From an uncultured Eubacteriales bacterium (GTDB lineage: Bacteria; Bacillota; Clostridia; Lachnospirales; Lachnospiraceae), in the NCBI GenBank assembly GCA_900315425.1, contig OMZA01000008.1, forward strand, positions 1 to 64,000: a stretch of 64,000 nucleotides of DNA, in the 5' to 3' direction. The position numbers and the translations under genes are program-made. Positions 1 through 64,000 of this stretch are shown here, piece after piece. The first letter of the stretch is position 1, and every line of letters begins with the position of its first letter. Below the pieces are notes generated by a model. The model was not told the DNA's origin, searched no databases, and saw only the letters and a list, made by a program, of their open reading frames with translations.

Positions 1-80
1 GATTCAGGTTATTATATAAAATTGACAGATTGTATAAAAAACACTTACCTGTTTTTGAATGAGGTTACGCGATTAACCTA

Positions 81-109
81 TTGTAATATTGCCGTTTCTG
101 TATTATACT
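81..109 (+). promoter_or_regulatory. Promoter of the MATE exporter gene
   Basis: TTGTAA at 81-86 and TATACT at 104-109 are separated by 17 bp, a good sigma-A type promoter. It sits about 30 bases upstream of the ribosome binding site of the MATE gene. Confidence 0.6.
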
Positions 110-141
110 CTCATTGAAGGAAAACTGACGGAGGGATGATT

Positions 142-1476
142 ATGCGGTCATATTCATTTTTACGATCTGTAACAAAAATTGCCGTTCCTGTTGCGCTGCA
201 AAGTATGCTTCAGGCATCATTCAGCATCGTCGATCAGATAATGGTGGGTAATTTAGGAAGTACAAGTGTCGCTGCCGTGGGTATTGCCGGAAAGCTTTCT
301 TCTCTGTACGGTGTGGTCATCGGAGCGGTGGTTTCAGTCGCGGGTATTATGATCTCACAGTATATCGGTGCCAGGGATGAAAAAGAAGTGAACCGCAGCT
401 TTTGTCTGAACACAGCCATTTCTGTAGTGATCGCTGTAATATTCATGTCCGTGTGCCTGCTGCTTCCGACTCAGCTTATGGGACTGTACTCCACCGATAG
501 CGAAACGGTGAATACAGCTTCCGGATACCTGATGATAATTTCCTTCGGCTTTTTACCATATGCTATAGATATGCTGATCTCTACGCGCCTGAGATGTATG
601 GAAAAAGCAGTCCTGCCGCTTATTTTCAGCATTATGGCAAACGCTGTCAATACCGGGCTGAATTATGTTCTGATCTTCGGCAGGCTGGGGTTCGCAGCAA
701 TGGGAGCAGACGGCGCAGGCATTGCAACCGTTATTTCACAGCTTTTCAATACGCTTCTGCTGGTAACGAGTCTGATCGTTGTCTGCAGAAAGAACGGATC
801 GGAATTGAGCTTCTCCGTAAAGCTTACAAAGATGTCTTACGGAAAATATATTGCTATTCTGCTGCCGATACTTGTGACCGAGTTTATGTGGAGCCTGAGC
901 GAAAACATTTACGCTTCCGTCTATGGTCATATTGGTACTCTTGAATGCGCAGGAATGACGCTTACCTACCCGATACAGGGGCTTATGATAGGAGCGCTCA
1001 GCGGTCTGGCGCAGGCTTCAGGAATACTGATCGGCAAGGAGCTTGGCAAGGGCAGCTTTGATTCCGCTTTTGAAAAATCAAAAAAGATGATATTATATGG
1101 ACTTATCGGGTCATTTATATTATCGGTAGCGCTGGTCTATTCAATGAAATATTATACGGACGCTTACAATGTAGAAAAATATGTCAAGCTTGTGGCGCAG
1201 CAGATTCTACTTGTGTTTGCAGTCGTTTCACCTGTCAAGGTTCTTAATATGATAATCGGCGGCGGCATTATCAAAAGCGGCGGGCGGACTAAGATCGTAA
1301 TGATAATCGAGCTTACAGGCACATGGGGCGTCGGCGTTCCGCTGGCACTGCTCAGCGCCTATGTATGGAAGCTCCCGATACCCGTTGTATATTTCGTTCT
1401 TTCGATGGAGGAATGTGTACGTCTGATACTGTCATGGAGCGTTTTCAGAAGAAGGAAATGGATGAAAAGGATCTGA
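142..1476 (+). CDS. MATE family multidrug/cation antiporter
   Basis: Inner-membrane exporter of the MATE family, which uses Na+ or H+ gradients to expel cationic drugs or metabolites. The 444-residue protein has about twelve hydrophobic segments, the usual family length, and starts with the family pattern of an N-terminal amphipathic stretch followed by PVALQSMLQ and DQIMVG. An ATG at 136 touches the GGAGGG ribosome site (130-135), so the ATG at 142, six bases away, is the better start. It has its own promoter. Base composition is clearly richer in G+C than genes after 3.8 kb, with many GCG, CGC and CTG codons, which suggests transfer together with the next two genes. Substrate cannot be told from sequence. 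Confidence 0.9.
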   Translation: MRSYSFLRSVTKIAVPVALQSMLQASFSIVDQIMVGNLGSTSVAAVGIAGKLSSLYGVVIGAVVSVAGIMISQYIGARDEKEVNRSFCLNTAISVVIAVIFMSVCLLLPTQLMGLYSTDSETVNTASGYLMIISFGFLPYAIDMLISTRLRCMEKAVLPLIFSIMANAVNTGLNYVLIFGRLGFAAMGADGAGIATVISQLFNTLLLVTSLIVVCRKNGSELSFSVKLTKMSYGKYIAILLPILVTEFMWSLSENIYASVYGHIGTLECAGMTLTYPIQGLMIGALSGLAQASGILIGKELGKGSFDSAFEKSKKMILYGLIGSFILSVALVYSMKYYTDAYNVEKYVKLVAQQILLVFAVVSPVKVLNMIIGGGIIKSGGRTKIVMIIELTGTWGVGVPLALLSAYVWKLPIPVVYFVLSMEECVRLILSWSVFRRRKWMKRI

Positions 1477-1802
1477 AGATGCTTAACCGGGAACGGAGGG
1501 TAAGGCGGTCATTCGTGTAACCTGAATCTGTGAAACTTACAATCTTCGTTGCGGCTGATTTAACGGGTTTGACAGTTCTGCTTTAACGCCTTGAGTGATG
1601 CTTTATCAGTATTTCTGCTTTGGTCAGTCAAAAGGTGGAAACCTCAAGGGGTTCCCCCTTTTGCAATCCCCTTTCCTTAACCCCCTTGGTAAGCCATGCT
1701 TTATCAGTATTTCTGCTTTGGTCAGTCAAAAGGTATATACATGCTGCAATGCTGTATGTTATACTTATCACAGTATGAAGAATCAGAAACGGAGGCGGAC
1801 AA
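1477..1802. other. Intergenic region with a duplicated segment
   Basis: No credible gene is seen in this 326-base gap. It holds a 39-bp direct repeat (listed separately), a C-rich/T-rich stretch near 1650-1690, and the GGAGGCGG ribosome site of the next gene at about 1790-1797. No clear terminator follows the MATE gene. Confidence 0.6.
1598..1734. repeat. 39-bp perfect direct repeat pair
   Basis: The same 39 bases, beginning ATGCTTTATCAG, occur at 1598-1636 and 1696-1734, giving a 98-bp duplicated period. The second copy runs into the upstream region of the LacI-family gene. It could be a tandem duplication or a regulatory site copied by recombination. Confidence 0.9.
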
Positions 1803-2810
1803 ATGTGGGATGAAAATAAGGTGCGGATAAAAGATATTGCTGAGGAGCTTGGCGTAAGTACAGCAACGGTATCTAATGTTCTTCACGGCAAAACAAAAAA
1901 GATCTCCGACAGAACAGTGAAAATGGTGGAGCAAAAGCTTGAAGAACGAGGATATATTCCTGATATGGCTGCAACCCTGCTTGCGCGGAATAATTCCAGA
2001 ATTATAGGCGTTATCGTAAACGACCATCCGAAATATGAAGGTCATACCTTTGAAGATCCGTTTATCTCAGCCGCGATCAATCATCTGTCGGATGAAATAG
2101 AAACAAGCGGTTATTTTATGATGCTGAAAAAAGCGAAAAAAATTACGGAGGTCGTAAATTTTGCTTCCATGTGGAATCTGGACGGTATTGTGATAATCGG
2201 CTTTTGCGAGGATGAATATCAGGATCTGCGGGATCATATTCGTATTCCCTTTGTGATATATGACGGATTTGCCGATGTCCAGAATCGCTTCGGAAATATT
2301 ACCATAGATGATTTCGGCGGCGGAAGGCAGGCTGGCGAATACCTCAGAAGTATGGGTCACAGTCATGTTCTGTGCATTGCCGATAACGATATATGCATGG
2401 ATCTATTGAGGTATAAGGGATTATGCGAGGGGCTGAACTGCAAGGCGGATTTTCTGAAAATACCCATGGGAGCGAAGGAAAGAGAAGCGTTCTATCTCTC
2501 AGAACTCGATACGCTGAAAGAATACACAGCCATATTTGCTGTATCTGATTATTATGCAATAGAGCTGATGCGTTTTTTCCAGCGTCAGGGTTTAGTAATA
2601 CCTGATGATATTTCAATAGTGGGCTTTGACGGATGCAGAGAAGCTTCTGAGATCACCCCCAAACTGACCACCATTGCGCAGAACAATCTGCTCCGCGCGC
2701 AGGCAGCAATATCGCTGCTGCTGAAAATGATAGATCACAGCGAAACAACTGAAAATCTTTCTATCCCGGTAAAGCTCACGATAGGACAAAGTGTACGAAG
2801 GCTGAACTGA
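1803..2810 (+). CDS. LacI family transcriptional regulator
   Basis: DNA-binding regulator of 335 residues. Residues 7-30 form the typical LacI helix-turn-helix and hinge (IKDIAEELGVSTATVSNVL), followed by a periplasmic-binding-protein-like effector domain with the usual GVIV, DGIVI, DDFGGG and IVGFDG landmarks. Start is supported by GGAGGCGG seven bases upstream. No sugar genes lie next to it: neighbours are a MATE exporter and an acetyltransferase, so its ligand and target are unknown, and it may control one of those. Composition matches the GC-rich first block. Family call is firm, specific role is not. Confidence 0.92.
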   Translation: MWDENKVRIKDIAEELGVSTATVSNVLHGKTKKISDRTVKMVEQKLEERGYIPDMAATLLARNNSRIIGVIVNDHPKYEGHTFEDPFISAAINHLSDEIETSGYFMMLKKAKKITEVVNFASMWNLDGIVIIGFCEDEYQDLRDHIRIPFVIYDGFADVQNRFGNITIDDFGGGRQAGEYLRSMGHSHVLCIADNDICMDLLRYKGLCEGLNCKADFLKIPMGAKEREAFYLSELDTLKEYTAIFAVSDYYAIELMRFFQRQGLVIPDDISIVGFDGCREASEITPKLTTIAQNNLLRAQAAISLLLKMIDHSETTENLSIPVKLTIGQSVRRLN

Positions 2811-2896
2811 CATAACAGACGCAAAGCTGACAGGTTTGTAAGCGATAGTACAACATCAAATAAAATAATTGCTGCTTAGCAGAAAGGATAATTAAA

Positions 2897-3697
2897 ATGG
2901 AGAAAAAATTAATACTTAAATCAGATATACTCAGCGCGCTTAAAAAGGTTGGAGTAAGACCCGGACAGGTTATCATGGTACATACATCTCTCGGCAGTAT
3001 AGGCTATGTCTGCGGCGGCGCTCAGACAATGATCGAAGCATTGATAGAAGCCGTTGGCAAGGACGGAACCATTATGATGCCCACACAATCGTGGAAGAAT
3101 CTTGATCCCGAAACCGGTGTTCACTGGGATGTCGGCAAGGAGAGCTGGCAGGCAATACGGGATAACTGGCCGGCATATGACAGGAATATCACACCCACGA
3201 ATACCATGGGCGCAGTTGCGGAGATGTTCAGGCAGTGGAAGGGAGCTATCCGCAGCGATCATCCGGCAAGATCAGTCGCTGCATACGGAAAATATGCGCA
3301 GTATCTGACACAGGAGCATGATCTGTCAAACATTTTCGGAGACGGTTCGCCTGTGGGGAAGCTTTATGAGCTTGATGCCTATGTGCTTCTTATTGGTGTG
3401 GGATATGACAAAAACACCTCGCTTCATCTTGCCGATGCAAGAGCTGAATATCCCGGCAAGCATCTCTGCACTGAGCACAGCGCGGTTTCAGAAAACGGAA
3501 AAAGAGTATGGAAGGCTTATGACACTCTTTATGTTGACGGCGAGGATTTTGAACAGATAGGCTCAGCTTTTGAAGAAGCGCATGATGTAAAGAAGGCTGC
3601 GCTGGGGGATGCATCCCTGCGTCTGATGAAGCAAAGGGAGCTTGTAGATTTCGCTGTCAGCTGGATCGAGAAAAACAGAACTACAGCTGCGCAGTGA
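2897..3697 (+). CDS. AAC(3)-type aminoglycoside N-acetyltransferase family protein
   Basis: Acetyl-CoA-dependent N-acetyltransferase of the antibiotic-NAT/YokD family, 266 residues, the normal length. Hallmarks seen are HTSLGSIG at 29-36, GTIMMPTQSW near 57-66, the SDHPARS block at 120-126 with the conserved histidine, and GVGYDKNTSLHLAD at 167-180. Known members acetylate the 3-amino group of aminoglycosides, but many relatives act on other or unknown amines, so resistance is an inference. AGAAAGGA lies upstream of the ATG and a strong terminator follows. The gene shares the GC-rich composition of its two upstream neighbours. Confidence 0.85.
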   Translation: MEKKLILKSDILSALKKVGVRPGQVIMVHTSLGSIGYVCGGAQTMIEALIEAVGKDGTIMMPTQSWKNLDPETGVHWDVGKESWQAIRDNWPAYDRNITPTNTMGAVAEMFRQWKGAIRSDHPARSVAAYGKYAQYLTQEHDLSNIFGDGSPVGKLYELDAYVLLIGVGYDKNTSLHLADARAEYPGKHLCTEHSAVSENGKRVWKAYDTLYVDGEDFEQIGSAFEEAHDVKKAALGDASLRLMKQRELVDFAVSWIEKNRTTAAQ

Positions 3698-3723
3698 CCC
3701 CTCTCCTATCCCCCATCTACTTA

Positions 3724-3757
3724 GCCCTGCCCGCTGCCGGCAGGGCATTTTCTTTTA
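3724..3757 (+). terminator. Rho-independent terminator after the acetyltransferase gene
   Basis: GCCCTGCC (3724-3731) pairs with GGCAGGGC (3739-3746) across a 7-base loop and is followed by ATTTTCTTTT. Confidence 0.9.
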
Positions 3758-3795
3758 CAAAATGCGAAAAAGGGTAGCTGTGGGCGGGGTGCGTG

Positions 3796-3804
3796 TGATA
3801 TAAT
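3796..3804 (+). promoter_or_regulatory. Extended -10 promoter element
   Basis: TGATATAAT (TGn plus TATAAT at 3799-3804) lies 22 bases upstream of the ribosome site of the EF-Tu-like small gene. No good -35 is seen, so the extended -10 probably carries it. Confidence 0.55.
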
Positions 3805-3834
3805 GGGTTTATTAAGAATACAGGGGTGAAAATT

Positions 3835-4116
3835 TTGAATTATCAATATAATGTAAAGGCAATTATTACAAATATTTCTGATCGAACTATTATTTCAGGG
3901 TACAGACCTGCACATAATATAAATGGATACCTCACTACAGGGATACATAAATATATAGATAAAGATGAAATAGGAATAGCGGAAAGTTCAATAGGATATA
4001 TTGCTTTTATTACTCCCGAATTATACATCAATAATATAAGTGAGGGTGATATAGTGGATTTTTACGAGGGAAGTAAGAAAGTAGGATATGCAAAAATTAT
4101 TGAAGTTTATAAGTAA
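3835..4116 (+). CDS. Small EF-Tu C-terminal-domain-like protein
   Basis: A 93-residue stand-alone protein whose sequence follows the beta-barrel pattern of the last domain of elongation factor Tu: an AIITN strand, ISGYRPAHNI, IDKDEI, and a closing EGDIVDFYEGSKKVGYAKIIEV segment. There is no G domain, so it is not a translation factor; such single-domain proteins are found in Firmicutes without known function. TTG at 3835 is the likely start because AGGGGTG (3822-3828) is spaced six bases from it; a GTG at 3826 overlaps that site. The gene stands alone with its own promoter, on low-GC DNA just after the GC-rich block. Confidence 0.6.
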   Translation: MNYQYNVKAIITNISDRTIISGYRPAHNINGYLTTGIHKYIDKDEIGIAESSIGYIAFITPELYINNISEGDIVDFYEGSKKVGYAKIIEVYK

Positions 4117-4167
4117 AGAATCCGTGAAATTATTTCCTTAAAAACTGATTTACTATTAAACCTCAGT

Positions 4168-4209
4168 TAGTAGTAAACCCCCAGTTTTTACTACTATTCT
4201 ACTACTAAC
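4168..4209. repeat. Overlapping alternative hairpins
   Basis: TAGTAGTAAA (4168-4177) pairs perfectly with TTTACTACTA (4187-4196). The same left arm, as GTTAGTAG (4166-4173), can instead pair with CTACTAAC (4202-4209). There is no T-run after either, so it is not a classic terminator. It fills the gap between the EF-Tu-like gene and the phosphatase. Confidence 0.6.
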
Positions 4210-4346
4210 GACTTCCGCATTTTGCCCCGATTTGCAAAGAATTGTAATTTTCGCCCCGCTCTGTCAAAGTAACCACACCACCCCGACACCCTCGCAAAAT
4301 ACGGCTTTTTATGCCCTTTTACAGCAATTTGAGAAAGGAATTTTAT

Positions 4347-4847
4347 ATGATAAAAGTAATGTTCATCTGCCACGGCAATATATGTCGTTCACCTATGGCA
4401 GAATTTGTTTTAAGGGATATGGTTGAGAAAAGAGGACTAAAGAATGAATTCGAGATAGCTTCAGCGGCTACATCGATGGAAGAGATATGGGAAGGGGGAG
4501 GAAATCCTATATATCCTCCGGTTCAGCGAGTACTAAAAGAAAATGGGATAGGAAGAACAGAATATACTAATTTTAAAACAAAAAGGGCAAGGCGGGTAAA
4601 TAAGGCAGATTATAGATATTATGATTTATTACTATGTGCTGATAAAGTAAATGTAAGAGAGACAGAGCGTATTACAGGACCGGATCTGGAAGGAAAGATA
4701 AAGTTGCTCATGGACTATACAATTCGACCAGGCAGGAGCATAGCGGATCCTTGGTATACCAGGGATTATAATATTGCATATATGGACGTGAAAGAAGGAT
4801 GTGAAGCATTATTAGAGAGTTATGAAAACAAAAGAATTTTACTGTAA
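4347..4847 (+). CDS. Low molecular weight protein-tyrosine phosphatase
   Basis: Cytoplasmic arginine/tyrosine phosphatase of 166 residues. The catalytic P-loop CHGNICRS (Cys8, Arg14) is at the N-terminus, and the general acid aspartate is in the DPWYTRDY motif near the C-terminus; both are intact. The ATG at 4347 is preferred over an upstream in-frame ATG at 4311 because AGAAAGGAA (4332-4340) precedes it and the family begins directly with the P-loop strand. It is monocistronic here. Related enzymes can regulate polysaccharide export by tyrosine dephosphorylation, but the glycan locus of this window is 50 kb away, so no link is claimed. Confidence 0.93.
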   Translation: MIKVMFICHGNICRSPMAEFVLRDMVEKRGLKNEFEIASAATSMEEIWEGGGNPIYPPVQRVLKENGIGRTEYTNFKTKRARRVNKADYRYYDLLLCADKVNVRETERITGPDLEGKIKLLMDYTIRPGRSIADPWYTRDYNIAYMDVKEGCEALLESYENKRILL

Positions 4848-4907
4848 TGTTTTAATCCTATTCTGCGTTTGCAGTGTGTTAGCGAGAATTATATAGAAAA
4901 AAATTAC

Positions 4908-4936
4908 TTGACTTAGTAAAAGCACATTGTTATAAT
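4908..4936 (+). promoter_or_regulatory. tRNA-Cys promoter
   Basis: TTGACT (4908-4913) and TATAAT (4931-4936) are separated by 17 bp, 23 bases ahead of the tRNA. Confidence 0.85.
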
Positions 4937-4959
4937 ACACTTGCTGTTTAAATCAGTAA

Positions 4960-5030
4960 GGCGACATAGCCAAGTGGTAAGGCATCGGTCTGCAACACCG
5001 CTATCACCAGTTCGAATCTGGTTGTCGCCT
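4960..5030 (+). tRNA. tRNA-Cys (GCA)
   Basis: A full cloverleaf is visible: acceptor GGCGACA (4960-4966) with TGTCGCC (5023-5029), D arm GCC...GGC, anticodon loop CTGCAAC with GCA, and T arm ACCAG-TTCGAAT-CTGGT. The discriminator base is T, as expected for tRNA-Cys. CCA is not encoded. The first pair of the anticodon stem is a T-C mismatch. A T-run follows directly. Confidence 0.96.
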
Positions 5031-5040
5031 CTATTTTTTT

Positions 5041-5089
5041 GAGGTTGCCTCTTTAACGAAAAGAATCGTTAAGGAAGCAACCTCATTTT
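5041..5089 (+). terminator. Long hairpin between tRNA-Cys and tetR
   Basis: GAGGTTGC (5041-5048) pairs with GCAACCTC (5077-5084), and inside it TTTAACGA pairs with TCGTTAA around an AAAGAA loop. Seven T residues precede it and ATTTT follows. It probably ends the tRNA transcript and separates it from the oppositely oriented tetR gene. Confidence 0.6.
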
Positions 5090-5105
5090 GCGTTTCAAAT
5101 TTATT

Positions 5106-5705
5106 CTAAGCAATATGTCTATCGATTATATTTCTAACGGCATCATAGAGATAAGGTTTCAAATCCTCGATTTTAACAGGTTCGTTGTAAAGAATTGAAC
5201 TGTAGCAGGTGCTGCTGACAAGTTCGGTAATCATAAACAACATAATTTCCGGATCAATGAAATCGTACTGATCTTGATTTAAAAGTTGCGTGTAAATATC
5301 GTAAAAGTCTATATTCTCAGTGTTTGAAGAATTAATTAATGTACTCTTAAAAATTCCCCAACTTAAATTTTTAGAAATAAAAAGTAAAAGTTTTTTATCC
5401 TGGGCCAAATCGTCAATGATGTGATCCACTATAAATAGCATCTGCTCAATTGTGTCGGTGATTCCTGCTTTGTGCATGGCGATGTCAGCAGACTGGAATA
5501 ATTGGCTGGCCTTGTGGGCTATAAGGATGTTACGTAAATCGTATTTATCTTTAAAATATAAATAAAAAGTGCCTTTAGCCACGCCGGATTTGGCGGCAAT
5601 GTCTTGGATAGAAGTTTTGTTGATGCCTTTTTGAATAAATAAAGTAAAGGCGGAATCAAGTAAAGAATCGCGTTTATATTTTTTGTTATTCTCTATTTTG
5701 CTCAA
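5106..5705 (-). CDS. TetR family repressor of the MMPL cassette
   Basis: A 199-residue regulator with an N-terminal TetR helix-turn-helix at about residues 32-57 (SIQDIAAKSGVAKGTFYLYF) and a helical ligand-binding domain without recognisable specificity. It starts with TTG (5705-5703): the site AGAGGTAGG lies eight bases before it and there is no earlier methionine. It is divergent from the MMPL transporter gene, and two identical palindromes in the gap are the likely operators. By position it represses the exporter and is released by a toxic or membrane-active ligand; the ligand is unknown. Confidence 0.9.
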   Translation of the reverse strand: MSKIENNKKYKRDSLLDSAFTLFIQKGINKTSIQDIAAKSGVAKGTFYLYFKDKYDLRNILIAHKASQLFQSADIAMHKAGITDTIEQMLFIVDHIIDDLAQDKKLLLFISKNLSWGIFKSTLINSSNTENIDFYDIYTQLLNQDQYDFIDPEIMLFMITELVSSTCYSSILYNEPVKIEDLKPYLYDAVRNIIDRHIA

Positions 5706-5740
5706 AATAAAAACCTACCTCTCATTATCAACTAAATATA

Positions 5741-5769
5741 ATTATCTGTAGAAAATCGTTATATGTCAA
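5741..5769 (-). promoter_or_regulatory. tetR promoter
   Basis: Read on the minus strand: TTGACA (5769-5764), 17-bp spacer, GATAAT (5746-5741). It lies about 42 bp away from the nearest operator palindrome, so tetR may be only weakly autoregulated. Confidence 0.7.
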
Positions 5770-5809
5770 ATATAAAATGGACTTCCCACAGAAAAAAACA
5801 AATTCAATA

Positions 5810-5838
5810 TTGACCAACGGTCATATTTGTGTTATATA
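5810..5838 (+). promoter_or_regulatory. mmpL promoter
   Basis: TTGACC (5810-5815), 17-bp spacer, TATATA (5833-5838). The -35 hexamer overlaps the first operator palindrome, so bound repressor would block RNA polymerase. Confidence 0.7.
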
Positions 5839-5865
5839 GTATACAAAGAAAATGACCAACGGTCA
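5811..5865. promoter_or_regulatory. Twin TetR operators
   Basis: The 13-bp palindrome TGACCAACGGTCA occurs exactly twice, at 5811-5823 and 5853-5865. Spacing is 42 bp, four turns of the helix, one copy over the -35 and one just downstream of the expected transcription start. Confidence 0.85.
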
Positions 5866-5886
5866 ATAGTTTAAGGGAGTGACAAT

Positions 5887-8013
5887 ATGTTAAAGATAGC
5901 TAAGAAGATAGTTAAGTTTAAAGTCCCAATACTTATAATAAGTGTTTTACTTTTGATACCGGCAACATTGGGTTTTTTAAACACAAGAATTAATTACGAT
6001 ATTCTTTCGTATTTGCCATCAGACATTGATACTATGGAAGGCCAGGAGATTTTAAAAAACGATTTTGGAACCGGAGCCTTTTCTATGTGTATTGTGGAAA
6101 ATATGGATGAAAAGCATGTAGTTGAGCTGGAAGAAAAGATAAAAAAAGTAGACCATGTAAAAAATGTGGTTTGGTATGACTCGGTGGCAGATTTATCTAC
6201 ACCAATAGATGCGCTTCCAAAGGACATAAAGGATGCATTTATAAATGCAAAAACAGGAAGTACATTTTTTATAGTAACTTTTGATACTGGATCCTCAGAT
6301 GATGAAACGTTAAATGCCATAACAGAGATAGATAAGGTAACTAACAAGGAAGTTATTCAAAGTGGAATGTCATCAGTGGTTGCAGACATCAAAACTATAT
6401 GCAACACAGAAGCAGTGGCTTATGTAGGAATTGCAGCTTTGTTATCGGTAATTGTACTATCAGTAACTATGGACTCATTTTTGGTTCCGTTGTTTTTTCT
6501 GTTAAGTATAGGAATGGCAATAATTTACAATTTGGGAACCTGCTATTTTTCGGGGGAGATTTCATTTATAACGCAGGCACTTACCGCGGTTCTTCAGTTG
6601 GCGGTAACCCTGGACTATTCAATATTCCTGTGGCACAGCTACAGCGAATATAAAGAAAAATATCCGGGAGATAATGACAGAGCAATGGCTCACGCTATTG
6701 CAGCTACATTTGTATCTGTAGTGGGAAGCTCAATTACTACGGTGGCAGGATTTGTAGCAATGTGTTTCATGACATTTACATTGGGTGTGGACTTGGGAAT
6801 TGTAATGGCAAAAGGAGTAATCCTTGGAGTTATAAGTTGTGTAACAATATTGCCAGCTATGATTCTTATATTTGACAAGGCTATTGAAAAAACGAGACAT
6901 AAACCACTTATGCCGGACATAGGAAGAATGGGAAAATTCGTAACTAACAAATATTACATATGGATGGTGATGTTTTTAGTAATCTTAGTACCTGCAATAT
7001 ATGGATATACACATACGGATGTATATTACGATTTGGTAGGAACCCTTCCTTCAAAATACGAAAGCGTAAAAGGAAAAGAAATACTTGCAAAAGATTTTGA
7101 ACAGGGAACAACTTACATGGTTCTATACGACAGTGATTTGTCCTCGGTTCAAGGCAGGAAGATGCTTAAAGAGATAGAAAATGTAAAGGGAATGGATGTA
7201 GTAGCTGGCTTGGATAATATTAAAGGTGCAGCAGTACCTGACGAGGTAATACCTGCAAACATTCGTAAAGAGTTGGATAACGGCGAATACAAGTTAGCTC
7301 TTCTTATGAGTAAATATACGGTGGCCAGTGACGAGGTAAACGATCAGATAAATGAAATAGAGGGAATAGTAAAAGAATATGATAACAGTGCCATGGTTAT
7401 TGGTGAGGCACCATGTACCAAGGACTTAATAAAGATAACAGATACCGATTTCAAACGAGTAAGTGCAGTGTCAATCATACTTATATTTATAATTATTCTA
7501 TTGGTGCTTAGATCGGTGTCATTACCTGTATTATTGGTAACTGTAATAGAATTTGCCATATTCATCAACATGGGAATACCTGCATATACAAATACAACGC
7601 TACCGTTTATAGCATCTATAGTAATCGGAACCATTCAGTTAGGTGCAACGGTAGATTATGCAATACTTATAACTAACAGATACAAAAAAGAGCGAAGAAA
7701 TGGTGCGGACAAGAGAAATGCTGTACAGACAGCTATGTCTACCTGCCTTCAGTCAGTATTTGTCAGTGCAATGAGCTTCTTTGCGGCAACATTTGGAGTT
7801 GGAATGTATTCAAGCATTGATATGATTAGTTCAATATGTATTCTATTAGCCAGGGGCGCAATAATCAGTTTTATATGCGTAGCAACGGTACTTCCGGCAA
7901 TGTTTATGATATTTGACAAGGTAATAGTTAAAACCAGTGTTGGATTTAAATCAAAGGAAAAAGAAAACATGAATAAAACACATAGTGGCAAAGCAAAGCC
8001 AATAAATGCGTAA
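5887..8013 (+). CDS. MMPL/RND family membrane transporter
   Basis: A 708-residue export protein of the MMPL branch of the RND superfamily. It has two matching halves, each with one transmembrane helix (about residues 13-31 and 355-375), a large extracytoplasmic loop, and a cluster of five helices (about 175-340 and 525-690). Both helix clusters contain the family's acidic pattern after LQLAVTLDYSIF and IQLGATVDYAIL, the aspartates that carry protons. GGGAG precedes the ATG. It starts an operon with a heptad-repeat exported protein and a small membrane protein, under twin TetR operators. Substrate is unknown; lipids, toxic hydrophobics or peptides are typical for the family. Confidence 0.9.
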   Translation: MLKIAKKIVKFKVPILIISVLLLIPATLGFLNTRINYDILSYLPSDIDTMEGQEILKNDFGTGAFSMCIVENMDEKHVVELEEKIKKVDHVKNVVWYDSVADLSTPIDALPKDIKDAFINAKTGSTFFIVTFDTGSSDDETLNAITEIDKVTNKEVIQSGMSSVVADIKTICNTEAVAYVGIAALLSVIVLSVTMDSFLVPLFFLLSIGMAIIYNLGTCYFSGEISFITQALTAVLQLAVTLDYSIFLWHSYSEYKEKYPGDNDRAMAHAIAATFVSVVGSSITTVAGFVAMCFMTFTLGVDLGIVMAKGVILGVISCVTILPAMILIFDKAIEKTRHKPLMPDIGRMGKFVTNKYYIWMVMFLVILVPAIYGYTHTDVYYDLVGTLPSKYESVKGKEILAKDFEQGTTYMVLYDSDLSSVQGRKMLKEIENVKGMDVVAGLDNIKGAAVPDEVIPANIRKELDNGEYKLALLMSKYTVASDEVNDQINEIEGIVKEYDNSAMVIGEAPCTKDLIKITDTDFKRVSAVSIILIFIIILLVLRSVSLPVLLVTVIEFAIFINMGIPAYTNTTLPFIASIVIGTIQLGATVDYAILITNRYKKERRNGADKRNAVQTAMSTCLQSVFVSAMSFFAATFGVGMYSSIDMISSICILLARGAIISFICVATVLPAMFMIFDKVIVKTSVGFKSKEKENMNKTHSGKAKPINA

Positions 8014-8030
8014 GATGGAGGTAGATATAT

Positions 8031-10661
8031 ATGAGAAAAAGAATATTAAGGGTAGCATCCATATCATTGGCTGCAGTGCTTACAACTTCAGTTATTGGAT
8101 ACGTCACATTTGATAATACAAAGAAAGAAGTTAAGGCTGAAGATACAAAGGAAGAGTTAAAAGAAGAGTTGGAAAACAGCATTAGCTTTACGGAAATTGG
8201 TGAGGATAAAGAAGAGACAGTTTATGTGGTAAGCGATGCCAACGGAAATGTAGATAAGAAGGTAGTAAGTGATTGGCTTAAAAATAAAGAGGGTGCCGAT
8301 ACTATACAGGATAAGACGGACCTTGAGGATGTAAAAAATGTAAAGACAGACGCAGATTATAAGAAAAACAGTGATGGAACTATTACCTGGAATGCCAATG
8401 GTGAAGATGTTTACTATCAGGGAAATACCGACAAAGAATTACCTGTGGATGTAAAAATCACATATCTTTTGGATGGTAAGGAAATGACTCCCGATGAGAT
8501 AGCTGGTAAAAGTGGAAAAGTAACTATAAAATTCAACTATGAAAATAAAGCAAAAAATACGGTAAAAGTAAATGGTAAAGATACGGAAATGTATGTACCT
8601 TTTACAATGGTATCAGGGCTTATGTTGAATTCTGAGGATTTTACAAATGTAGAGGTTAATTCGGGAAAAGTAATCTCTGATGGAGATAGATTTGTAGTAA
8701 TAGGAATGGCATTTCCGGGACTCAACGAAGATTTGGATTTAGCTTCAGTGCTTGATGAAGAGGATGTAGTCGATTTTAGTGATACTGTGGAGATAACTGC
8801 AGATACAACTAATTTCAATCTGGGCATGACTTTAACTATTGGTAGCGCAAATCTTATGGCATCTATTAATACAGATGAATTAAATGCTGCAGAAAGCGTA
8901 CAGGAATTAGTTGGAGAGGTAGAAGATGCAGTAACCCAACTTTCTGAAGGTGCAACTCAGTTAAAAGATGGTTCTGCAACCTTAAAGGATGGTATTGATA
9001 CCTATGCAGGTGGTGTAGATACGTTTGTTACAACAGTAAATGATGGAGCTAAAAAGCTAAACGACAATATGCCGGCTCTTACAAATGGAACTTCAGATCT
9101 TTTAACAGGAGCCAATACGATTCTAGGATCTCTAACAGGAGATGATGGGGCAGAGACAGGTGCAAAACAGCTATCAGATGGGGCAGCTGCTTTAAATGAA
9201 GGAGTAGCTAAATTGCAGACTTCCATAGGAACAGCAGGAAGTTCAGATACCAATACAGTAGCCGGTGCCGTAAATGCTTTGGCAAATGGTGCATCAACGC
9301 TAGATACAGGGGTTGCAACTTTATCAGAGGGTGCAAAGTCTCTGAATACTGGAGCAACAACGCTAAGTAACGGTGCAGCTACACTTAACAGTCAAATGGG
9401 AGCACTATCCACAGGAGCGTTAACTTTAAGTACAGGGGCTCAGACCGTGGCAAATGGCGCAGCTCAGATACAAGCAGGTATTAACGGAGATGGAACAGCC
9501 ACTAACCCAGGTCTTGCCACAGGTTCAAAACAGGTGGCAGATGGAGTGGCTCAGATAAGTGAAGAGTTAAATGCAATGGTGGGACAATTACAAACATCCC
9601 TTACAACTAACCAAAGCCAGATAGAAACATATACACAGCAGGTTAATCAGTTGACAGCAGTTTTAAATGGGGGAATAAGTCCAACAACAGGAGAAGCTTT
9701 AACTCAGGAGGAAATAACAACATACAGCACGCAATTAGCACAGTTAAATGCAGGAATTCAGCAATTAACAGGAGCAAATGCAGCAATACAGAATATTTTA
9801 ACTAACATGACAGCTACAAATGAGACAACCGGAATGACAATGTCTGAGTCGCTAGGTGCTCTTGAAACAGGAGCTCAGGCAGTGGCAAATGGAACGGCTC
9901 AGATACAGGCTGGTATGAACGGAGATGGAAGTACAACTAATCCAGGATTGGTAAATGGAGCACAAGCAGTGGCAAGTGGAGCACAAACATTGGCTTCGTC
10001 CATAGGAACAGCAGGAAGTTCTGATACTACAACAGTTGCAGGAGCTGTTAATTCCATAAGTACAGGAGCTTCAAGTCTGGCAGCTGGAGCTACTCAGTTG
10101 GAAGATGGTACAAATCAGCTAAAAGATGGCTCTTCAAAACTGGCTTTAGGTACTAGTACACTTAATGGAAAAATGGTAGACTTAACAAGTGGAGTAAATC
10201 AGATAGCTGATGGTGCCTTACAGTTGGCAAATGGTAACAATAAACTATACACAGGAATTAGTACATTACTTACAGGTTTCTCTACAGAATTTGTTCCAGG
10301 AATAGAAAAATTGAATTCTGGTGCAATTCAATTATCAACAGGAATTAACACACTCTATACAGGAACAAGTACAACTAACGAAGATGTAGCAAAGCTTATA
10401 AATGGTGGTACACAGCTTAAAGATGGGGCAAGCCAGTTATCAACAGGTGCAACCCAGTTAAGTGACGGAGTAAATGAATTCTCTGATAGCGGTGTAGATG
10501 AAATATCAGATTTTGTAAAAAATGATTTAGTATCTCTAGAAGATAGAGTAAAAGGACTTACAGAGATATCTAAGGATTATGATATATTTACAGATGCAAA
10601 AGATGGCGCAAGTTCCAGTGTTAAATTCATATATGAAACAGAAGGAATAGATGCAGAATAA
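8031..10661 (+). CDS. Exported Leu-x-x-Gly heptad-repeat protein (YhgE/Pip-like repeats)
   Basis: An 876-residue protein with an N-terminal signal or anchor (residues 5-22) followed by an extracytoplasmic domain to about residue 285. The rest is mostly the heptad pattern xxxLxxG (LKDGSATLKDGI, LSTGALTLSTGA), the repeat known from YhgE/Pip and MMPL-associated proteins, in which it forms long rod-like coils. Two internal blocks are duplicated, seen as 23 identical bases at 9222-9244 and 9999-10021. Unlike YhgE/Pip proteins it has no C-terminal membrane helices. It follows the MMPL gene by 17 bases with GGAGG before the ATG. It probably works outside the membrane with the transporter, for example as an adaptor; this is inference. 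Confidence 0.8.
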   Translation: MRKRILRVASISLAAVLTTSVIGYVTFDNTKKEVKAEDTKEELKEELENSISFTEIGEDKEETVYVVSDANGNVDKKVVSDWLKNKEGADTIQDKTDLEDVKNVKTDADYKKNSDGTITWNANGEDVYYQGNTDKELPVDVKITYLLDGKEMTPDEIAGKSGKVTIKFNYENKAKNTVKVNGKDTEMYVPFTMVSGLMLNSEDFTNVEVNSGKVISDGDRFVVIGMAFPGLNEDLDLASVLDEEDVVDFSDTVEITADTTNFNLGMTLTIGSANLMASINTDELNAAESVQELVGEVEDAVTQLSEGATQLKDGSATLKDGIDTYAGGVDTFVTTVNDGAKKLNDNMPALTNGTSDLLTGANTILGSLTGDDGAETGAKQLSDGAAALNEGVAKLQTSIGTAGSSDTNTVAGAVNALANGASTLDTGVATLSEGAKSLNTGATTLSNGAATLNSQMGALSTGALTLSTGAQTVANGAAQIQAGINGDGTATNPGLATGSKQVADGVAQISEELNAMVGQLQTSLTTNQSQIETYTQQVNQLTAVLNGGISPTTGEALTQEEITTYSTQLAQLNAGIQQLTGANAAIQNILTNMTATNETTGMTMSESLGALETGAQAVANGTAQIQAGMNGDGSTTNPGLVNGAQAVASGAQTLASSIGTAGSSDTTTVAGAVNSISTGASSLAAGATQLEDGTNQLKDGSSKLALGTSTLNGKMVDLTSGVNQIADGALQLANGNNKLYTGISTLLTGFSTEFVPGIEKLNSGAIQLSTGINTLYTGTSTTNEDVAKLINGGTQLKDGASQLSTGATQLSDGVNEFSDSGVDEISDFVKNDLVSLEDRVKGLTEISKDYDIFTDAKDGASSSVKFIYETEGIDAE
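9222..10021. repeat. In-frame internal duplication in the heptad-repeat gene
   Basis: 23 identical bases at 9222-9244 and 9999-10021 are 777 bases (259 codons) apart, with similar protein on both sides (SIGTAGSSDT, AGAVN, QIQAG, NGDG). The segments around 9449 and 9881 are also alike. Confidence 0.8.
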
Positions 10662-10700
10662 AATAGCCAATTATCATATTAATAATAAATCTCTTTTATA

Positions 10701-10740
10701 AAGAAGCAGGTATAATGCTAACCTGCTTCTTTTCTTTTAT
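10701..10740 (+). terminator. Terminator or attenuator after the heptad-repeat gene
   Basis: AAGAAGCAGGT (10701-10711) pairs perfectly with ACCTGCTTCTT (10721-10731), then TTCTTTTAT. It separates the heptad-repeat gene from the small membrane gene, which may therefore be transcribed partly by read-through or from TTGACA at 10751-10756. Confidence 0.85.
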
Positions 10741-10845
10741 TTAGACGGTGTTGACAAAGAAATAAAAAAACGAGAGAATTGTTTGGAAAAAGAAATTCTT
10801 GTATTGTTAAGCAGAAAAATACAAAAAAATTAGGAGGAATGAAAA

Positions 10846-11547
10846 TTGAAGTATATTCACGAGATGCTGGATTATATAAAGGAGTGCCCAGGAACCATAC
10901 CGGGTTATATTCTTGTAGTGGCAGTTTTTTTGCTATTAGCAGTTATGGCCAGGTATATAATCATTGTTTTAGCTATTAATAATTACATGCACAAAACAAC
11001 CATATTAAAACATTTTATAAACTGCTTTTGTGGCATGGCAATTTACATGGCATTCTTAGTGGTGGATTATTTTGTTGTGAAATTAATATTTGGAAGGAGT
11101 CCGGCATTTAAAGGTATAAGTAAATTCCTTGGAAGAATGGATCACTATGCAAAATACAGCATTTACAGAGAACAACTCATTGTGCTGATTATAATATATA
11201 TTGCAGTGTGGATGCTTAGTGGAATAGCAAAAGGAAATACAGCTGTTGCAGTGGCTGAGAAATTCAAAGAATATAAAATACTATGGGGTACATTGTTTTA
11301 TATTATAATTTCCAATGTATGTATAAATATTCAGTCTAAGTATCTTAATTCTGTAAATCATGAAAAGCTAATAACGGATATGGGATTGGAGTCTGAGAAC
11401 ATAGAGGCATTTATGAATAAATTCCTATGGTTGATAGTGCATGAGATGAAAATTATGTTGATACCGGAGATAGTAGTTTTTCTTGGTGCAACGGTAGCTA
11501 TTATAGCTATGAAAGACCGAAATGATAAATCATCCAAAGTGGTTTAA
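10846..11547 (+). CDS. Multi-pass membrane protein of unknown function
   Basis: I do not recognise the family. The 233-residue protein has about five hydrophobic segments (roughly residues 20-45, 60-80, 108-125, 140-158 and 198-220) and short charged loops. Start is TTG at 10846: AGGAGG (10832-10837) is eight bases upstream. An out-of-frame ATG at 10839 lies between them and opens a 45-codon frame. It is the last gene after the MMPL and heptad-repeat genes and may be part of the same export cassette, although a terminator stands in between. Confidence 0.65.
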   Translation: MKYIHEMLDYIKECPGTIPGYILVVAVFLLLAVMARYIIIVLAINNYMHKTTILKHFINCFCGMAIYMAFLVVDYFVVKLIFGRSPAFKGISKFLGRMDHYAKYSIYREQLIVLIIIYIAVWMLSGIAKGNTAVAVAEKFKEYKILWGTLFYIIISNVCINIQSKYLNSVNHEKLITDMGLESENIEAFMNKFLWLIVHEMKIMLIPEIVVFLGATVAIIAMKDRNDKSSKVV

Positions 11548-11561
11548 AAATGGTGAAAAGT

Positions 11562-11590
11562 TTGACTTTTTTGTGAATTTGTAGTAGATT
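11562..11590 (+). promoter_or_regulatory. Promoter of a possible small RNA
   Basis: TTGACT (11562-11567), 17-bp spacer, TAGATT (11585-11590). No gene starts before the terminator at 11687-11727. Confidence 0.45.
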
Positions 11591-11596
11591 TATTTA

Positions 11597-11727
11597 TGTA
11601 AAATATATGTTTTGAGAGAGAATAGATAAAGAAAGAGGCATATATACGAACAGAGGTATGCCAATTGAGAAAAAGGGAAAAGCATAAAAGGAATTGTTTC
11701 TTTGAGAGGAAAACAATTCCTTTTTTT
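11597..11727 (+). ncRNA. Candidate small RNA, about 130 nt
   Basis: A promoter-like pair at 11562-11590 and a strong terminator bound a stretch without an open frame. It contains a hairpin GGCATA (11637-11642)/TATGCC (11657-11662) and a purine-rich unpaired stretch. No known RNA family is recognised. It could also be the untranslated tail of the upstream gene. Confidence 0.35.
11687..11727 (+). terminator. Strong terminator upstream of rpsF
   Basis: AAAGGAATTGTTT (11687-11699) pairs perfectly with AAACAATTCCTTT (11711-11723), followed by TTTT. Confidence 0.9.
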
Positions 11728-11801
11728 GCCTAAAATTCATAATAAATAATTTCGTAAATAACCTTGCATTAAAATTTTATTTATGTTAAAGTTACATTTC
11801 G

Positions 11802-11842
11802 TGATATATTATTTAAACCTTGCTCTTTAGTACGTAAAGGGC
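11802..11842 (+). promoter_or_regulatory. rpsF promoter and leader hairpin
   Basis: An extended -10 (TGATATATT, TATATT at 11805-11810) precedes a short leader. In the leader GCTCTTTA (11822-11829) pairs with TAAAGGGC (11835-11842). Ribosomal S6 with S18 is known to bind rpsF leaders in many bacteria, so this hairpin could be that autoregulatory site. I could not match the consensus in detail. Confidence 0.4.
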
Positions 11843-11868
11843 CAGAGACCAAAAGGAGGTACATACGC

Positions 11869-12159
11869 ATGAACAAATATGAATTAGCAGTAGTTCTTAG
11901 CGCAAAACTCGAAGAGGATGAGAGAACAGCAGCTCTTGATAAGGTTAAAGCTTACATTGAGCGTTTCGGAGGCACTGTAACAGGTGTTGAAGATGCTGGT
12001 AAGAAGAGATTAGCTTACGAAATCCAGAAGATGAGAGAAGCATATTATTACTTCATCAAATTCGAGTCAGAGTCAACTACTCCAGCAGAAGTTGAGGACG
12101 CTATTAGAATTATGGAAGAAGTTATCAGATTCTTATGTGTTAGAGAAGATGAAGACTAA
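11869..12159 (+). CDS. rpsF: 30S ribosomal protein S6
   Basis: 96-residue S6 with the typical start KYELAVVLSAKL, the central GGTVTGVEDAGKKRLAYEI and C-terminal FLCVREDED. S6 binds S18 in the platform of the small subunit. AAGGAGG lies ahead of the ATG. It heads the rpsF-ssb-rpsR operon, an order kept across Firmicutes. Confidence 0.98.
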   Translation: MNKYELAVVLSAKLEEDERTAALDKVKAYIERFGGTVTGVEDAGKKRLAYEIQKMREAYYYFIKFESESTTPAEVEDAIRIMEEVIRFLCVREDED

Positions 12160-12245
12160 TTAATTTTGCAGATATAATTCTAAGATTCTATTGAATATTT
12201 TATTCAATAGAAAGACGAGAATAATGACTTAAGGAGGAGAAGAGT

Positions 12246-12695
12246 ATGAACAAAGTAATACTTATGGGAAGATTAACAAGGGATCCTGAAGTTAGATACT
12301 CACAAGGGGAGCCTTCTACAGCAGTGGCAAGATTCTCTTTAGCGGTAGATAGAAGATTTAAAAGAGACAACGGACCAACAGCTGATTTTATCAATTGTGT
12401 AGCGTTTGGTAAAACAGGTGAGCTTATTGAAAAATATTGTCATCAAGGCACAAAACTTTGTGTAGAGGGAAGAATCCAGACTGGAAGTTATACTAACAAA
12501 GATGGAAATAAAGTATATACAACAGACGTTGTAGTAGAAAGTGCTGAATTTGCAGAGAGCAAGTCAGCAGCTAGCAGTAACGGAGGAGACTTTGATAATG
12601 CTGGCGGATCAAGACCTGAGCCAACTGCAGCAGCTGCAGACGGGTTTATGAATATTCCGGACGGAGTTCAGGATGAAGGATTACCATTTAACTAA
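12246..12695 (+). CDS. ssb: Single-stranded DNA-binding protein
   Basis: 149 residues: N-terminal OB fold (MNKVILMGRLTRDPE, DFINCVAFGKTGELI), a Gly/Ser/Ala-rich linker, and an acidic tail ending DEGLPFN. The usual tail ends DDDLPF, so the tail here has one extra residue, Asn, after Phe; partner proteins normally bind the free terminal Phe. AAGGAGGAG precedes the start. It lies between rpsF and rpsR as in related genomes. Confidence 0.96.
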   Translation: MNKVILMGRLTRDPEVRYSQGEPSTAVARFSLAVDRRFKRDNGPTADFINCVAFGKTGELIEKYCHQGTKLCVEGRIQTGSYTNKDGNKVYTTDVVVESAEFAESKSAASSNGGDFDNAGGSRPEPTAAAADGFMNIPDGVQDEGLPFN

Positions 12696-12750
12696 AATGG
12701 TATGTAGCGTATTGATCAATTAGGATATAAGTAAGAAGGAGGCAGAAATT

Positions 12751-13011
12751 ATGCCATATAATAAGTCAGATAGAGGCGACGCTCCAAGAAGAAGAGGCGG
12801 TCGTAGAAGAAGAAAAGTTTGCGCATTCTGTGGTGAAAACGGAATAGTTATCGATTATAAAGATACAAACATGTTAAAGAGATATGTATCAGAGAGAGGA
12901 AAAATCCTCCCTAGAAGAATCACAGGAAACTGTGCAAAACATCAGAGAGCATTAACTGTTGCAGTTAAGAGAGCAAGACATATTGCATTAATGCCATATA
13001 CAGTTGATTAA
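12751..13011 (+). CDS. rpsR: 30S ribosomal protein S18
   Basis: 86 residues with a basic N-terminus ([10 protein letters not shown]), followed by the CAFCGEN motif (zinc-type cysteines retained) and the S18 core ending [11 protein letters not shown]. Third gene of the operon, followed by a terminator. Confidence 0.98.
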
Positions 13012-13022
13012 TTAAAAATAAT

Positions 13023-13066
13023 AGAGTCATGAGCCAGATGAGTTATCTGGTGCATGGCTCTTTTTT
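13023..13066 (+). terminator. Terminator of the rpsF-ssb-rpsR operon
   Basis: GAGTCATG and GCCAGAT on the left pair with ATCTGG and CATGGCTC on the right around a GAGTT loop, followed by six T. Confidence 0.92.
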
Positions 13067-13067
13067 G

Positions 13068-13096
13068 TTGATTAATCGGCAGTTTCCTAGTATAAT
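13068..13096 (+). promoter_or_regulatory. Promoter of the hydratase gene
   Basis: TTGATT (13068-13073), 17-bp spacer, TATAAT (13091-13096). A leader of about 90 bases follows, without an obvious structure. Confidence 0.75.
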
Positions 13097-13195
13097 GGAC
13101 TGTAGCTTAGTGTGCCTATTTTTCGGAGTTTTGAGGTCGTGACAAAACGAGAATTTTGTTAGGTAATAGGTGCATGAATAATTTAGGAGGACAAT

Positions 13196-15484
13196 ATGGT
13201 AACATTAAGTAACGGCGGAGCATATTTGGTAAATGGCAAGGATATAGTGCTGGCAGACAACGAGGAAGCAGCAAAGGCAGCGTTAGGTACCAAATATATT
13301 TCGAGGGAAGAAGCAGCAAAGAATACAATAGCATATGGTATATTGAAAAACCATAACACATCTGGAGATATGAACAAACTTCAGATTAAATTCGATAAAC
13401 TGACTTCTCATGATATTACATTCGTAGGAATTATTCAGACAGCAAGAGCTTCGGGACTTGAAAAGTTCCCTATTCCATATATTCTTACAAACTGCCACAA
13501 CAGTTTGTGTGCAGTTGGTGGAACTATCAATGAAGATGATCATATGTTTGGATTATCATGTGCAAAGAGATATGGTGGTATCTATGTACCACCTCATCAG
13601 GCGGTAATCCATCAGTTTGCAAGAGAGATGCTTGCAGAGGGTGGAAAGATGATTTTAGGATCAGACAGCCACACAAGATATGGAGCCCTTGGAACAATGG
13701 CCATGGGTGAAGGTGGACCAGAGCTTGTAAAACAGCTTTTATCTCAGACATATGACATTAACATGCCAGGAGTTATAGCAGTGTATCTTGATGGAGAACC
13801 GGCTAAAGGTGTTGGACCACAGGATGTAGCTATAGCACTTATAAAGGCAGTATTTGCAAATGGTTATGTTAAAAATAAAGTTCTTGAATTTGTAGGACCT
13901 GGAGTTAAGAATTTGAGTGCTGATTTCAGAATTGGTGTAGATGTTATGACAACAGAGACAACCTGTCTTTCATCAATCTGGCAGACAGATGAAAAGATTC
14001 AGGAATTCTATGATATTCATAAGAGACCTGAGGCTTACAAGGAACTTAATCCGGGAGAAGTTGCATACTATGACGGCGTGGTATCAATTAACTTAAGCGA
14101 ACTTAAGCCAATGATAGCAATGCCATTCCATCCAAGTAATGCATATACAATTGAAGAAGTGAATGAGAATCTTGAAGACATTCTTCATGATGTTGAAGAA
14201 AAGGCTAAGGTAAGCTTTGGTGACAAGATTGATTACAAACTTACAGATAAGATTGTAGATGGAAAATTATATGTAGAACAGGGAATTATCGCCGGATGTG
14301 CCGGTGGTGGATTCGAAAACATTTGCGCAGCAGCAGATATCCTTAAAGGTAAGGATATAGGAGCAGATGAATTTACATTAAGCGTATATCCTGCAAGTAC
14401 ACCAATATACATTGAGCTTGCAAGGAACGGAAGACTCGCAGAACTCATGGAAACAGGAGCAATTGTTAAGACCGCATTCTGTGGACCATGTTTTGGAGCG
14501 GGTGATACACCAGCTAACAATGCATTGTCTATAAGACATTCTACAAGAAACTTCCCTAACAGAGAAGGATCTAAGATACAAAATGGACAGATATCATCAG
14601 TAGCTCTTATGGATGCCAGATCAATTGCTGCAACAGCGGCAAATAAGGGATTCCTTACACCAGCTACAGATTTAGATATGGAATATACTAATCCAAAGTA
14701 TCATTTTGATAAGACAATCTATGACAGAAGAGTATTTGATAGTCATGGAGTGGCGGATGAAAGTGTTGAAGTTAAATTTGGGCCAAACATTAAGGATTGG
14801 CCAAAGATGCCACATCTTACAGATGATTTGATTTTAAAAGTTGTTTCTGAGATACATGATCCGGTTACAACAACAGATGAACTTATCCCATCAGGAGAGA
14901 CATCTTCATATAGATCAAACCCTGAGGGACTTGCTGAATTTGCTTTATCAAGAAAAGATCCTGAGTATGTGGGAAGAGCAAAAGAAGTAAGAGCGGCTGA
15001 AAAGGCAAGAGAAGCTGGAGAAAGTATTGTGGATGCACTTCCAGAGATAGAAAGCGTAATTGCGAAAATCAAAGAAAAATTTGATATAGATGAGACAAAA
15101 ACAGGTATTGGAAGCACAATATATGCTGTAAAACCGGGAGATGGATCCGCAAGAGAGCAGGCTGCATCATGTCAGAAGGTATTAGGTGGATGGGCTAATA
15201 TTGCACAGGAATATGCGACTAAGAGATACCGTTCAAACCTTATAAACTGGGGAATGCTACCATTCTTGTATGATAGCGAAGAACTTCCATTTACAAATGG
15301 CGATTATTTATTCGTACCAAATGTATTGAAAGCCATTCAAGATAAGGTAGATGTTGTAAAAGCATATGTGGTAAAAGAAGACGGACTTAAAGAGTTTGAA
15401 CTTCATTTGGGAGAGTTAACAGAACACGAACGCAGTATTATACTGGAGGGCTGTTTAATAAACTATAATAGAGCAAACAGATAA
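13196..15484 (+). CDS. Aconitase-family hydratase (YbhJ-like)
   Basis: A 762-residue [4Fe-4S] hydro-lyase of the aconitase superfamily. Landmarks are [12 protein letters not shown] (about residues 159-170), GCAGGGFEN with the first cluster cysteine, [12 protein letters not shown] with the other two, and [11 protein letters not shown] in the swivel domain. The usual GSCTNS of true aconitase is replaced by AGCAGGG, as in the YbhJ-type hydratases, so citrate may not be the substrate. It stands alone with its own promoter; glgB follows after 40 bases. No citrate synthase or isocitrate dehydrogenase lies near. Confidence 0.8.
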
Positions 15485-15524
15485 TGCTAATTATCTGAAT
15501 TTGTTCGGATAGAGAGGTGTAGCA

Positions 15525-17477
15525 ATGAACGTAATTACAGAAACAGACAGATATCTCTTTGGACAAGGCTCACACTACGAAATATATGAAAAGCTCGGCG
15601 CACATGTAATGGAGATTGATGGGGTAAGAGGTACATACTTTGCAGTATGGGCTCCAAAAGCCAGAGCTGTTAGTGTAGTTGGAGATTTCAACGATTGGAA
15701 TGGATATATTCATATTATGGATCGTCTTGGATCGTCAGGTATTTGGGAGAGGTTTGTACCGGGAGTATATGAAGGTCATTTGTACAAATATGCAATAACT
15801 GGGCCAGATGGAACAACACATTACAAAGCTGATCCTTACGGAAACGGATCAGAAATGAGACCTGGAAATGCTTCAAAGATAACCAATATTGAAGGTTATG
15901 AATGGGGCGATGACAAATGGATAAAGAGCCAAAACAAAAATGCAGATAAGATAGTAGATTCTGCCATGGCTATTTATGAAGTGCATTTAGGATCATGGAA
16001 AAAAGATTTTTCATATAGCGTAGATGGTTTCTGCGGATACAGACAGTTAGCTCACGAGTTAGGTGATTATGTAAAAGAAATGGGATACACACATGTTGAA
16101 CTTATGGGTATATCAGAACATCCGTTAGATGAGTCCTGGGGATATCAGGTAACAGGATATTATTGCCCAACATCAAGATATGGAGAACCAAAAGATTTCA
16201 TGTATATGATTGACTATCTTCATCAGTTGGGAATAGGTGTAATCCTTGATTGGGTACCGGCACATTTTCCTAAGGATGAACATGGACTTGCCTGGTTTGA
16301 CGGTGGTCCATGTTACGAATACGCAGATAGTAGAAAAGGTGAACAGAGGGACTGGGGAACAAAGATATTTGATTACTCTAAGACAGAAGTAGTGAACTTC
16401 CTTATTGGAAATGCATTGTTCTGGATTGAAAAGTTTCATATAGATGCTCTTAGAGTAGATGCAGTAGCATCAATGCTTTATCTTGACTACGGAAGAAGAG
16501 ATGGAGAGTGGGTTCCAAATAGATACGGTGGAAATGGTAACCTTGAAGCTATGGAATTCTTTAAACATCTTACAAGTATCATGGAAAAGAGAAATCCTAG
16601 AGCATATCTTATTGCTGAAGAATCAACAGCATGGCCTGATATTACCAAGAGAGCAGAAGATGGTGGACTCGGATTTAAGTTTAAATGGAACATGGGATGG
16701 ATGCATGATTTCCTTGATTATGTACAGTTGGATCCATATTTTAAGAAGTTCAATCATAATAAGATGACATTTAATATGACATATTGCTTCAGTGAGAACT
16801 TTATAGATGTACTTTCTCATGATGAGGTAGTTCATCTTAAGAAATCTATGTTTTATAAGATGCCTGGAGATTTAGATACTAAGGCAGCTAATTTAAAGAC
16901 AGCATATTGCTTTATGTTTGGTCAGCCAGGAAAGAAACTCTTGTTTATGGGACAGGAATTTGGACAGAGAGAGGAATGGTCAGAGAATAGAAGCCTTGAC
17001 TGGTATTTACTTGATGATCCGCTTCATGCAAATATTAAAGAATTCTTCAAGAGATTACTTCATTTATACAGAGACAATCCTGTAATGTATGCTTACGAAA
17101 CAAAGGGATATGACGGATTTAAATGGATTAATCCGGATGATGCAGATAATTCCGTATTTAGTTTCATAAGAAAGAAACCGGATACATATAACGATAGTTT
17201 AGTATTTGTATGTAACTTTACTCCGATTGAGAGAGGAGAATATGTAATCGGTGTTCCAAATCCGGGAGATTACGTTGTAGAATTAAGCACAGACGATGTA
17301 TATGGAGTTAACAGAGCAACATATACAGCACAGAAGATGCCAGAAGGCGAGCAAATCTTTGGATTTGATTATAAATTAACTGTAGACCTTAAGGGATTTG
17401 AATCTATTATTATGAGAACGCCTGAACTTAAGATTAGAAAACCTATAAGAAGAACAGTTAAGAAGAAAAAGAAATAG
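15525..17477 (+). CDS. glgB: 1,4-alpha-glucan branching enzyme
   Basis: Makes alpha-1,6 branches in glycogen. The 650-residue protein has an N-terminal CBM48 module (YFAVWAPKARAVSVVGDFNDWNG), the GH13 barrel, and a C-terminal beta domain with a lysine-rich tail. The catalytic set is intact: Asp312 in DALRVDAVASM, Glu365 in LIAEEST and Asp433 in LSHDEVVH. AGAGGTG precedes the ATG. Other glycogen genes are not in the window. A GC-rich hairpin follows. Confidence 0.96.
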   Translation: MNVITETDRYLFGQGSHYEIYEKLGAHVMEIDGVRGTYFAVWAPKARAVSVVGDFNDWNGYIHIMDRLGSSGIWERFVPGVYEGHLYKYAITGPDGTTHYKADPYGNGSEMRPGNASKITNIEGYEWGDDKWIKSQNKNADKIVDSAMAIYEVHLGSWKKDFSYSVDGFCGYRQLAHELGDYVKEMGYTHVELMGISEHPLDESWGYQVTGYYCPTSRYGEPKDFMYMIDYLHQLGIGVILDWVPAHFPKDEHGLAWFDGGPCYEYADSRKGEQRDWGTKIFDYSKTEVVNFLIGNALFWIEKFHIDALRVDAVASMLYLDYGRRDGEWVPNRYGGNGNLEAMEFFKHLTSIMEKRNPRAYLIAEESTAWPDITKRAEDGGLGFKFKWNMGWMHDFLDYVQLDPYFKKFNHNKMTFNMTYCFSENFIDVLSHDEVVHLKKSMFYKMPGDLDTKAANLKTAYCFMFGQPGKKLLFMGQEFGQREEWSENRSLDWYLLDDPLHANIKEFFKRLLHLYRDNPVMYAYETKGYDGFKWINPDDADNSVFSFIRKKPDTYNDSLVFVCNFTPIERGEYVIGVPNPGDYVVELSTDDVYGVNRATYTAQKMPEGEQIFGFDYKLTVDLKGFESIIMRTPELKIRKPIRRTVKKKKK

Positions 17478-17487
17478 TAAAAAATGA

Positions 17488-17511
17488 AATGGGCGCTTTT
17501 TTGCGCCCATT
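17488..17511 (+). terminator. Hairpin after glgB
   Basis: AATGGGCGC (17488-17496) pairs with GCGCCCATT (17503-17511) around a T6 loop. No T-run follows, so termination may be weak or Rho-assisted. Confidence 0.6.
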
Positions 17512-17550
17512 AAATGTCATCAACCTTTAGTTGACGATGTTTATAGGAGT

Positions 17551-19773
17551 ATGATGGATATTATGGAAGAAAAAAGATCCTTAATGAGTAAGATTGGAAA
17601 AGCGATTCTTCGAAGAGTTGATAATAGCAAAACCATAAGTGCAATAAGAAGAGGTCTTGTGTTGATACTTCCAATACTTATGGTGGGAGCATTTGCTGTA
17701 ATCATAAGAGATTTTCCTATAAATGCATATAATGAATGGTTACAAAATGCCTTTGGAGGCGTCTTTTATACAATTCTTACTTTGATACATACTGCTTGTT
17801 ATGGATTATTATCTATATTTGCAACGTTATCCATATCTGTTTGTTTATTAAGAAGTGAACATGCAAAGTCAAACTACGTATTTATTGGAGCTATGACGAC
17901 ATGCGTAAGTTTTATTATACTTTCAGGTGTGAATATTATGGATGATTATATTAACACTACACCATTAAGTATAAAAGGCTTATTCATAGCAGTAATTGTC
18001 AGTATAATAGTTCCAAGGTTATATATGATAATAATTAGAAATTTGAAGATTCCTTTTAGAATGTATGCAGATGGTTTGGATTTGGAATTTAATGACGCCG
18101 TATTGGCTATAATTCCGGCTGCAACTCTTATAATAATGACAGCGATATTTAATACATTGATTTCTTTTATACCAGAGATTGACAGTTTGTATGAGTTGAT
18201 ATTGCTTTTATTAGCATTTGTGTTCCGGGGAAAAACAGCAGGATTTTTCAACGGATTATTCTATGTTGTAATCGCAAGTTTGTTGGGATTCATGGGAGTT
18301 CAGAATAAAGATATACTTGCAGCGGCTTCAGAAAATATGTTCTGGTCTAAACCAACAGGATATGTGGAATCTCAATTGGCATCGGGAAATGCAGGACACA
18401 TCCTTACAGATCAATTTTTCAATTCTTTTGTAATGATTGGTGGATACGGAGCAGCTATATGTTTGCTAATATCAGTATTCGTATTTGGAAAACGAAAGAT
18501 AAATAGAAATCTTGCAAAGATATCTGTAATACCAACGATTTTTAATATAAGTGATGTATTGATATACGGATTCCCGGCAATCTATAATTTCTATTTGTTG
18601 GCGCCATTTATAGTTACACCGGCATTGGCTTATTGTTTATCCTATGGAGCATTCAAATTCAATATTGTTCCAAGAATAGATGAGACAATACAGATATCAG
18701 AAACAACCCCTGTATTTATAAGTGGATACCAGCTTACAGGGTCGTATAAAGGTGTACTTTTGCAGCTAATGATAGTTGTACTGGGAGCTGCAATATATGC
18801 GCCGTTTGTTGTAATGTATGACAAAGCAAAGAGAAGAAGCGAAGCTACAAGAATGAAAGAACTTACTTCAATTCTTCAGCAGGCAGAAGCAGAGAAACAA
18901 CCGATAAAACTGTTGGAATTACAAGGTACTGTTGGAGCCTTAGCAAAGGGACTTGCAGCGGATATAAAAGAAGCAATTGCCCACAAGGATATGGAAATAT
19001 TTTACCAGTTACAATATGACAATGATAAGGTTTGTATAGGTGCAGAGACATTACTTCGATATAAACATCCGGTTCACGGATATATTTATCCGCCATTGGT
19101 GGTTAAGCTTGCAGAAGAGTCCGGAGAATTGACAAAGCTGGAAAAGTCTGTATTTATATCAGCGGCAAAGGATTATGCAAGACTTAAAAAAGAGACAAAA
19201 CGTTCATATAAGATTTCTATAAATGTAACGATAGCAACCTTATTTGAAACGAATTTTGTAACATTCCTTAAAAATTTAAAGGAAGATTATTCTCTGGTAG
19301 ATGGAGAAATTTGTATCGAAGTAACTGAACAGATGGCCATCAAATCAGATAATAAATTTGCATCAATTTTAGATAAAATTAAGAAATTAGGATACAAAAT
19401 AGCAATTGATGATTTTTCAATGGGCTCAACGTCGATAAAATATCTGCAGTCCAATCATTTTGATATAGTCAAATTAGACGGAGCCATCGTTAAAGATATG
19501 ATGGTTAATGAAAGAAGTAAGGATATTGTTTCATCAATAGTATTCTTAGCAGAATCCCTTGATTTTAAAGTTCTGGCAGAATTTGTTGAAACACAAGAGC
19601 AGATGTTGGCTTTACAAGAGGTAGGATGCGATTACTATCAGGGATATTACTTCAGTAAGGCAGTGACAAAAGAAGAGTTCATAGAAAGAATTAAAAAAGA
19701 AGAAATTAGCAGAGGTGAAAGACCTTTGCATGAGGAACCTGAAAAGAAATTGATTTTTGGAAGAACAAAATAA
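17551..19773 (+). CDS. PTS EIIC-like membrane domain fused to an EAL phosphodiesterase
   Basis: A 740-residue two-part protein. Residues 25-430 contain about ten membrane segments like the sugar channel (EIIC, lactose/cellobiose type) of the phosphotransferase system. A short helical linker leads to a C-terminal EAL domain that hydrolyses cyclic di-GMP. Key EAL residues look intact: Glu499 in the ETLLRY version of the EAL motif, the metal pair Asp620-Asp621 in DDFSMGST, the KLDGAIVKD lysine, and EFVETQEQ. No EIIA or EIIB domain is present, so it is likely a sugar or membrane sensor instead of a transporter. ATG at 17551 nearly touches AGGAG; the next ATG at 17554 may be the real start. The next gene begins one base after its stop. 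Confidence 0.85.
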   Translation: MMDIMEEKRSLMSKIGKAILRRVDNSKTISAIRRGLVLILPILMVGAFAVIIRDFPINAYNEWLQNAFGGVFYTILTLIHTACYGLLSIFATLSISVCLLRSEHAKSNYVFIGAMTTCVSFIILSGVNIMDDYINTTPLSIKGLFIAVIVSIIVPRLYMIIIRNLKIPFRMYADGLDLEFNDAVLAIIPAATLIIMTAIFNTLISFIPEIDSLYELILLLLAFVFRGKTAGFFNGLFYVVIASLLGFMGVQNKDILAAASENMFWSKPTGYVESQLASGNAGHILTDQFFNSFVMIGGYGAAICLLISVFVFGKRKINRNLAKISVIPTIFNISDVLIYGFPAIYNFYLLAPFIVTPALAYCLSYGAFKFNIVPRIDETIQISETTPVFISGYQLTGSYKGVLLQLMIVVLGAAIYAPFVVMYDKAKRRSEATRMKELTSILQQAEAEKQPIKLLELQGTVGALAKGLAADIKEAIAHKDMEIFYQLQYDNDKVCIGAETLLRYKHPVHGYIYPPLVVKLAEESGELTKLEKSVFISAAKDYARLKKETKRSYKISINVTIATLFETNFVTFLKNLKEDYSLVDGEICIEVTEQMAIKSDNKFASILDKIKKLGYKIAIDDFSMGSTSIKYLQSNHFDIVKLDGAIVKDMMVNERSKDIVSSIVFLAESLDFKVLAEFVETQEQMLALQEVGCDYYQGYYFSKAVTKEEFIERIKKEEISRGERPLHEEPEKKLIFGRTK

Positions 19774-19774
19774 T

Positions 19775-22294
19775 ATGAAAAATATCAAAATTTTACACAC
19801 AGCAGATTTGCATTTGGGATATAAATTTGCTGACGAAGAAATAAAAACAAAAGATAACGATAAGACACCAAGAAGCATGGAATTAAATGAAACATTCCAC
19901 GATATAATTAATCTGGCAATTAAGGAAAAAGTAGAAATATTGCTTATTGCCGGGGATATGTTTGAAGATGAGAATCCTGGAAAAAAACTGGTGAATTTTG
20001 TTATAAAGGAGTTCAGAAGAATTCCGGAGATTGACATATTTATTGCACCGGGAAATCATGATTACTATTCGGAGGATTGCTTCTATGACGATATAATCAA
20101 TTCCTGTGAGAATGTATACGTATTCGATGGAGAGATGGATTATTTTGAAATGGAATATGATGAAGGATTGGTTAGAGTATTTGGTGCAGGATTTGAAGAT
20201 GCCAGAATGAATGATTCCTTGTTTAGACCTAAGGTGGTTAGAAGAAATCTTCAAGAGGACATAGTTGGTATTGGTGTTATTCATGGAACAGTTGGAAATA
20301 GAGAGGGATATAATCCAATAAAACTTAAAGATATAGAAGCATCAGGCTTGGACTATTTAGCCCTTGGACATATTCATAAACCTGAACAGATTAAGAAGGC
20401 AGGAAATACATCTTACGCTTATTGCGGAAGCCCTCAAGCCCTTAACTTTAAGGAAACTGGAGTTCATGGTGTGTATGTGGGAACTGTTTCAAAGAATTCA
20501 GTGAATTTGAGATATGTTGAAATAGGAAAAAGAAGTTATTATAGCTATTCCATGGATCTTACAAGTATTGATTTGTTAAGAATTGGAAGAACTCCGGAAA
20601 AAGGACTTGTTAGAATCATACTTCAGAAAATGAAGGAAGATGCCGGAAGTGAATTTGAGGAAAACCTTTATAGAATAGTATTAAAGGGAGAAGTTAAGAG
20701 TAAACTTCGAATTAAAGAGATTCAAGATGAGTTAATGTCTGTGTACTGCGTAAATATTATTGATAACACACAGGTAAAAGAAGAAATAAAAATGGAAATG
20801 GTAGAGGATAAAACCGTAAGGAAGCGTGCTGTAAAAGAAACGATGACCAACAACGGTGATATAGCTAACAACTCCTTTATTATTAAAAATATTAATATAA
20901 AAGGTTTCGGTGGATTAAAGAATTTTAAATTAGATTTTACCGACGGATATAATTGTATATACGGTGAAAATGGTTTTGGAAAAAGTACAGTAATGGCATT
21001 TATTATGATGATGCTTTATGGAACTACAACCAAGAGTAAAGACTTACACAGAAATCCAAGATTAAAATTCAGACCACTAGACGGTTCTGCCATGGCCGGC
21101 TCCATGACCTTTGAGGTAAATGGAAAAGATTATCTTGTAGAGAAATGTTTTGGTAAAACTAGAGGAGAAGACACGGTTAGTGTGGTGGAAGTTGCCACAT
21201 CAACTAAGTTAAATTTCCCATCAGATAAAGAGATAGGAGATTATTTCCTTAAAGTAAACAAAGAGGAATTTGAAAATTCTCTCTTTGGAGATGAATATAA
21301 AAAAGTAGAGCAGGGAGATGTTGTAACAGGGTTATTCTCCAAGCTTACGGATATGGAATTAAAGGGAAGTGGCGAATCCGTAGGAGGATTGAAGAAACTT
21401 ACCACAGAGATTGAAAAGTTAAAATCTAAAAGAGGAGCTTCCGGAAAGATAGTGGATGTAACTAATGACATGGAAGCTAAGGAAGATGAACTTAGAAATC
21501 TTGAGAAGGAGCTTGAAGATGTTACCGGATTTAGTCAGGATAGGCTAAGAGAAGGGGAAGATGTAGAAGATTATTTAGACAGAGCTATTGATAAATATAC
21601 ATTGACCTACAATATTTTCAGAGTATTGACAATACTTGCCTTTGTAGCAGTGCTTGGTATATCCATATATTTATTCGTAAAACATGGAAGCAGTGCAGCG
21701 GGATACGTAATCATTGGACTTGTAGTTATAGCTATATGTATGTTTGTAACATTAATTAGCAGAATTAAAATCAGGTCTTATGAAGATTATGACTATGATG
21801 TGGATTTAGCTGCCAAGTTGAGGGAAGACATTGACAAGGTCGAAGAAGATATTGAAGCTATCAGGGATGAGAGAAATGAGCTTATAGCCAGATATAATGA
21901 ACTTGTAAAACAGCATAAAGAATTAAAAAACAAAGTAACAGATGCCAGAAATGACGTATGGCAGCCGGTGAGTGACAGAGTTACAGAACTTGTTAACAAG
22001 GTATGGGCAAAGGAATGTAGCGGAATTGTTCTTGGGGAAGATGGACAGGTTTATTACAAATTGGAAGATGTTGGCAGGTATATAAACTGGAAATATTTAA
22101 GTCAAGGTCAGGCTCAGATGGCATACTTATGTATGAGAATAGCTGTTTGCGAAAAGATAAATGATGAAGGACTTAAGTTACCTATACTTTTAGATAACGT
22201 ACTTTGCTCATGTGATGACAGAAGTAGAAAAGCTATGATAAATGTATTTAAGGAGTTAGGTATTCAGGTCATTTTATTTACTTCAAACAAATAA
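19775..22294 (+). CDS. Mre11-Rad50-type (SbcD/YhaO-SbcC/YhaN) fusion with membrane segments
   Basis: An 839-residue single-chain nuclease-ATPase. Residues 1-340 form a calcineurin-like phosphoesterase with all Mre11/SbcD metal motifs: DLHLG, GDMFED, GNHDYY, HGT and GHIHK. Residues 370-839 form a Rad50-like ATPase: P-loop GENGFGKST at about 397-405, coiled coil, signature SQGQAQ near 775, and Walker B LPILLDNVLCSCDD, where Asn follows the Asp instead of the usual acidic residue. Two hydrophobic helices (about residues 612-660) sit inside the short coiled coil, as I recall for the ATPase YhaN of Bacillus. Start ATG 19775 is chosen because the metal-binding strand follows at once; a TTG lies 18 bases upstream. 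Likely role is DNA end processing or repair near the membrane. Confidence 0.85.
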   Translation: MKNIKILHTADLHLGYKFADEEIKTKDNDKTPRSMELNETFHDIINLAIKEKVEILLIAGDMFEDENPGKKLVNFVIKEFRRIPEIDIFIAPGNHDYYSEDCFYDDIINSCENVYVFDGEMDYFEMEYDEGLVRVFGAGFEDARMNDSLFRPKVVRRNLQEDIVGIGVIHGTVGNREGYNPIKLKDIEASGLDYLALGHIHKPEQIKKAGNTSYAYCGSPQALNFKETGVHGVYVGTVSKNSVNLRYVEIGKRSYYSYSMDLTSIDLLRIGRTPEKGLVRIILQKMKEDAGSEFEENLYRIVLKGEVKSKLRIKEIQDELMSVYCVNIIDNTQVKEEIKMEMVEDKTVRKRAVKETMTNNGDIANNSFIIKNINIKGFGGLKNFKLDFTDGYNCIYGENGFGKSTVMAFIMMMLYGTTTKSKDLHRNPRLKFRPLDGSAMAGSMTFEVNGKDYLVEKCFGKTRGEDTVSVVEVATSTKLNFPSDKEIGDYFLKVNKEEFENSLFGDEYKKVEQGDVVTGLFSKLTDMELKGSGESVGGLKKLTTEIEKLKSKRGASGKIVDVTNDMEAKEDELRNLEKELEDVTGFSQDRLREGEDVEDYLDRAIDKYTLTYNIFRVLTILAFVAVLGISIYLFVKHGSSAAGYVIIGLVVIAICMFVTLISRIKIRSYEDYDYDVDLAAKLREDIDKVEEDIEAIRDERNELIARYNELVKQHKELKNKVTDARNDVWQPVSDRVTELVNKVWAKECSGIVLGEDGQVYYKLEDVGRYINWKYLSQGQAQMAYLCMRIAVCEKINDEGLKLPILLDNVLCSCDDRSRKAMINVFKELGIQVILFTSNK

Positions 22295-22324
22295 GATATA
22301 TTAAAGAGAAGAGAAGGTGGATGC

Positions 22325-24358
22325 ATGTCGGATTTATACAAAAAGCTAGTGAAATATGGGGAGTCGGGGGATTATCCATTTCATATGCCGGGGCATAAGA
22401 GAAAGGTGACAGATTCAGAAAATCCGTATCTTTACGATATTACAGAGATTGATGGATTTGACAATTTACATCATCCAGAAGGAATAATTAGAAATGCCAT
22501 GGACCAGGCCAAGGAAATCTTTGGTTCAGATGAATCATATTTCTTAGTAAATGGTTCAACTTGTGGTATTTTAGCAGCTATTAATGCAGTAACTAATCAT
22601 GGAGATAAGGTTATTGTGGCAAGGAATTGCCATAGATCAGTGTATAATGCTCTTTATGTAAATGAATTAAAAGCGGTATATATTCAGCCGGACGTAGTTG
22701 AACAATATGGCATAAATGGTGGGATTAGTTCGTTTAAAATAGAAAGAGCTTTAGAAAATAATGAAGATGCCAAGGCTATTATAATCACTTCGCCAACCTA
22801 TGAAGGTATAGTATCTGACATTGAAAAAATTGCGGAAATTGCCCATTCCAGAGACATTCCACTTATTGTGGATGAAGCCCATGGAGCGCATTTTGGACAT
22901 CATCTGGCATTTCCAAAGTCAGCCCTGGAATTAGGCGCAGACATAGTAATACAAAGTTTACACAAGACTTTGCCAGCTCTTACACAGACAGCAATAATGC
23001 ATGTTAAAGGTAGCAGAGTTGAAAAAAATAAACTAGAGTCAGCAATAGATATATATGAGACAAGTTCGCCATCATATGTATTACTTGCAAGTATTGATGA
23101 GTGTATGAACACCATGAAAGAAAATGGTGCTGCATTATTTGAACAACAAATCAGGCTCATTGATAAATTTAAAGAATATGCCAGTTCCCTTAATTATATA
23201 AAGGTAATGGGAACGGAAATTGTAGGAAGAAACAATGTATTTGATTTGGATATATCAAAACTGGTTATTTCCACAAGAGGAACTAATTTAACGGGTAAAT
23301 ACGTATATGATTATCTTAGAACGAAGTCCCATGTTCAGTTAGAAATGGCATCCATTGATTATTGTATAGCAATGACGTCTCCATTGGATAGCCAGGATGG
23401 TATAATGAGCTTGTTTACAGGACTTGTGGAATTAGATAGTCAGGCAAGCAGAGAATCGCTAAGTAAGAAAAATATTTACGAAATTCAAAATATAGATAAT
23501 CGCGTAAGTATTTACGAAGCAATGAGTTCTGCAAAACAGAAAGTAAGTATAAAGAACACCCTGGGTTCCGTATCTTCAGAGTATGTAATGGCGTACCCAC
23601 CGGGAATACCAATTATAGCTCCGGGAGAAATAATCACTGCCAATCATTTAGAGTTAATAGAAAGGTACAAGGAAGCAGGTATAACTGTAATTGGACCGGA
23701 AGATGAGTCTATACAATACCTAAATGTAATGGTGAACCCAAAGGAAGGTTTAGGAGAAAAGAGTCTCAGTCACAAGATATTTTGTATCATGGGAAAAAGT
23801 GCTACAGGAAAAGATACCATTTACAATATGCTTGTAAAGGATGGAGATCTGAACTTGAAAAAAGTTACAAGTTACACCACAAGACCTAAGCGAAACGGGG
23901 AAGAGGATGGTGTGCAGTATCATTTTACAGATGAAGAGGGATTAGCAGCCCTTGAAGCTTCCGGTAAAGTAGTGGAAAAGAGAGAGTACAAGACTGTACA
24001 GGGCAATTGGAGTTACTTTACTGTAGATGATGGAAGTATAGATCTTTCAGAAAATAATTATGTATTAATAGGAACTCCGGATTCGTATAGATCCTTATGC
24101 GATTATTTTGGAAAAGAAGTAATAGTTCCAATATATGTAACTGTTGAAGACAGTGAGAGAATACTTCGTGCACTTGCCAGAGAAAGACAGCAGATTAGTC
24201 CGGATTATGCGGAAATGTGCAGAAGATATCTGGCAGATAATGATGATTTTAAACCGGATGTATTAAGACGTCTAGGTGTTAAGAAATACTATGACAATCA
24301 TAACCTGAAAGAGTGTTATGAGGAAATCAGGAGAGACATTAAAAAGAGGAGTGTATAA
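22325..24358 (+). CDS. Orn/Lys/Arg decarboxylase-like protein fused to a guanylate kinase domain
   Basis: A 677-residue fusion. Residues 1-475 are a fold-type-I PLP enzyme of the YaaO/Orn-Lys-Arg decarboxylase family, with the HMPGHKR opening, VNGSTCG, DEAHGAHFG and the PLP lysine in QSLHKT. Residues from about 480 form a nucleoside monophosphate kinase domain: P-loop MGKSATGKDT, and TSYTTRPKR...DGVQYHF, which matches the guanylate kinase signature. In Bacillus the same place holds separate yaaO and tmk upstream of holB. Whether the kinase end is a true Gmk is untested. The stop overlaps the next ATG, so it is co-translated with holB. Confidence 0.85.
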   Translation: MSDLYKKLVKYGESGDYPFHMPGHKRKVTDSENPYLYDITEIDGFDNLHHPEGIIRNAMDQAKEIFGSDESYFLVNGSTCGILAAINAVTNHGDKVIVARNCHRSVYNALYVNELKAVYIQPDVVEQYGINGGISSFKIERALENNEDAKAIIITSPTYEGIVSDIEKIAEIAHSRDIPLIVDEAHGAHFGHHLAFPKSALELGADIVIQSLHKTLPALTQTAIMHVKGSRVEKNKLESAIDIYETSSPSYVLLASIDECMNTMKENGAALFEQQIRLIDKFKEYASSLNYIKVMGTEIVGRNNVFDLDISKLVISTRGTNLTGKYVYDYLRTKSHVQLEMASIDYCIAMTSPLDSQDGIMSLFTGLVELDSQASRESLSKKNIYEIQNIDNRVSIYEAMSSAKQKVSIKNTLGSVSSEYVMAYPPGIPIIAPGEIITANHLELIERYKEAGITVIGPEDESIQYLNVMVNPKEGLGEKSLSHKIFCIMGKSATGKDTIYNMLVKDGDLNLKKVTSYTTRPKRNGEEDGVQYHFTDEEGLAALEASGKVVEKREYKTVQGNWSYFTVDDGSIDLSENNYVLIGTPDSYRSLCDYFGKEVIVPIYVTVEDSERILRALARERQQISPDYAEMCRRYLADNDDFKPDVLRRLGVKKYYDNHNLKECYEEIRRDIKKRSV

Positions 24359-25350
24359 TGGCTGGATTTGCTGACGTTCTTGGAAATGAACATATAAAAA
24401 ATCATTTTAAAAAAGGGATACAGGCGGACAGAATCAGTCATGCATACATTATAAATGGTGACAAGGGCATGGGGAAGAAAACGGTAGCCAAAGCATTTGC
24501 CATGACACTTTTGTGTCAGGAAAAGGGAATCGAACCTTGTATGAAATGCAAAAGCTGCATACAGGCCATGTCAGACAACAATCCGGATATTATCTATATA
24601 GAACCGGATAAGCCAAATCTTATGAGTATAGAATTGGTAAGGGAGAAGTTGGTAAATGATGTTTCCTTAAGGCCATATAGTTACAGTCACAAGGTGTATA
24701 TAGTATCCGAGGCAGATCTTATGAATCAGCAAGCCCAGAATGCTATACTAAAAACTATAGAGGAGCCACCGGAATACGCAGTTATTCTTCTTTTAACAGG
24801 CAACGAACAAAGGATGCTTCCCACGGTAAAATCAAGATGCATCAAGCTAGACATGAGACCTTTGAGAAAAGAGGTCATTAAGGAGTATCTTATGAAGATT
24901 GAAAGAATTGTAGATTATCAGGCAGAGGTGGCTGCAGGATTTGCAGCAGGAAATTTAGGAAGGGCTAAAGAACTTGCAACTTCAGAGGAATTTGGCGGAA
25001 TGATAACAGAGGTGATAAACCTTTTAAAACATATAAAAGATATGCCAAGTTATGAAGTGGTAGCAGCAGTTAAGCATATGGAAGAATATAAGTTTTCATA
25101 TGAAGAATTTATAGATATCTTGATATTATGGTTTAGAGATTTGTTGGTATTCAAAGCAAGTCAAGATCCTAATCAGCTTATGTTTAAAGATGAGTATTCA
25201 ACTATAAGAAAATACGCAGAAAGCACTACGTATTCGGGCGTTGAAGAAATTTTGAATGCATTATATAAAGCAAAAATAAGATTAAGAGCAAATGTTAACT
25301 TTGACGTTACGATAGAATTGTTGTATCTTACTATACGTGACAACATATAA
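24358..25350 (+). CDS. holB: DNA polymerase III subunit delta prime
   Basis: A 330-residue clamp loader subunit. It shows the AAA+ start GNEHIKNHFKKGI with GDKGMGKKTVAKA as a P-loop, a zinc knot CMKCKSC (residues 61-67), and NAILKTIEEPPEYAVILLL with the sensor region SRCIKLDM. The ATG overlaps the stop of the preceding fusion gene by one base. Gene order holB-ricT matches Bacillus holB-yaaT. Confidence 0.95.
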   Translation: MAGFADVLGNEHIKNHFKKGIQADRISHAYIINGDKGMGKKTVAKAFAMTLLCQEKGIEPCMKCKSCIQAMSDNNPDIIYIEPDKPNLMSIELVREKLVNDVSLRPYSYSHKVYIVSEADLMNQQAQNAILKTIEEPPEYAVILLLTGNEQRMLPTVKSRCIKLDMRPLRKEVIKEYLMKIERIVDYQAEVAAGFAAGNLGRAKELATSEEFGGMITEVINLLKHIKDMPSYEVVAAVKHMEEYKFSYEEFIDILILWFRDLLVFKASQDPNQLMFKDEYSTIRKYAESTTYSGVEEILNALYKAKIRLRANVNFDVTIELLYLTIRDNI

Positions 25351-25379
25351 AAATAAATAAATGGTGGTATATAGATAAA

Positions 25380-26291
25380 ATGATAACGATAATAGGTGTA
25401 AGATTTAGAAAAACTGGAAAGATTTATTATTTTTCTCCAGGAATGTTAGAAATAAACAAAGGTGACCATGTCATTGTGGAAACTGCAAGAGGAGTGGAGT
25501 ACGGTAGCGTTGTACTAGGAAGAAGAGAAGTGACAGAGGAAAGCGTGCAACCTCCATTAAAATCAGTTATAAGAGTAGCAACTTTAGAAGATGACAAGTT
25601 GTATGAGGAAAACAAAAGTAAGGAAAAGAAGGCTTTTGATATATGCTTAGAAAAAATTAAAAAGCATGAACTTCCAATGAAACTCATTGGAGCTGAGTTT
25701 ACTTTTGATAATAATAAAGTATTATTCTACTTTACAGCAGATGGTAGGATAGATTTTAGAGAATTGGTTAAGGATTTGGCAGCGGTATTTAGAAAAAGAA
25801 TAGAACTTCGCCAGATAGGAGTTAGAGATGAAACTAAGATAAGAGGCGGTTATGGAATATGTGGAAGACCACTGTGTTGTTCTACATTTCTTACGGACTT
25901 TGCACCTGTTTCCATTAAAATGGCTAAGGAACAAAGCATTTCTCTTAATCCAACTAAGATATCCGGTGTGTGTGGAAGGTTGATGTGTTGCCTGAAAAAT
26001 GAACAGGAAACATATGAATATCTTGAAAGCAAGATGCCGGTTATTGGAGATAAAGTAACTACTTTGGACGGACTACAGGGTGAAGTACAAAATACCAACG
26101 TCCTTAGACAGACGGCAAAGGTTATCGTTGAGATAAACGAAGAGAAAGAACTCAGAGAATATAAGGTATCTGAACTGAAATTCAAGAAAAAGAAAAAGCA
26201 GAAACAGAAAGAAAGTGAAGAGGACCTTAAGGAATTAAAGAAACTTGAAGCCCTAGAGCGTAAGGAAGGAAATTCAAAGATAAATGACTAA
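25380..26291 (+). CDS. ricT: PSP1-domain regulatory iron-sulfur protein RicT (YaaT)
   Basis: 303 residues. The PSP1 core carries GICGRPLCCSTFL and GVCGRLMCCLKNE, the cysteine pairs that in Bacillus hold clusters in the RicA-RicF-RicT (Y) complex, which assists RNase Y-dependent mRNA processing, competence and sporulation. The C-terminal 45 residues are a highly charged Lys/Glu tail. It lies after holB and overlaps trmN6 by eight bases. RicA and RicF are not seen in this window. Confidence 0.92.
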   Translation: MITIIGVRFRKTGKIYYFSPGMLEINKGDHVIVETARGVEYGSVVLGRREVTEESVQPPLKSVIRVATLEDDKLYEENKSKEKKAFDICLEKIKKHELPMKLIGAEFTFDNNKVLFYFTADGRIDFRELVKDLAAVFRKRIELRQIGVRDETKIRGGYGICGRPLCCSTFLTDFAPVSIKMAKEQSISLNPTKISGVCGRLMCCLKNEQETYEYLESKMPVIGDKVTTLDGLQGEVQNTNVLRQTAKVIVEINEEKELREYKVSELKFKKKKKQKQKESEEDLKELKKLEALERKEGNSKIND

Positions 26292-27042
26292 TATCTATGA
26301 TAAGGAGTCGGATTATCTAAGGCCTGGGGAAAGATTAGATGATTTGGAAAGAAATGGCTACAGGATAATTCAAAACAGAGAAAAGTTTTGTTTTGGAATG
26401 GACGCAGTACTTTTATCTTGGTTTGCAAAGGTTGAGGAAGGAGAAGTAGCCATTGATCTTGGAACAGGTACAGGAATTATACCGATTCTGTTAAAGGCAA
26501 GAACAAAGGGTGAACACTTTACAGGTCTTGAGATTCAAGAAGATATGGCTGAGATGGCCGGTCGTAGTGTAAAGTATAACAACCTTGAAAATGATATAGA
26601 GATAGTCACAGGTGATATTAAAGAAGCTTCCCATATATTTAGGAAAGCTTCTTTTGATGTTGTGACATCTAATCCGCCGTATATGAATGACACCCATGGA
26701 TTAAAGAATCCGGATGAAGCGAAGGCAATCTCCAGACATGAGGTATTATGTACCTTGGAGGATGTTATAGAAAACGCCACAAAATTATTAAAACCAATGG
26801 GAAGATTTTATATGATTCACAGACCTCACAGGCTTGTAGAGATAATTGAAGTTATGAAAAATAAAAATCTAATGCCCAAACGTATGAGATTTGTGCATCC
26901 ATATGCAGACAAGGATGCAAATATGGTATTGATTGAAGGAATTAGAGGTGGAAAACCCATGATGAAGCTGGAAGCTCCGATTATAGTATATAAAGGGGTA
27001 AATGAATACACAGACCAAATAAAAAAAATATACCAGGAATAA
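26284..27042 (+). CDS. trmN6: tRNA1(Val) adenine-N6 methyltransferase (YabB/TrmN6 family)
   Basis: A 252-residue SAM-dependent methyltransferase with the SAM loop DLGTGTGIIPILL and the N6-adenine motif NPPY in SNPPYMND. The family modifies A37 of tRNA-Val. The start overlaps ricT by eight bases, with the ribosome site inside ricT; rsmI follows, as in the Bacillus yaaT-yabB-yabC cluster. Confidence 0.88.
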   Translation: MTNIYDKESDYLRPGERLDDLERNGYRIIQNREKFCFGMDAVLLSWFAKVEEGEVAIDLGTGTGIIPILLKARTKGEHFTGLEIQEDMAEMAGRSVKYNNLENDIEIVTGDIKEASHIFRKASFDVVTSNPPYMNDTHGLKNPDEAKAISRHEVLCTLEDVIENATKLLKPMGRFYMIHRPHRLVEIIEVMKNKNLMPKRMRFVHPYADKDANMVLIEGIRGGKPMMKLEAPIIVYKGVNEYTDQIKKIYQE

Positions 27043-27089
27043 AACTTAAAATTCTCAAGATATTTGTCACTAATTTGTCATGGTTGGTA

Positions 27090-27098
27090 TGATATAAT
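27090..27098 (+). promoter_or_regulatory. Extended -10 promoter before rsmI
   Basis: TGATATAAT, with TATAAT at 27093-27098. Two TTTGTCA copies at 27063-27069 and 27074-27080 lie upstream, neither at ideal -35 spacing. Transcription would start near 27105. Confidence 0.55.
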
Positions 27099-27104
27099 CT
27101 TGAC

Positions 27105-27217
27105 ATAAGTTAAGAGAAGGGCTTTAAATATATAAAAAATAAGAATTAGTTGTAATTTTAAAGGGAGTATTTAAAGTATAAATTAAAATCCTGGCAGGAA
27201 GGCTGTCAGGATTTTTT
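27105..27217 (+). ncRNA. Possible short transcript or rsmI attenuator leader
   Basis: The extended -10 at 27090-27098 and an intrinsic terminator at 27187-27217 frame about 110 bases without an ATG-started open frame. It could be a small RNA or a leader that controls rsmI by attenuation. No known family is recognised. Confidence 0.35.
27187..27217 (+). terminator. Terminator-like hairpin in the rsmI leader
   Basis: AATCCTGGCAG (27187-27197) pairs with CTGTCAGGATT (27203-27213) with one G-T pair, and is followed by a T-run to 27217. It lies 30 bases upstream of the rsmI start. Confidence 0.85.
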
Positions 27218-27246
27218 ATGTTTAAATTTTGCAAGGAGAAGAATTT

Positions 27247-28092
27247 ATGAGCGGAAAACTATACTTATGTGCCACTCCTATAGGAAATCTGGAAGATATA
27301 ACATACAGAGTTATAAGAACACTTAAAGAAGTGGATATAATAGGAGCTGAGGATACCAGAAACAGTATAAAACTTTTGAACCATTTTGACATACATACAC
27401 CTATGACAAGTTATCATGAATATAATAAAGTTGATAAAGCCAGATATTTAGTAGGAGAGATTCAAAAAGGAAAAAATGTAGCAATTATAACAGATGCAGG
27501 AACTCCGGGAATATCAGATCCGGGAGAGGAAATCTGCAGGCAGTGTGTTGAAGCGGGAATAGAAGTGAGCTCCCTACCGGGACCTGCAGCATGTATAACA
27601 GCTCTTACAATGTCAGGTCTACCAACAAGGAGATTTTCTTTTGAAGCATTTTTGCCAAGGGATAAAAAAGAAAGACAGATGATTCTTGAGGAATTAAAGG
27701 CGGAGACTAGAACAATAGTTATGTATGAGGCACCTCATCGTTTAAAGGATACTCTAAAAGAGTTATTAAAACACTTAGGAAATAGAAAAATTTCCCTTTG
27801 TCGTGAGATTACCAAGAAGTATGAAGAAAACATTTATACAACCATAGAGGATGCAATTAAAATGTACGAAGTTAATGACCCTCGTGGAGAATATGTTTTG
27901 GTAATTGAAGGAAGAGACAGAGAAAAAGATGAGATAGAAAAACAAAATAATTGGATGAATATGGAATTAACAGAACACATGAATCTATATCTGGAGCAGG
28001 GGATGGATAAGAAGAGCGCCATGAAACAGGTGGCAAAGGACAGAGGAGTGTCCAAAAGAGATGTTTATAATGAACTATTAAAAGAAGAGTGA
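27247..28092 (+). CDS. rsmI: 16S rRNA (cytidine1402-2'-O)-methyltransferase
   Basis: 281 residues of the tetrapyrrole-methylase fold. Seen motifs are LYLCATPIGNLEDITYR, GAEDTRNS, ITDAGTPGISDPGE and SLPGPAACITALTMSGL. It methylates the ribose of C1402 at the decoding site. ATG 27247 is chosen over an upstream TTG because AAGGAG (27233-27238) is eight bases before it and the conserved start follows at once. A bidirectional hairpin ends the gene. Confidence 0.95.
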   Translation: MSGKLYLCATPIGNLEDITYRVIRTLKEVDIIGAEDTRNSIKLLNHFDIHTPMTSYHEYNKVDKARYLVGEIQKGKNVAIITDAGTPGISDPGEEICRQCVEAGIEVSSLPGPAACITALTMSGLPTRRFSFEAFLPRDKKERQMILEELKAETRTIVMYEAPHRLKDTLKELLKHLGNRKISLCREITKKYEENIYTTIEDAIKMYEVNDPRGEYVLVIEGRDREKDEIEKQNNWMNMELTEHMNLYLEQGMDKKSAMKQVAKDRGVSKRDVYNELLKEE

Positions 28093-28096
28093 TTAA

Positions 28097-28126
28097 AAGG
28101 GACTGCGGCATATGCCACAGTCCCTT
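28097..28126. terminator. Bidirectional terminator between rsmI and the CoA ligase gene
   Basis: A near-perfect palindrome, AAGGGACTG...CAGTCCCTT with GGCA/TGCC inside, has GTTTTATA on the plus side and TTTTAAT on the minus side. It serves both converging genes. Confidence 0.88.
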
Positions 28127-28139
28127 GTTTTATAGGATA

Positions 28140-29378
28140 TTACTGGAATCTTTCGTCAATAACACGTTTTGATTTCTTTTCGGATCTAGGAAGGACACCT
28201 AATTCAACCACTTTAACTATAGGTGTAAATCCAATCTTTGCTTTTACAGCCTGAGACACTTTAGTTGCCATATCTGCAAAGTCCACATGACCGGTTGTGG
28301 CCTCAACGTAGATACGCATTGTGTCACGACCATCAAGGTGAGAGATACGAATCTGATATTCACTGGATAAGTCTTCAAAGGTTCCAAGAATCTCTTCGAT
28401 TTGTTTAGGGAATACATTTACACCTTTAATCTTCATCATATCATCAGAACGTCCCATAACTGTATCTATTCTAGGATATTTACAACCACATGCACATTCT
28501 CCAGGAATAATTCTGGATATATCGTGAGTTCTAAAACGAATAAGAGGAGCACCTTCTTTAACCAGGGTGGTGATAACTATTTCACCCCACTCCCCGTCTG
28601 GAACGTTTTCTCCAGTTTCGGGGTTGATAATTTCAAGGTAAAGGTAGTCGTCCCAATAATGCATGCCACATTCATATTTACAACTAATTCCAATACCTGG
28701 TCCATATATTTCCGTAAGGCCGTAAATATCGTAGATTTCAATTCCTAACTCACCTTTAATACGGTTACGCATCTTCTCGCCCCAGCGCTCGGAACCAATG
28801 ACACCTTTCTTTAAATGTATCTTATCCTGAATGCCTTCTTTGGCAATTTCTTCTGCTAAGAGAAGGGCATAGGAAGAAGTGGCGCATATTACAGTACTTT
28901 TCATGTCTTCCATGAATTGAAGCTGTTTCTTGGTATTGCCGGGTCCCATTGGTATAGCCATGGCACCGAGTTTTTCTACGCCGTTTTGGAAACCAATACC
29001 AGCAGTCCACAGGCCGTAGCCTGGTGTAATCTGGACTCTGTCCTTGTTGGTGATGCCGGCTGTTTCGTAGCATCTTTTAAACATTTCGCCCCAGTCATCA
29101 ACGTCTTTTGCTGTGTAAGGGATGATAACAGGAGTTCCGGTGGTACCTGATGATGAGTGGATTCTTACAACCTCTTCTTCGGGAACGGCCATAAGTCCTA
29201 AAGGATAGGCATCTCTAAGGTCCTGTTTTTGGGAAAATGGAAGTTTTAAAAATTCTTCCTGGGAAGTAACCTGGGATATACCGGCCTCTTCTAGTCTCTT
29301 TCCATAAAAATTGTCGGATTGTATCAGGCGTTTTACCTGATTATTTACCAGTTCTAACTGTTCTTTACTAATCTGCAT
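28140..29378 (-). CDS. paaK: Phenylacetate-CoA ligase-type adenylate-forming enzyme
   Basis: A 412-residue acyl-adenylate enzyme of the PaaK family, with HSSSGTTGTP (nucleotide loop), YGLTEIYGPG, and the C-terminal GRSDDMMKIKGVNVFP hinge, where the late catalytic lysine region begins. It forms arylacetyl-CoA from acid, ATP and CoA, or runs in reverse to conserve ATP. It is the last gene of a minus-strand operon with indolepyruvate oxidoreductase, whose product is arylacetyl-CoA, so the reverse direction, giving ATP, is plausible in amino acid fermentation. Confidence 0.88.
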   Translation of the reverse strand: MQISKEQLELVNNQVKRLIQSDNFYGKRLEEAGISQVTSQEEFLKLPFSQKQDLRDAYPLGLMAVPEEEVVRIHSSSGTTGTPVIIPYTAKDVDDWGEMFKRCYETAGITNKDRVQITPGYGLWTAGIGFQNGVEKLGAMAIPMGPGNTKKQLQFMEDMKSTVICATSSYALLLAEEIAKEGIQDKIHLKKGVIGSERWGEKMRNRIKGELGIEIYDIYGLTEIYGPGIGISCKYECGMHYWDDYLYLEIINPETGENVPDGEWGEIVITTLVKEGAPLIRFRTHDISRIIPGECACGCKYPRIDTVMGRSDDMMKIKGVNVFPKQIEEILGTFEDLSSEYQIRISHLDGRDTMRIYVEATTGHVDFADMATKVSQAVKAKIGFTPIVKVVELGVLPRSEKKSKRVIDERFQ

Positions 29379-29398
29379 AAGCTTACTCCTTTTAAAAA

Positions 29399-29971
29399 CT
29401 ATTGTATGTAATTTAAAGCCTTATCATTAACTTCCCAAAGTTTCTCAGGTAGTCTTAGGTGAAGGGCGTGTCTGATATCTTCGGTATCCAAACCCAGTTC
29501 CCCGGATTTTACTGCAGCACCTAAAAGTAACACGTTAAGGACCTTGGAATTGCCAATATCCTCAAGGGCTTTGGAGGAATCTACAATGGTTAAATTAGAG
29601 ACCTGATTCTCTAAGTATGACACCATATCGTCGGCGTTATACGTGCTAAGGCCAATCATCGCACTTACAGGATGGATAGGTCTTGAGCTACACACAACGG
29701 CGCCACCTTTTTTTAAAAATGGTAATTGTCTAACAGTCTCTCCTGGTTCGAAACCGATGATAAGATCTGCTTCGCCTTTTCCAATTAAAGGACCATTGAT
29801 GTCATCGCCTAATCTTACGTGGCTAAAGACGCTGCCACCTCTTTGGGCCATACCAATGGTTTCAGCTGTTTCTACGTGAATGTTTTTGCTCATGGCAGCA
29901 GCGGCAATGAGCTTGGAAGCAAGGATGGTTCCCTGACCACCGACTCCACAGAGAATGATATTTTTACTCAT
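29399..29971 (-). CDS. iorB: Indolepyruvate:ferredoxin oxidoreductase, beta subunit
   Basis: 190 residues of the gamma-type 2-oxoacid oxidoreductase domain: NIILCGVGGQGTILASKLIA, ETIGMAQRGGSVFSHVRLG and GEADLIIGFEPGE. The start is ATG at 29971-29969, inside the last codons of iorA (eight-base overlap), with GGAGGTGGTGG ahead. It partners IorA in oxidative decarboxylation of aryl pyruvates. Neighbouring ligase uses the CoA ester. Confidence 0.93.
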   Translation of the reverse strand: MSKNIILCGVGGQGTILASKLIAAAAMSKNIHVETAETIGMAQRGGSVFSHVRLGDDINGPLIGKGEADLIIGFEPGETVRQLPFLKKGGAVVCSSRPIHPVSAMIGLSTYNADDMVSYLENQVSNLTIVDSSKALEDIGNSKVLNVLLLGAAVKSGELGLDTEDIRHALHLRLPEKLWEVNDKALNYIQ

Positions 29972-31790
29972 TTCCACCACCTCCTGATATAGCATTTACA
30001 GGGCAAACTTGTTGACAAAGGGTGCAACCTGTGCAAAGACTTTCGTCGATAAATGCTTTATTGTCCTTAAGAATAATGGCAGGACAGCCAAGTTCTTTAA
30101 TGCATTTGCCACAGGATATACATTTATTAGGGTCCACATGGGCTTTGCCACTGGTTGGTTTGTATTTAACGATACAAGGGGATTTGAAAATAATGCATTT
30201 AACCCCTGGTTCGTTGGTAATACGTTTTACAGCTTCTACTGAAGCCTTTAGGTTTAAAGGATTCAGGGTTTCAACGGTTTTTAGGCCAATGGCTCTAAGT
30301 ACCTTTTCAATGCTTACGGCATCTACCACATCCCCCATAAGCGTCTTGCCGGTTCCTGGGTGAGGTTGATGTCCAGTCATGGCAGTGGTGGAATTGTCCA
30401 ACACAACTAATGTCATGTCTGCTTGATTATAAAATGCATTGATAACTCCTGTGATACCAGAAGCAAAAAATGTGGAATCTCCAACAAAAGCAAAGGCCTT
30501 GGTGTCAGGTTCAATTCTTGTAACTCCCTGGGCAATGTTAATGCCTGCACCCATACAAAGGCAGGTATCCGTCATGTCTAATGGTTTGGCATTGCCTAAG
30601 GTATAACAACCAATGTCTCCACAGTATATGGTTTTTTGGTTCTTCATAGCCTGTTTTATAGCGTAGAATGAGGCTCTGTGTGGACAGCCTGCGCATAGAA
30701 CCGGTGGTCTCACTGGAAGTTCTGGTGGAGCAGGGAGGTCTGATAACTTGTCGCCAGATAAATCCATATCAAGGAATTTGGATAAATCATCTCTAACTGA
30801 CTCAATGGTATTCTCACCTGAGGCTTTAACATCTCCTGTAAGTTTTCCTTTGATGGTAACCTTTAAGTTATGTCGGCCCACTATCTCTAATAGAGCTCGT
30901 TCAATAACAGGATCTAATTCTTCGACGCAAAGGACTTCGTCAACATCCTGCAAAAATTCCAAAGCCAAATTTTCAGGAAATGGAAAAGGTGTGGCAACCC
31001 TGAGAATCTTTGTATTTAAAGTATCTCCAAAGGCATCCTTTGTATAGGAATAATTAATTCCTTGGGTAGCTATAGCTTTTCTGCCTGAATAGTTGTTGGC
31101 AATGTCTATAAAATTTCTCTTATAGTTTGAAAATGTATCTCTAAGATTTAAGTTGCGCTCCTCAATAAGGGCGTGATTCTTAACGGAAAGTCTAGGGAAA
31201 ATAACCCATTTTGAAGCGTCTTTAACAAATCCCTCAATTTCTGTCTTGTAATAATCCTCAGGTTCTTTTACTTCAATGGATTCGTAACCGTGGTCTACAC
31301 GGGTTGTAGGTCTAAAGAAAACTGGAGTGTGGTATTTCTCAGAAAAATCAAAGGCCTCCTGAATCATTTCGTAAGCTTCGTGAACAGAACCTGGATCAAA
31401 AACTGGAACCTTGGAAAATATTCCAAAAGTTCTGGTGTCTTGTTCTGTTTGGCTAGATATAGGGCCAGGGTCATCGGCTACAACAATAACCATGCCGCCT
31501 TTAACGCCTATGTATTCTAGGCTCATTAAGGGATCAGAAGCAACATTTAATCCAACCTGTTTCATGGTTACCAAGGCTCTAGCACCGGTATAGGCGGCTC
31601 CTGCAGCCACTTCCATTCCGGCCTTTTCGTTGATAGACCACTCCACGTACACATTGCCAGGGTTTCTTTTAGCAATGGTTTCAAGAATTTCTGTGGATGG
31701 AGTGCCGGGATAGCCAGCGGCAACGTTTACGCCGGCGGCAATGGCACCAAGAGCAATGGCTTCATTACCCATTAAAAACTCTGTATGCAT
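29964..31790 (-). CDS. iorA: Indolepyruvate:ferredoxin oxidoreductase, alpha subunit
   Basis: A 608-residue thiamine-diphosphate enzyme. The N-terminal pyrimidine-binding part has MGNEAIALGAIAAGVNVAAGYPGTPSTE; the C-terminal half has the TPP loop GDSTFFASG and two [4Fe-4S] motifs, CISCGKC...C and CTGCTLCQQVCP. It converts aryl pyruvates from Trp, Phe and Tyr to arylacetyl-CoA with ferredoxin reduction. ATG at 31790 is chosen because AGAGGA lies before it; an upstream in-frame ATG at 31826 lacks a site. A possible minus-strand extended -10 lies at 31825-31830. Confidence 0.94.
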   Translation of the reverse strand: MHTEFLMGNEAIALGAIAAGVNVAAGYPGTPSTEILETIAKRNPGNVYVEWSINEKAGMEVAAGAAYTGARALVTMKQVGLNVASDPLMSLEYIGVKGGMVIVVADDPGPISSQTEQDTRTFGIFSKVPVFDPGSVHEAYEMIQEAFDFSEKYHTPVFFRPTTRVDHGYESIEVKEPEDYYKTEIEGFVKDASKWVIFPRLSVKNHALIEERNLNLRDTFSNYKRNFIDIANNYSGRKAIATQGINYSYTKDAFGDTLNTKILRVATPFPFPENLALEFLQDVDEVLCVEELDPVIERALLEIVGRHNLKVTIKGKLTGDVKASGENTIESVRDDLSKFLDMDLSGDKLSDLPAPPELPVRPPVLCAGCPHRASFYAIKQAMKNQKTIYCGDIGCYTLGNAKPLDMTDTCLCMGAGINIAQGVTRIEPDTKAFAFVGDSTFFASGITGVINAFYNQADMTLVVLDNSTTAMTGHQPHPGTGKTLMGDVVDAVSIEKVLRAIGLKTVETLNPLNLKASVEAVKRITNEPGVKCIIFKSPCIVKYKPTSGKAHVDPNKCISCGKCIKELGCPAIILKDNKAFIDESLCTGCTLCQQVCPVNAISGGGGNE

Positions 31791-31897
31791 TGTAAAATCC
31801 TCTTTTCTGTATTCTTCTAAAAACATTTTAACACTTATTGATAAATATTTGCAGAAAAAATGAGAAATTGTGGGATGAAACCTAAGAATAGGTAAAA

Positions 31898-31926
31898 TTG
31901 ATTTATGCCCCTATCAATGTTATAAT
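31898..31926 (+). promoter_or_regulatory. gdpP promoter placed at the start codon
   Basis: TTGATT (31898-31903), 17-bp spacer, TATAAT (31921-31926). Transcription would begin about 31932-31933, only two or three bases before the ATG at 31935. Confidence 0.75.
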
Positions 31927-31934
31927 CATCTAAT

Positions 31935-34064
31935 ATGGAAAATAAAAAAAGTAACAAAAACAAAAGAAAACAAAATATTGATAACACTGGAATAAACAAA
32001 GAGAATAAGGCAGAGATTACAAAGGAAGAGAGTAAAGTTAAGAAGCCCAAATTTAAGGAGAGGGTTCCAAAATATTTTCTCACACCTATGTATTTTGCAC
32101 TCATGTTGGTTCCATTTGCAGTATGGTTTGGTTATCATGATTTAATGTTGGGAATAATAGTCGGAGGAGCTGTCGTTGCCTATCTGTTATTTGCATTAGG
32201 TTTTTACTATTATTGTAAAAGTAGGTTTAATCAGGAATTAGTGGATTTTGCCATGGACTACACTCAGGTTCAAAAGAAAATGATAAAGGAACTTGAGATT
32301 CCATACGGTTTGATAGATACCAATGGAAAATTTTTGTGGGGAAACAAAGCACTTATTTCCGTATGTGATATATCCAATCTTAAATACATTTCGGATGTGT
32401 TTGACGAAATTGATGTGGATAAGCTAAAACCCGGAACAACAGAGAAGGAAAAAATAATTGTCAATTATAATAACAAAACCTATAGGTTCGAGTATAGTTT
32501 CATTGGAATGGATGATAAGCCGGAATCAGAAGATGAAACTAATTACGTTATAGCAATCTACTTGTTTGATGAAACAGATATTAGAAAACTCTCTAAAGAG
32601 AACTATGAACAGAGAATGGTTTGTGGACTTATTTATATCGACAATTACGAAGAGGTATTAGCATCTGTAGAAAGTGCAAGAAGTTCTTTGCTTATTGCTC
32701 TTATTGAAAGAAGAATCAATAAATATTTTTCCGGATATAATGCCTTGGTTAAGAAACTTGAAAAAGACAGATATCTTATTATTATTAAACAAAAATATAT
32801 ATCAATGCTTCAAAGTAATAAATTCTCCATCTTAGATGAAGTTAAAACCGTTAATGTTGGAAATGAAATGGCTGTAACTTTAAGTATGGGCTTTGGTGTA
32901 AATGGTGTTGATTACAAAGAAAATTATGAACTTGCAAGAATTGCCATGGACTTCGCTTTAGGCCGTGGTGGAGATCAGGCGGTAGTTAAAGCTGGAGAAA
33001 AGACTTATTTTTATGGTGGTAAGTCAAAGCAGGTTGAAAAGAATACCAGAGTTAAGGCTAGAATTAAGGCTCATGCATTGAGAGAACTTATGTATTCCAA
33101 GGATAAGGTTATGATTATGGGACATACCCTTGGAGATACGGATTCATTTGGTTCAGCAGTAGGTATTTATAGAGCTGCTATAACCATAGGAAAAGAAGCT
33201 CATATTATTATAAATGAGAGAACATCCTCTATAAAACCATTGTTAGAGCAATTTGAGAAAAGCGATGAGTATCCGGAAGATATGGTTATGACTAGCGATG
33301 AAGCGCTGGATGAAGATTACGATAGAGAGAAGACATTGGTGGTTATAGTTGATATAAGTAGAAGAGGACGATTGGAGTGTCCGGAACTTTTAAACAAAGT
33401 TAAGGACGTTGTAGTATTAGATCATCACAGAAAGAGTAGTGATACCATTGAAAATGCAGCTCTTTCATATATTGAACCATCAGCATCTTCCGCATCGGAA
33501 ATGGTAGCAGAGATTCTGCGGTATTTTGAAGATGGATTGAAACTTAGAGCTATAGAAGCAGATGCCATGTATGGCGGAATTATGATTGATACCAACAATT
33601 TTTCTAATAAAGCAGGAGTAAGAACTTTTGAAGCTTGTGCATTTTTAAGAAAATGTGGAGCGGATGTAACTAGGGTTCACTCTATGTATAGAGAAAGCTT
33701 TGAAGATTTCAGAGTAAAGGCTTCAGCTATAAGTCAGGCAGAATCATACAAAGAAAGATTTGCCATGACAGATTGTCCATCCAAAGGAGTTGATAGTCCA
33801 ACGGTTCTTGGAGCCCAGATTGCCAATGAATTGCTAGACATCAAGGGAGTAAAGGCATCGTTTGTATTTACAAATTACAACGAAAAAATATATATCAGTG
33901 CCAGATCCACAGGAGAAGTAAGTGTACAGCTTATTATGGAAAAACTTGGTGGTGGCGGACACATTGATATAGCAGGAGCTCAGTTGGAAGATTCCACCAT
34001 AGAGGAAGCTAGAGATTTGGTTAAACGCACTATTAAAGAAATGGAAGAAAACAAAGAATTATAA
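31935..34064 (+). CDS. gdpP: Cyclic di-AMP phosphodiesterase GdpP
   Basis: A 709-residue membrane enzyme that hydrolyses cyclic di-AMP. It has a long charged N-terminus, two membrane helices (about residues 52-95), a PAS-like domain, a degenerate GGDEF domain, and a DHH/DHHA1 module with MGHTLGDTDSFGSA near 394, VVLDHHR, and GGGGHIDIAGA near 673. No ribosome site is seen before the ATG, and there is no other methionine before the first membrane helix, so translation may be leaderless. It leads the gdpP-rplI-dnaB cluster common in Firmicutes. Confidence 0.95.
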   Translation: MENKKSNKNKRKQNIDNTGINKENKAEITKEESKVKKPKFKERVPKYFLTPMYFALMLVPFAVWFGYHDLMLGIIVGGAVVAYLLFALGFYYYCKSRFNQELVDFAMDYTQVQKKMIKELEIPYGLIDTNGKFLWGNKALISVCDISNLKYISDVFDEIDVDKLKPGTTEKEKIIVNYNNKTYRFEYSFIGMDDKPESEDETNYVIAIYLFDETDIRKLSKENYEQRMVCGLIYIDNYEEVLASVESARSSLLIALIERRINKYFSGYNALVKKLEKDRYLIIIKQKYISMLQSNKFSILDEVKTVNVGNEMAVTLSMGFGVNGVDYKENYELARIAMDFALGRGGDQAVVKAGEKTYFYGGKSKQVEKNTRVKARIKAHALRELMYSKDKVMIMGHTLGDTDSFGSAVGIYRAAITIGKEAHIIINERTSSIKPLLEQFEKSDEYPEDMVMTSDEALDEDYDREKTLVVIVDISRRGRLECPELLNKVKDVVVLDHHRKSSDTIENAALSYIEPSASSASEMVAEILRYFEDGLKLRAIEADAMYGGIMIDTNNFSNKAGVRTFEACAFLRKCGADVTRVHSMYRESFEDFRVKASAISQAESYKERFAMTDCPSKGVDSPTVLGAQIANELLDIKGVKASFVFTNYNEKIYISARSTGEVSVQLIMEKLGGGGHIDIAGAQLEDSTIEEARDLVKRTIKEMEENKEL

Positions 34065-34119
34065 GTATTAATTTATTTGAAACACACAGACATCAGGATA
34101 AACAGTAAAAGGAGACGTT

Positions 34120-34566
34120 ATGGAAGTTATATTACTTGCAGATGTTAAGCCTTTAGGAAAAAAAGGCGACATAGTTTCTGTTAATGAAGGATATGCCAGA
34201 AATATGCTTTTTAAGAAAAAATTAGCAGTTGAGGCAACAGCGGCTAACAGAAATGATCTTAAGTTAAAAAATAAAAATGATGCAAAAGTAGCTGCCGAGA
34301 AACTTGCAGCAGCTAAAGCACTAGCAGAAAAAATAGATAAATCTACGGTAACTATCGCTATCAAAACCGGAGAAAATGGAAAGACATTTGGCTCTATCAG
34401 TTCAAAGGAAATCGCGACAGAAGCCAAGTCTCAGTTGGGATTAGATATAGATAAAAAGAAGATAGTCCTTGCTGAAACTATTAAAACTATAGGAACTCAC
34501 AAAGCTAAGATTAAATTACATCCTGAAGTACAGGCTGAACTTACGGTAAAAGTTACAGGATTATAA
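34120..34566 (+). CDS. rplI: 50S ribosomal protein L9
   Basis: 148 residues. N-terminal [30 protein letters not shown] is the L9 signature, then the long connecting helix rich in Ala and Lys, and the C-terminal domain. AAAAGGAGA precedes the ATG. Between gdpP and dnaB, as usual. Confidence 0.97.
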
Positions 34567-34585
34567 TTAAGGGCAGGTAAACCCA

Positions 34586-35950
34586 ATGGAAGAAACATTG
34601 ATAAAAAAAATAATGCCTCACAGTATAGAAGCGGAGCAGTCAGTAATTGGCTCAATGCTGATGGACGAGGAGGCTATTGAAATAGCAAGTGAGATTGTCA
34701 CAGAAGATGATTTCTATGGTAATCAGTACAAGTTATTATACAAAGCTATTCAGAATCTCCATAAAGAGGGCAGTGCTGTTGATATAGTCACTCTTCAGGA
34801 ACGTTTAAAAGCTATGGATGTCCCTGAACAGTTTATGAGCATTAAGTTTTTACGAGATATTGTAAGTGCTGTGCCAATTTCAGGAAATGTTAAGGAATAT
34901 GCTAAAATTATAAAAGAAAAAGCAGTTCTTAGAACTCTTATAAAATCTAATGAGAAAATTACAGGTGATTGCTACACCGGAAGAAAAAATTTAGATGAGA
35001 TATTGGATGAAACTGAAAAAAGTGTATTCAAACTCATGCAAAACAAAAATGCCGGTGAAATGGTACCAATTAGAGATGTGGTTATTAATGCTTTAACTAA
35101 AATGGAGATGGCATCAAAGACGACAGGCCAGGTTACTGGTATACCTTCCGGATTCACCGACTTAGATTACAAAACCACGGGCTTTCAAAATTCTGACCTT
35201 GTGCTTGTAGCAGCCAGACCGGCGATGGGAAAGACATCCTTTGAATTGAACATTGCAGAATATATGTGCTTTAACAAGAATAAAACGGTAGCATTGTTTA
35301 GTTTGGAAATGTCAAAGGAGCAGTTAGTTAACCGTCTCCTGTCCATGGAGTCAGGTGTGGATTCTCAAAAAATCAGAACCGGTAATTTAGATGATAGCGA
35401 CTGGGAAAAGATTACAGAAGCGGCAGCAACAATTGGTGATTCTAACATGATAATTGATGACACTCCGTCAATATCAATAGCTGAGCTTCGTTCTAAATGT
35501 AGAAAATATAAGATAGAATTTGGTTTGGACATTGTTCTTATTGATTACCTTCAGCTTATGACCGCAGGAGGTAAGGTGGAAAGCAGACAAAATGAAATCT
35601 CTGAAATCTCTAGAGCCTTAAAGGCTCTTGCAAGAGAATTAAATATTCCGGTAATAGCCTTATCCCAGCTTAGCCGTGCTGTAGAAAAAAGAGATAAGAA
35701 TGATAGACGACCTATGTTATCAGATCTCCGTGAATCTGGAGCCATCGAACAGGATGCCGATATGGTAATGTTCTTATATAGAGATGATTACTATAATCCA
35801 GATACAGAAAAAAAGGGAATAGCAGAAGTTATTATTGCAAAGCAAAGAAACGGTCCAATTGGAACTGTGGAGTTGGCATGGCTTCCACAATTTACAAAAT
35901 TCAGAAACCTGCCAAGGGAAAGAGATAAGGCATTGCTTAATAATTCATAA
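34586..35950 (+). CDS. dnaB: Replicative DNA helicase
   Basis: 454 residues, the standard length, with no intein. N-terminal domain begins MPHSIEAEQSVIGSMLMDEEA; the RecA-like motor has ARPAMGKTSFELNIA as P-loop (about residue 210), ALFSLEMSKEQL, DIVLIDYLQLM as Walker B, and SDLRESGAIEQDAD. Hexameric helicase of the replication fork. Next downstream is the SRP RNA promoter. Confidence 0.97.
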   Translation: MEETLIKKIMPHSIEAEQSVIGSMLMDEEAIEIASEIVTEDDFYGNQYKLLYKAIQNLHKEGSAVDIVTLQERLKAMDVPEQFMSIKFLRDIVSAVPISGNVKEYAKIIKEKAVLRTLIKSNEKITGDCYTGRKNLDEILDETEKSVFKLMQNKNAGEMVPIRDVVINALTKMEMASKTTGQVTGIPSGFTDLDYKTTGFQNSDLVLVAARPAMGKTSFELNIAEYMCFNKNKTVALFSLEMSKEQLVNRLLSMESGVDSQKIRTGNLDDSDWEKITEAAATIGDSNMIIDDTPSISIAELRSKCRKYKIEFGLDIVLIDYLQLMTAGGKVESRQNEISEISRALKALARELNIPVIALSQLSRAVEKRDKNDRRPMLSDLRESGAIEQDADMVMFLYRDDYYNPDTEKKGIAEVIIAKQRNGPIGTVELAWLPQFTKFRNLPRERDKALLNNS

Positions 35951-35973
35951 GATTTAGACAAGGTCTCATAATC

Positions 35974-36002
35974 TTGACATGCTAAAGAAATTCAGATATA
36001 CT
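35974..36002 (+). promoter_or_regulatory. SRP RNA promoter
   Basis: TTGACA (35974-35979), 17-bp spacer, TATACT (35997-36002); close to consensus, as fits a highly expressed RNA. Confidence 0.9.
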
Positions 36003-36030
36003 TTCTAAGCATGAAAAATGTCATAACCTT

Positions 36031-36293
36031 TCCGTGCAGCTGGGGAGATGGCGGTGCCCTGTACCTGCAACCCGCCTTAGCAGGAGTGATATCCCGCCCC
36101 GGGGGCAAACTGTAGGGCTGCCCTTTGCAAGTGGCGTTGACGTTTAGGTCTTGCGCAACAGATCCTTATGAATCGTGTCAGGTCAGGAATGAAGCAGCAC
36201 TAAGTAAGAACTTCTGTGTGCCGTGAGGTAGCCTGGGCTGAGTTAACTACAAAGGTAACGCTTATGGACTGTTTTCAAAGCGGGATGCACGGA
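36031..36293 (+). ncRNA. ffs: Signal recognition particle RNA, large bacterial type
   Basis: About 263 nt. Ends pair as TCCGTGCA (36031-36038) with TGCACGGA (36286-36293). The highly conserved domain IV, with GTCAGGTCAGGAATGAAGCA, is at about 36178-36197, and the upstream half carries an Alu-like 5' domain, the large form found in Bacilli and Clostridia. It binds Ffh to target membrane proteins. Transcription probably starts near 36010 and the 5' end is trimmed. Confidence 0.93.
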
Positions 36294-36312
36294 TTTAAAT
36301 AATAAAAATCAT

Positions 36313-36344
36313 AATAACTTCCAGTACAACTGGGAGTTATTTTT
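36313..36344 (+). terminator. SRP RNA terminator
   Basis: AATAACTTCCAGT (36313-36325) pairs with ACTGGGAGTTATT (36329-36341) with one G-T pair, followed by TTT. Confidence 0.9.
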
Positions 36345-36410
36345 GAATATGAGAATGGATTCAAGTCCATTCTTCTTCCTAATTCCATAACTTTGCAGAA
36401 AGGAAAAATC

Positions 36411-38045
36411 ATGGCATATACAGCCCTTTATAGGAAGTTTCGTCCGGATAATTATGAAGATGTAAAAGGACAAGAACATATAACGAGAACCCTGGCAAAC
36501 CAGGTGATTAATAATAGAATAGGACACGCATACTTGTTTTGTGGAACCAGAGGAACGGGGAAGACAACGGTGGCGAAGATATTTGCCAGAGCAGTAAATT
36601 GCGAACATCCGGTGAATGGGAATCCATGTAATGAGTGTGAAGCGTGCAAGGCCATTATGGCAGGGAATTCCATGAATGTTATAGAAATGGATGCAGCTTC
36701 CAATAATGGTGTAGACAGTATCAGAGAGATAGTGGAAGAAGTACAGTATCGTCCACCGACGGGAAAGTACAAAGTGTACATAATCGATGAGGTGCACATG
36801 CTTTCCATAAGTGCCTTCAATGCACTGTTAAAGACATTAGAGGAACCACCGGAATATGTAATATTTATATTGGCTACAACAGAGCCACATAAGATACCGG
36901 TGACCATATTGTCTAGGTGTCAGAGATACGATTTTAAACATATAGCATTGGACACCATACAGGCGAGACTAAAAGAACTGGCAGATAAAGAAAACATGGA
37001 TATTGAGGACAAAGCCATAAGATATATAGCAAAATGTGGTGACGGATCCATGAGAGATGCATTGAGTTTGTTAGACGAATGTCAGGCTTTTGCAGTCGGA
37101 GAGGCCTTGACCTATGACAAAACCCTAGAGATATTAGGTGCAGTGGACACGGAGATATTTTCAAAGATGCTAAGGTCCATATTGAAAAAAGATACCCTGG
37201 AAGTTATGGGAAACGTAGAAGAAATGGTGAACTACGGAAGAGATTTGGCACAATTTGTGGTGGACTTTACATGGTATTTGAGAAATTTGTTGTTAATGAA
37301 GACCTCTAAAGATGCATCGGAAATCATAGATATGTCTTCAGAAAGAATGGAAGCCTTGAAAGAAGAGGCACAGATGATAGAGATACCGGTGGTAATGAGA
37401 TACATAAGAATACTATCGGAATTGACTAATCAGATTAGATACGCAACGCAAAAAAGAGTGTTAATAGAAATAGCATTGATAAAGCTAATGCAGCCAGAGA
37501 TGGAAAAGGATTTGGAGTCCCTTACAAATAGGGTTGCGAATGTTGAAAAAAAGCTGGAAAATGGTATACTTGTAGATAGTGCTCAGATGGGAAATGCAGG
37601 ACAAAATATAGGTGATAATTACGCAAAAAAGTTTGAAACAGAACAGCAAAAAAAAGAAGAGAAAAAACAACTTGAAAAAGCTGTTCCAGAAGAAGTGAAA
37701 AAAATAGTGGCAAACTGGCAGATAGTTATGAGTGATTTATCAGGCATGTGTAAAAGCTATGTTTTGCAATGTAGAAAATATGTGGACGCCCAGGGAAAAC
37801 TTGGATTGTATTTTGCTTCGTCAACAGGATTAAAAGCGGCAGAAGAGCATAGAGAAAGCATAAAAGAAGCTATAGAAAAATACATCGGAAAAGAAGTAGA
37901 GATAGATATGGCTTCACCAAAAGAATCGCCAACCTATGGTGATGGTAGATTAGAAATTGTAAAAGAAGATTTTAAAGATTTAATTGATACTAGTTTAATG
38001 AGCATAGAAGAAGACGATTCGTTAGATGAATTAGATGAATTGTAA
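36411..38045 (+). CDS. dnaX: DNA polymerase III subunit gamma/tau
   Basis: 544 residues. Clamp loader ATPase with FCGTRGTGKTT as P-loop, zinc module CEHPVNGNPCNECEAC, DEVHMLS as Walker B, and LEEPPEYVIFILATTE. ATG 36411 starts the conserved MAYTALYRKFRP; an upstream TTG is ignored because AGAAAGGAA sits directly between. At codons 379-381 the in-frame heptamer A AAA AAG (37547-37553) would, after a -1 slip, give eight residues and a TAG at 37577-37579, just past the clamp loader domains. The order SRP RNA-dnaX-ebfC-recR is typical. Confidence 0.96.
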   Translation: MAYTALYRKFRPDNYEDVKGQEHITRTLANQVINNRIGHAYLFCGTRGTGKTTVAKIFARAVNCEHPVNGNPCNECEACKAIMAGNSMNVIEMDAASNNGVDSIREIVEEVQYRPPTGKYKVYIIDEVHMLSISAFNALLKTLEEPPEYVIFILATTEPHKIPVTILSRCQRYDFKHIALDTIQARLKELADKENMDIEDKAIRYIAKCGDGSMRDALSLLDECQAFAVGEALTYDKTLEILGAVDTEIFSKMLRSILKKDTLEVMGNVEEMVNYGRDLAQFVVDFTWYLRNLLLMKTSKDASEIIDMSSERMEALKEEAQMIEIPVVMRYIRILSELTNQIRYATQKRVLIEIALIKLMQPEMEKDLESLTNRVANVEKKLENGILVDSAQMGNAGQNIGDNYAKKFETEQQKKEEKKQLEKAVPEEVKKIVANWQIVMSDLSGMCKSYVLQCRKYVDAQGKLGLYFASSTGLKAAEEHRESIKEAIEKYIGKEVEIDMASPKESPTYGDGRLEIVKEDFKDLIDTSLMSIEEDDSLDELDEL

Positions 38046-38068
38046 AAAGATTTAGGAGGAATACACTA

Positions 38069-38422
38069 ATGGCAAGAAGAGGCGGATATCAGGGCGGAAT
38101 GCCGGGAAATATGAACAACCTTATGAAACAGGCCCAGAAGATGCAAAAGCAGATGGAGACAGCAACAAAGGAGCTTGAACAACAGGAAGCAACAGCCAGT
38201 GCAGGCGGCGGAGCTGTAGAAGTAACAGTATCGGGAAAGAAAGAAGTAACAAAAGTAAAGATTGATCCGGATGCAGTGGATCCAGATGATGTGGAAATGT
38301 TAGAAGATATGATAATGGCGGCTACAAATGAAGCATTAAGAAAAATTGAGGAAATGTCACAGCAGTCAATGGCTAAAATCACAGGCGGCCTTGGCGGCGG
38401 TTTTGGCGGATTAGGATTCTAA
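38069..38422 (+). CDS. ebfC: Nucleoid-associated protein, YbaB/EbfC family
   Basis: 117 residues. N-terminal [18 protein letters not shown] is the family start, then the [18 protein letters not shown] core and a Gly-rich end. The dimer binds DNA and often lies between dnaX and recR, as here. The stop overlaps the recR start (TAATG). Confidence 0.95.
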
Positions 38423-39018
38423 TGGATTACTATAGTAAGCATATAAATGATTTAATAGAAGAATTTTCAAGGCTCCCGGGAATAGGCAGTAAGTCAGCAG
38501 GGCGCCTTGCATTTCATATAATAAATATGCCTGAAGAACAGGTAAAGCATTTAACGGATACCATAATAAATGCTAAGAAAAATGTAAGATATTGCAAATG
38601 CTGCTATACTCTTACGGATGATGAATTATGTCCGATATGTAAGAGTACAAAGAGAGACCATGAAACTATAATGGTGGTGGAAAATACCAGAGACTTGGCG
38701 GCATACGAAAAGACAGGCAAATTTAACGGGGTATACCATGTATTGCATGGAGCCATATCCCCAATGTTAGGGATAGGACCTAACGATATAAAATTAAAGG
38801 AACTAATGGAAAGACTAAGAGGGGATGTGAAAGAAGTAATCATATCCACCAATTCAAGTCTTGAAGGAGAGACAACGGCGGTATATATAAGCAAACTTAT
38901 AAAACCCCTAGGAATAAAAGTAACAAGAATAGCTAGTGGAGTGCCAGTAGGAGGAGACTTAGAATACACAGATCCGGTAACCCTTCTAAAAGCCTTAGAA
39001 GGACGACAGGAACTATAG
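38422..39018 (+). CDS. recR: Recombination protein RecR
   Basis: 198 residues. Helix-hairpin-helix [16 protein letters not shown], zinc finger [16 protein letters not shown], and Toprim domain starting [17 protein letters not shown]; the C-terminal Walker-like [11 protein letters not shown] is present. Works with RecF/RecO to load RecA at gaps. The JetA-like gene begins 31 bases downstream, so both are probably cotranscribed. Confidence 0.96.
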
Positions 39019-39049
39019 CACAAAGCAAGTTATAGACGAGGTAAGAGGT

Positions 39050-40570
39050 ATGTCCCAGGAATATTCCCTTAAAAGAGACATAGTACAGGATCACAATCAG
39101 CGAATGCTGAACATAAAAAAATATTATCCATTCTTTAAACTACAGGATATGCAGTTTAAAGGTGAAAAATACGCAATGCTGGACATGGGTTATTTAATGA
39201 TGGCAGTATTGCGCTTTTTTATTGAAGAGAACAACTTCAAGGAAAAGATGGTAACCTATGAAGAATACTCGGAATTCATGGAAAGTATCCTGGAAAATGA
39301 TTTCGAAATAACCTTTCAGGAAGAGGAAGAGAAAAAACTGCTGATAAGCTACATATTTGACAAACTAAAAAACGATGGAAAGCCATTTTCCTACGAATAC
39401 TACAATCCTATAACAAAAAAGAAAAATGTAGCAAGAACAAGGATACTAAACAACCGAATAGTGGATGATAAAGTTGTATATTACATTTCCGCAGACGCAA
39501 TAGAATTCTACCTTGATACTAAGGAAGTAAAGGAAGAAAGCAATATAGCAATATCACAGCTTCTTTTGGAAAAAATGATATCCACAAGAAACTTCAAAGG
39601 TGGAGCAGATGTTGTATCCAGAATAAATAACGAAGTATCAAGACTCATGGCCAGAAGAGAAGAAATACTTGAAATACTAACCTATGACGTATTTCAGGGA
39701 ACTAAGGCCTACGAAGATTTCATGGAAAATACCGTGAAATGGTTTGATGAAGAACAGAAGTTATTTAAGAAAAATAAGACATTGATAGAAGAGGCTATGA
39801 AAAATAGCAATGCATCAGGGGAATACAGCCAGGCAGCAAGGGATATATTTAAGTTAGAAGAAGAATTAAATATAGCTATAAATAAACACGGAGAGCTTTT
39901 AAATGCCTGTGCCACATTGCAAGATAAAGTGGATGATTTAGTGGAAAAGGCAAAGATATCAAGGATAAGAGCATCCATGGATTTTAAGAAATTACTAAAT
40001 AGGGCCATGGATAGTGGAGATTCTAAGGTATTAGAAAGTTTTGTAAAACCGTTGTTTGCCTTGAATACCAGAAAAATGTTTTCACCAATAATGATTGATA
40101 ATCTTCTTACATACCCTACTGGTGAAAAAGAGGTAGGAGAAAAGGTAATAAGTGGGGAAGAGATAGAGGACTTCAAATATCCAGATGAGATAGAGGAAGA
40201 GAGAATAAGACATAATCTGAAGGTACTAACATATTTGCTGTGTAATATGGTGAAAAAAGGAGAATTATTTACGGCACTAGACTTCATAGATATGGCAGAA
40301 AAAGTCAGTGGAGAAGGGATAAAAAATAATGGGGACTTTTATACATTTATGGTGCATCTCATGCAGAAAAAAAGTGTGGATGTAAGTAAAGTGTTAGAAA
40401 AACCGGATACATTTTTAGAAGGAATTATAAAAGAAGTATTGGAAAATGATGAAGAGGCCATGTCAAAGTACAAGGGACTCAAATTCACCATAGTACCGGG
40501 AAGAGACGAGATAAAACTTCAAAAGGGAGTAATACAGGATTTTGCAGTTGATGCGAGAGGAGGCAATTAA
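39050..40570 (+). CDS. jetA: JetA-like kleisin subunit of a Wadjet/MukBEF-type complex
   Basis: 506 residues resembling the Wadjet JetA/MksF/MukF group, which joins SMC heads as the kleisin. Seen features are an N-terminal winged-helix-like domain (about residues 25-130), a SADAIEFYL..KEVKEESNIAI segment like the MukF group, a long helical coil (about 170-330), and a C-terminal winged-helix-like end. It begins 31 bases after recR, with GAGGTAAGAGG upstream, and its stop overlaps the jetB start by one base. Base composition matches the neighbouring core genes. The assignment rests on gene order and length with a JetB- and JetC-like gene next; single-gene similarity alone would be weaker. Confidence 0.75.
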   Translation: MSQEYSLKRDIVQDHNQRMLNIKKYYPFFKLQDMQFKGEKYAMLDMGYLMMAVLRFFIEENNFKEKMVTYEEYSEFMESILENDFEITFQEEEEKKLLISYIFDKLKNDGKPFSYEYYNPITKKKNVARTRILNNRIVDDKVVYYISADAIEFYLDTKEVKEESNIAISQLLLEKMISTRNFKGGADVVSRINNEVSRLMARREEILEILTYDVFQGTKAYEDFMENTVKWFDEEQKLFKKNKTLIEEAMKNSNASGEYSQAARDIFKLEEELNIAINKHGELLNACATLQDKVDDLVEKAKISRIRASMDFKKLLNRAMDSGDSKVLESFVKPLFALNTRKMFSPIMIDNLLTYPTGEKEVGEKVISGEEIEDFKYPDEIEEERIRHNLKVLTYLLCNMVKKGELFTALDFIDMAEKVSGEGIKNNGDFYTFMVHLMQKKSVDVSKVLEKPDTFLEGIIKEVLENDEEAMSKYKGLKFTIVPGRDEIKLQKGVIQDFAVDARGGN

Positions 40571-41286
40571 TGGAAGATAGAGAACTTACCACTGCTTTGG
40601 AAATAGTATCTAAGCTGATAAATGGAGAAGAAATAAGTAGAGACGAAGCTGGCAGCAGAGCTCTTTATCAGGAATATTCAGAAAATGCCAGAGTCTTTGA
40701 CATAACCAGCGAGATATGCAAAAACATGAACATCAGTCTGTATGAATACGACAACAGTCTGTATGCATCACCGGGAGAAAATAACAAGGTGTTTGGATAC
40801 ACCAACGACGATTTGAAAAGAGTAATCGGAGTTAGACTTAACAAGGAATTATACCTTTGTTATTTCATAATCTACAACGTGATAACATGGTTTTATAAGG
40901 ACTCTACCACCAGAACCTTCAATGAATACCTAAAGATACAGGATATTGTAAGTTCGGTAAATGCATCCTTATCCAATATAGTGAACAACTTTGAGATAGT
41001 AGATATGGACACTGTGGAGGAAGGAAGTTTTAAAGAGATAGCACTTCTCTGGGAAGATATGCCAATGGTGGCAAATGTAAACACCAACGTAAGGGCATCG
41101 AGAGGCTCAAAGGTGGGATTTGTGAAAATGACACTGAACTTCTTAATAGACCAGGGACTGATTACGGAAAACAATGAAAGATACTATCCTAAGAAACGAA
41201 TGAAAGCATTGGTTACGGGATATTTTGAAGAATATAAAGGACGACTATACGATATTATGAAAGGAGTAGAAAATGCCACACATTAA
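40570..41286 (+). CDS. jetB: JetB-like (MksE/MukE-type) subunit
   Basis: 238 residues, mostly helical, with a winged-helix-like C-terminal part (FLIDQGLITENNERYYPKKRM) as in MksE/MukE/JetB proteins, which bind the kleisin and DNA as dimers. It overlaps jetA by one base and jetC by 14 bases, so the three are translationally coupled. I recognise it mainly by context and fold-like pattern. GGAGGC lies ahead of the ATG. Confidence 0.7.
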   Translation: MEDRELTTALEIVSKLINGEEISRDEAGSRALYQEYSENARVFDITSEICKNMNISLYEYDNSLYASPGENNKVFGYTNDDLKRVIGVRLNKELYLCYFIIYNVITWFYKDSTTRTFNEYLKIQDIVSSVNASLSNIVNNFEIVDMDTVEEGSFKEIALLWEDMPMVANVNTNVRASRGSKVGFVKMTLNFLIDQGLITENNERYYPKKRMKALVTGYFEEYKGRLYDIMKGVENATH

Positions 41287-44200
41287 CAGAATCAGGGTAA
41301 ATAATGTTAAGTACAACTTTGGAACCCAGTACTACGATGATTTTTTAATGAGATTTTCGTGCAAAAACACCATTTATGATCTGGCAAATGGTGGTGGAAA
41401 AAGTGTATTAATGCTACTCCTATTGCAGAATCTGATACCAAATTGTACCTTGGACGACAAGCAACCAATAGAGAAATTATTCAGAACCCACAATGGAAGT
41501 ACGACAATACATTCCTTGGTGGAGTGGCGACTGGCAGCATCAGAAACCAAGGAAAATTATAAATATATGCTAACAGGATTTTGTGCCAGAAAGGCAAAGA
41601 ATTCAGAAAATGACGACTTAGAAGAGGTGGAAAACCTTGAAAATATACAGGCAGAATCAGAGGGGACAGGTGCAGCCTCAGGATCAATAGAATACTTTAA
41701 CTACGTAATATTTTATAGACAGTTTAACGAGAATGACATAAAGAATCTACCACTTTCCAAGGATGGGGAGAGGATAACATATACAGGTCTTAGAAACCAT
41801 TTAAAGAAAATAAGCAGAAGCGATATGAGTCTTGAGGTTCATGTATTTGACACTAAAAGAGAATATCAAAGATTTATAGCGAACTTTGGATTGTATGAAA
41901 GTCAGTGGGAAATAGTAAGAGGAATCAACAAGACAGAAGGTCATGTAAGAACATATTTTGAGACTAATTATAAAACCACAAGAAAAGTAGTGGAGAATCT
42001 CTTGATCGAAAATATAATTGAAAAGTCCTACAGAAACCGATATGCCGGGGAAAACCAGGAAAACAATATGGCAGGAACACTCCTTAGCATAAAGGACAAA
42101 TTATTGGAGTTGTCAAAAAAGAAGGCAGAGATAAATAATTACGACAGACAGATAGATATAATAGATGGATTCCGGGAAAAACAAAGTGGACTTAGAACGT
42201 TATTTTCTGGAATTGACAATGGACTGTGGGATTTAAAAAGAGCCTATAATACAGTGAGTCAAAGAGAAATTGAAAATAAAAACGAGCTAAAAGCCCTTAT
42301 GGAAAACAGGGTGGATTTAACAAAGAAGAGAAGTACACTGACTCAAAAAGTAGATACTGCCGCAGTTTTAAGGGACATGGAACAGGCAGAGATATTTACA
42401 AAGAACATAGAAGAATATGAGAGAAAATATGAGTTTGAAGAAGGAAAGATGCAGGACAAAAACGATGTCATCAACCTACTTCAAGCATGGGACTACTATA
42501 AACGATATCTAAATTACAAAGACGAAAGCGACAAGTTAAAAATCATGATTGAAAATGTCCTTAAGGACAATCAGGATTTGGTAAATGAAATAGGAACGCT
42601 GGTAGCATATAAAAAATATGCTGACGATAAAAAGAAAGCAGAACTTACAGAAGAGATTGCTAAAAAGAAAGAACAGTGGGAAAAAGATTCTACGGTGATG
42701 ACCACCTTAGAGGACACCATTAAGGAAGAAGAAAGCAAAATAGCAGTATTAAAATATCAGACCAAAACAGATAAAGAAGAATCAGATGCCCTTAATCAAG
42801 AGATAGCAAGACTTGTTAGAGATACGGATTTGGTATTTCCAAAGGATGCCTACGAAGCAAAGAAGAAAACAGAAAAGGAATTAGAGGTAATCCAAAAAGA
42901 ACTAGAGGAACTTACGAAAAAAACAGAAGCTTCTTCCAAAGAAATAATGGAGCTTAGAATACAGCAGGCTCTGGCTCAAAGAGATGAAGCGGAGTTTGAA
43001 AATGCAGATGCCAATAAAGAGGCAAGAGACGACGATGCAGTGCGTATAAAAAATAAGATAGAAAAACTTAAGGAAGTATACGAAGAGTCAGATTTAGATG
43101 AGATATCCATTAAAATAAATAAGATATATGATGGAATTTTAATGGCGATAGTAAAGGACAATCAGGATATAAAGGAACTAAAGGCAAAAAAAGAAGCTTT
43201 AAAGTCTGGAAAACCATTTGCAGAATCCAAGGATATACAAGAAGTTAAAGAATATATTCAAAGATATCATGGCAAAGTGATTACAGGAATGGAATATTTA
43301 ATGTCGCTTCCTGAAAAAGACAGAGTTGCCATAGTTACAAATCAGCCGATGATAACAAAGGCCATAATTGCAGGAGATAATTACTCCGAAATAATTATAG
43401 ACGATGGGCTTATAAAGATGGCCAAGGACGGAGAAGGATTCCTAATAATAAATGGCAAAGAATTTGGTGGGGAGATACTCTCTGACAACAGCGTCAATTA
43501 CATAACTAACAAGGATATTTACACCGAAAGTTATATAGAAAAAGCCCTTATAAAAGTCGAAAATGAGTTAAAGGACAAAGAAGAGTTATTGGAAAGACAT
43601 AAAGAAAACGCAGATGTAGTAATGGAAGATCTTGCATTTTCTTTGAAATATGTAAATAGCTCTAGTCAGGAAGTGATTAAGGATTCAAAGGAAAGTCTTT
43701 TAAAGATAAGAGAAGATTTGAAGTTAATCAATGAAAGATTAAGGGACGCCGACAGAAAAAATGCAGATATAAAAGATAGAATAGTAATCCTTACAAAGAA
43801 AAACAATGACATAACATTTGCTAACGAAAAGTATGGAGAAATAGTTGGAAAGCTTGAAAGAGCCGACAAACTGGAAGTAAAAATTGCCAAGGGTGAAAAG
43901 GAATTAGACAATCTTGAAAAAAATGTATTTAACGAGAAGAAGCGTCTGGAGGCTGGAAAAGGAATAGACCTTAAGAGACAGGCAAGAATTAATGCTATGA
44001 TTAAGGAAGTTGAGATAATAGAAAAGAACTGGAACGAAATATACAGCGTTTATTTTGATGAGAAAGAATATGAAAAAGCTGTAGAAAATGCAGAAGAAAA
44101 TATTTCAGAGGATTTGGAAAATAAAATCCAGGCCTTAATAGCCAGTCTTAAAAATGACAACTCATCTATGGAGGACAAGGAAAAACTTCTGGGAAATTAT

Positions 44201-45706
44201 CAGGAAAACATGAAGTCTGCCTTAAGACAGATAAAAATGTTGGGCATAAGCACAGAAGATTTAGAAAAAGCCTACAAAGATGGAGAAGCTCTTGAATATA
44301 ACGAAGAAGAAGTGACAAGGCTTCAAAAGGAAATCAGGGAGATAAAAAGAAGCTTAACAACTATAGGACATGAACTAAACGAAGTAAGGTCTAAAAGGGA
44401 TAAGATGGAAGGCCGTATAAATCACGGAAGAACTCTTATAGAAAGTAAGTATGGAAGCTTTGATAAGAACATGGTATCCAAGGATGAGATAGCATCATTT
44501 TTAAATGAAAATTCCACAATACTTGCCCAGATTGAAAATCAGTTAAAGGAAGTTAATACTCAGATTCAAAATATAGAAACTAATCAGGTAAACATATCGG
44601 TGCTAAAAAAAGATATTACAAGAACCATGGAAAAATCCAAGGTAACACCGGATGAAAGTGCAGGAATGCTTACAGGATCTGCCATTGAAGAAGAGATTAA
44701 CAAAATTAATAAGAACCTGGATGCGTTTATAAATGAAAGGTACAAAAAACTACAGGAATTCGAAAGAGAAAAAGGAATGCTAAGTGACACATTGATACAG
44801 CTGGGAGCAAGAGAGTTAGCTGAAGAGATTCGAAGTAATGTGGAGATGCCTTCAAACGTCGAGGAAGTGGATGACCTTATTGAAAGATTAAAAGACACAA
44901 CCCAATATATCAATCTTGAGAAAGAGAGAATTATTAAGGGATTTGAAGATATTCAAACAATTAAAGATAAGTTTGAAAATCAATGCATACAAAATTGTAT
45001 AAACATAAAAACGGAGTTAGACAGACTTCCTGAGTTATCGAAGATAAATTTGGATGGTAAAGATGTATCAGTGGTAGGTTTGAAAATTCCATATGTGGCA
45101 GAAGAACTGTATAAAGACAGAATGTCAGAATACATAGATGCCATTGCCGCAGGAGTGGATGAATTTAATACGGAAGCTGAAAAAATAAGATATATAAAGA
45201 ATAATCTAAGCTGGAAGAAATTGTTCTCGGTAATTGTAAGAGACATGAATGCTATAAAGCTAAGTCTTTACAAGAGAGAAAGAATTGCAAGTCAGTCAAG
45301 ACTTCTACCATATGAAGAGGCGGTGGGAAGTACAGGACAGTCTCAGGGAATATACATACAGTTTTTGATAGCAGTAATCAATTACATTTCATGTATAAAC
45401 TCAGGACAGACGGACACCACCAAATTAAGAAAAGTAATATTTATAGACAACCCATTTGGTGCGGCTAAGGACATTTATATTTGGGAACCTATTTTCAAAC
45501 TTCTCAAAGTAAATAATGTGCAGTTAATTGTTCCATCAAGAGGAGTAACACCATCAATTACCGGTAGATTTGATGTTAATTACGTATTGGGACAAAAAAT
45601 GACACCAGCAGGTCAGCAGACGGTGGTGGTAGATTATTACAGCAATGTCAAGACGGAAGAAATGGACTATGAAACAATGGATTTCCAGCAGATAGCATTG
45701 TTTTGA
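41273..45706 (+). CDS. jetC: JetC-like SMC ATPase
   Basis: 1477 residues with the SMC layout: N-terminal head with the P-loop LANGGGKS (about residues 38-46), long coiled coil to about 640, hinge domain (about 650-750, with GMEYLMSLPEKDRVAIVTNQP), a returning coiled coil, and a C-terminal head with signature STGQSQG (about 1352) and Walker B VIFIDNPFGAA (about 1390). Two motifs are odd: the first Gly of the P-loop is Leu, and the Walker B catalytic Glu is Asn. It belongs with MukB/MksB/JetC, not with the chromosomal Smc. No JetD-like Toprim nuclease gene follows. Confidence 0.82.
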   Translation: MPHINRIRVNNVKYNFGTQYYDDFLMRFSCKNTIYDLANGGGKSVLMLLLLQNLIPNCTLDDKQPIEKLFRTHNGSTTIHSLVEWRLAASETKENYKYMLTGFCARKAKNSENDDLEEVENLENIQAESEGTGAASGSIEYFNYVIFYRQFNENDIKNLPLSKDGERITYTGLRNHLKKISRSDMSLEVHVFDTKREYQRFIANFGLYESQWEIVRGINKTEGHVRTYFETNYKTTRKVVENLLIENIIEKSYRNRYAGENQENNMAGTLLSIKDKLLELSKKKAEINNYDRQIDIIDGFREKQSGLRTLFSGIDNGLWDLKRAYNTVSQREIENKNELKALMENRVDLTKKRSTLTQKVDTAAVLRDMEQAEIFTKNIEEYERKYEFEEGKMQDKNDVINLLQAWDYYKRYLNYKDESDKLKIMIENVLKDNQDLVNEIGTLVAYKKYADDKKKAELTEEIAKKKEQWEKDSTVMTTLEDTIKEEESKIAVLKYQTKTDKEESDALNQEIARLVRDTDLVFPKDAYEAKKKTEKELEVIQKELEELTKKTEASSKEIMELRIQQALAQRDEAEFENADANKEARDDDAVRIKNKIEKLKEVYEESDLDEISIKINKIYDGILMAIVKDNQDIKELKAKKEALKSGKPFAESKDIQEVKEYIQRYHGKVITGMEYLMSLPEKDRVAIVTNQPMITKAIIAGDNYSEIIIDDGLIKMAKDGEGFLIINGKEFGGEILSDNSVNYITNKDIYTESYIEKALIKVENELKDKEELLERHKENADVVMEDLAFSLKYVNSSSQEVIKDSKESLLKIREDLKLINERLRDADRKNADIKDRIVILTKKNNDITFANEKYGEIVGKLERADKLEVKIAKGEKELDNLEKNVFNEKKRLEAGKGIDLKRQARINAMIKEVEIIEKNWNEIYSVYFDEKEYEKAVENAEENISEDLENKIQALIASLKNDNSSMEDKEKLLGNYQENMKSALRQIKMLGISTEDLEKAYKDGEALEYNEEEVTRLQKEIREIKRSLTTIGHELNEVRSKRDKMEGRINHGRTLIESKYGSFDKNMVSKDEIASFLNENSTILAQIENQLKEVNTQIQNIETNQVNISVLKKDITRTMEKSKVTPDESAGMLTGSAIEEEINKINKNLDAFINERYKKLQEFEREKGMLSDTLIQLGARELAEEIRSNVEMPSNVEEVDDLIERLKDTTQYINLEKERIIKGFEDIQTIKDKFENQCIQNCINIKTELDRLPELSKINLDGKDVSVVGLKIPYVAEELYKDRMSEYIDAIAAGVDEFNTEAEKIRYIKNNLSWKKLFSVIVRDMNAIKLSLYKRERIASQSRLLPYEEAVGSTGQSQGIYIQFLIAVINYISCINSGQTDTTKLRKVIFIDNPFGAAKDIYIWEPIFKLLKVNNVQLIVPSRGVTPSITGRFDVNYVLGQKMTPAGQQTVVVDYYSNVKTEEMDYETMDFQQIALF

Positions 45707-45731
45707 CAAGGTGTATAGTGTGTGATAAACT
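45703..45731 (+). promoter_or_regulatory. Promoter overlapping the jetC stop codon
   Basis: TTGACA (45703-45708), 17-bp spacer ending in an extended -10 TGA, then TAAACT (45726-45731). It likely drives the 1344-residue gene, with a leader of about 105 bases. Confidence 0.65.
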
Positions 45732-45846
45732 AACTCTGTATGTAAAGATTTCTTTAAATTAGGGGAAGTATACCGTTTAAAGCGCCTAGGTGGAGAAAAT
45801 GGAATCCCACAATTAAGGAAATAGGGCGTGAAATGGAGGATGAAAA

Positions 45847-48800
45847 TTGGATAAGTACGAGTACAATGTTAAATCTGATCAGATAAAAAAATTATACAAT
45901 AGAAAAGAGTTCGCAGCTGCAGCAGAGATAGCTGATGAGATAGATTGGTCTCGCGTGAAAGACAATAAAATGCTAACACTTGTAGCTGACATTTACGAAG
46001 GAATCAAGGACTACGAAAAGGCAAAGGAAGTATTGCTTATAGCCTATGAGAGAACAACAATGGGAAGACAGTTGGCATACAAATTAACAATACTTGCCCT
46101 TAGAACAAAAAATTTTGTAGAAGCAGATGAGTTCTATAGCGACTTTGTGGAAATGTCTCCAACGGATGTGGCTCAATATTTGCTTAAATACAGAATAGCA
46201 AAAGCCAAGGGTGAAGACGTAGAGGTACTTATAAAAATCCTTGAGGCTTACGTAGAGTCTGAGATGGACGAGAGATGGCAGTATGAGTTAGCTAAACTTT
46301 ATCACGAAGCAGGTCAGGACGATAAATGTATAAGTGCCTGCGATGAGCTTGAATTGTGGTTTAGCGATGGAAAATACGTTGAAAAAGCCAAGACATTAAA
46401 GAAGATTATCACCAGCGTTATGGATGACTACAACAAAAGATATGGCGATATTAATCAGATAAAGAAAGAAAATGAAGATAAAACCAATGACAATATAGTA
46501 AATGAGGTTTCAGGCGAAGCAGGAGATACATTGACTCCATCAGTAAAGGCCATGAAGCCTATTAGTCGTGTAAAGGTAAATACTTCAGAAGAAGACATTG
46601 AACTCAATTTTAAAAAGGACGGAACAGTTGAATACACTGATCCTAACGATATAACAGAAGATGCCAAGAGTGAAATGGATGACATCCTTGCAGATATAAA
46701 ATATGATGATATCCACGAGGATGAAAAGAAGGCCAGAGAAGCAGAAGAGGCAGCTAGGGCAGCAGAAGAGGCAGCTAAGATTGTGGATGAAGCAGAAGAT
46801 GAAGCTGATGCAAATGAAGTGTCAAAGGCACATGTTGAATCAGAAGAATCTCAAGATGTAAAATCTAGCGAAGATGAAATAGATGAAAACGAAATCGACA
46901 ACGAAGATGAGGAAGAAGCCGATGATGAGGAACCAAAGAAGAGAGGATTAGGTAACTTATTTGGTTTTGGCAAAAAGGCTGATAAAGAGGATGAACTCCA
47001 GGATTTAGTAGTAAGCTCAGTAGACGAGGAAGAAGTCAACGAATTAGCATTAAAGGCAGCAAGAAGAAAGAGAAGAGCTGCCAAGAATGAGACTACATCT
47101 CAAAGACATGCCAGAGTAGTAGAAAAAGTAAAAGAGGATTTCCTTGATGAAGAGTCAGAGGAAGATGTTTATAAAACAGATGAAGAAAGAAGAGCAGAGA
47201 CAGCTCTTAAGGCAGCCATTGAGGCAGCAGATGCAGCCCAGAAGGCAGCAGATCTTGCAAATATCATGGTAGAAGAAGCCAGAGTTCATATGCTTGAGGT
47301 TAGAAAGGTAACAAAACAGCAGCAGGCAGATGAAGCAGAGGCAGAAGGCAATCAGGAATTAGCAAGAAAATCCAGAGAAGCAGCAAGAAAAGCAGCAAGA
47401 TCAGCAACACAGGTATTTGAGAGAGTACCTGCATACGGTGATGGTAAGGTAGTTGAAGCTGATATGGCAGAGGTATCTAATAATGCTTTAGATACTGTTT
47501 CAGATAAAGGACAGGAGGATATCCTTAATACCACAGAGATAGATCCAAACGAGATTAATTTCAAGGTAGACGATTCCAGAAATAAATACGATACAGCCAA
47601 CATACAGGAAGCTTTAGCAGAGAGTATGAAGAGATTGTTTGGTGATAATCAGCCGGATACAATACTTACAGATGACGACCTTGATGAAGATGAGTATCTT
47701 GCAGATGATATTGACAATGCACCAACTAGAAGATTTGATATTAAGAAGATTAATCAGGCATTAGAGCAGAGAGCTATATATCATACAGTTCCGCTTCCAG
47801 AGTCATTGAATCAGGAGGCAGATGGACAGATAGAATTAGCTCCAAAGTTAGTAGAAGAGCAGGTTCAAGGCCAGATGGGAATCCAGGATCTTATGGATGA
47901 CATGAGCAAACCGGCTGATATTAGAGCAAAGGAAGTAGCAGAAGCAGAGGAAGCAGCAAAGAAGGCAGCAGAGGAAGCAAAGGCTGAGGCGGAGAGAGTC
48001 GAAGCAGAACGCAAAGCCGAGGCAGAGCGCAAGGCAGCAGAAGAAGCTGCAAGACTAGAGGCGGAGAGAATTGAAGCAGAACGTAAAGCAGAGGAAGAGC
48101 GCAAGGCAGCAGAAGAAGCTGCAAGACTAGAGGCAGAGAGATTAGAGGCAGAACGCAAAGCCGAGGAAGAGCGTAAAGCTGAGGAAGAGCGCAAGGCAGC
48201 AGAAGAAGCTGCAAGACTAGAGGCAGAGAGAATTGAAGCAGAACGCAAAGCTGAGGAAGAGCGCAAGGCAGCAGAAGAAGCTGCAAGATTAGAAGCAGAG
48301 AGAATTGAAGCAGAACGCAAAGCTGAGGAAGAGCGCAAGGCAGCAGAGGAAGCTGCAAGACTAGAGGCAGAGAGAATTGAAGCAGAACGCAAAGCCGAGG
48401 AAGAGCGTAAAGCAGAGGAAGAGCGCAAAGCAGCAGAGGAAGCTGCAAGACTAGAGGCAGAGAGAATTGAAGCAGAACGCAAAGCTGAGGAAGAGCGCAA
48501 AGCAGCAGAAGAAGAGGCAAGAGCAGAGCGTGAGGCTGAGGAAGCACTTGCAGCATCTATTGCACAGATGGAAGCCGAAGAGGCTAAAGAAGCAAAAGAT
48601 ATTCAGAATACAGATACAGATGACAATACAGAAAAGGATAGGGAAACAGAAGCTATTCTTAGGGGCTTGTCTGGAACAGGTTCTCACAATACAACAACTG
48701 AGATTAACATAAAAGCAATTTCAGCAATGATTGATAGTAGCATTGCTAAAGAAGATGCTAAAGATATAGTAGCTGACGAAGAAACCATTAAACATATAGA

Positions 48801-49881
48801 TTCAGCAATCAAGGAAGTTGTAGAACCATCCATGGTAGTTCCAAAGAATCTTGAAGATTTTTCAGATATCAACCGTGATGAAGAAGCACATAAGAAAGAA
48901 AAAGCTATTTCGTATGAAGAGCAGAGAAGTCTGGATGTAGGAAGTATCCTTGATTCATTGGCATCTGTTGATGAAAAGATGGAAGAAGCTGAGGTAAAGG
49001 CCGAAGATAAGGAAGAGGACAAAGAGCCTGTTAGCAGTGGTTCTAGTGTTATAGCTGATAAAGCAGATGACGACTCTAAAGAAATTATTAAGGCTGCAAA
49101 TAAAATCGACAAAGCTACAGTGAAAGATGGAAAAATTCCTGATGAGTACAGAAATATTTTCGATAATTTCACTGGAATTGATACAATTGAAAGTGAAGTA
49201 GCAGATACTCTTAAGAATCTTATTGATAATTTTGATAAAGATGGTACATCTAAAAGCAATAACGTTATTGTTACAGGAAGCAATAAGATTGGAAAATCTA
49301 CATTGGCAATTGATATTATAAAAGCTGCCAACAAGGGTAGAGATAGAAGTGGTAGAAAAGTTGCCAAAGTTAAGGCTTCAACTCTTAATAAAAACGGCGT
49401 AAATAACGTGTTTATCAAGATAATTGGCAGTGACCTTATTATCGAGCAGGCAGGAAATCTTATGCCGGCTACTCTTACAGAACTTATTGTTAAACTTAAG
49501 AATTACACAGAAGAAATGTTGGTAGTTCTTGAGGATGACAAGGCTGCAATTGACAGAATGCTTATAAATTCTAAAGAGCTTAAGAAATTATTTAATAATA
49601 GAGTTGATATTAAAGAATTAGAGATTTCAGACATGGTTAAAATTGCAAGAGATTATGCAAGAGAACAGTTCTATGAAATTGATGAAATGGGCGAGTTGGC
49701 CCTTAGCGCAAAACTTGACGATCTTATGGGTTCTTCAAAATCCATTACCGTCGAAGATATTGAAGATATTGTAGATCAGGCTATTGAACATGCGTCTAAG
49801 TTTAGAATTGGCAATCTTTTTGGAAAGCTCAAGAAGAATAACAGTGAATTCAAGACACTTTCAGAGCAGGATTTCTTATGA
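45847..49881 (+). CDS. TPR-coiled coil-P-loop giant protein of unknown function
   Basis: 1344 residues; function not recognised. Residues 1-190 look like tetratricopeptide-type helical repeats. Residues 195-700 are acidic and alternate with Ala/Lys/Glu stretches. Residues about 710-900 are seven 24- or 30-residue units of the type [19 protein letters not shown], a long single helix or coiled coil. The C-terminus (about 1120-1344) carries a P-loop GSNKIGKST, a Walker B-like MLVVLEDD, and a helical lid, like an AAA+ domain. No membrane segment is seen. Start is TTG 45847: GGAGG (45835-45839) is seven bases upstream, and an out-of-frame ATG between them opens only four codons. It has its own promoter and follows jetC by 140 bases, so it may cooperate with the SMC complex. 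Confidence 0.7.
47995..48530. repeat. Coding repeats of 72 or 90 bp
   Basis: Seven near-identical in-frame units, each encoding 24 residues ([22 protein letters not shown] plus two) or 30 residues when a KAEEER hexapeptide is doubled. The DNA is nearly identical between units, so copy number may vary by slippage. Confidence 0.9.
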
Positions 49882-49912
49882 TATTAAAAATAAACGGAGG
49901 TACACCAGTAAC

Positions 49913-50749
49913 ATGGAAAATTTAGAACTTCAAAAAAAAGCAAATGAAGTGAGACAGGGTATTGTAACAGCTGTTCATAGTGCAAAATCTGGTCATCCAG
50001 GTGGATCATTATCTGCAGCAGACATTCTTACATACCTTTACTTTGAGGAAATGAATGTTGATCCTAAGGATCCAAAGAAAGCAGATAGGGATAGATTTGT
50101 TCTTTCAAAGGGACATATTGCACCAGCATTATATTCTGTTTTAGCATTAAAAGGATATTTTCCATGGGAGGATTTAAAAACATTAAGACATGTAGGTTCT
50201 TATCTTCAGGGCCATCCTGATATGAAGGGTACACCAGGCGTTGATATGTCATCAGGTTCTTTAGGACAGGGTGTGTCAGCCGCTTGCGGTATGGCACTTT
50301 CAGCAAAACTCTCTAATGAAGATTATAGAGTTTATACAGTTCTTGGAGATGGAGAAATCGAAGAGGGACAGGTGTGGGAAGCAGCTATGTTTGCCGGCCA
50401 CAGAAAGTTGGATAATCTTGTGGTAGTTGTTGATAACAATGATCTCCAGATTGACGGAAGAGTAAGTGATGTATGTTCACCTTATCCAATTGATAAAAAG
50501 TTTGAGGCATTTAATTTTAATGTTATTTGCATCGATGCACATAATTTTGATGAAATCAGAGCTGCTTTTAAAGCTGCAAAAGAGTGCAAAGGCAAGCCAA
50601 CAGCTATAATTGCCAAGAGTATTAAGGGTAAGGGTGTTTCATTTATGGAAGACCAGGCTAAATGGCACGGAAGTGCTCCAAACGATGAGCAGTACCAGCA
50701 GGCAATGGATGAATTAAAGAAAGCAGGTGAAGCATTATGTCAGAAATAA
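49913..50749 (+). CDS. Transketolase, N-terminal subunit
   Basis: 278 residues carrying the thiamine-diphosphate binding half: AVHSAKSGHPGGSLS, DRFVLSKGHIAPALYSVLA, and GDGEIEEGQVWEAAMFAG with VVDNNDLQIDG. It pairs with the next gene to make a complete two-subunit transketolase of the pentose phosphate pathway. ATG 49913 is preferred over longer in-frame starts inside the upstream gene because CGGAGGT (49895-49901) precedes it and the conserved N-terminus follows. It overlaps the C-terminal subunit by 13 bases. Confidence 0.95.
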   Translation: MENLELQKKANEVRQGIVTAVHSAKSGHPGGSLSAADILTYLYFEEMNVDPKDPKKADRDRFVLSKGHIAPALYSVLALKGYFPWEDLKTLRHVGSYLQGHPDMKGTPGVDMSSGSLGQGVSAACGMALSAKLSNEDYRVYTVLGDGEIEEGQVWEAAMFAGHRKLDNLVVVVDNNDLQIDGRVSDVCSPYPIDKKFEAFNFNVICIDAHNFDEIRAAFKAAKECKGKPTAIIAKSIKGKGVSFMEDQAKWHGSAPNDEQYQQAMDELKKAGEALCQK

Positions 50750-51681
50750 AGAAGGAAGCAACCAGAGTAGGTTATGGTGATGGTTTAGTAGAAGTTGGTA
50801 AGGAACATGACGATCTTATTGTACTGGATGCAGATTTGGCAGAAGCTACAAAGACCTGTATTTTTAAGAAAGAATTTCCAGAGAGACATATAGATTGTGG
50901 TATTGCGGAGAGTAATATGATGGGTGTTGCAGCAGGCTTGGCAACTACAGGTAAGGTTCCATTTGCCAGCTCATTTGCAATGTTCTCAGCAGGACGTGCC
51001 TTTGAACAGGTTCGTAACTCTATTGGATACCCTCATTTAAATGTTAAAATCGGCGCAACTCACGCTGGTATTTCCGTAGGTGAGGACGGAGCTTCTCATC
51101 AGTGTAACGAAGATATTGCTCTTATGAGAACAATTCCGGGAATGGTTATTATCAATCCTTCTGATTACGTAGAAGCAAAGGCAGCCGTTAAGGCAGCTTA
51201 TGAATATTATGGACCTTGCTATTTAAGATTTGGAAGACTTGCCCTTCCTGTTATAAATGACAGGGATGATTACAAGTTCGAAATCGGCAAGGCTGTTACT
51301 TTAAGAGAGGGAAAGGATGTTACAATCTTTGCAACCGGTCTTACGGTTTCAACTTCCCTTGAAGCAGCTGAAAAACTTGCAGCTGATGGCATCCAGGCTA
51401 AGGTAGTAAATATCCACACAATCAAACCTATTGATGAAGAAGCTGTCATCGCAGCAGCTAAGGAGACTAACAAAGTCGTAACCGTTGAGGAACATTCAGT
51501 TATCGGCGGTCTTGGTGATGCAGTTTGTTCTGTGCTTGCTGAGAATTATCCAACAAAGGTTAAGAAAATCGGCGTTAACGACAGATTTGGCGAGTCAGGT
51601 CCAGCAGTAGAACTTATCAAGAAATATGGTCTTGATGGTGAGAGTATCTATAATTCAGTTAAAGAGTATGTTAACGCATAA
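50737..51681 (+). CDS. Transketolase, C-terminal subunit
   Basis: 314 residues with the pyrimidine-binding domain (VLDADLAEATKTCIFKKEFPERHIDCGIAESNMMGVAAGLA) and the C-terminal domain (VTVEEHSVIGGLGDAV). The glutamate that activates thiamine is in GIAESNM. Start overlaps the N-terminal subunit gene, so both are made in equal amounts. A terminator follows. Confidence 0.95.
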   Translation: MSEIKKEATRVGYGDGLVEVGKEHDDLIVLDADLAEATKTCIFKKEFPERHIDCGIAESNMMGVAAGLATTGKVPFASSFAMFSAGRAFEQVRNSIGYPHLNVKIGATHAGISVGEDGASHQCNEDIALMRTIPGMVIINPSDYVEAKAAVKAAYEYYGPCYLRFGRLALPVINDRDDYKFEIGKAVTLREGKDVTIFATGLTVSTSLEAAEKLAADGIQAKVVNIHTIKPIDEEAVIAAAKETNKVVTVEEHSVIGGLGDAVCSVLAENYPTKVKKIGVNDRFGESGPAVELIKKYGLDGESIYNSVKEYVNA

Positions 51682-51705
51682 GTTGGAAACTTTTTGTATG
51701 TATAT

Positions 51706-51737
51706 AGGGGAATACCATAGAGGTATTCCCTTTTTTT
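51706..51737 (+). terminator. Terminator after transketolase
   Basis: GGGAATACC (51708-51716) pairs with GGTATTCCC (51722-51730) and is followed by seven T. Confidence 0.93.
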
Positions 51738-51753
51738 GAGAAAAAGGTGTGAA

Positions 51754-52398
51754 ATGATTTATAAGAATTTATTATTTGATTTGGACGGCACGGTAATGGA
51801 TTCCGGTGAAGGAATCATGGAATCTGCTCAGTACGCCCTTGATCACTTTGGCTTTAAAAATGAACCCACAGCTACCCTTAGAAAATTTGTTGGTCCATCC
51901 CTTTTTTATTCCTTTACCCATCTTTATGGTTTGGGTGATGAAGATGCTAAAAAGGCGGTGCAATTATACAGAAATGTGTATGAATCCGGCAACAAATTTC
52001 ACGCTACTCCCTATGATGGAATAGAGGATGCATTAAGGGAACTGAAGGATATGGGTTATGATATAATTTTAGTAACATCAAAACCCCACATTTTTGCTAA
52101 ACAGATTCTAGAGCATTTTAATTTGGCAAAGTATTTTTCAAACGTGGTGGGGCCTGAGATGGCTGATTCTTCTTCAGATAAGGCAAGACTTATTAATAAA
52201 GCTATCAATGAAATGAATCTTTCAAAAGAACTAACAATAATGATTGGTGACACCAGATTTGATATTGAAGGAGCTTTGGATTCCGGCATTGATTCTATAG
52301 GAGTTACCTATGGCTATGGACCGAAAGAAGATCTCGGCAAAGCTACATATATAGTGGACAGCGTACAGGAACTTAAAAATATGTTTAGTTTTAGATAG
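51754..52398 (+). CDS. HAD-superfamily phosphatase (phosphoglycolate phosphatase-like)
   Basis: 214 residues of HAD subfamily IA. Motif I is LLFDLDGTVMDSG, motif II is ILVTSKP with an alpha-helical cap between, and motif IV is MIGDTRFDIEGALDSG. Substrate not defined; phosphoglycolate, pyrophosphate or sugar phosphates are typical. ATG 51754 is chosen because AAAGGTG lies ahead; a TTG upstream falls in the terminator T-run. Confidence 0.88.
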   Translation: MIYKNLLFDLDGTVMDSGEGIMESAQYALDHFGFKNEPTATLRKFVGPSLFYSFTHLYGLGDEDAKKAVQLYRNVYESGNKFHATPYDGIEDALRELKDMGYDIILVTSKPHIFAKQILEHFNLAKYFSNVVGPEMADSSSDKARLINKAINEMNLSKELTIMIGDTRFDIEGALDSGIDSIGVTYGYGPKEDLGKATYIVDSVQELKNMFSFR

Positions 52399-52539
52399 CT
52401 AAGATTAAGGACAACTTGAATTCATTTTTTTCTTTTCAACATTTTACAATTATGTTAAAATTTTAAAGACGAGAGGTACAAGACGAAAGACGGAGAGGAC
52501 GTTTTGTAAATACTATATTTAGGGAGGTCCATAGGAAAA

Positions 52540-53595
52540 ATGGATGTATTTGAGTTAATTAAAAAGACCAGAGAGAAGGGTTGTTCCGATCTGCACATCA
52601 CAGCAGGTACGGCAATAGCAGTTAGAAGATATGGTGAGCTTTCAATGTTAGATGATAAACCAACTCTTCAGGAATCAACTGATATGATTCTTCAGCTTAT
52701 AAGTGATGAAGCAGACAAAGAGTATGTACTTGCGGGTCACGACTTGGATATTGCTGCTACTGATGCAGATGGAAACAGAGTTAGAGGTAACATTTATCAC
52801 CAGAGAAATAACTTGGCAGCTTCACTTAGACTTATTGAACCGGTTGTTCCTAGTCTTAAAGAACTTGGAATGCCAACAGTCCTTGAAGATCTTGCTAAAT
52901 TAAGACATGGTCTTGTTCTTATCACAGGTCCTACTGGTTCAGGTAAATCAACAACTTTAGCATCTATGCTTAATTATATCAATGAGAATATGCCTAGACA
53001 TATTATTACAATTGAAGATCCTATTGAGTACGTATACCCATATGGTCAGTCAATGATTCACCAGAGACAGGTTGGAAAGGATGTTCCTGACTTCAATCTT
53101 GCTCTTAGAAGTTCACTTCGTGAAGATCCGGATATCATCATGGTTGGTGAGATGAGAGATTTTGAAACTATCCAGGCTGCTGTTACAGCTGCTGAGACAG
53201 GACACTTAGTTCTTTCAACACTTCATACAAAAAGTGCTGCTCAGACAGTAGAAAGAATCATCAGCTCTTGTCCATCTGAGGCAGAGCCTACACTTCTTTC
53301 ACAGTTATCTTCAGTATTATCTGGTGTTATTACTCAGACACTTGTTCCTACATTAGATGGAGACGGTCGAGTAGCAGCAACTGAGGTAATGCTTATGAGC
53401 CCAGCTATCAGTAATCTTATCAAAGAGAAAAAGGTTAATCAGATTAATACAGCAATTCAGTCTAGCTTGAAGATGGGAATGCACACAATGAACTATTCTC
53501 TTACACAGCTTTACAAGACAATGAAGATAAGCAGAGAAGAAGCATTTGCTCACAGCAATAACCCAAGTGAGTTAGAGAAAACAATGATGATGTAA
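52540..53595 (+). CDS. pilT: PilT-like type IV pilus retraction ATPase
   Basis: 351 residues of the secretion-ATPase family closest to PilT. The N-terminal PAS-like part begins with the SDLHITAGTAIAVRR pattern. The motor has P-loop GPTGSGKST (130-138), Asp box ITIEDPIEYVY, Walker B DPDIIMVGEMRD and His box STLHT. It would power pilus retraction or a related process. No pilin, PilB, PilC, PilM-Q or prepilin peptidase gene lies in the window, so it stands alone here. AGGGAGGT precedes the ATG. Confidence 0.93.
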   Translation: MDVFELIKKTREKGCSDLHITAGTAIAVRRYGELSMLDDKPTLQESTDMILQLISDEADKEYVLAGHDLDIAATDADGNRVRGNIYHQRNNLAASLRLIEPVVPSLKELGMPTVLEDLAKLRHGLVLITGPTGSGKSTTLASMLNYINENMPRHIITIEDPIEYVYPYGQSMIHQRQVGKDVPDFNLALRSSLREDPDIIMVGEMRDFETIQAAVTAAETGHLVLSTLHTKSAAQTVERIISSCPSEAEPTLLSQLSSVLSGVITQTLVPTLDGDGRVAATEVMLMSPAISNLIKEKKVNQINTAIQSSLKMGMHTMNYSLTQLYKTMKISREEAFAHSNNPSELEKTMMM

Positions 53596-53621
53596 TGTAA
53601 AGAACACATATAGATTATATT

Positions 53622-53713
53622 ATAGGCTGAATTACAAGCTATATTATAGGCTAATTTATAGGCTGAATTATAGGCTAATTTACAGGCTAATTTATAGGCT
53701 AATTTATAGGCTG
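53622..53713. repeat. 12-bp tandem repeat array
   Basis: About seven and a half copies of ATAGGCTAATTT and variants (ATAGGCTGAATT, ACAGGCTAATTT). The last partial copy supplies the GGCT that begins the terminator stem, so earlier copies could compete for pairing with its AGCC. Confidence 0.88.
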
Positions 53714-53737
53714 TCGCATAACGCGACAGCCTTTTTT
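53709..53737 (+). terminator. Terminator after pilT and the tandem repeat
   Basis: GGCTGTCGC (53709-53717) pairs perfectly with GCGACAGCC (53723-53731), followed by TTTTTT. Confidence 0.95.
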
Positions 53738-53801
53738 ATAGAAGGGGAGGTTGTGTGAGATTTTTGGGAAGCTAGTGTCTGGATTATCTTGGATTTTACA
53801 G

Positions 53802-53866
53802 TAAAACTTAAGGTTTTAGCGAATCTACAGACTATGCCCAAAGCTTCCGGGTGGCATGCCAGGGGT
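53802..53866. repeat. 65-bp direct repeat, copy 1
   Basis: Matches 54229-54293 with about four mismatches over 65 bases, including the shared CTACAGACTATGCCCAAAGC. Contains the palindrome GGCATGCC. Confidence 0.92.
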
Positions 53867-53940
53867 TTTACAGTAAAATTAAAGGTTTTCGTAATTCTAC
53901 TGACTTTGTATTTAGCTCCCATATGGCTAAATCTAGTTTT

Positions 53941-53978
53941 GTACAGCATATCAAGTTTTTCTTGAAATTCTACTGTAC
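53941..53978. repeat. Hairpin repeat 1 (TACAG type)
   Basis: GTACAG (53941-53946) pairs with CTGTAC (53973-53978); CAAG and CTTG pair inside. Confidence 0.75.
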
Positions 53979-54014
53979 TAGATAAGATTAAATAATCTCA
54001 ATATATTGAGATAA

Positions 54015-54050
54015 TACAGCATACCAGGATTTTCTCAGAATTATGCTGTA
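54015..54050. repeat. Hairpin repeat 2 (TACAG type)
   Basis: TACAGCATA (54015-54023) pairs with TATGCTGTA (54042-54050). Confidence 0.85.
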
Positions 54051-54087
54051 ATGGCAAAAATCAAATTACCTCAATAAATTTAAGTAT

Positions 54088-54123
54088 TACAGCATATCAA
54101 GAAGTTCTGTCTGATATGCTGTA
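54088..54123. repeat. Hairpin repeat 3 (TACAG type)
   Basis: TACAGCATATCA (54088-54099) pairs perfectly with TGATATGCTGTA (54112-54123) around a 12-base loop; the best copy. Confidence 0.9.
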
Positions 54124-54150
54124 CTCTTGCTTTTTCTCAGAGTAGAGCAA

Positions 54151-54186
54151 TACAGCATAATTAGAGGTTTAGCCTATAATGCTGTA
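54151..54186. repeat. Hairpin repeat 4 (TACAG type)
   Basis: TACAGCAT (54151-54158) pairs with ATGCTGTA (54179-54186). Its right half also contains, reversed, the ATAGGCTAA motif of the 12-bp tandem array. Confidence 0.82.
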
Positions 54187-54228
54187 CACATCACAAAACA
54201 AGCTAATTTACAACATGGAGCATGCCAT

Positions 54229-54293
54229 TAAAACTAAAGGTTTTCGCGAATCTACAGACTATGCCCAAAGCTTCCAGGTGGCATGCCGGGGGT
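54229..54293. repeat. 65-bp direct repeat, copy 2
   Basis: Second copy of 53802-53866, 427 bases downstream, so the pair brackets the four hairpins. Confidence 0.92.
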
Positions 54294-54375
54294 AGACGCT
54301 TAACATACCTATCAAAGTTCATCTCTTTCTTATAAGATTGTTTTTCTCAAAATACCTATTTATGCTATCTTTTAT

Positions 54376-54403
54376 TTGAAATTGTAAAAATATATGGTAA
54401 AAT
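54376..54403 (+). promoter_or_regulatory. Promoter of the glycan operon
   Basis: TTGAAA (54376-54381), 16-bp spacer ending in an extended -10 TGG, then TAAAAT (54398-54403). A leader of about 75 bases has a small TGCGT/ACGCA hairpin. Confidence 0.6.
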
Positions 54404-54483
54404 ATCATAAGGTATGCGTTATGGAGAGACGCAATCTACGGAGTATAGAAAGTAATAGGTTTTAACTGAGAGGAACCGAGAGA

Positions 54484-56448
54484 GTGAAAGAAATAATTTC
54501 ATACCTTAGATTTAAGGAGCAGAAGAATAGACTATCGCTGGTAGTCTATGATTTGATTGTGTTTATAATAGCGGATTTACTTTTGTTCGTTGTATATACA
54601 GGCGCCGGCAATATGACGCCGCTTATTATTGTATATGAAAGTATATTAGCTTTAGCATGTATATTTTCAGTTAGAGATGTTATGGATATCTACCGTCAGG
54701 TGTGGAGATATGGCGGAATCCAATGTTATATTAGATTATTGATATCAGATACAATATCATTCTTTATATATTTCACCATTGATAGAATAAGCCAAGTAAC
54801 AACAATAGCATTTGCAAAATTATTAGCATTCACATGTGTCAATACTTTAGGTGCATTGGCCATTCGAATGTTTTATCGTTATGCCTATAAATGTGGAAGC
54901 AGAGATACAAAACTTGGAGCGTTTCTTAGATGGTGTCTCAAAGTGTTTGCTCTAGGACGTGTAACTACAGAGGCAGATCCGGATTCTCAGAAGATTAAGA
55001 TAGCAATTCTTGGTGCAGGATCTGTAGGAGTTAGTCTTGCAGAGAATCTTATAAATAATCCCAAAACTACATACATACCAAGATGTTTTATAGACATTGA
55101 TGATTTAAAAATTGGAAGAACTATTCATGATATAAGTGTTGTTAAGGAAGACGAAAAAACTCTTGAAGAACTTAAGAAACACCACATTCAGGAGGTTGTA
55201 TTCGCTGTACCAAATATGGGAAGTGAAAGAAAAGTCGAGTTATACGACATGTATCGTAAGGCAGGATTCAAGATAAAGGTATTTGATTATCCGGCGATGA
55301 ATGTACTTGGTAAGAAGAGACAGCTTCGTGAGTTCGACATTGAAGATTTATTATTCAGACAGGAAAAAGAAGTGTTAGATGATAACACAGTAAATTACTA
55401 TAAAGACAAGGTAATACTTATAACAGGCGGTGGTGGAAGTATTGGTAGTGAGTTGTGCAGACAAGTTGCCAAAATGAAACCAAAGCAGTTAATTGTCTTA
55501 GATATTTACGAAAACTGTGCTTATAATATTCAGCAGGAAATAAAATTCACATATTATAAGGAAATTGACATAAAAGTTGAAATCGTTAGCATTACTAACA
55601 AAAAAGGTATGGCACGTGTGTTTAAGGAATACCGTCCAAATATCGTAATAAATGCTGCAGCTCACAAGCATGTTCCGCTTATGGAAAAGAACTGTATAGA
55701 AGCAGTAGAAAACAATGTATTTGGAACATTAAATGTTATTCAGCTTTGCGAAGAATACAGAGCTGAAAGATTCATGATGGTTAGTACTGATAAAGCAGTT
55801 AATCCGACAAATGTCATGGGTGCCACTAAGAGAATGTGTGAATTTATAATGTTGGCATACAGTAGCAGGGGCAAGGTAAAATGTTCAGCTACAAGATTCG
55901 GAAATGTCCTTGGTTCAGCAGGTTCAGTAATACCAATCTTTAGAAGACAGATAGCTGCCGGTGGACCAGTTACTTTAACAGATAAAAGAATCATTAGATA
56001 TTTCATGACAATACCAGAGGCAAGTCAGTTAGTACTTACAAGTGGAGCTATGGCAAAGAATGGTGAGTTGTTTGTACTTGATATGGGAAAACCAGTAAAG
56101 ATATATGATCTTGCAGTTAACATGATAGAACTTAGTGGAGCACAAGGGATAGATATAATAGAGACAGGTCTTAGACCAGGTGAGAAGCTTTATGAAGAAT
56201 TGCTTGTAAAAAAAGAAGAGCTTGATAAGACAGATAATAATCTTATATATATTGAAAAAGCAGAAGCACTTAGTATGGAAGAACTTGAAGGAAAGCTTAC
56301 AATCTTAAGAGAAGCTTGCGAAGATGGAAACGACGAAGGCGTTAGAAATGCATTGAAGGTAGTAGTTCCATCCTTTAAGAGTCCAGAAGAGGTAAACAAA
56401 AAAGCGGAAGAAAATATAAAAGCTGAAACAACGGGGCAAGCAGTGTAA
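54484..56448 (+). CDS. pglF: Membrane-bound nucleotide-sugar 4,6-dehydratase (PglF/CapD type)
   Basis: A 654-residue enzyme with four N-terminal membrane helices, a first Rossmann domain (ILGAGSVGVSLAE, about 178) and a catalytic short-chain dehydrogenase domain (ITGGGGSIGSE, about 316; NAAAHKHVPLME; STDKAVNPTNVMGATKR with the SMK-type catalytic set). It converts UDP-GlcNAc to the 4-keto-6-deoxy sugar. Start is GTG at 54484. It heads a cluster with an aminotransferase, sugar-phosphate transferase and N-acetyltransferase, the PglF-E-C-D set for UDP-diacetylbacillosamine. CapD- or WbpM-like roles are close alternatives. Confidence 0.9.
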   Translation: MKEIISYLRFKEQKNRLSLVVYDLIVFIIADLLLFVVYTGAGNMTPLIIVYESILALACIFSVRDVMDIYRQVWRYGGIQCYIRLLISDTISFFIYFTIDRISQVTTIAFAKLLAFTCVNTLGALAIRMFYRYAYKCGSRDTKLGAFLRWCLKVFALGRVTTEADPDSQKIKIAILGAGSVGVSLAENLINNPKTTYIPRCFIDIDDLKIGRTIHDISVVKEDEKTLEELKKHHIQEVVFAVPNMGSERKVELYDMYRKAGFKIKVFDYPAMNVLGKKRQLREFDIEDLLFRQEKEVLDDNTVNYYKDKVILITGGGGSIGSELCRQVAKMKPKQLIVLDIYENCAYNIQQEIKFTYYKEIDIKVEIVSITNKKGMARVFKEYRPNIVINAAAHKHVPLMEKNCIEAVENNVFGTLNVIQLCEEYRAERFMMVSTDKAVNPTNVMGATKRMCEFIMLAYSSRGKVKCSATRFGNVLGSAGSVIPIFRRQIAAGGPVTLTDKRIIRYFMTIPEASQLVLTSGAMAKNGELFVLDMGKPVKIYDLAVNMIELSGAQGIDIIETGLRPGEKLYEELLVKKEELDKTDNNLIYIEKAEALSMEELEGKLTILREACEDGNDEGVRNALKVVVPSFKSPEEVNKKAEENIKAETTGQAV

Positions 56449-56480
56449 GAGAGGTTTCTCACAAAGGAAGGATTAGGGAA

Positions 56481-57758
56481 ATGTTTAAAGGTACAGATAT
56501 TAAACCGTTTGAAACAAAAGTGTGGTTAGCATCTCCAACTATGCATGGGGATGAGTTAAAGTATATGACAGAAGCATATGAAACAAACTGGATGTCTACA
56601 GTTGGCAAGAATATTAACGAAGTTGAAAAGTTAGCGTCAGAGTATATTGGGGTAAAATATGCTGTGGCGCTTTCTGCAGGTACAGCCTCATTGCATTTAG
56701 GAATGAAATTAGCAGGTATAGAAGCATACGGAATGCCAAAGGTTGGCCATGGAGCATTAGAGGGACACAAAGTATTCTGTACGGATATGACATTTGATGC
56801 AACCGTTAATCCAGTGGTATATGAAGGTGGAGAACCGGTATTTATTGATACGGAGAAAGATTCTTGGAATATGGATCCGGTTGCTTTAGAGAAGGCATTT
56901 GAGATATACCCAGAAGTAAAAGTTGTTGTGATTGCTCACTTATATGGAACTCCAGGAAAAATGGATGAGCTAACAAGGATAATTAACGAGCACGGAGCTA
57001 TACTGGTAGAAGATGCAGCAGAATCCATGGGAGCAACATATAAAGGTGTTCAGACCGGAACATTTGGAAAATATAATACTATTTCATTTAACGGTAACAA
57101 AATTATAACCGGATCAGCTGGAGGATGCTTCCTGACAAATGATAAAAAAGCTGCAGATAAGGTTAGAAAATGGTCAACACAGGCAAGAGAAAATGCTGCC
57201 TGGTATCAGCACGAGGAACTTGGATATAATTACAGAATGAGCAATGTTATAGCAGGTGTAGTAAGAGGACAGTTTCCTTATCTTGATGAACATATAGCTC
57301 AAAAGAAAGAGATATATAACAGATACAAAGAGGGATTAAAGGATATACCAGTATCTATGAATCCTATACTAGATGATTGTGAACCAAACTATTGGCTTAG
57401 TTGTCTTCTTATAAATGAGGATGCAATGTGTAAACAGGTACGTGGAGAACAAGAGGTATGTTATACAAAAGAAATTGGAAAGACATGCCCAACAGAGATT
57501 CTTGAGGCAATTGCAAGTATTAATGCAGAAGGACGTCCTATATGGAAACCGATGCATATGCAACCAATATATAGATTAAATCCATTTATTGTCAGAGATG
57601 GAAATGGAAGAGCAAGAAGCAATGCATACATAGAGGGCGGAGTTGTAGATGTTGGAATGGATATCTTCCAACGAGGACTTTGCCTTCCGAGTGATAACAA
57701 GATGACAAAAGAACAACAGGATAAGATTATAGAAGTAATAAAGGCTTGTTTTGAATAG
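56481..57758 (+). CDS. DegT/DnrJ/EryC1/StrS nucleotide-sugar aminotransferase (PglE-like)
   Basis: 425 residues, PLP-dependent. Motifs are MSTVGKNINEVEKL at the start, ALSAGTASLHLGMKLAG, VEDAAESMGATYKG, and the PLP lysine in FNGNKIITGSAGG. It would aminate the 4-keto sugar made by the upstream dehydratase. Slightly longer than many family members because of a stretch near residues 70-90 (AYGMPKVGHGALEGH). AAGGAAGGA precedes the ATG. Confidence 0.92.
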   Translation: MFKGTDIKPFETKVWLASPTMHGDELKYMTEAYETNWMSTVGKNINEVEKLASEYIGVKYAVALSAGTASLHLGMKLAGIEAYGMPKVGHGALEGHKVFCTDMTFDATVNPVVYEGGEPVFIDTEKDSWNMDPVALEKAFEIYPEVKVVVIAHLYGTPGKMDELTRIINEHGAILVEDAAESMGATYKGVQTGTFGKYNTISFNGNKIITGSAGGCFLTNDKKAADKVRKWSTQARENAAWYQHEELGYNYRMSNVIAGVVRGQFPYLDEHIAQKKEIYNRYKEGLKDIPVSMNPILDDCEPNYWLSCLLINEDAMCKQVRGEQEVCYTKEIGKTCPTEILEAIASINAEGRPIWKPMHMQPIYRLNPFIVRDGNGRARSNAYIEGGVVDVGMDIFQRGLCLPSDNKMTKEQQDKIIEVIKACFE

Positions 57759-57775
57759 GCTGTAAGAGGAAGATT

Positions 57776-58414
57776 ATGTACGCCAAATACGTAAAAAGAA
57801 CATTGGATATAGTATTAAGTCTGTTAGCAATTATATGTTTGTCGTGGTTATTGATAATACTTGCTATTCTTGGAATTATATTTATGAGAGGAAATCCTTT
57901 TTTTACACAGGAACGTCCTGGTAAAAAAGAAAAGATTTTTAAGCTATATAAATTTAGAACCATGGATAATAGAAAAGATAAGAATGGCAACTTGTTACCT
58001 GATGAAGTAAGACTTAATAGTTACGGGAAATTTTTAAGAGCATCTTCATTGGATGAATTACCAGAACTCTTTAATATACTAAATGGAGATATGAGTATTA
58101 TAGGTCCAAGACCTTTATTGGTTAAATATCTTCCTAGATATAACGAAGAGCAGCATCATAGACATGATGTTCGTCCAGGGCTTACTGGATATGCTCAAGC
58201 CCATGGAAGAAATGCTGTATCATGGGAAGATAAGTTTGCGATGGACGTGTGGTATACAAAAAATATTTCTTTTTTGTGTGATGTTAATATTATATTAGAC
58301 ACAATAAAATCAGTGGTAAAACGAGAAGGAATAAGTTCAGAGACATCAGCTACTATGGAGGAATTCATGGGAACACCAGAAGGTGTAGTTGCTAAATGGA
58401 ATGGACCAAAGTAA
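57776..58414 (+). CDS. Bacterial sugar-1-phosphate transferase (PglC type)
   Basis: 212 residues: one N-terminal membrane hairpin (residues 10-38), then the phosphoglycosyl transferase core QERPGKKEKIFKLYKFRTM, SLDELPELFNIL, DMSIIGPRPLL and RPGLTGYAQ. It moves a sugar phosphate, here probably diacetylbacillosamine phosphate, onto undecaprenyl phosphate as the first membrane step. Short monotopic form, as in PglC, not the long WbaP type. Confidence 0.93.
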   Translation: MYAKYVKRTLDIVLSLLAIICLSWLLIILAILGIIFMRGNPFFTQERPGKKEKIFKLYKFRTMDNRKDKNGNLLPDEVRLNSYGKFLRASSLDELPELFNILNGDMSIIGPRPLLVKYLPRYNEEQHHRHDVRPGLTGYAQAHGRNAVSWEDKFAMDVWYTKNISFLCDVNIILDTIKSVVKREGISSETSATMEEFMGTPEGVVAKWNGPK

Positions 58415-58425
58415 AAGGAAAAGTA

Positions 58426-59058
58426 ATGAAAGATATATATATTATAGGAGCAGGCGGCTTTGGAAGAGAAGTGGCATGGCTGATTGAAAGAATAAATGAA
58501 AAAGAACCTACATGGAATCTGAAAGGTTTTATAGATGATAATGAGGAAAAGTGGGGAACAACAGCATATGAATATCCAGTAATAGGAGGATGTGATTACC
58601 TATTAAATCAAGGTACGGTATGTGCGGTATGTGCTATTGGTGCTTCAATTGTAAGAAAAAAAATAGTAAAAAAGTTTCAAGGTTCAGATGTTGAATTTGT
58701 AACACTTATTGATCCTTCTGTAATAAAAGCTAAAAATGTTCAAATTGGAATAGGAAGTATAGTTTGTCCAGGAAGTATATTATCTGTTGATATTACAATT
58801 GGCAATCATGTAATTATAAATTGGGATTGCACTGTTGGACATGATGATATATTAGAAGATTACGTTACTTTATATCCGAGTGTAAATGTATCAGGAATGA
58901 CAAAAGTGGGAGAATGTACGGAACTAGGTACAGGAACTCAGATAATTCAAGGAAAAACAATTGGTGCAAATACAATTGTTGGAGCAGGAACAGTAGTTGT
59001 TAAAGATATCCAGGAACCAGGCACATATGTTGGAAGTCCAGCAAGGAAGATAAAGTGA
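58426..59058 (+). CDS. Sugar O/N-acetyltransferase, NeuD/PglD family
   Basis: 210 residues. N-terminal DIYIIGAGGFGREVAWLIE is the Rossmann-like PglD domain, followed by left-handed beta helix repeats (VQIGIGSIVCPGSI, ITIGNHVIINWDCTVGHD) with the catalytic histidine region NWDCTVGHDD. It would acetylate the 4-amino sugar with acetyl-CoA. ATG 58426 follows AAAGGAA; a longer in-frame start overlaps the upstream gene. Confidence 0.9.
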   Translation: MKDIYIIGAGGFGREVAWLIERINEKEPTWNLKGFIDDNEEKWGTTAYEYPVIGGCDYLLNQGTVCAVCAIGASIVRKKIVKKFQGSDVEFVTLIDPSVIKAKNVQIGIGSIVCPGSILSVDITIGNHVIINWDCTVGHDDILEDYVTLYPSVNVSGMTKVGECTELGTGTQIIQGKTIGANTIVGAGTVVVKDIQEPGTYVGSPARKIK

Positions 59059-59076
59059 TAATTATAGAGGATAAAA

Positions 59077-60162
59077 ATGAGAATTTTAATACTTGCAAAT
59101 AATGATATAGGATTATACAAGTTCAGAAAAGAATTAATTGAAGAGTTGGTAAAGAATAATGAAGTGTATATGTGTCTTCCGAACGGAGAATATATAAAGG
59201 AATTAGAAAAGATAGGTGGAAGATTCATAGAATGCAAATTATTAGATAGGCATGGAACGAATCCAATTCAAGATTTAAAACTAATGTCATGGTATAAAAA
59301 AATAATAAAAAAATTAAATCCACAGATTGTGTTTACATATACAATAAAACCTAATATATATGGTGGTATTGCATGCTCAAAAAATAAAATTCCGTATGTA
59401 GTAAATATTACAGGATTAGGATCAGCTGTAGAAAATCCAGGGATTTTACAGAAAATAACTGTTGGTTTGTATAAAGTTGCATTAAAAAATGCAAAAAAAG
59501 TTTTTTTTCAAAATGAAGAGAATGAAAAATTTATGCTTAATAAAGGGATAGTAAAAAGTGATTATGATTTGTTACCCGGTTCAGGTGTAAATATTGACAA
59601 ATATGTTGTAACAGAATATCCAAATGGAGAAACAGTGGACTTCGTATTTGTATCTAGAATCATGAAAGAAAAAGGAATTGACCAATATTTAGATGCAGCT
59701 ATAGAAATAAGAAAACGTCATCCAGAAACAAGATTTCATATTTGTGGTTTTTGTGAAGAAATGTATGAAGAAAAGTTAAAAACACTAAATGATAATGGAA
59801 CAATTATTTATCATGGATTAGTAAAGAATATGTCGGAAATATATGAAAAAATGAGTTGTACAATTCATCCAACATATTATCCAGAAGGTTTAAGTAATGT
59901 TTTGCTTGAATCAGCTGCTAGTGGCAGACCAATAATTACAACAAATAGAAGTGGATGTCGTGAAGTTGTAGATAATGGTATTAATGGTTATGTAGTTGAA
60001 GAAAAGAATAGTAAGGATCTAATCGAAAAAATCGAAATGTTCCTAATGAAGAGTGTTGAAGAACGTAAGGCTATGGGACTTGCAGGAAGAAATAAAGTTG
60101 AAAAGGATTTCAATAGACAAATTGTTATCAAGAAGTATTTAGGGGAGTTGAAGAAGGTATGA
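59077..60162 (+). CDS. Glycosyltransferase, family 4 (PglA/WbnK-like)
   Basis: 361 residues with the GT-B fold. N-terminal ILANNDIGLYKFRKELI and FTYTIKPNIYGGIA resemble PglA-like enzymes that add GalNAc or another hexosamine to lipid-linked bacillosamine. The C-terminal EX7E motif is in YPEGLSNVLLESAASG. AT content is higher than in the upstream genes. Its acceptor is inferred from gene order only. GAGG precedes the ATG. Confidence 0.88.
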   Translation: MRILILANNDIGLYKFRKELIEELVKNNEVYMCLPNGEYIKELEKIGGRFIECKLLDRHGTNPIQDLKLMSWYKKIIKKLNPQIVFTYTIKPNIYGGIACSKNKIPYVVNITGLGSAVENPGILQKITVGLYKVALKNAKKVFFQNEENEKFMLNKGIVKSDYDLLPGSGVNIDKYVVTEYPNGETVDFVFVSRIMKEKGIDQYLDAAIEIRKRHPETRFHICGFCEEMYEEKLKTLNDNGTIIYHGLVKNMSEIYEKMSCTIHPTYYPEGLSNVLLESAASGRPIITTNRSGCREVVDNGINGYVVEEKNSKDLIEKIEMFLMKSVEERKAMGLAGRNKVEKDFNRQIVIKKYLGELKKV

Positions 60163-60716
60163 GAAGACGGTTTAATAATATAGTGAGCGTTGCCTATTCA
60201 GCTTTAAGAATGGGTTTATATAAAATTTTAAATGGATCCAATTTTAAATCTGGAATAATTGAAAGAATTTCTCCTAATGTGGTTCTTGAGTTTAACAAGG
60301 GAAGCAGGGTGAGTCTTGGTAAAAAAATAAGAATACATAGCGGAAGTAAGCTCAAAGTACGACCAGGTGCGAGATTGATAATTGGAGATAATGTAAAAAT
60401 TAATTATTTTTGTATAATTGCTTGTCAGGATAGTATCAAAATTGGAGATGGCACCGAATTTGGTCCATCTGTGTATCTTTATGATCATGATCATGATTAT
60501 AAAGCAGGTCTTAGTTCAAATAGCGACGAGGAGTCATTTAAAAAAGCACCAATTATAATTGGAAAAAATTGTTGGATAGGAGCAAATACAATTATATTAC
60601 GAGGAACGAAGATAGGAGATAATAGTGTAGTTGGTGCTGGATGTGTGTTGAAAGGAAACTATCCAGATGGTTCTGTAATTGTACAGAAAAGAATAACAGA
60701 TTTAAAATGTAATTGA
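60159..60716 (+). CDS. Hexapeptide-repeat acyltransferase
   Basis: 185 residues with left-handed beta-helix repeats (LRPGARLIIGDNVKINYFCIIACQ pattern, KIGDGTEFGPSV, IIIGKNCWIGANTIILRG, KIGDNSVVGAGCVL), like serine or maltose O-acetyltransferases. The histidine region is LYDHDHDY. It may O-acetylate the glycan. It overlaps the preceding gene by four bases. Confidence 0.85.
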   Translation: MRRRFNNIVSVAYSALRMGLYKILNGSNFKSGIIERISPNVVLEFNKGSRVSLGKKIRIHSGSKLKVRPGARLIIGDNVKINYFCIIACQDSIKIGDGTEFGPSVYLYDHDHDYKAGLSSNSDEESFKKAPIIIGKNCWIGANTIILRGTKIGDNSVVGAGCVLKGNYPDGSVIVQKRITDLKCN

Positions 60717-60723
60717 CTAGGAT

Positions 60724-60837
60724 ATGATTGTTCAAATACTATTTAGAATACTTAAGCATCCTTTGCCTAGGACAGTGGTATGTAGACGTATAGTATTTAT
60801 GATAAATAGGCATGGATGTAGTAAATATTTAAATTAA
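60724..60837 (+). pseudogene. 37-codon remnant or very small ORF
   Basis: ATG at 60724 opens 37 codons (MIVQILFRILKHPLPRTVV and on, ending HGCSKYLN) before TAA. The ribosome site is too close (AGG two bases away) and there is no family match I can name. It may be the start of a lost glycan gene. Confidence 0.3.
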
Positions 60838-60879
60838 ATTATTTTGAGTTGAAGATAGTTGTGTTGGAGGAATATGTAT

Positions 60880-62004
60880 ATGTATCCAAATATTAGAGTG
60901 TTGCATATGATTGGTACGTTAGAAATTGGCGGATCTCAAGCGTTTATTATGAATATATATAGAAAAATCGACAGAAATAAGATGCAGTTTGATTTTATTG
61001 TGGATTCTCCAAAATATGCGTATTATGTTCCGGAAATAAAAAGTATGGGTGGAAAGATATATTATTTCCCCAAATTTAATGGAAAAAATTATATAGAAAT
61101 AAAAAAATTCTGGAAAGATTTTCTAGATAAACATAAGGAATATAAGGTTTTTCATAGTCATGTTAGAAGTTATGCATCTATATACTTACCAATAGTAAAA
61201 TCCTATGGGATAAAAACAATTATTCATAGTCATAACAATTCAAATGGAAAAGGATTTAAGGCATTATGTAAGAATTTATTACAGTTACCACTTCGATTTC
61301 AAGCAGATTATTATATGGCATGTTCGAAGGAGGCTGGTAAATGGCTTTTTGGAAAAAAAGTATGTATGTCAAAAAAATTTTTTGTTATAAATAATGCCAT
61401 AGATGCAAATGAGTTTGTATTTAACTACGAGAAAAGAAAAAAAATAAGGGAAGAACTTGGCATAAATACAGAATTTGTTTTGGGTTTTTTAGCAAGGGTA
61501 ACAGAACAGAAAAATCCGCTATTTGTTATAGATGTCATGGTGGAAGTTTTAAAAGTTATTCCCGATGCAAAATTGTTATTTGTAGGTGATGGGGAACTTC
61601 TTTCTAAAGTAAAGAAAAAAGGTATTGAGAAGGGAATTCAGAAAAATATTATTTTCACTGGTGCAAGGACTGATGTAAGTGATTTATTGTCATCAATGGA
61701 TTGTTATATTTTGCCATCATTATGGGAAGGATTGGGAATTTCATTGATAGAAGCCCAGGCATCAGGATTAAAATGTATTTGTTCTGAGAATATACAGGAC
61801 GAGGCTATTATTTCTAAACTAGTTACAAGATATTCGCTCGAAAATGGTCCGAAAAAGTGGGCGGAATGTGTATGTAAACTTTCTGAGTCTAAAGAAAGAC
61901 CTAATATGGCTGAAAATATAGAAAAAGCAGGATTTGATATTAATGAAAATACAATAAAGCTACAGAAGTTTTATGAAAAAATGTATGAAGAAAGTAATAG
62001 ATAA
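60880..62004 (+). CDS. Glycosyltransferase, family 4 (EpsF-like)
   Basis: 374 residues, GT-B fold. N-terminal VLHMIGTLEIGGSQAFIMNIYRK is the GT4 opening, the middle has IIHSHNNSNGKG, and the C-terminal EX7E motif is in WEGLGISLIEAQASGL. Very AT-rich. ATG at 60880 is preferred, as GGAGGA (60866-60871) is eight bases away; an ATG at 60874 is too close. Confidence 0.92.
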   Translation: MYPNIRVLHMIGTLEIGGSQAFIMNIYRKIDRNKMQFDFIVDSPKYAYYVPEIKSMGGKIYYFPKFNGKNYIEIKKFWKDFLDKHKEYKVFHSHVRSYASIYLPIVKSYGIKTIIHSHNNSNGKGFKALCKNLLQLPLRFQADYYMACSKEAGKWLFGKKVCMSKKFFVINNAIDANEFVFNYEKRKKIREELGINTEFVLGFLARVTEQKNPLFVIDVMVEVLKVIPDAKLLFVGDGELLSKVKKKGIEKGIQKNIIFTGARTDVSDLLSSMDCYILPSLWEGLGISLIEAQASGLKCICSENIQDEAIISKLVTRYSLENGPKKWAECVCKLSESKERPNMAENIEKAGFDINENTIKLQKFYEKMYEESNR

Positions 62005-62059
62005 GAAATAATTTTAGTTAATAAAATTTTATAAAAAATTTTTGAAGAGAGAGTATAAA

Positions 62060-63451
62060 ATGGAAAAGAAATTATCTAAATATGTTTTAGTAGTATTGTA
62101 TTTATTATTTGTATTAACGGGAGTGCTATTTGTTATTAATGATTATAGAATATCTTTATTTATGCCGTTATCACCAATAATATATACAATATGTTTTTTG
62201 ATTGTATATCGAAAAAGAAGGAAAGCCTTTAATTCTGTTGTTGTGGTAATTATATATACTATGTTTTTTTTAAGAATGGTAATTGTTCCTGTTATTTACG
62301 TAGCCTCTGGGTATACTTCTGTAATCAGAACTGCATCGGGAGTTCAATATCTAAATGAAGCTGTAATGCTTGTTGGGTTTGAATTTATATGTGTAACATT
62401 GTTTATACTTTCTAGTAAGAAAATAATAGATATTACATCTTACTCAATTGTTACAGATATTGATGGCGACATAAAAATAAAAAAATATGTAAAAACAATT
62501 ATAGTTATATTAATATCAATAGGGATTATATGTATTTTATTAGATAAATCAGTATTAGTAATAGTCTCAACTGTTTTCAACCGATTTACTGATACTGAAC
62601 AGATGAATATAAAAAATAGACAAATGCTTATTGAAGTAAAAGAAAAATCGTCGATTGTATTTAATCTATTTATACAAGTAGTGTTTTATTTGCAAATATT
62701 AATACCCGCATATGTTATCTCATATGTAACAAGAAAAAGAAGAGAGCAAAAAAACAAAGGATTTATTTTAGGATTATTAGTTGCTTTTTCTTCAGTAATG
62801 ATTGTTACAAACGACAATATGAATTCAGTATGTATTATGTTAGCGTGTTTGTTAGTAATGTTTTCGGCATATGAAAAAAAAATGGCCAAAGTTTTGCCAA
62901 TAATTGCAACAATTGTTGTGGTATTCGTTTTTTTGTTTTTATTAAAAAAGGTTGGATATAATAATGGTAAAACAAGTTTTTCTGATATTTCAAAGGTTTT
63001 ATGTGCATATTTTGCAGCTTATCCTAACGTAAGCACAGGGTTTGCTGTTCAATATAATGATAAAATTGCATCTTTTTGTGGAGATATTGTTTCGGGAATT
63101 CCATATATGATGGTATTCTTTCCAGGTTTTCCAAAATCAGTTGCCCTATACAATATTGCGGTGCATGGATATTCAGGTATAGTAAATCAAATAATGCCAT
63201 TAATATCTTATGGTTATCAATACTTGGGGATATTTGCACCGTTATTTACCATAATAGTATACAATATGGCATTATGTTTGGAAGAAAAATATAGAAAAAC
63301 AGATAAAACATTTAACAGAATGTTATATGCGTTGATGTTTATAAATTTTGCGATTGGGCCATGTATTTTTGGATTCCCCAGTACCATAAAAAGAGTATGT
63401 TATTTTATACCTTTATTATTGCTAATAAAAATAAATAAAGATAGGAATTGA
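62060..63451 (+). CDS. Wzy-like polysaccharide polymerase
   Basis: 463-residue integral membrane protein with about eleven or twelve helices and a larger extracytoplasmic loop near residues 300-370. This fits O-antigen/capsule repeat-unit polymerases (Wzy), which vary widely in sequence. No flippase (Wzx) is in the window; it may lie downstream. ATG 62060 is chosen over a TTG at 62042. Strongly AT-rich. Confidence 0.75.
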   Translation: MEKKLSKYVLVVLYLLFVLTGVLFVINDYRISLFMPLSPIIYTICFLIVYRKRRKAFNSVVVVIIYTMFFLRMVIVPVIYVASGYTSVIRTASGVQYLNEAVMLVGFEFICVTLFILSSKKIIDITSYSIVTDIDGDIKIKKYVKTIIVILISIGIICILLDKSVLVIVSTVFNRFTDTEQMNIKNRQMLIEVKEKSSIVFNLFIQVVFYLQILIPAYVISYVTRKRREQKNKGFILGLLVAFSSVMIVTNDNMNSVCIMLACLLVMFSAYEKKMAKVLPIIATIVVVFVFLFLLKKVGYNNGKTSFSDISKVLCAYFAAYPNVSTGFAVQYNDKIASFCGDIVSGIPYMMVFFPGFPKSVALYNIAVHGYSGIVNQIMPLISYGYQYLGIFAPLFTIIVYNMALCLEEKYRKTDKTFNRMLYALMFINFAIGPCIFGFPSTIKRVCYFIPLLLLIKINKDRN

Positions 63452-64000
63452 TGTTAAGGCGTCTAATACTATAGCAAAGATAGTTATAATAGCAATATTA
63501 TCTATGATAGGAATGGTATTTCCTCAATTTGGCAATAGGATGCCATTATCATTAGATATTTCTTTGGTTGGTTTGATTTTCGTATTTGTGGGAAGAATGT
63601 TTAAAAAAATATATACTAATTTTCTTGTAAAAAATATGCGTTTTTTAGCATAATTGGTGTTATTTGTATTTCTACGACGATAGAATTAAATGATTTGGTA
63701 AATATGCGATTAGGAATTTATGGTAATGAATTTTTATTTTATGTAAATGCAATTTTAATGACATTATTTTTGTATTTATTATGTAAGTTTATTTCAAATT
63801 TTAAAAGTTGTTTTATAAATGAAATAGCATATATTGGTAAAAATAGTATTGTATATTTAGGTTTCAATCAATTAATACTTATTTTTTTAAAGAAAATAAG
63901 TGTAGATAACAATTGGTTGAATTTTCTTTTAAAGATATTATCGTTAATGCTGTGTTTAGGATTATTACATTGTATAACAAAGGTAATCATGAATAGTAAA
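63450..64000 (+). pseudogene. Broken acyltransferase-3 family membrane protein
   Basis: Reading from about 63450 gives 67 codons of membrane protein (IIAILSMIGMVFP, LSLDISLVGLIFVFVG) ending at TAA 63651; the sense continues in another frame from 63641 (INEIAYIGKNSIVYLGFNQL) to the window end. The pattern is that of the C-terminal half of acyltransferase-3 O-acetylases. The N-terminal half is missing, as the upstream frame is stopped near 63434. The frame changes at a run of six T (63641-63646). Confidence 0.6.

What the first reader, a model, noticed from the sequence alone, without database searches (positions are those of the whole stretch)
39050..45706. JetA-JetB-JetC-like SMC complex without JetD, fixed behind recR
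Three overlapping genes match the size, order and layout of Wadjet JetA (kleisin), JetB (winged-helix) and JetC (SMC ATPase). Wadjet defence against plasmids needs JetD, a Toprim nuclease, and none is present in the window. The genes lie 31 bases after recR, inside the dnaX-ebfC-recR housekeeping cluster, and share its base composition. This suggests a resident chromosome-organising or repair complex of MukBEF/MksBEF type instead of a mobile defence island.
Basis: partly seen in the sequence, partly recalled or inferred. Interest (0 to 1): 0.7.

Follow-up and report, generated by a model that had tools for sequence, protein, structure and literature searches.

The report
Wadjet SMC complex without its nuclease
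Three genes behind recR encode the motor parts of a Wadjet type III complex (JetA, JetB, JetC) without the DNA-cutting partner JetD, an arrangement shared by one branch of related gut and rumen bacteria, where it was likely inherited with the chromosome and would serve chromosome upkeep instead of plasmid defence.

Summary
Confirmed: window 39050-45706 encodes JetA3, JetB3 and JetC3 (Wadjet type III), 31 bases behind recR, with no jetD beside them. The only JetD found in this genome belongs to a complete, separate type I Wadjet on another contig. Outside this branch jetD lies directly upstream of jetA in 31 of 35 testable type III loci; inside it in 0 of 45, and 25 of 39 genomes show no JetD at all. 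Trees of JetC and of JetA+JetB each group the branch (48 JetC rows), next to two JetD-bearing loci; one loss of jetD there is the simplest history. JetC history largely follows host DnaX+RecR history (23 of 43 splits shared; at most 3 in shuffles). No phage record and one distant plasmid record match. The recR position is one of several (22 of 48 loci), and same-genus G330 lacks the genes there. ATPase motifs are intact; 41 of 42 carriers keep ScpA. Best reading: a nuclease-free, vertically kept, accessory condensin-like complex derived from a type III Wadjet, parallel to MksBEF. Gene content and inheritance are shown; the chromosome function is inferred. Six searches of the held papers listed no description of it.

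The parts
38422..39018 (+). recR, the gene directly upstream (context; it stands where type III loci outside the branch have jetD)
   Evidence: Pfam RecR and Toprim matches
39019..39049 (+). 31-base gap between recR and jetA; no jetD, and no terminator-like or promoter-like site on the + strand here
39050..40570 (+). jetA3, kleisin-type subunit (506 aa)
40570..41286 (+). jetB3, KITE-type subunit (238 aa)
41273..45706 (+). jetC3, SMC-type ATPase (1477 aa)
   Evidence: PADLOC JetC3 E 0
41387..41404 (+). JetC Walker A-type motif NGGGKS (label recalled)
   Evidence: in 48 of 48 branch rows
45329..45343 (+). JetC signature-type motif STGQS (label recalled)
   Evidence: in 47 of 48 branch rows; the other row is cut by a contig end
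45446..45457 (+). JetC Walker B-type motif DNPF (label recalled)
   Evidence: in 47 of 48 branch rows; the other row is cut by a contig end

Best explanation
This is a Wadjet type III JetABC complex whose branch lacks the JetD nuclease, most likely through one ancient loss, and it likely works as an accessory condensin-like motor that would load on the chromosome and extrude DNA loops without cutting. Shown: the three subunit genes, intact ATPase motifs, no JetD beside the genes in the 45 branch loci that could be tested, one branch in two protein trees, largely host-like inheritance, recurring neighbourhoods, and ScpA (the kleisin of Smc-ScpAB) in 41 of 42 carriers. Inferred: assembly of JetA, JetB and JetC into a ring, ATP-driven loop extrusion (described for Wadjet JetABC, not tested in this branch), co-expression with dnaX-ebfC-recR, and a role in chromosome organisation, segregation or recombinational repair.
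For: Type III identity of all three proteins. JetD absent beside jetA in 45 of 45 testable branch loci, against presence in 31 of 35 testable type III loci outside; 25 of 39 branch genomes have no JetD_C match anywhere at E up to 0.01. Branch support 98-99 for JetC and 97 for JetA+JetB; the JetD state needs 3 changes, shuffled labels at least 19. JetC and DnaX+RecR trees of 46 genomes share 23 of 43 splits (at most 3 in 1000 shuffles), distance correlation 0.74 (at most 0.29 in 2000 permutations). ATPase motifs in 47-48 of 48 rows. Two genomes (G515, G534) hold a complete type III D-A-B-C system besides the JetD-less one. No phage match, one distant plasmid match. Precedent: a review judges that P. 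[quoted passage not shown]
Against: No functional data. The genes are dispensable: strong JetC matches in only 38 of 299 genomes of the family, and G330 and G314 nest among carriers without them. Eight well-supported JetC splits are not in the host tree, and in the larger host tree the recR-linked hosts are partly scattered on weak forks; the JetA+JetB tree does not group the recR-linked loci cleanly (support 71). 14 of 39 branch genomes do hold some JetD elsewhere. Only ScpA, not Smc or ScpB, was searched for.
Confidence: 0.65

Rival explanations
1. It is still a defence system: JetABC likely traps or silences foreign circular DNA without cutting it, as Smc5/6 does with viral circles.
For: Descent from Wadjet; patchy presence, 38 of 299 family genomes; a review describes SMC-based restriction without cutting by Smc5/6 (PMC10586767, passages).
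Against: Largely host-like inheritance and recurring neighbourhoods; several carriers have a complete type I or III Wadjet besides it.
Confidence: 0.17
2. JetABC likely works with a nuclease encoded elsewhere: JetD of another Wadjet in the cell, or an unknown one.
For: 14 of 39 branch genomes, the window's own among them, hold a JetD elsewhere.
Against: 25 of 39 hold none that PF09983 detects; the type III JetD profile gave only one further weak, partial match there (G325, E 0.007). Where resolved, the other JetD sits in its own complete operon.
Confidence: 0.1
3. It is a decaying Wadjet remnant.
For: jetD is gone; G330 and G314 lack all three genes; one jetA of the branch (G370) reads as two frames.
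Against: JetC is one open frame in the matches that belong to the branch, at 34-49% identity to the window's, with motifs kept in 47-48 of 48 rows.
Confidence: 0.03

Closest known systems
Wadjet type III (JetABCD)
   Same: JetA3, JetB3 and JetC3 proteins and their order
   Different: No jetD, which stands directly upstream of jetA in 31 of 35 testable type III loci outside the branch
MksBEF of Pseudomonas aeruginosa
   Same: A Wadjet-like complex without its nuclease, beside a canonical SMC complex (PMC10586767, passages; PMC7485682, abstract)
   Different: This one derives from type III; the MksBEF proteins themselves were not compared here
MukBEF
   Same: Predicted JetA fold nearest MukF and JetB near MukE
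   Different: No Pfam Muk family match at E up to 1; MukBEF is described as having replaced Smc-ScpAB (PMC10586767, passages), whereas 41 of 42 carriers keep ScpA
Wadjet type I (JetA1-B1-C1-D1), present in the same genome
   Same: Same kind of complex
   Different: Complete with JetD1, on contig C31; its proteins match type I models and the window's JetC did not match its JetC even at E up to 10

Membership tests
Wadjet type III defence system | JetA3, JetB3 and JetC3 proteins in one operon | tested here: met
   PADLOC models, E 5.6e-188, 2.9e-99 and 0
Wadjet type III defence system | JetD Toprim nuclease in the operon | tested here: not met
   none beside jetA here or in 45 of 45 testable branch loci
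Wadjet type III defence system | Restricts plasmids | not testable with these tools
   needs plasmid uptake and stability assays
MukBEF | MukB, MukE and MukF sequence families | tested here: not met
   no Muk family among Pfam matches at E up to 1
MukBEF | Kleisin and KITE folds like MukF and MukE | tested here: met
MksBEF | Three-subunit complex without nuclease | tested here: met
   no JetD beside the genes
MksBEF | MksB, MksE and MksF sequence relatives | not tested
   no MksBEF sequence was compared
Condensin-like chromosome complex | Intact SMC-type ATPase motifs | tested here: met
   47-48 of 48 rows
Condensin-like chromosome complex | Acts on chromosome structure or segregation | not testable with these tools
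   needs Hi-C, imaging and deletion strains

The most novel reading that the evidence does not exclude
Early in this family a type III Wadjet lost its nuclease once and became a chromosome machine: a further kind of bacterial condensin, kept beside Smc-ScpAB and, in one branch, wired to replication and recombination through the dnaX-ebfC-recR operon, where it acts with RecR at broken or stalled forks.
Probability: 0.25. Interest if true: 0.85.

Novelty: new variant of a known kind. Interest (0 to 1): 0.62.

Why it matters
It is a natural experiment in turning a plasmid-destroying machine into a resident one: relatives with and without JetD exist, and two genomes hold both forms. That makes the question of how an immune SMC motor becomes a housekeeping one directly testable. 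It also warns that counting JetA, JetB and JetC alone as Wadjet would credit such genomes with a plasmid defence that may not exist.

Tried and rejected
JetD too diverged to be seen: PF09983 found JetD beside jetA in 9 of the 13 divergent type III loci of the order search, so a type III JetD profile was built from 11 rows (A1). It found JetD beside jetA in 18 of 20 phylum loci (the other two end at a contig end) and beside none of the branch loci. The 11 rows match it by construction.

RecR as substitute for JetD: by the thresholds used, no RecR residue separates 22 linked from 55 unlinked rows.

Loss of a JetD-docking surface: columns conserved in JetD-bearing and changed in branch rows were 2 in JetA, 1 in JetB and 4 in JetC; at JetC 1347 the JetD-bearing G003 and G306 already carry the branch residue, so it marks lineage.

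The 1344-aa protein behind jetC as a dedicated fourth subunit: it stands within 2.5 kb behind jetC in 37 of 48 loci, but its C-terminal part also occurs in 25 of 30 JetABC-negative genomes, so it is more likely an old neighbour.

Mobile element: no JetC match in 50,697 phage records; one match (20% of the query, 22% identity) in 72,556 plasmid records, on a 0.9 Mb replicon.

Structures: the JetA model is weak (pLDDT 69, pTM 0.37), so its MukF match is supportive only. JetC was not folded (over the length limit).

Papers: searched the held open-licence papers; subscription papers are not held, and most listed papers were seen only as listings. Passages were seen of PMC10586767, PMC12287153, PMC10123090 and PMC12647877, the abstract and outline of PMC7485682.

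Full report

JetD in the own genome. The genome (52 contigs, 96% complete) has one JetD_C match, on contig C31. It is JetD1 of a complete type I operon JetA1-JetB1-JetC1-JetD1. The type III JetD profile finds nothing in this genome at E up to 0.01.

Survey. JetC was sought in 392 genomes of the order (28 with a match, 15 strong), 299 of the family (41, 38 strong) and 398 of the phylum (35, of which 3 strong, all in the window's family). Strong means E of 2.1e-156 or lower; the next phylum match has E 6e-84. The first two surveys give 42 genomes with strong matches. The 13 named records of a separate scan are titled Lachnospiraceae, Clostridiales, Clostridia, Butyrivibrio or Roseburia metagenome-assembled genomes, and the fetched JetC stretch of same-genus G322 is shared with one of them, RUG015. 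So the family is very likely Lachnospiraceae; the window's genome itself is unnamed.

Gene order. Outside the branch I looked at 37 type III loci: 13 divergent ones of the order, G003, G306, second systems of G515 and G534, and 20 of the phylum. jetD lies directly upstream of jetA in 31; two loci end before that point (L175, L178); in four it is not there (L077, L078, L086, L087). Inside the branch (48 JetC rows: 39 genomes and 9 named loci) the upstream side is held for 45, and none has jetD there. Of the 39 genomes 14 have a JetD_C match somewhere and 25 have none. Of the 14, four have a complete type I operon (G000, G322, G421, G617), two a complete second type III operon (G515, G534), two only short JetD1-like frames (G402, G484), and six were not resolved.

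Trees. JetC trees of 63 and 84 rows place the 48 rows in one branch (support 99 and 98) next to JetD-bearing G003 and G306 (99). G466, a strong match with unknown JetD side, lies outside. The JetD state needs 3 changes; shuffled labels need at least 19 in 200 draws. A tree of JetA+JetB gives the same branch (47 rows, support 97). The simplest history is one loss of jetD in this branch, with separate losses in G069 with G131 and in G116. These are quick trees with a simple model, and long branches meet among the outgroups.

Inheritance. For 46 of 50 genomes (48 branch rows plus G003 and G306) DnaX and RecR were at hand. JetC and DnaX+RecR trees share 23 of 43 splits (at most 3 in 1000 shuffles), and distances correlate at 0.74 (at most 0.29 in 2000 permutations); eight JetC splits with support of 95 or more are not in the host tree. 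JetD-bearing G306 is one discord: its JetC joins G003, its DnaX+RecR join JetD-less hosts, as expected of a transferred defence system. With 29 JetABC-negative hosts added, presence needs 9 changes (shuffled at least 18 in 200), and G330 and G314 nest among carriers, so they most likely lost the genes; many forks of that tree are weak, and some recR-linked hosts (G427, G325 with L011) fall away from the others.

Place in the genome. In 22 loci jetA follows recR, at 6 to 1088 bases by the first start codon; all 22 fall in one 24-row JetC sub-branch (support 97-98), though the JetA+JetB tree gives this only with two extra rows and support 71. In that sub-branch's complement other neighbours recur, for example a malic-enzyme-like gene closely behind jetC in G028, G421, G448, G495 and G521 (name judged from the printed sequence, not from a profile). 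In G330 recR is followed after 93 bases by the gene that in the window follows jetC; this recR order was seen in 6 of 30 JetABC-negative genomes. 41 of 42 carriers have ScpA.

How it most likely works. In Wadjet a JetABC motor extrudes the plasmid and JetD is activated once extrusion is complete (PMC12647877, passages). Without JetD the motor part would remain: a ring that loads on DNA and pulls loops. A review judges that P. [quoted passage not shown] MksBEF and SMC there both organise the chromosome and guide its segregation (PMC7485682, abstract). I therefore take this branch to be an independent, type III-derived accessory condensin. Ring assembly, loop extrusion, loading and phenotype are inferred.

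Novelty. A JetA search gave 1384 relatives at E up to 1e-20, of which 120 were listed; the few names shown are 'hypothetical protein'. PADLOC already has type III models that fit these three proteins closely, so the parts are known; the JetD-less, host-inherited branch is what I found no account of.

Noticed in passing
L002:6363-12888 (own genome, contig C31): Complete type I Wadjet JetA1-JetB1-JetC1-JetD1 in the window's genome; same-genus G322 and G330 also hold complete type I operons.
   Followed up: partly
window:45847-49881: 1344-aa protein behind jetC with weak TPR matches at its N-terminus, long KAE/AER-rich repeats and a P-loop-like stretch near its C-terminus; its size varies much among relatives (about 700 to 1990 aa), and it is common without JetABC.
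   Followed up: partly
L086, L087 (G069, G131) and L078 (G116): Three divergent type III JetABC loci outside the branch without JetD beside them and no JetD match in the genome; G131 is a single-contig genome. Possible independent losses of jetD.
   Followed up: partly
L014:8087-8725; L015:2067-2678; L073:6442-7353: An extra gene stands directly behind jetA: a metallophosphoesterase-like one in L014 and L015 (judged from its sequence) and a membrane-protein-like one in L073; in L014 and L073 it separates jetA from jetB.
   Followed up: no
window:45446-45457: Type III JetC has DNPF where SMC ATPases usually have an acidic residue after the Walker B aspartate (recalled): 47 of 48 branch rows and 33 of 36 other rows, with or without JetD.
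   Followed up: partly
L076 (G306): JetD-bearing type III system whose JetC joins another family's (G003) while its DnaX and RecR join JetD-less hosts: likely a horizontal transfer.
   Followed up: partly
L191 (G370): jetA behind recR reads as two frames (409 and 126 aa): a break or an assembly fault.
   Followed up: no
L159, L160 (G515, G534): Both genomes carry a complete type III D-A-B-C Wadjet on another contig besides the JetD-less one.
   Followed up: partly
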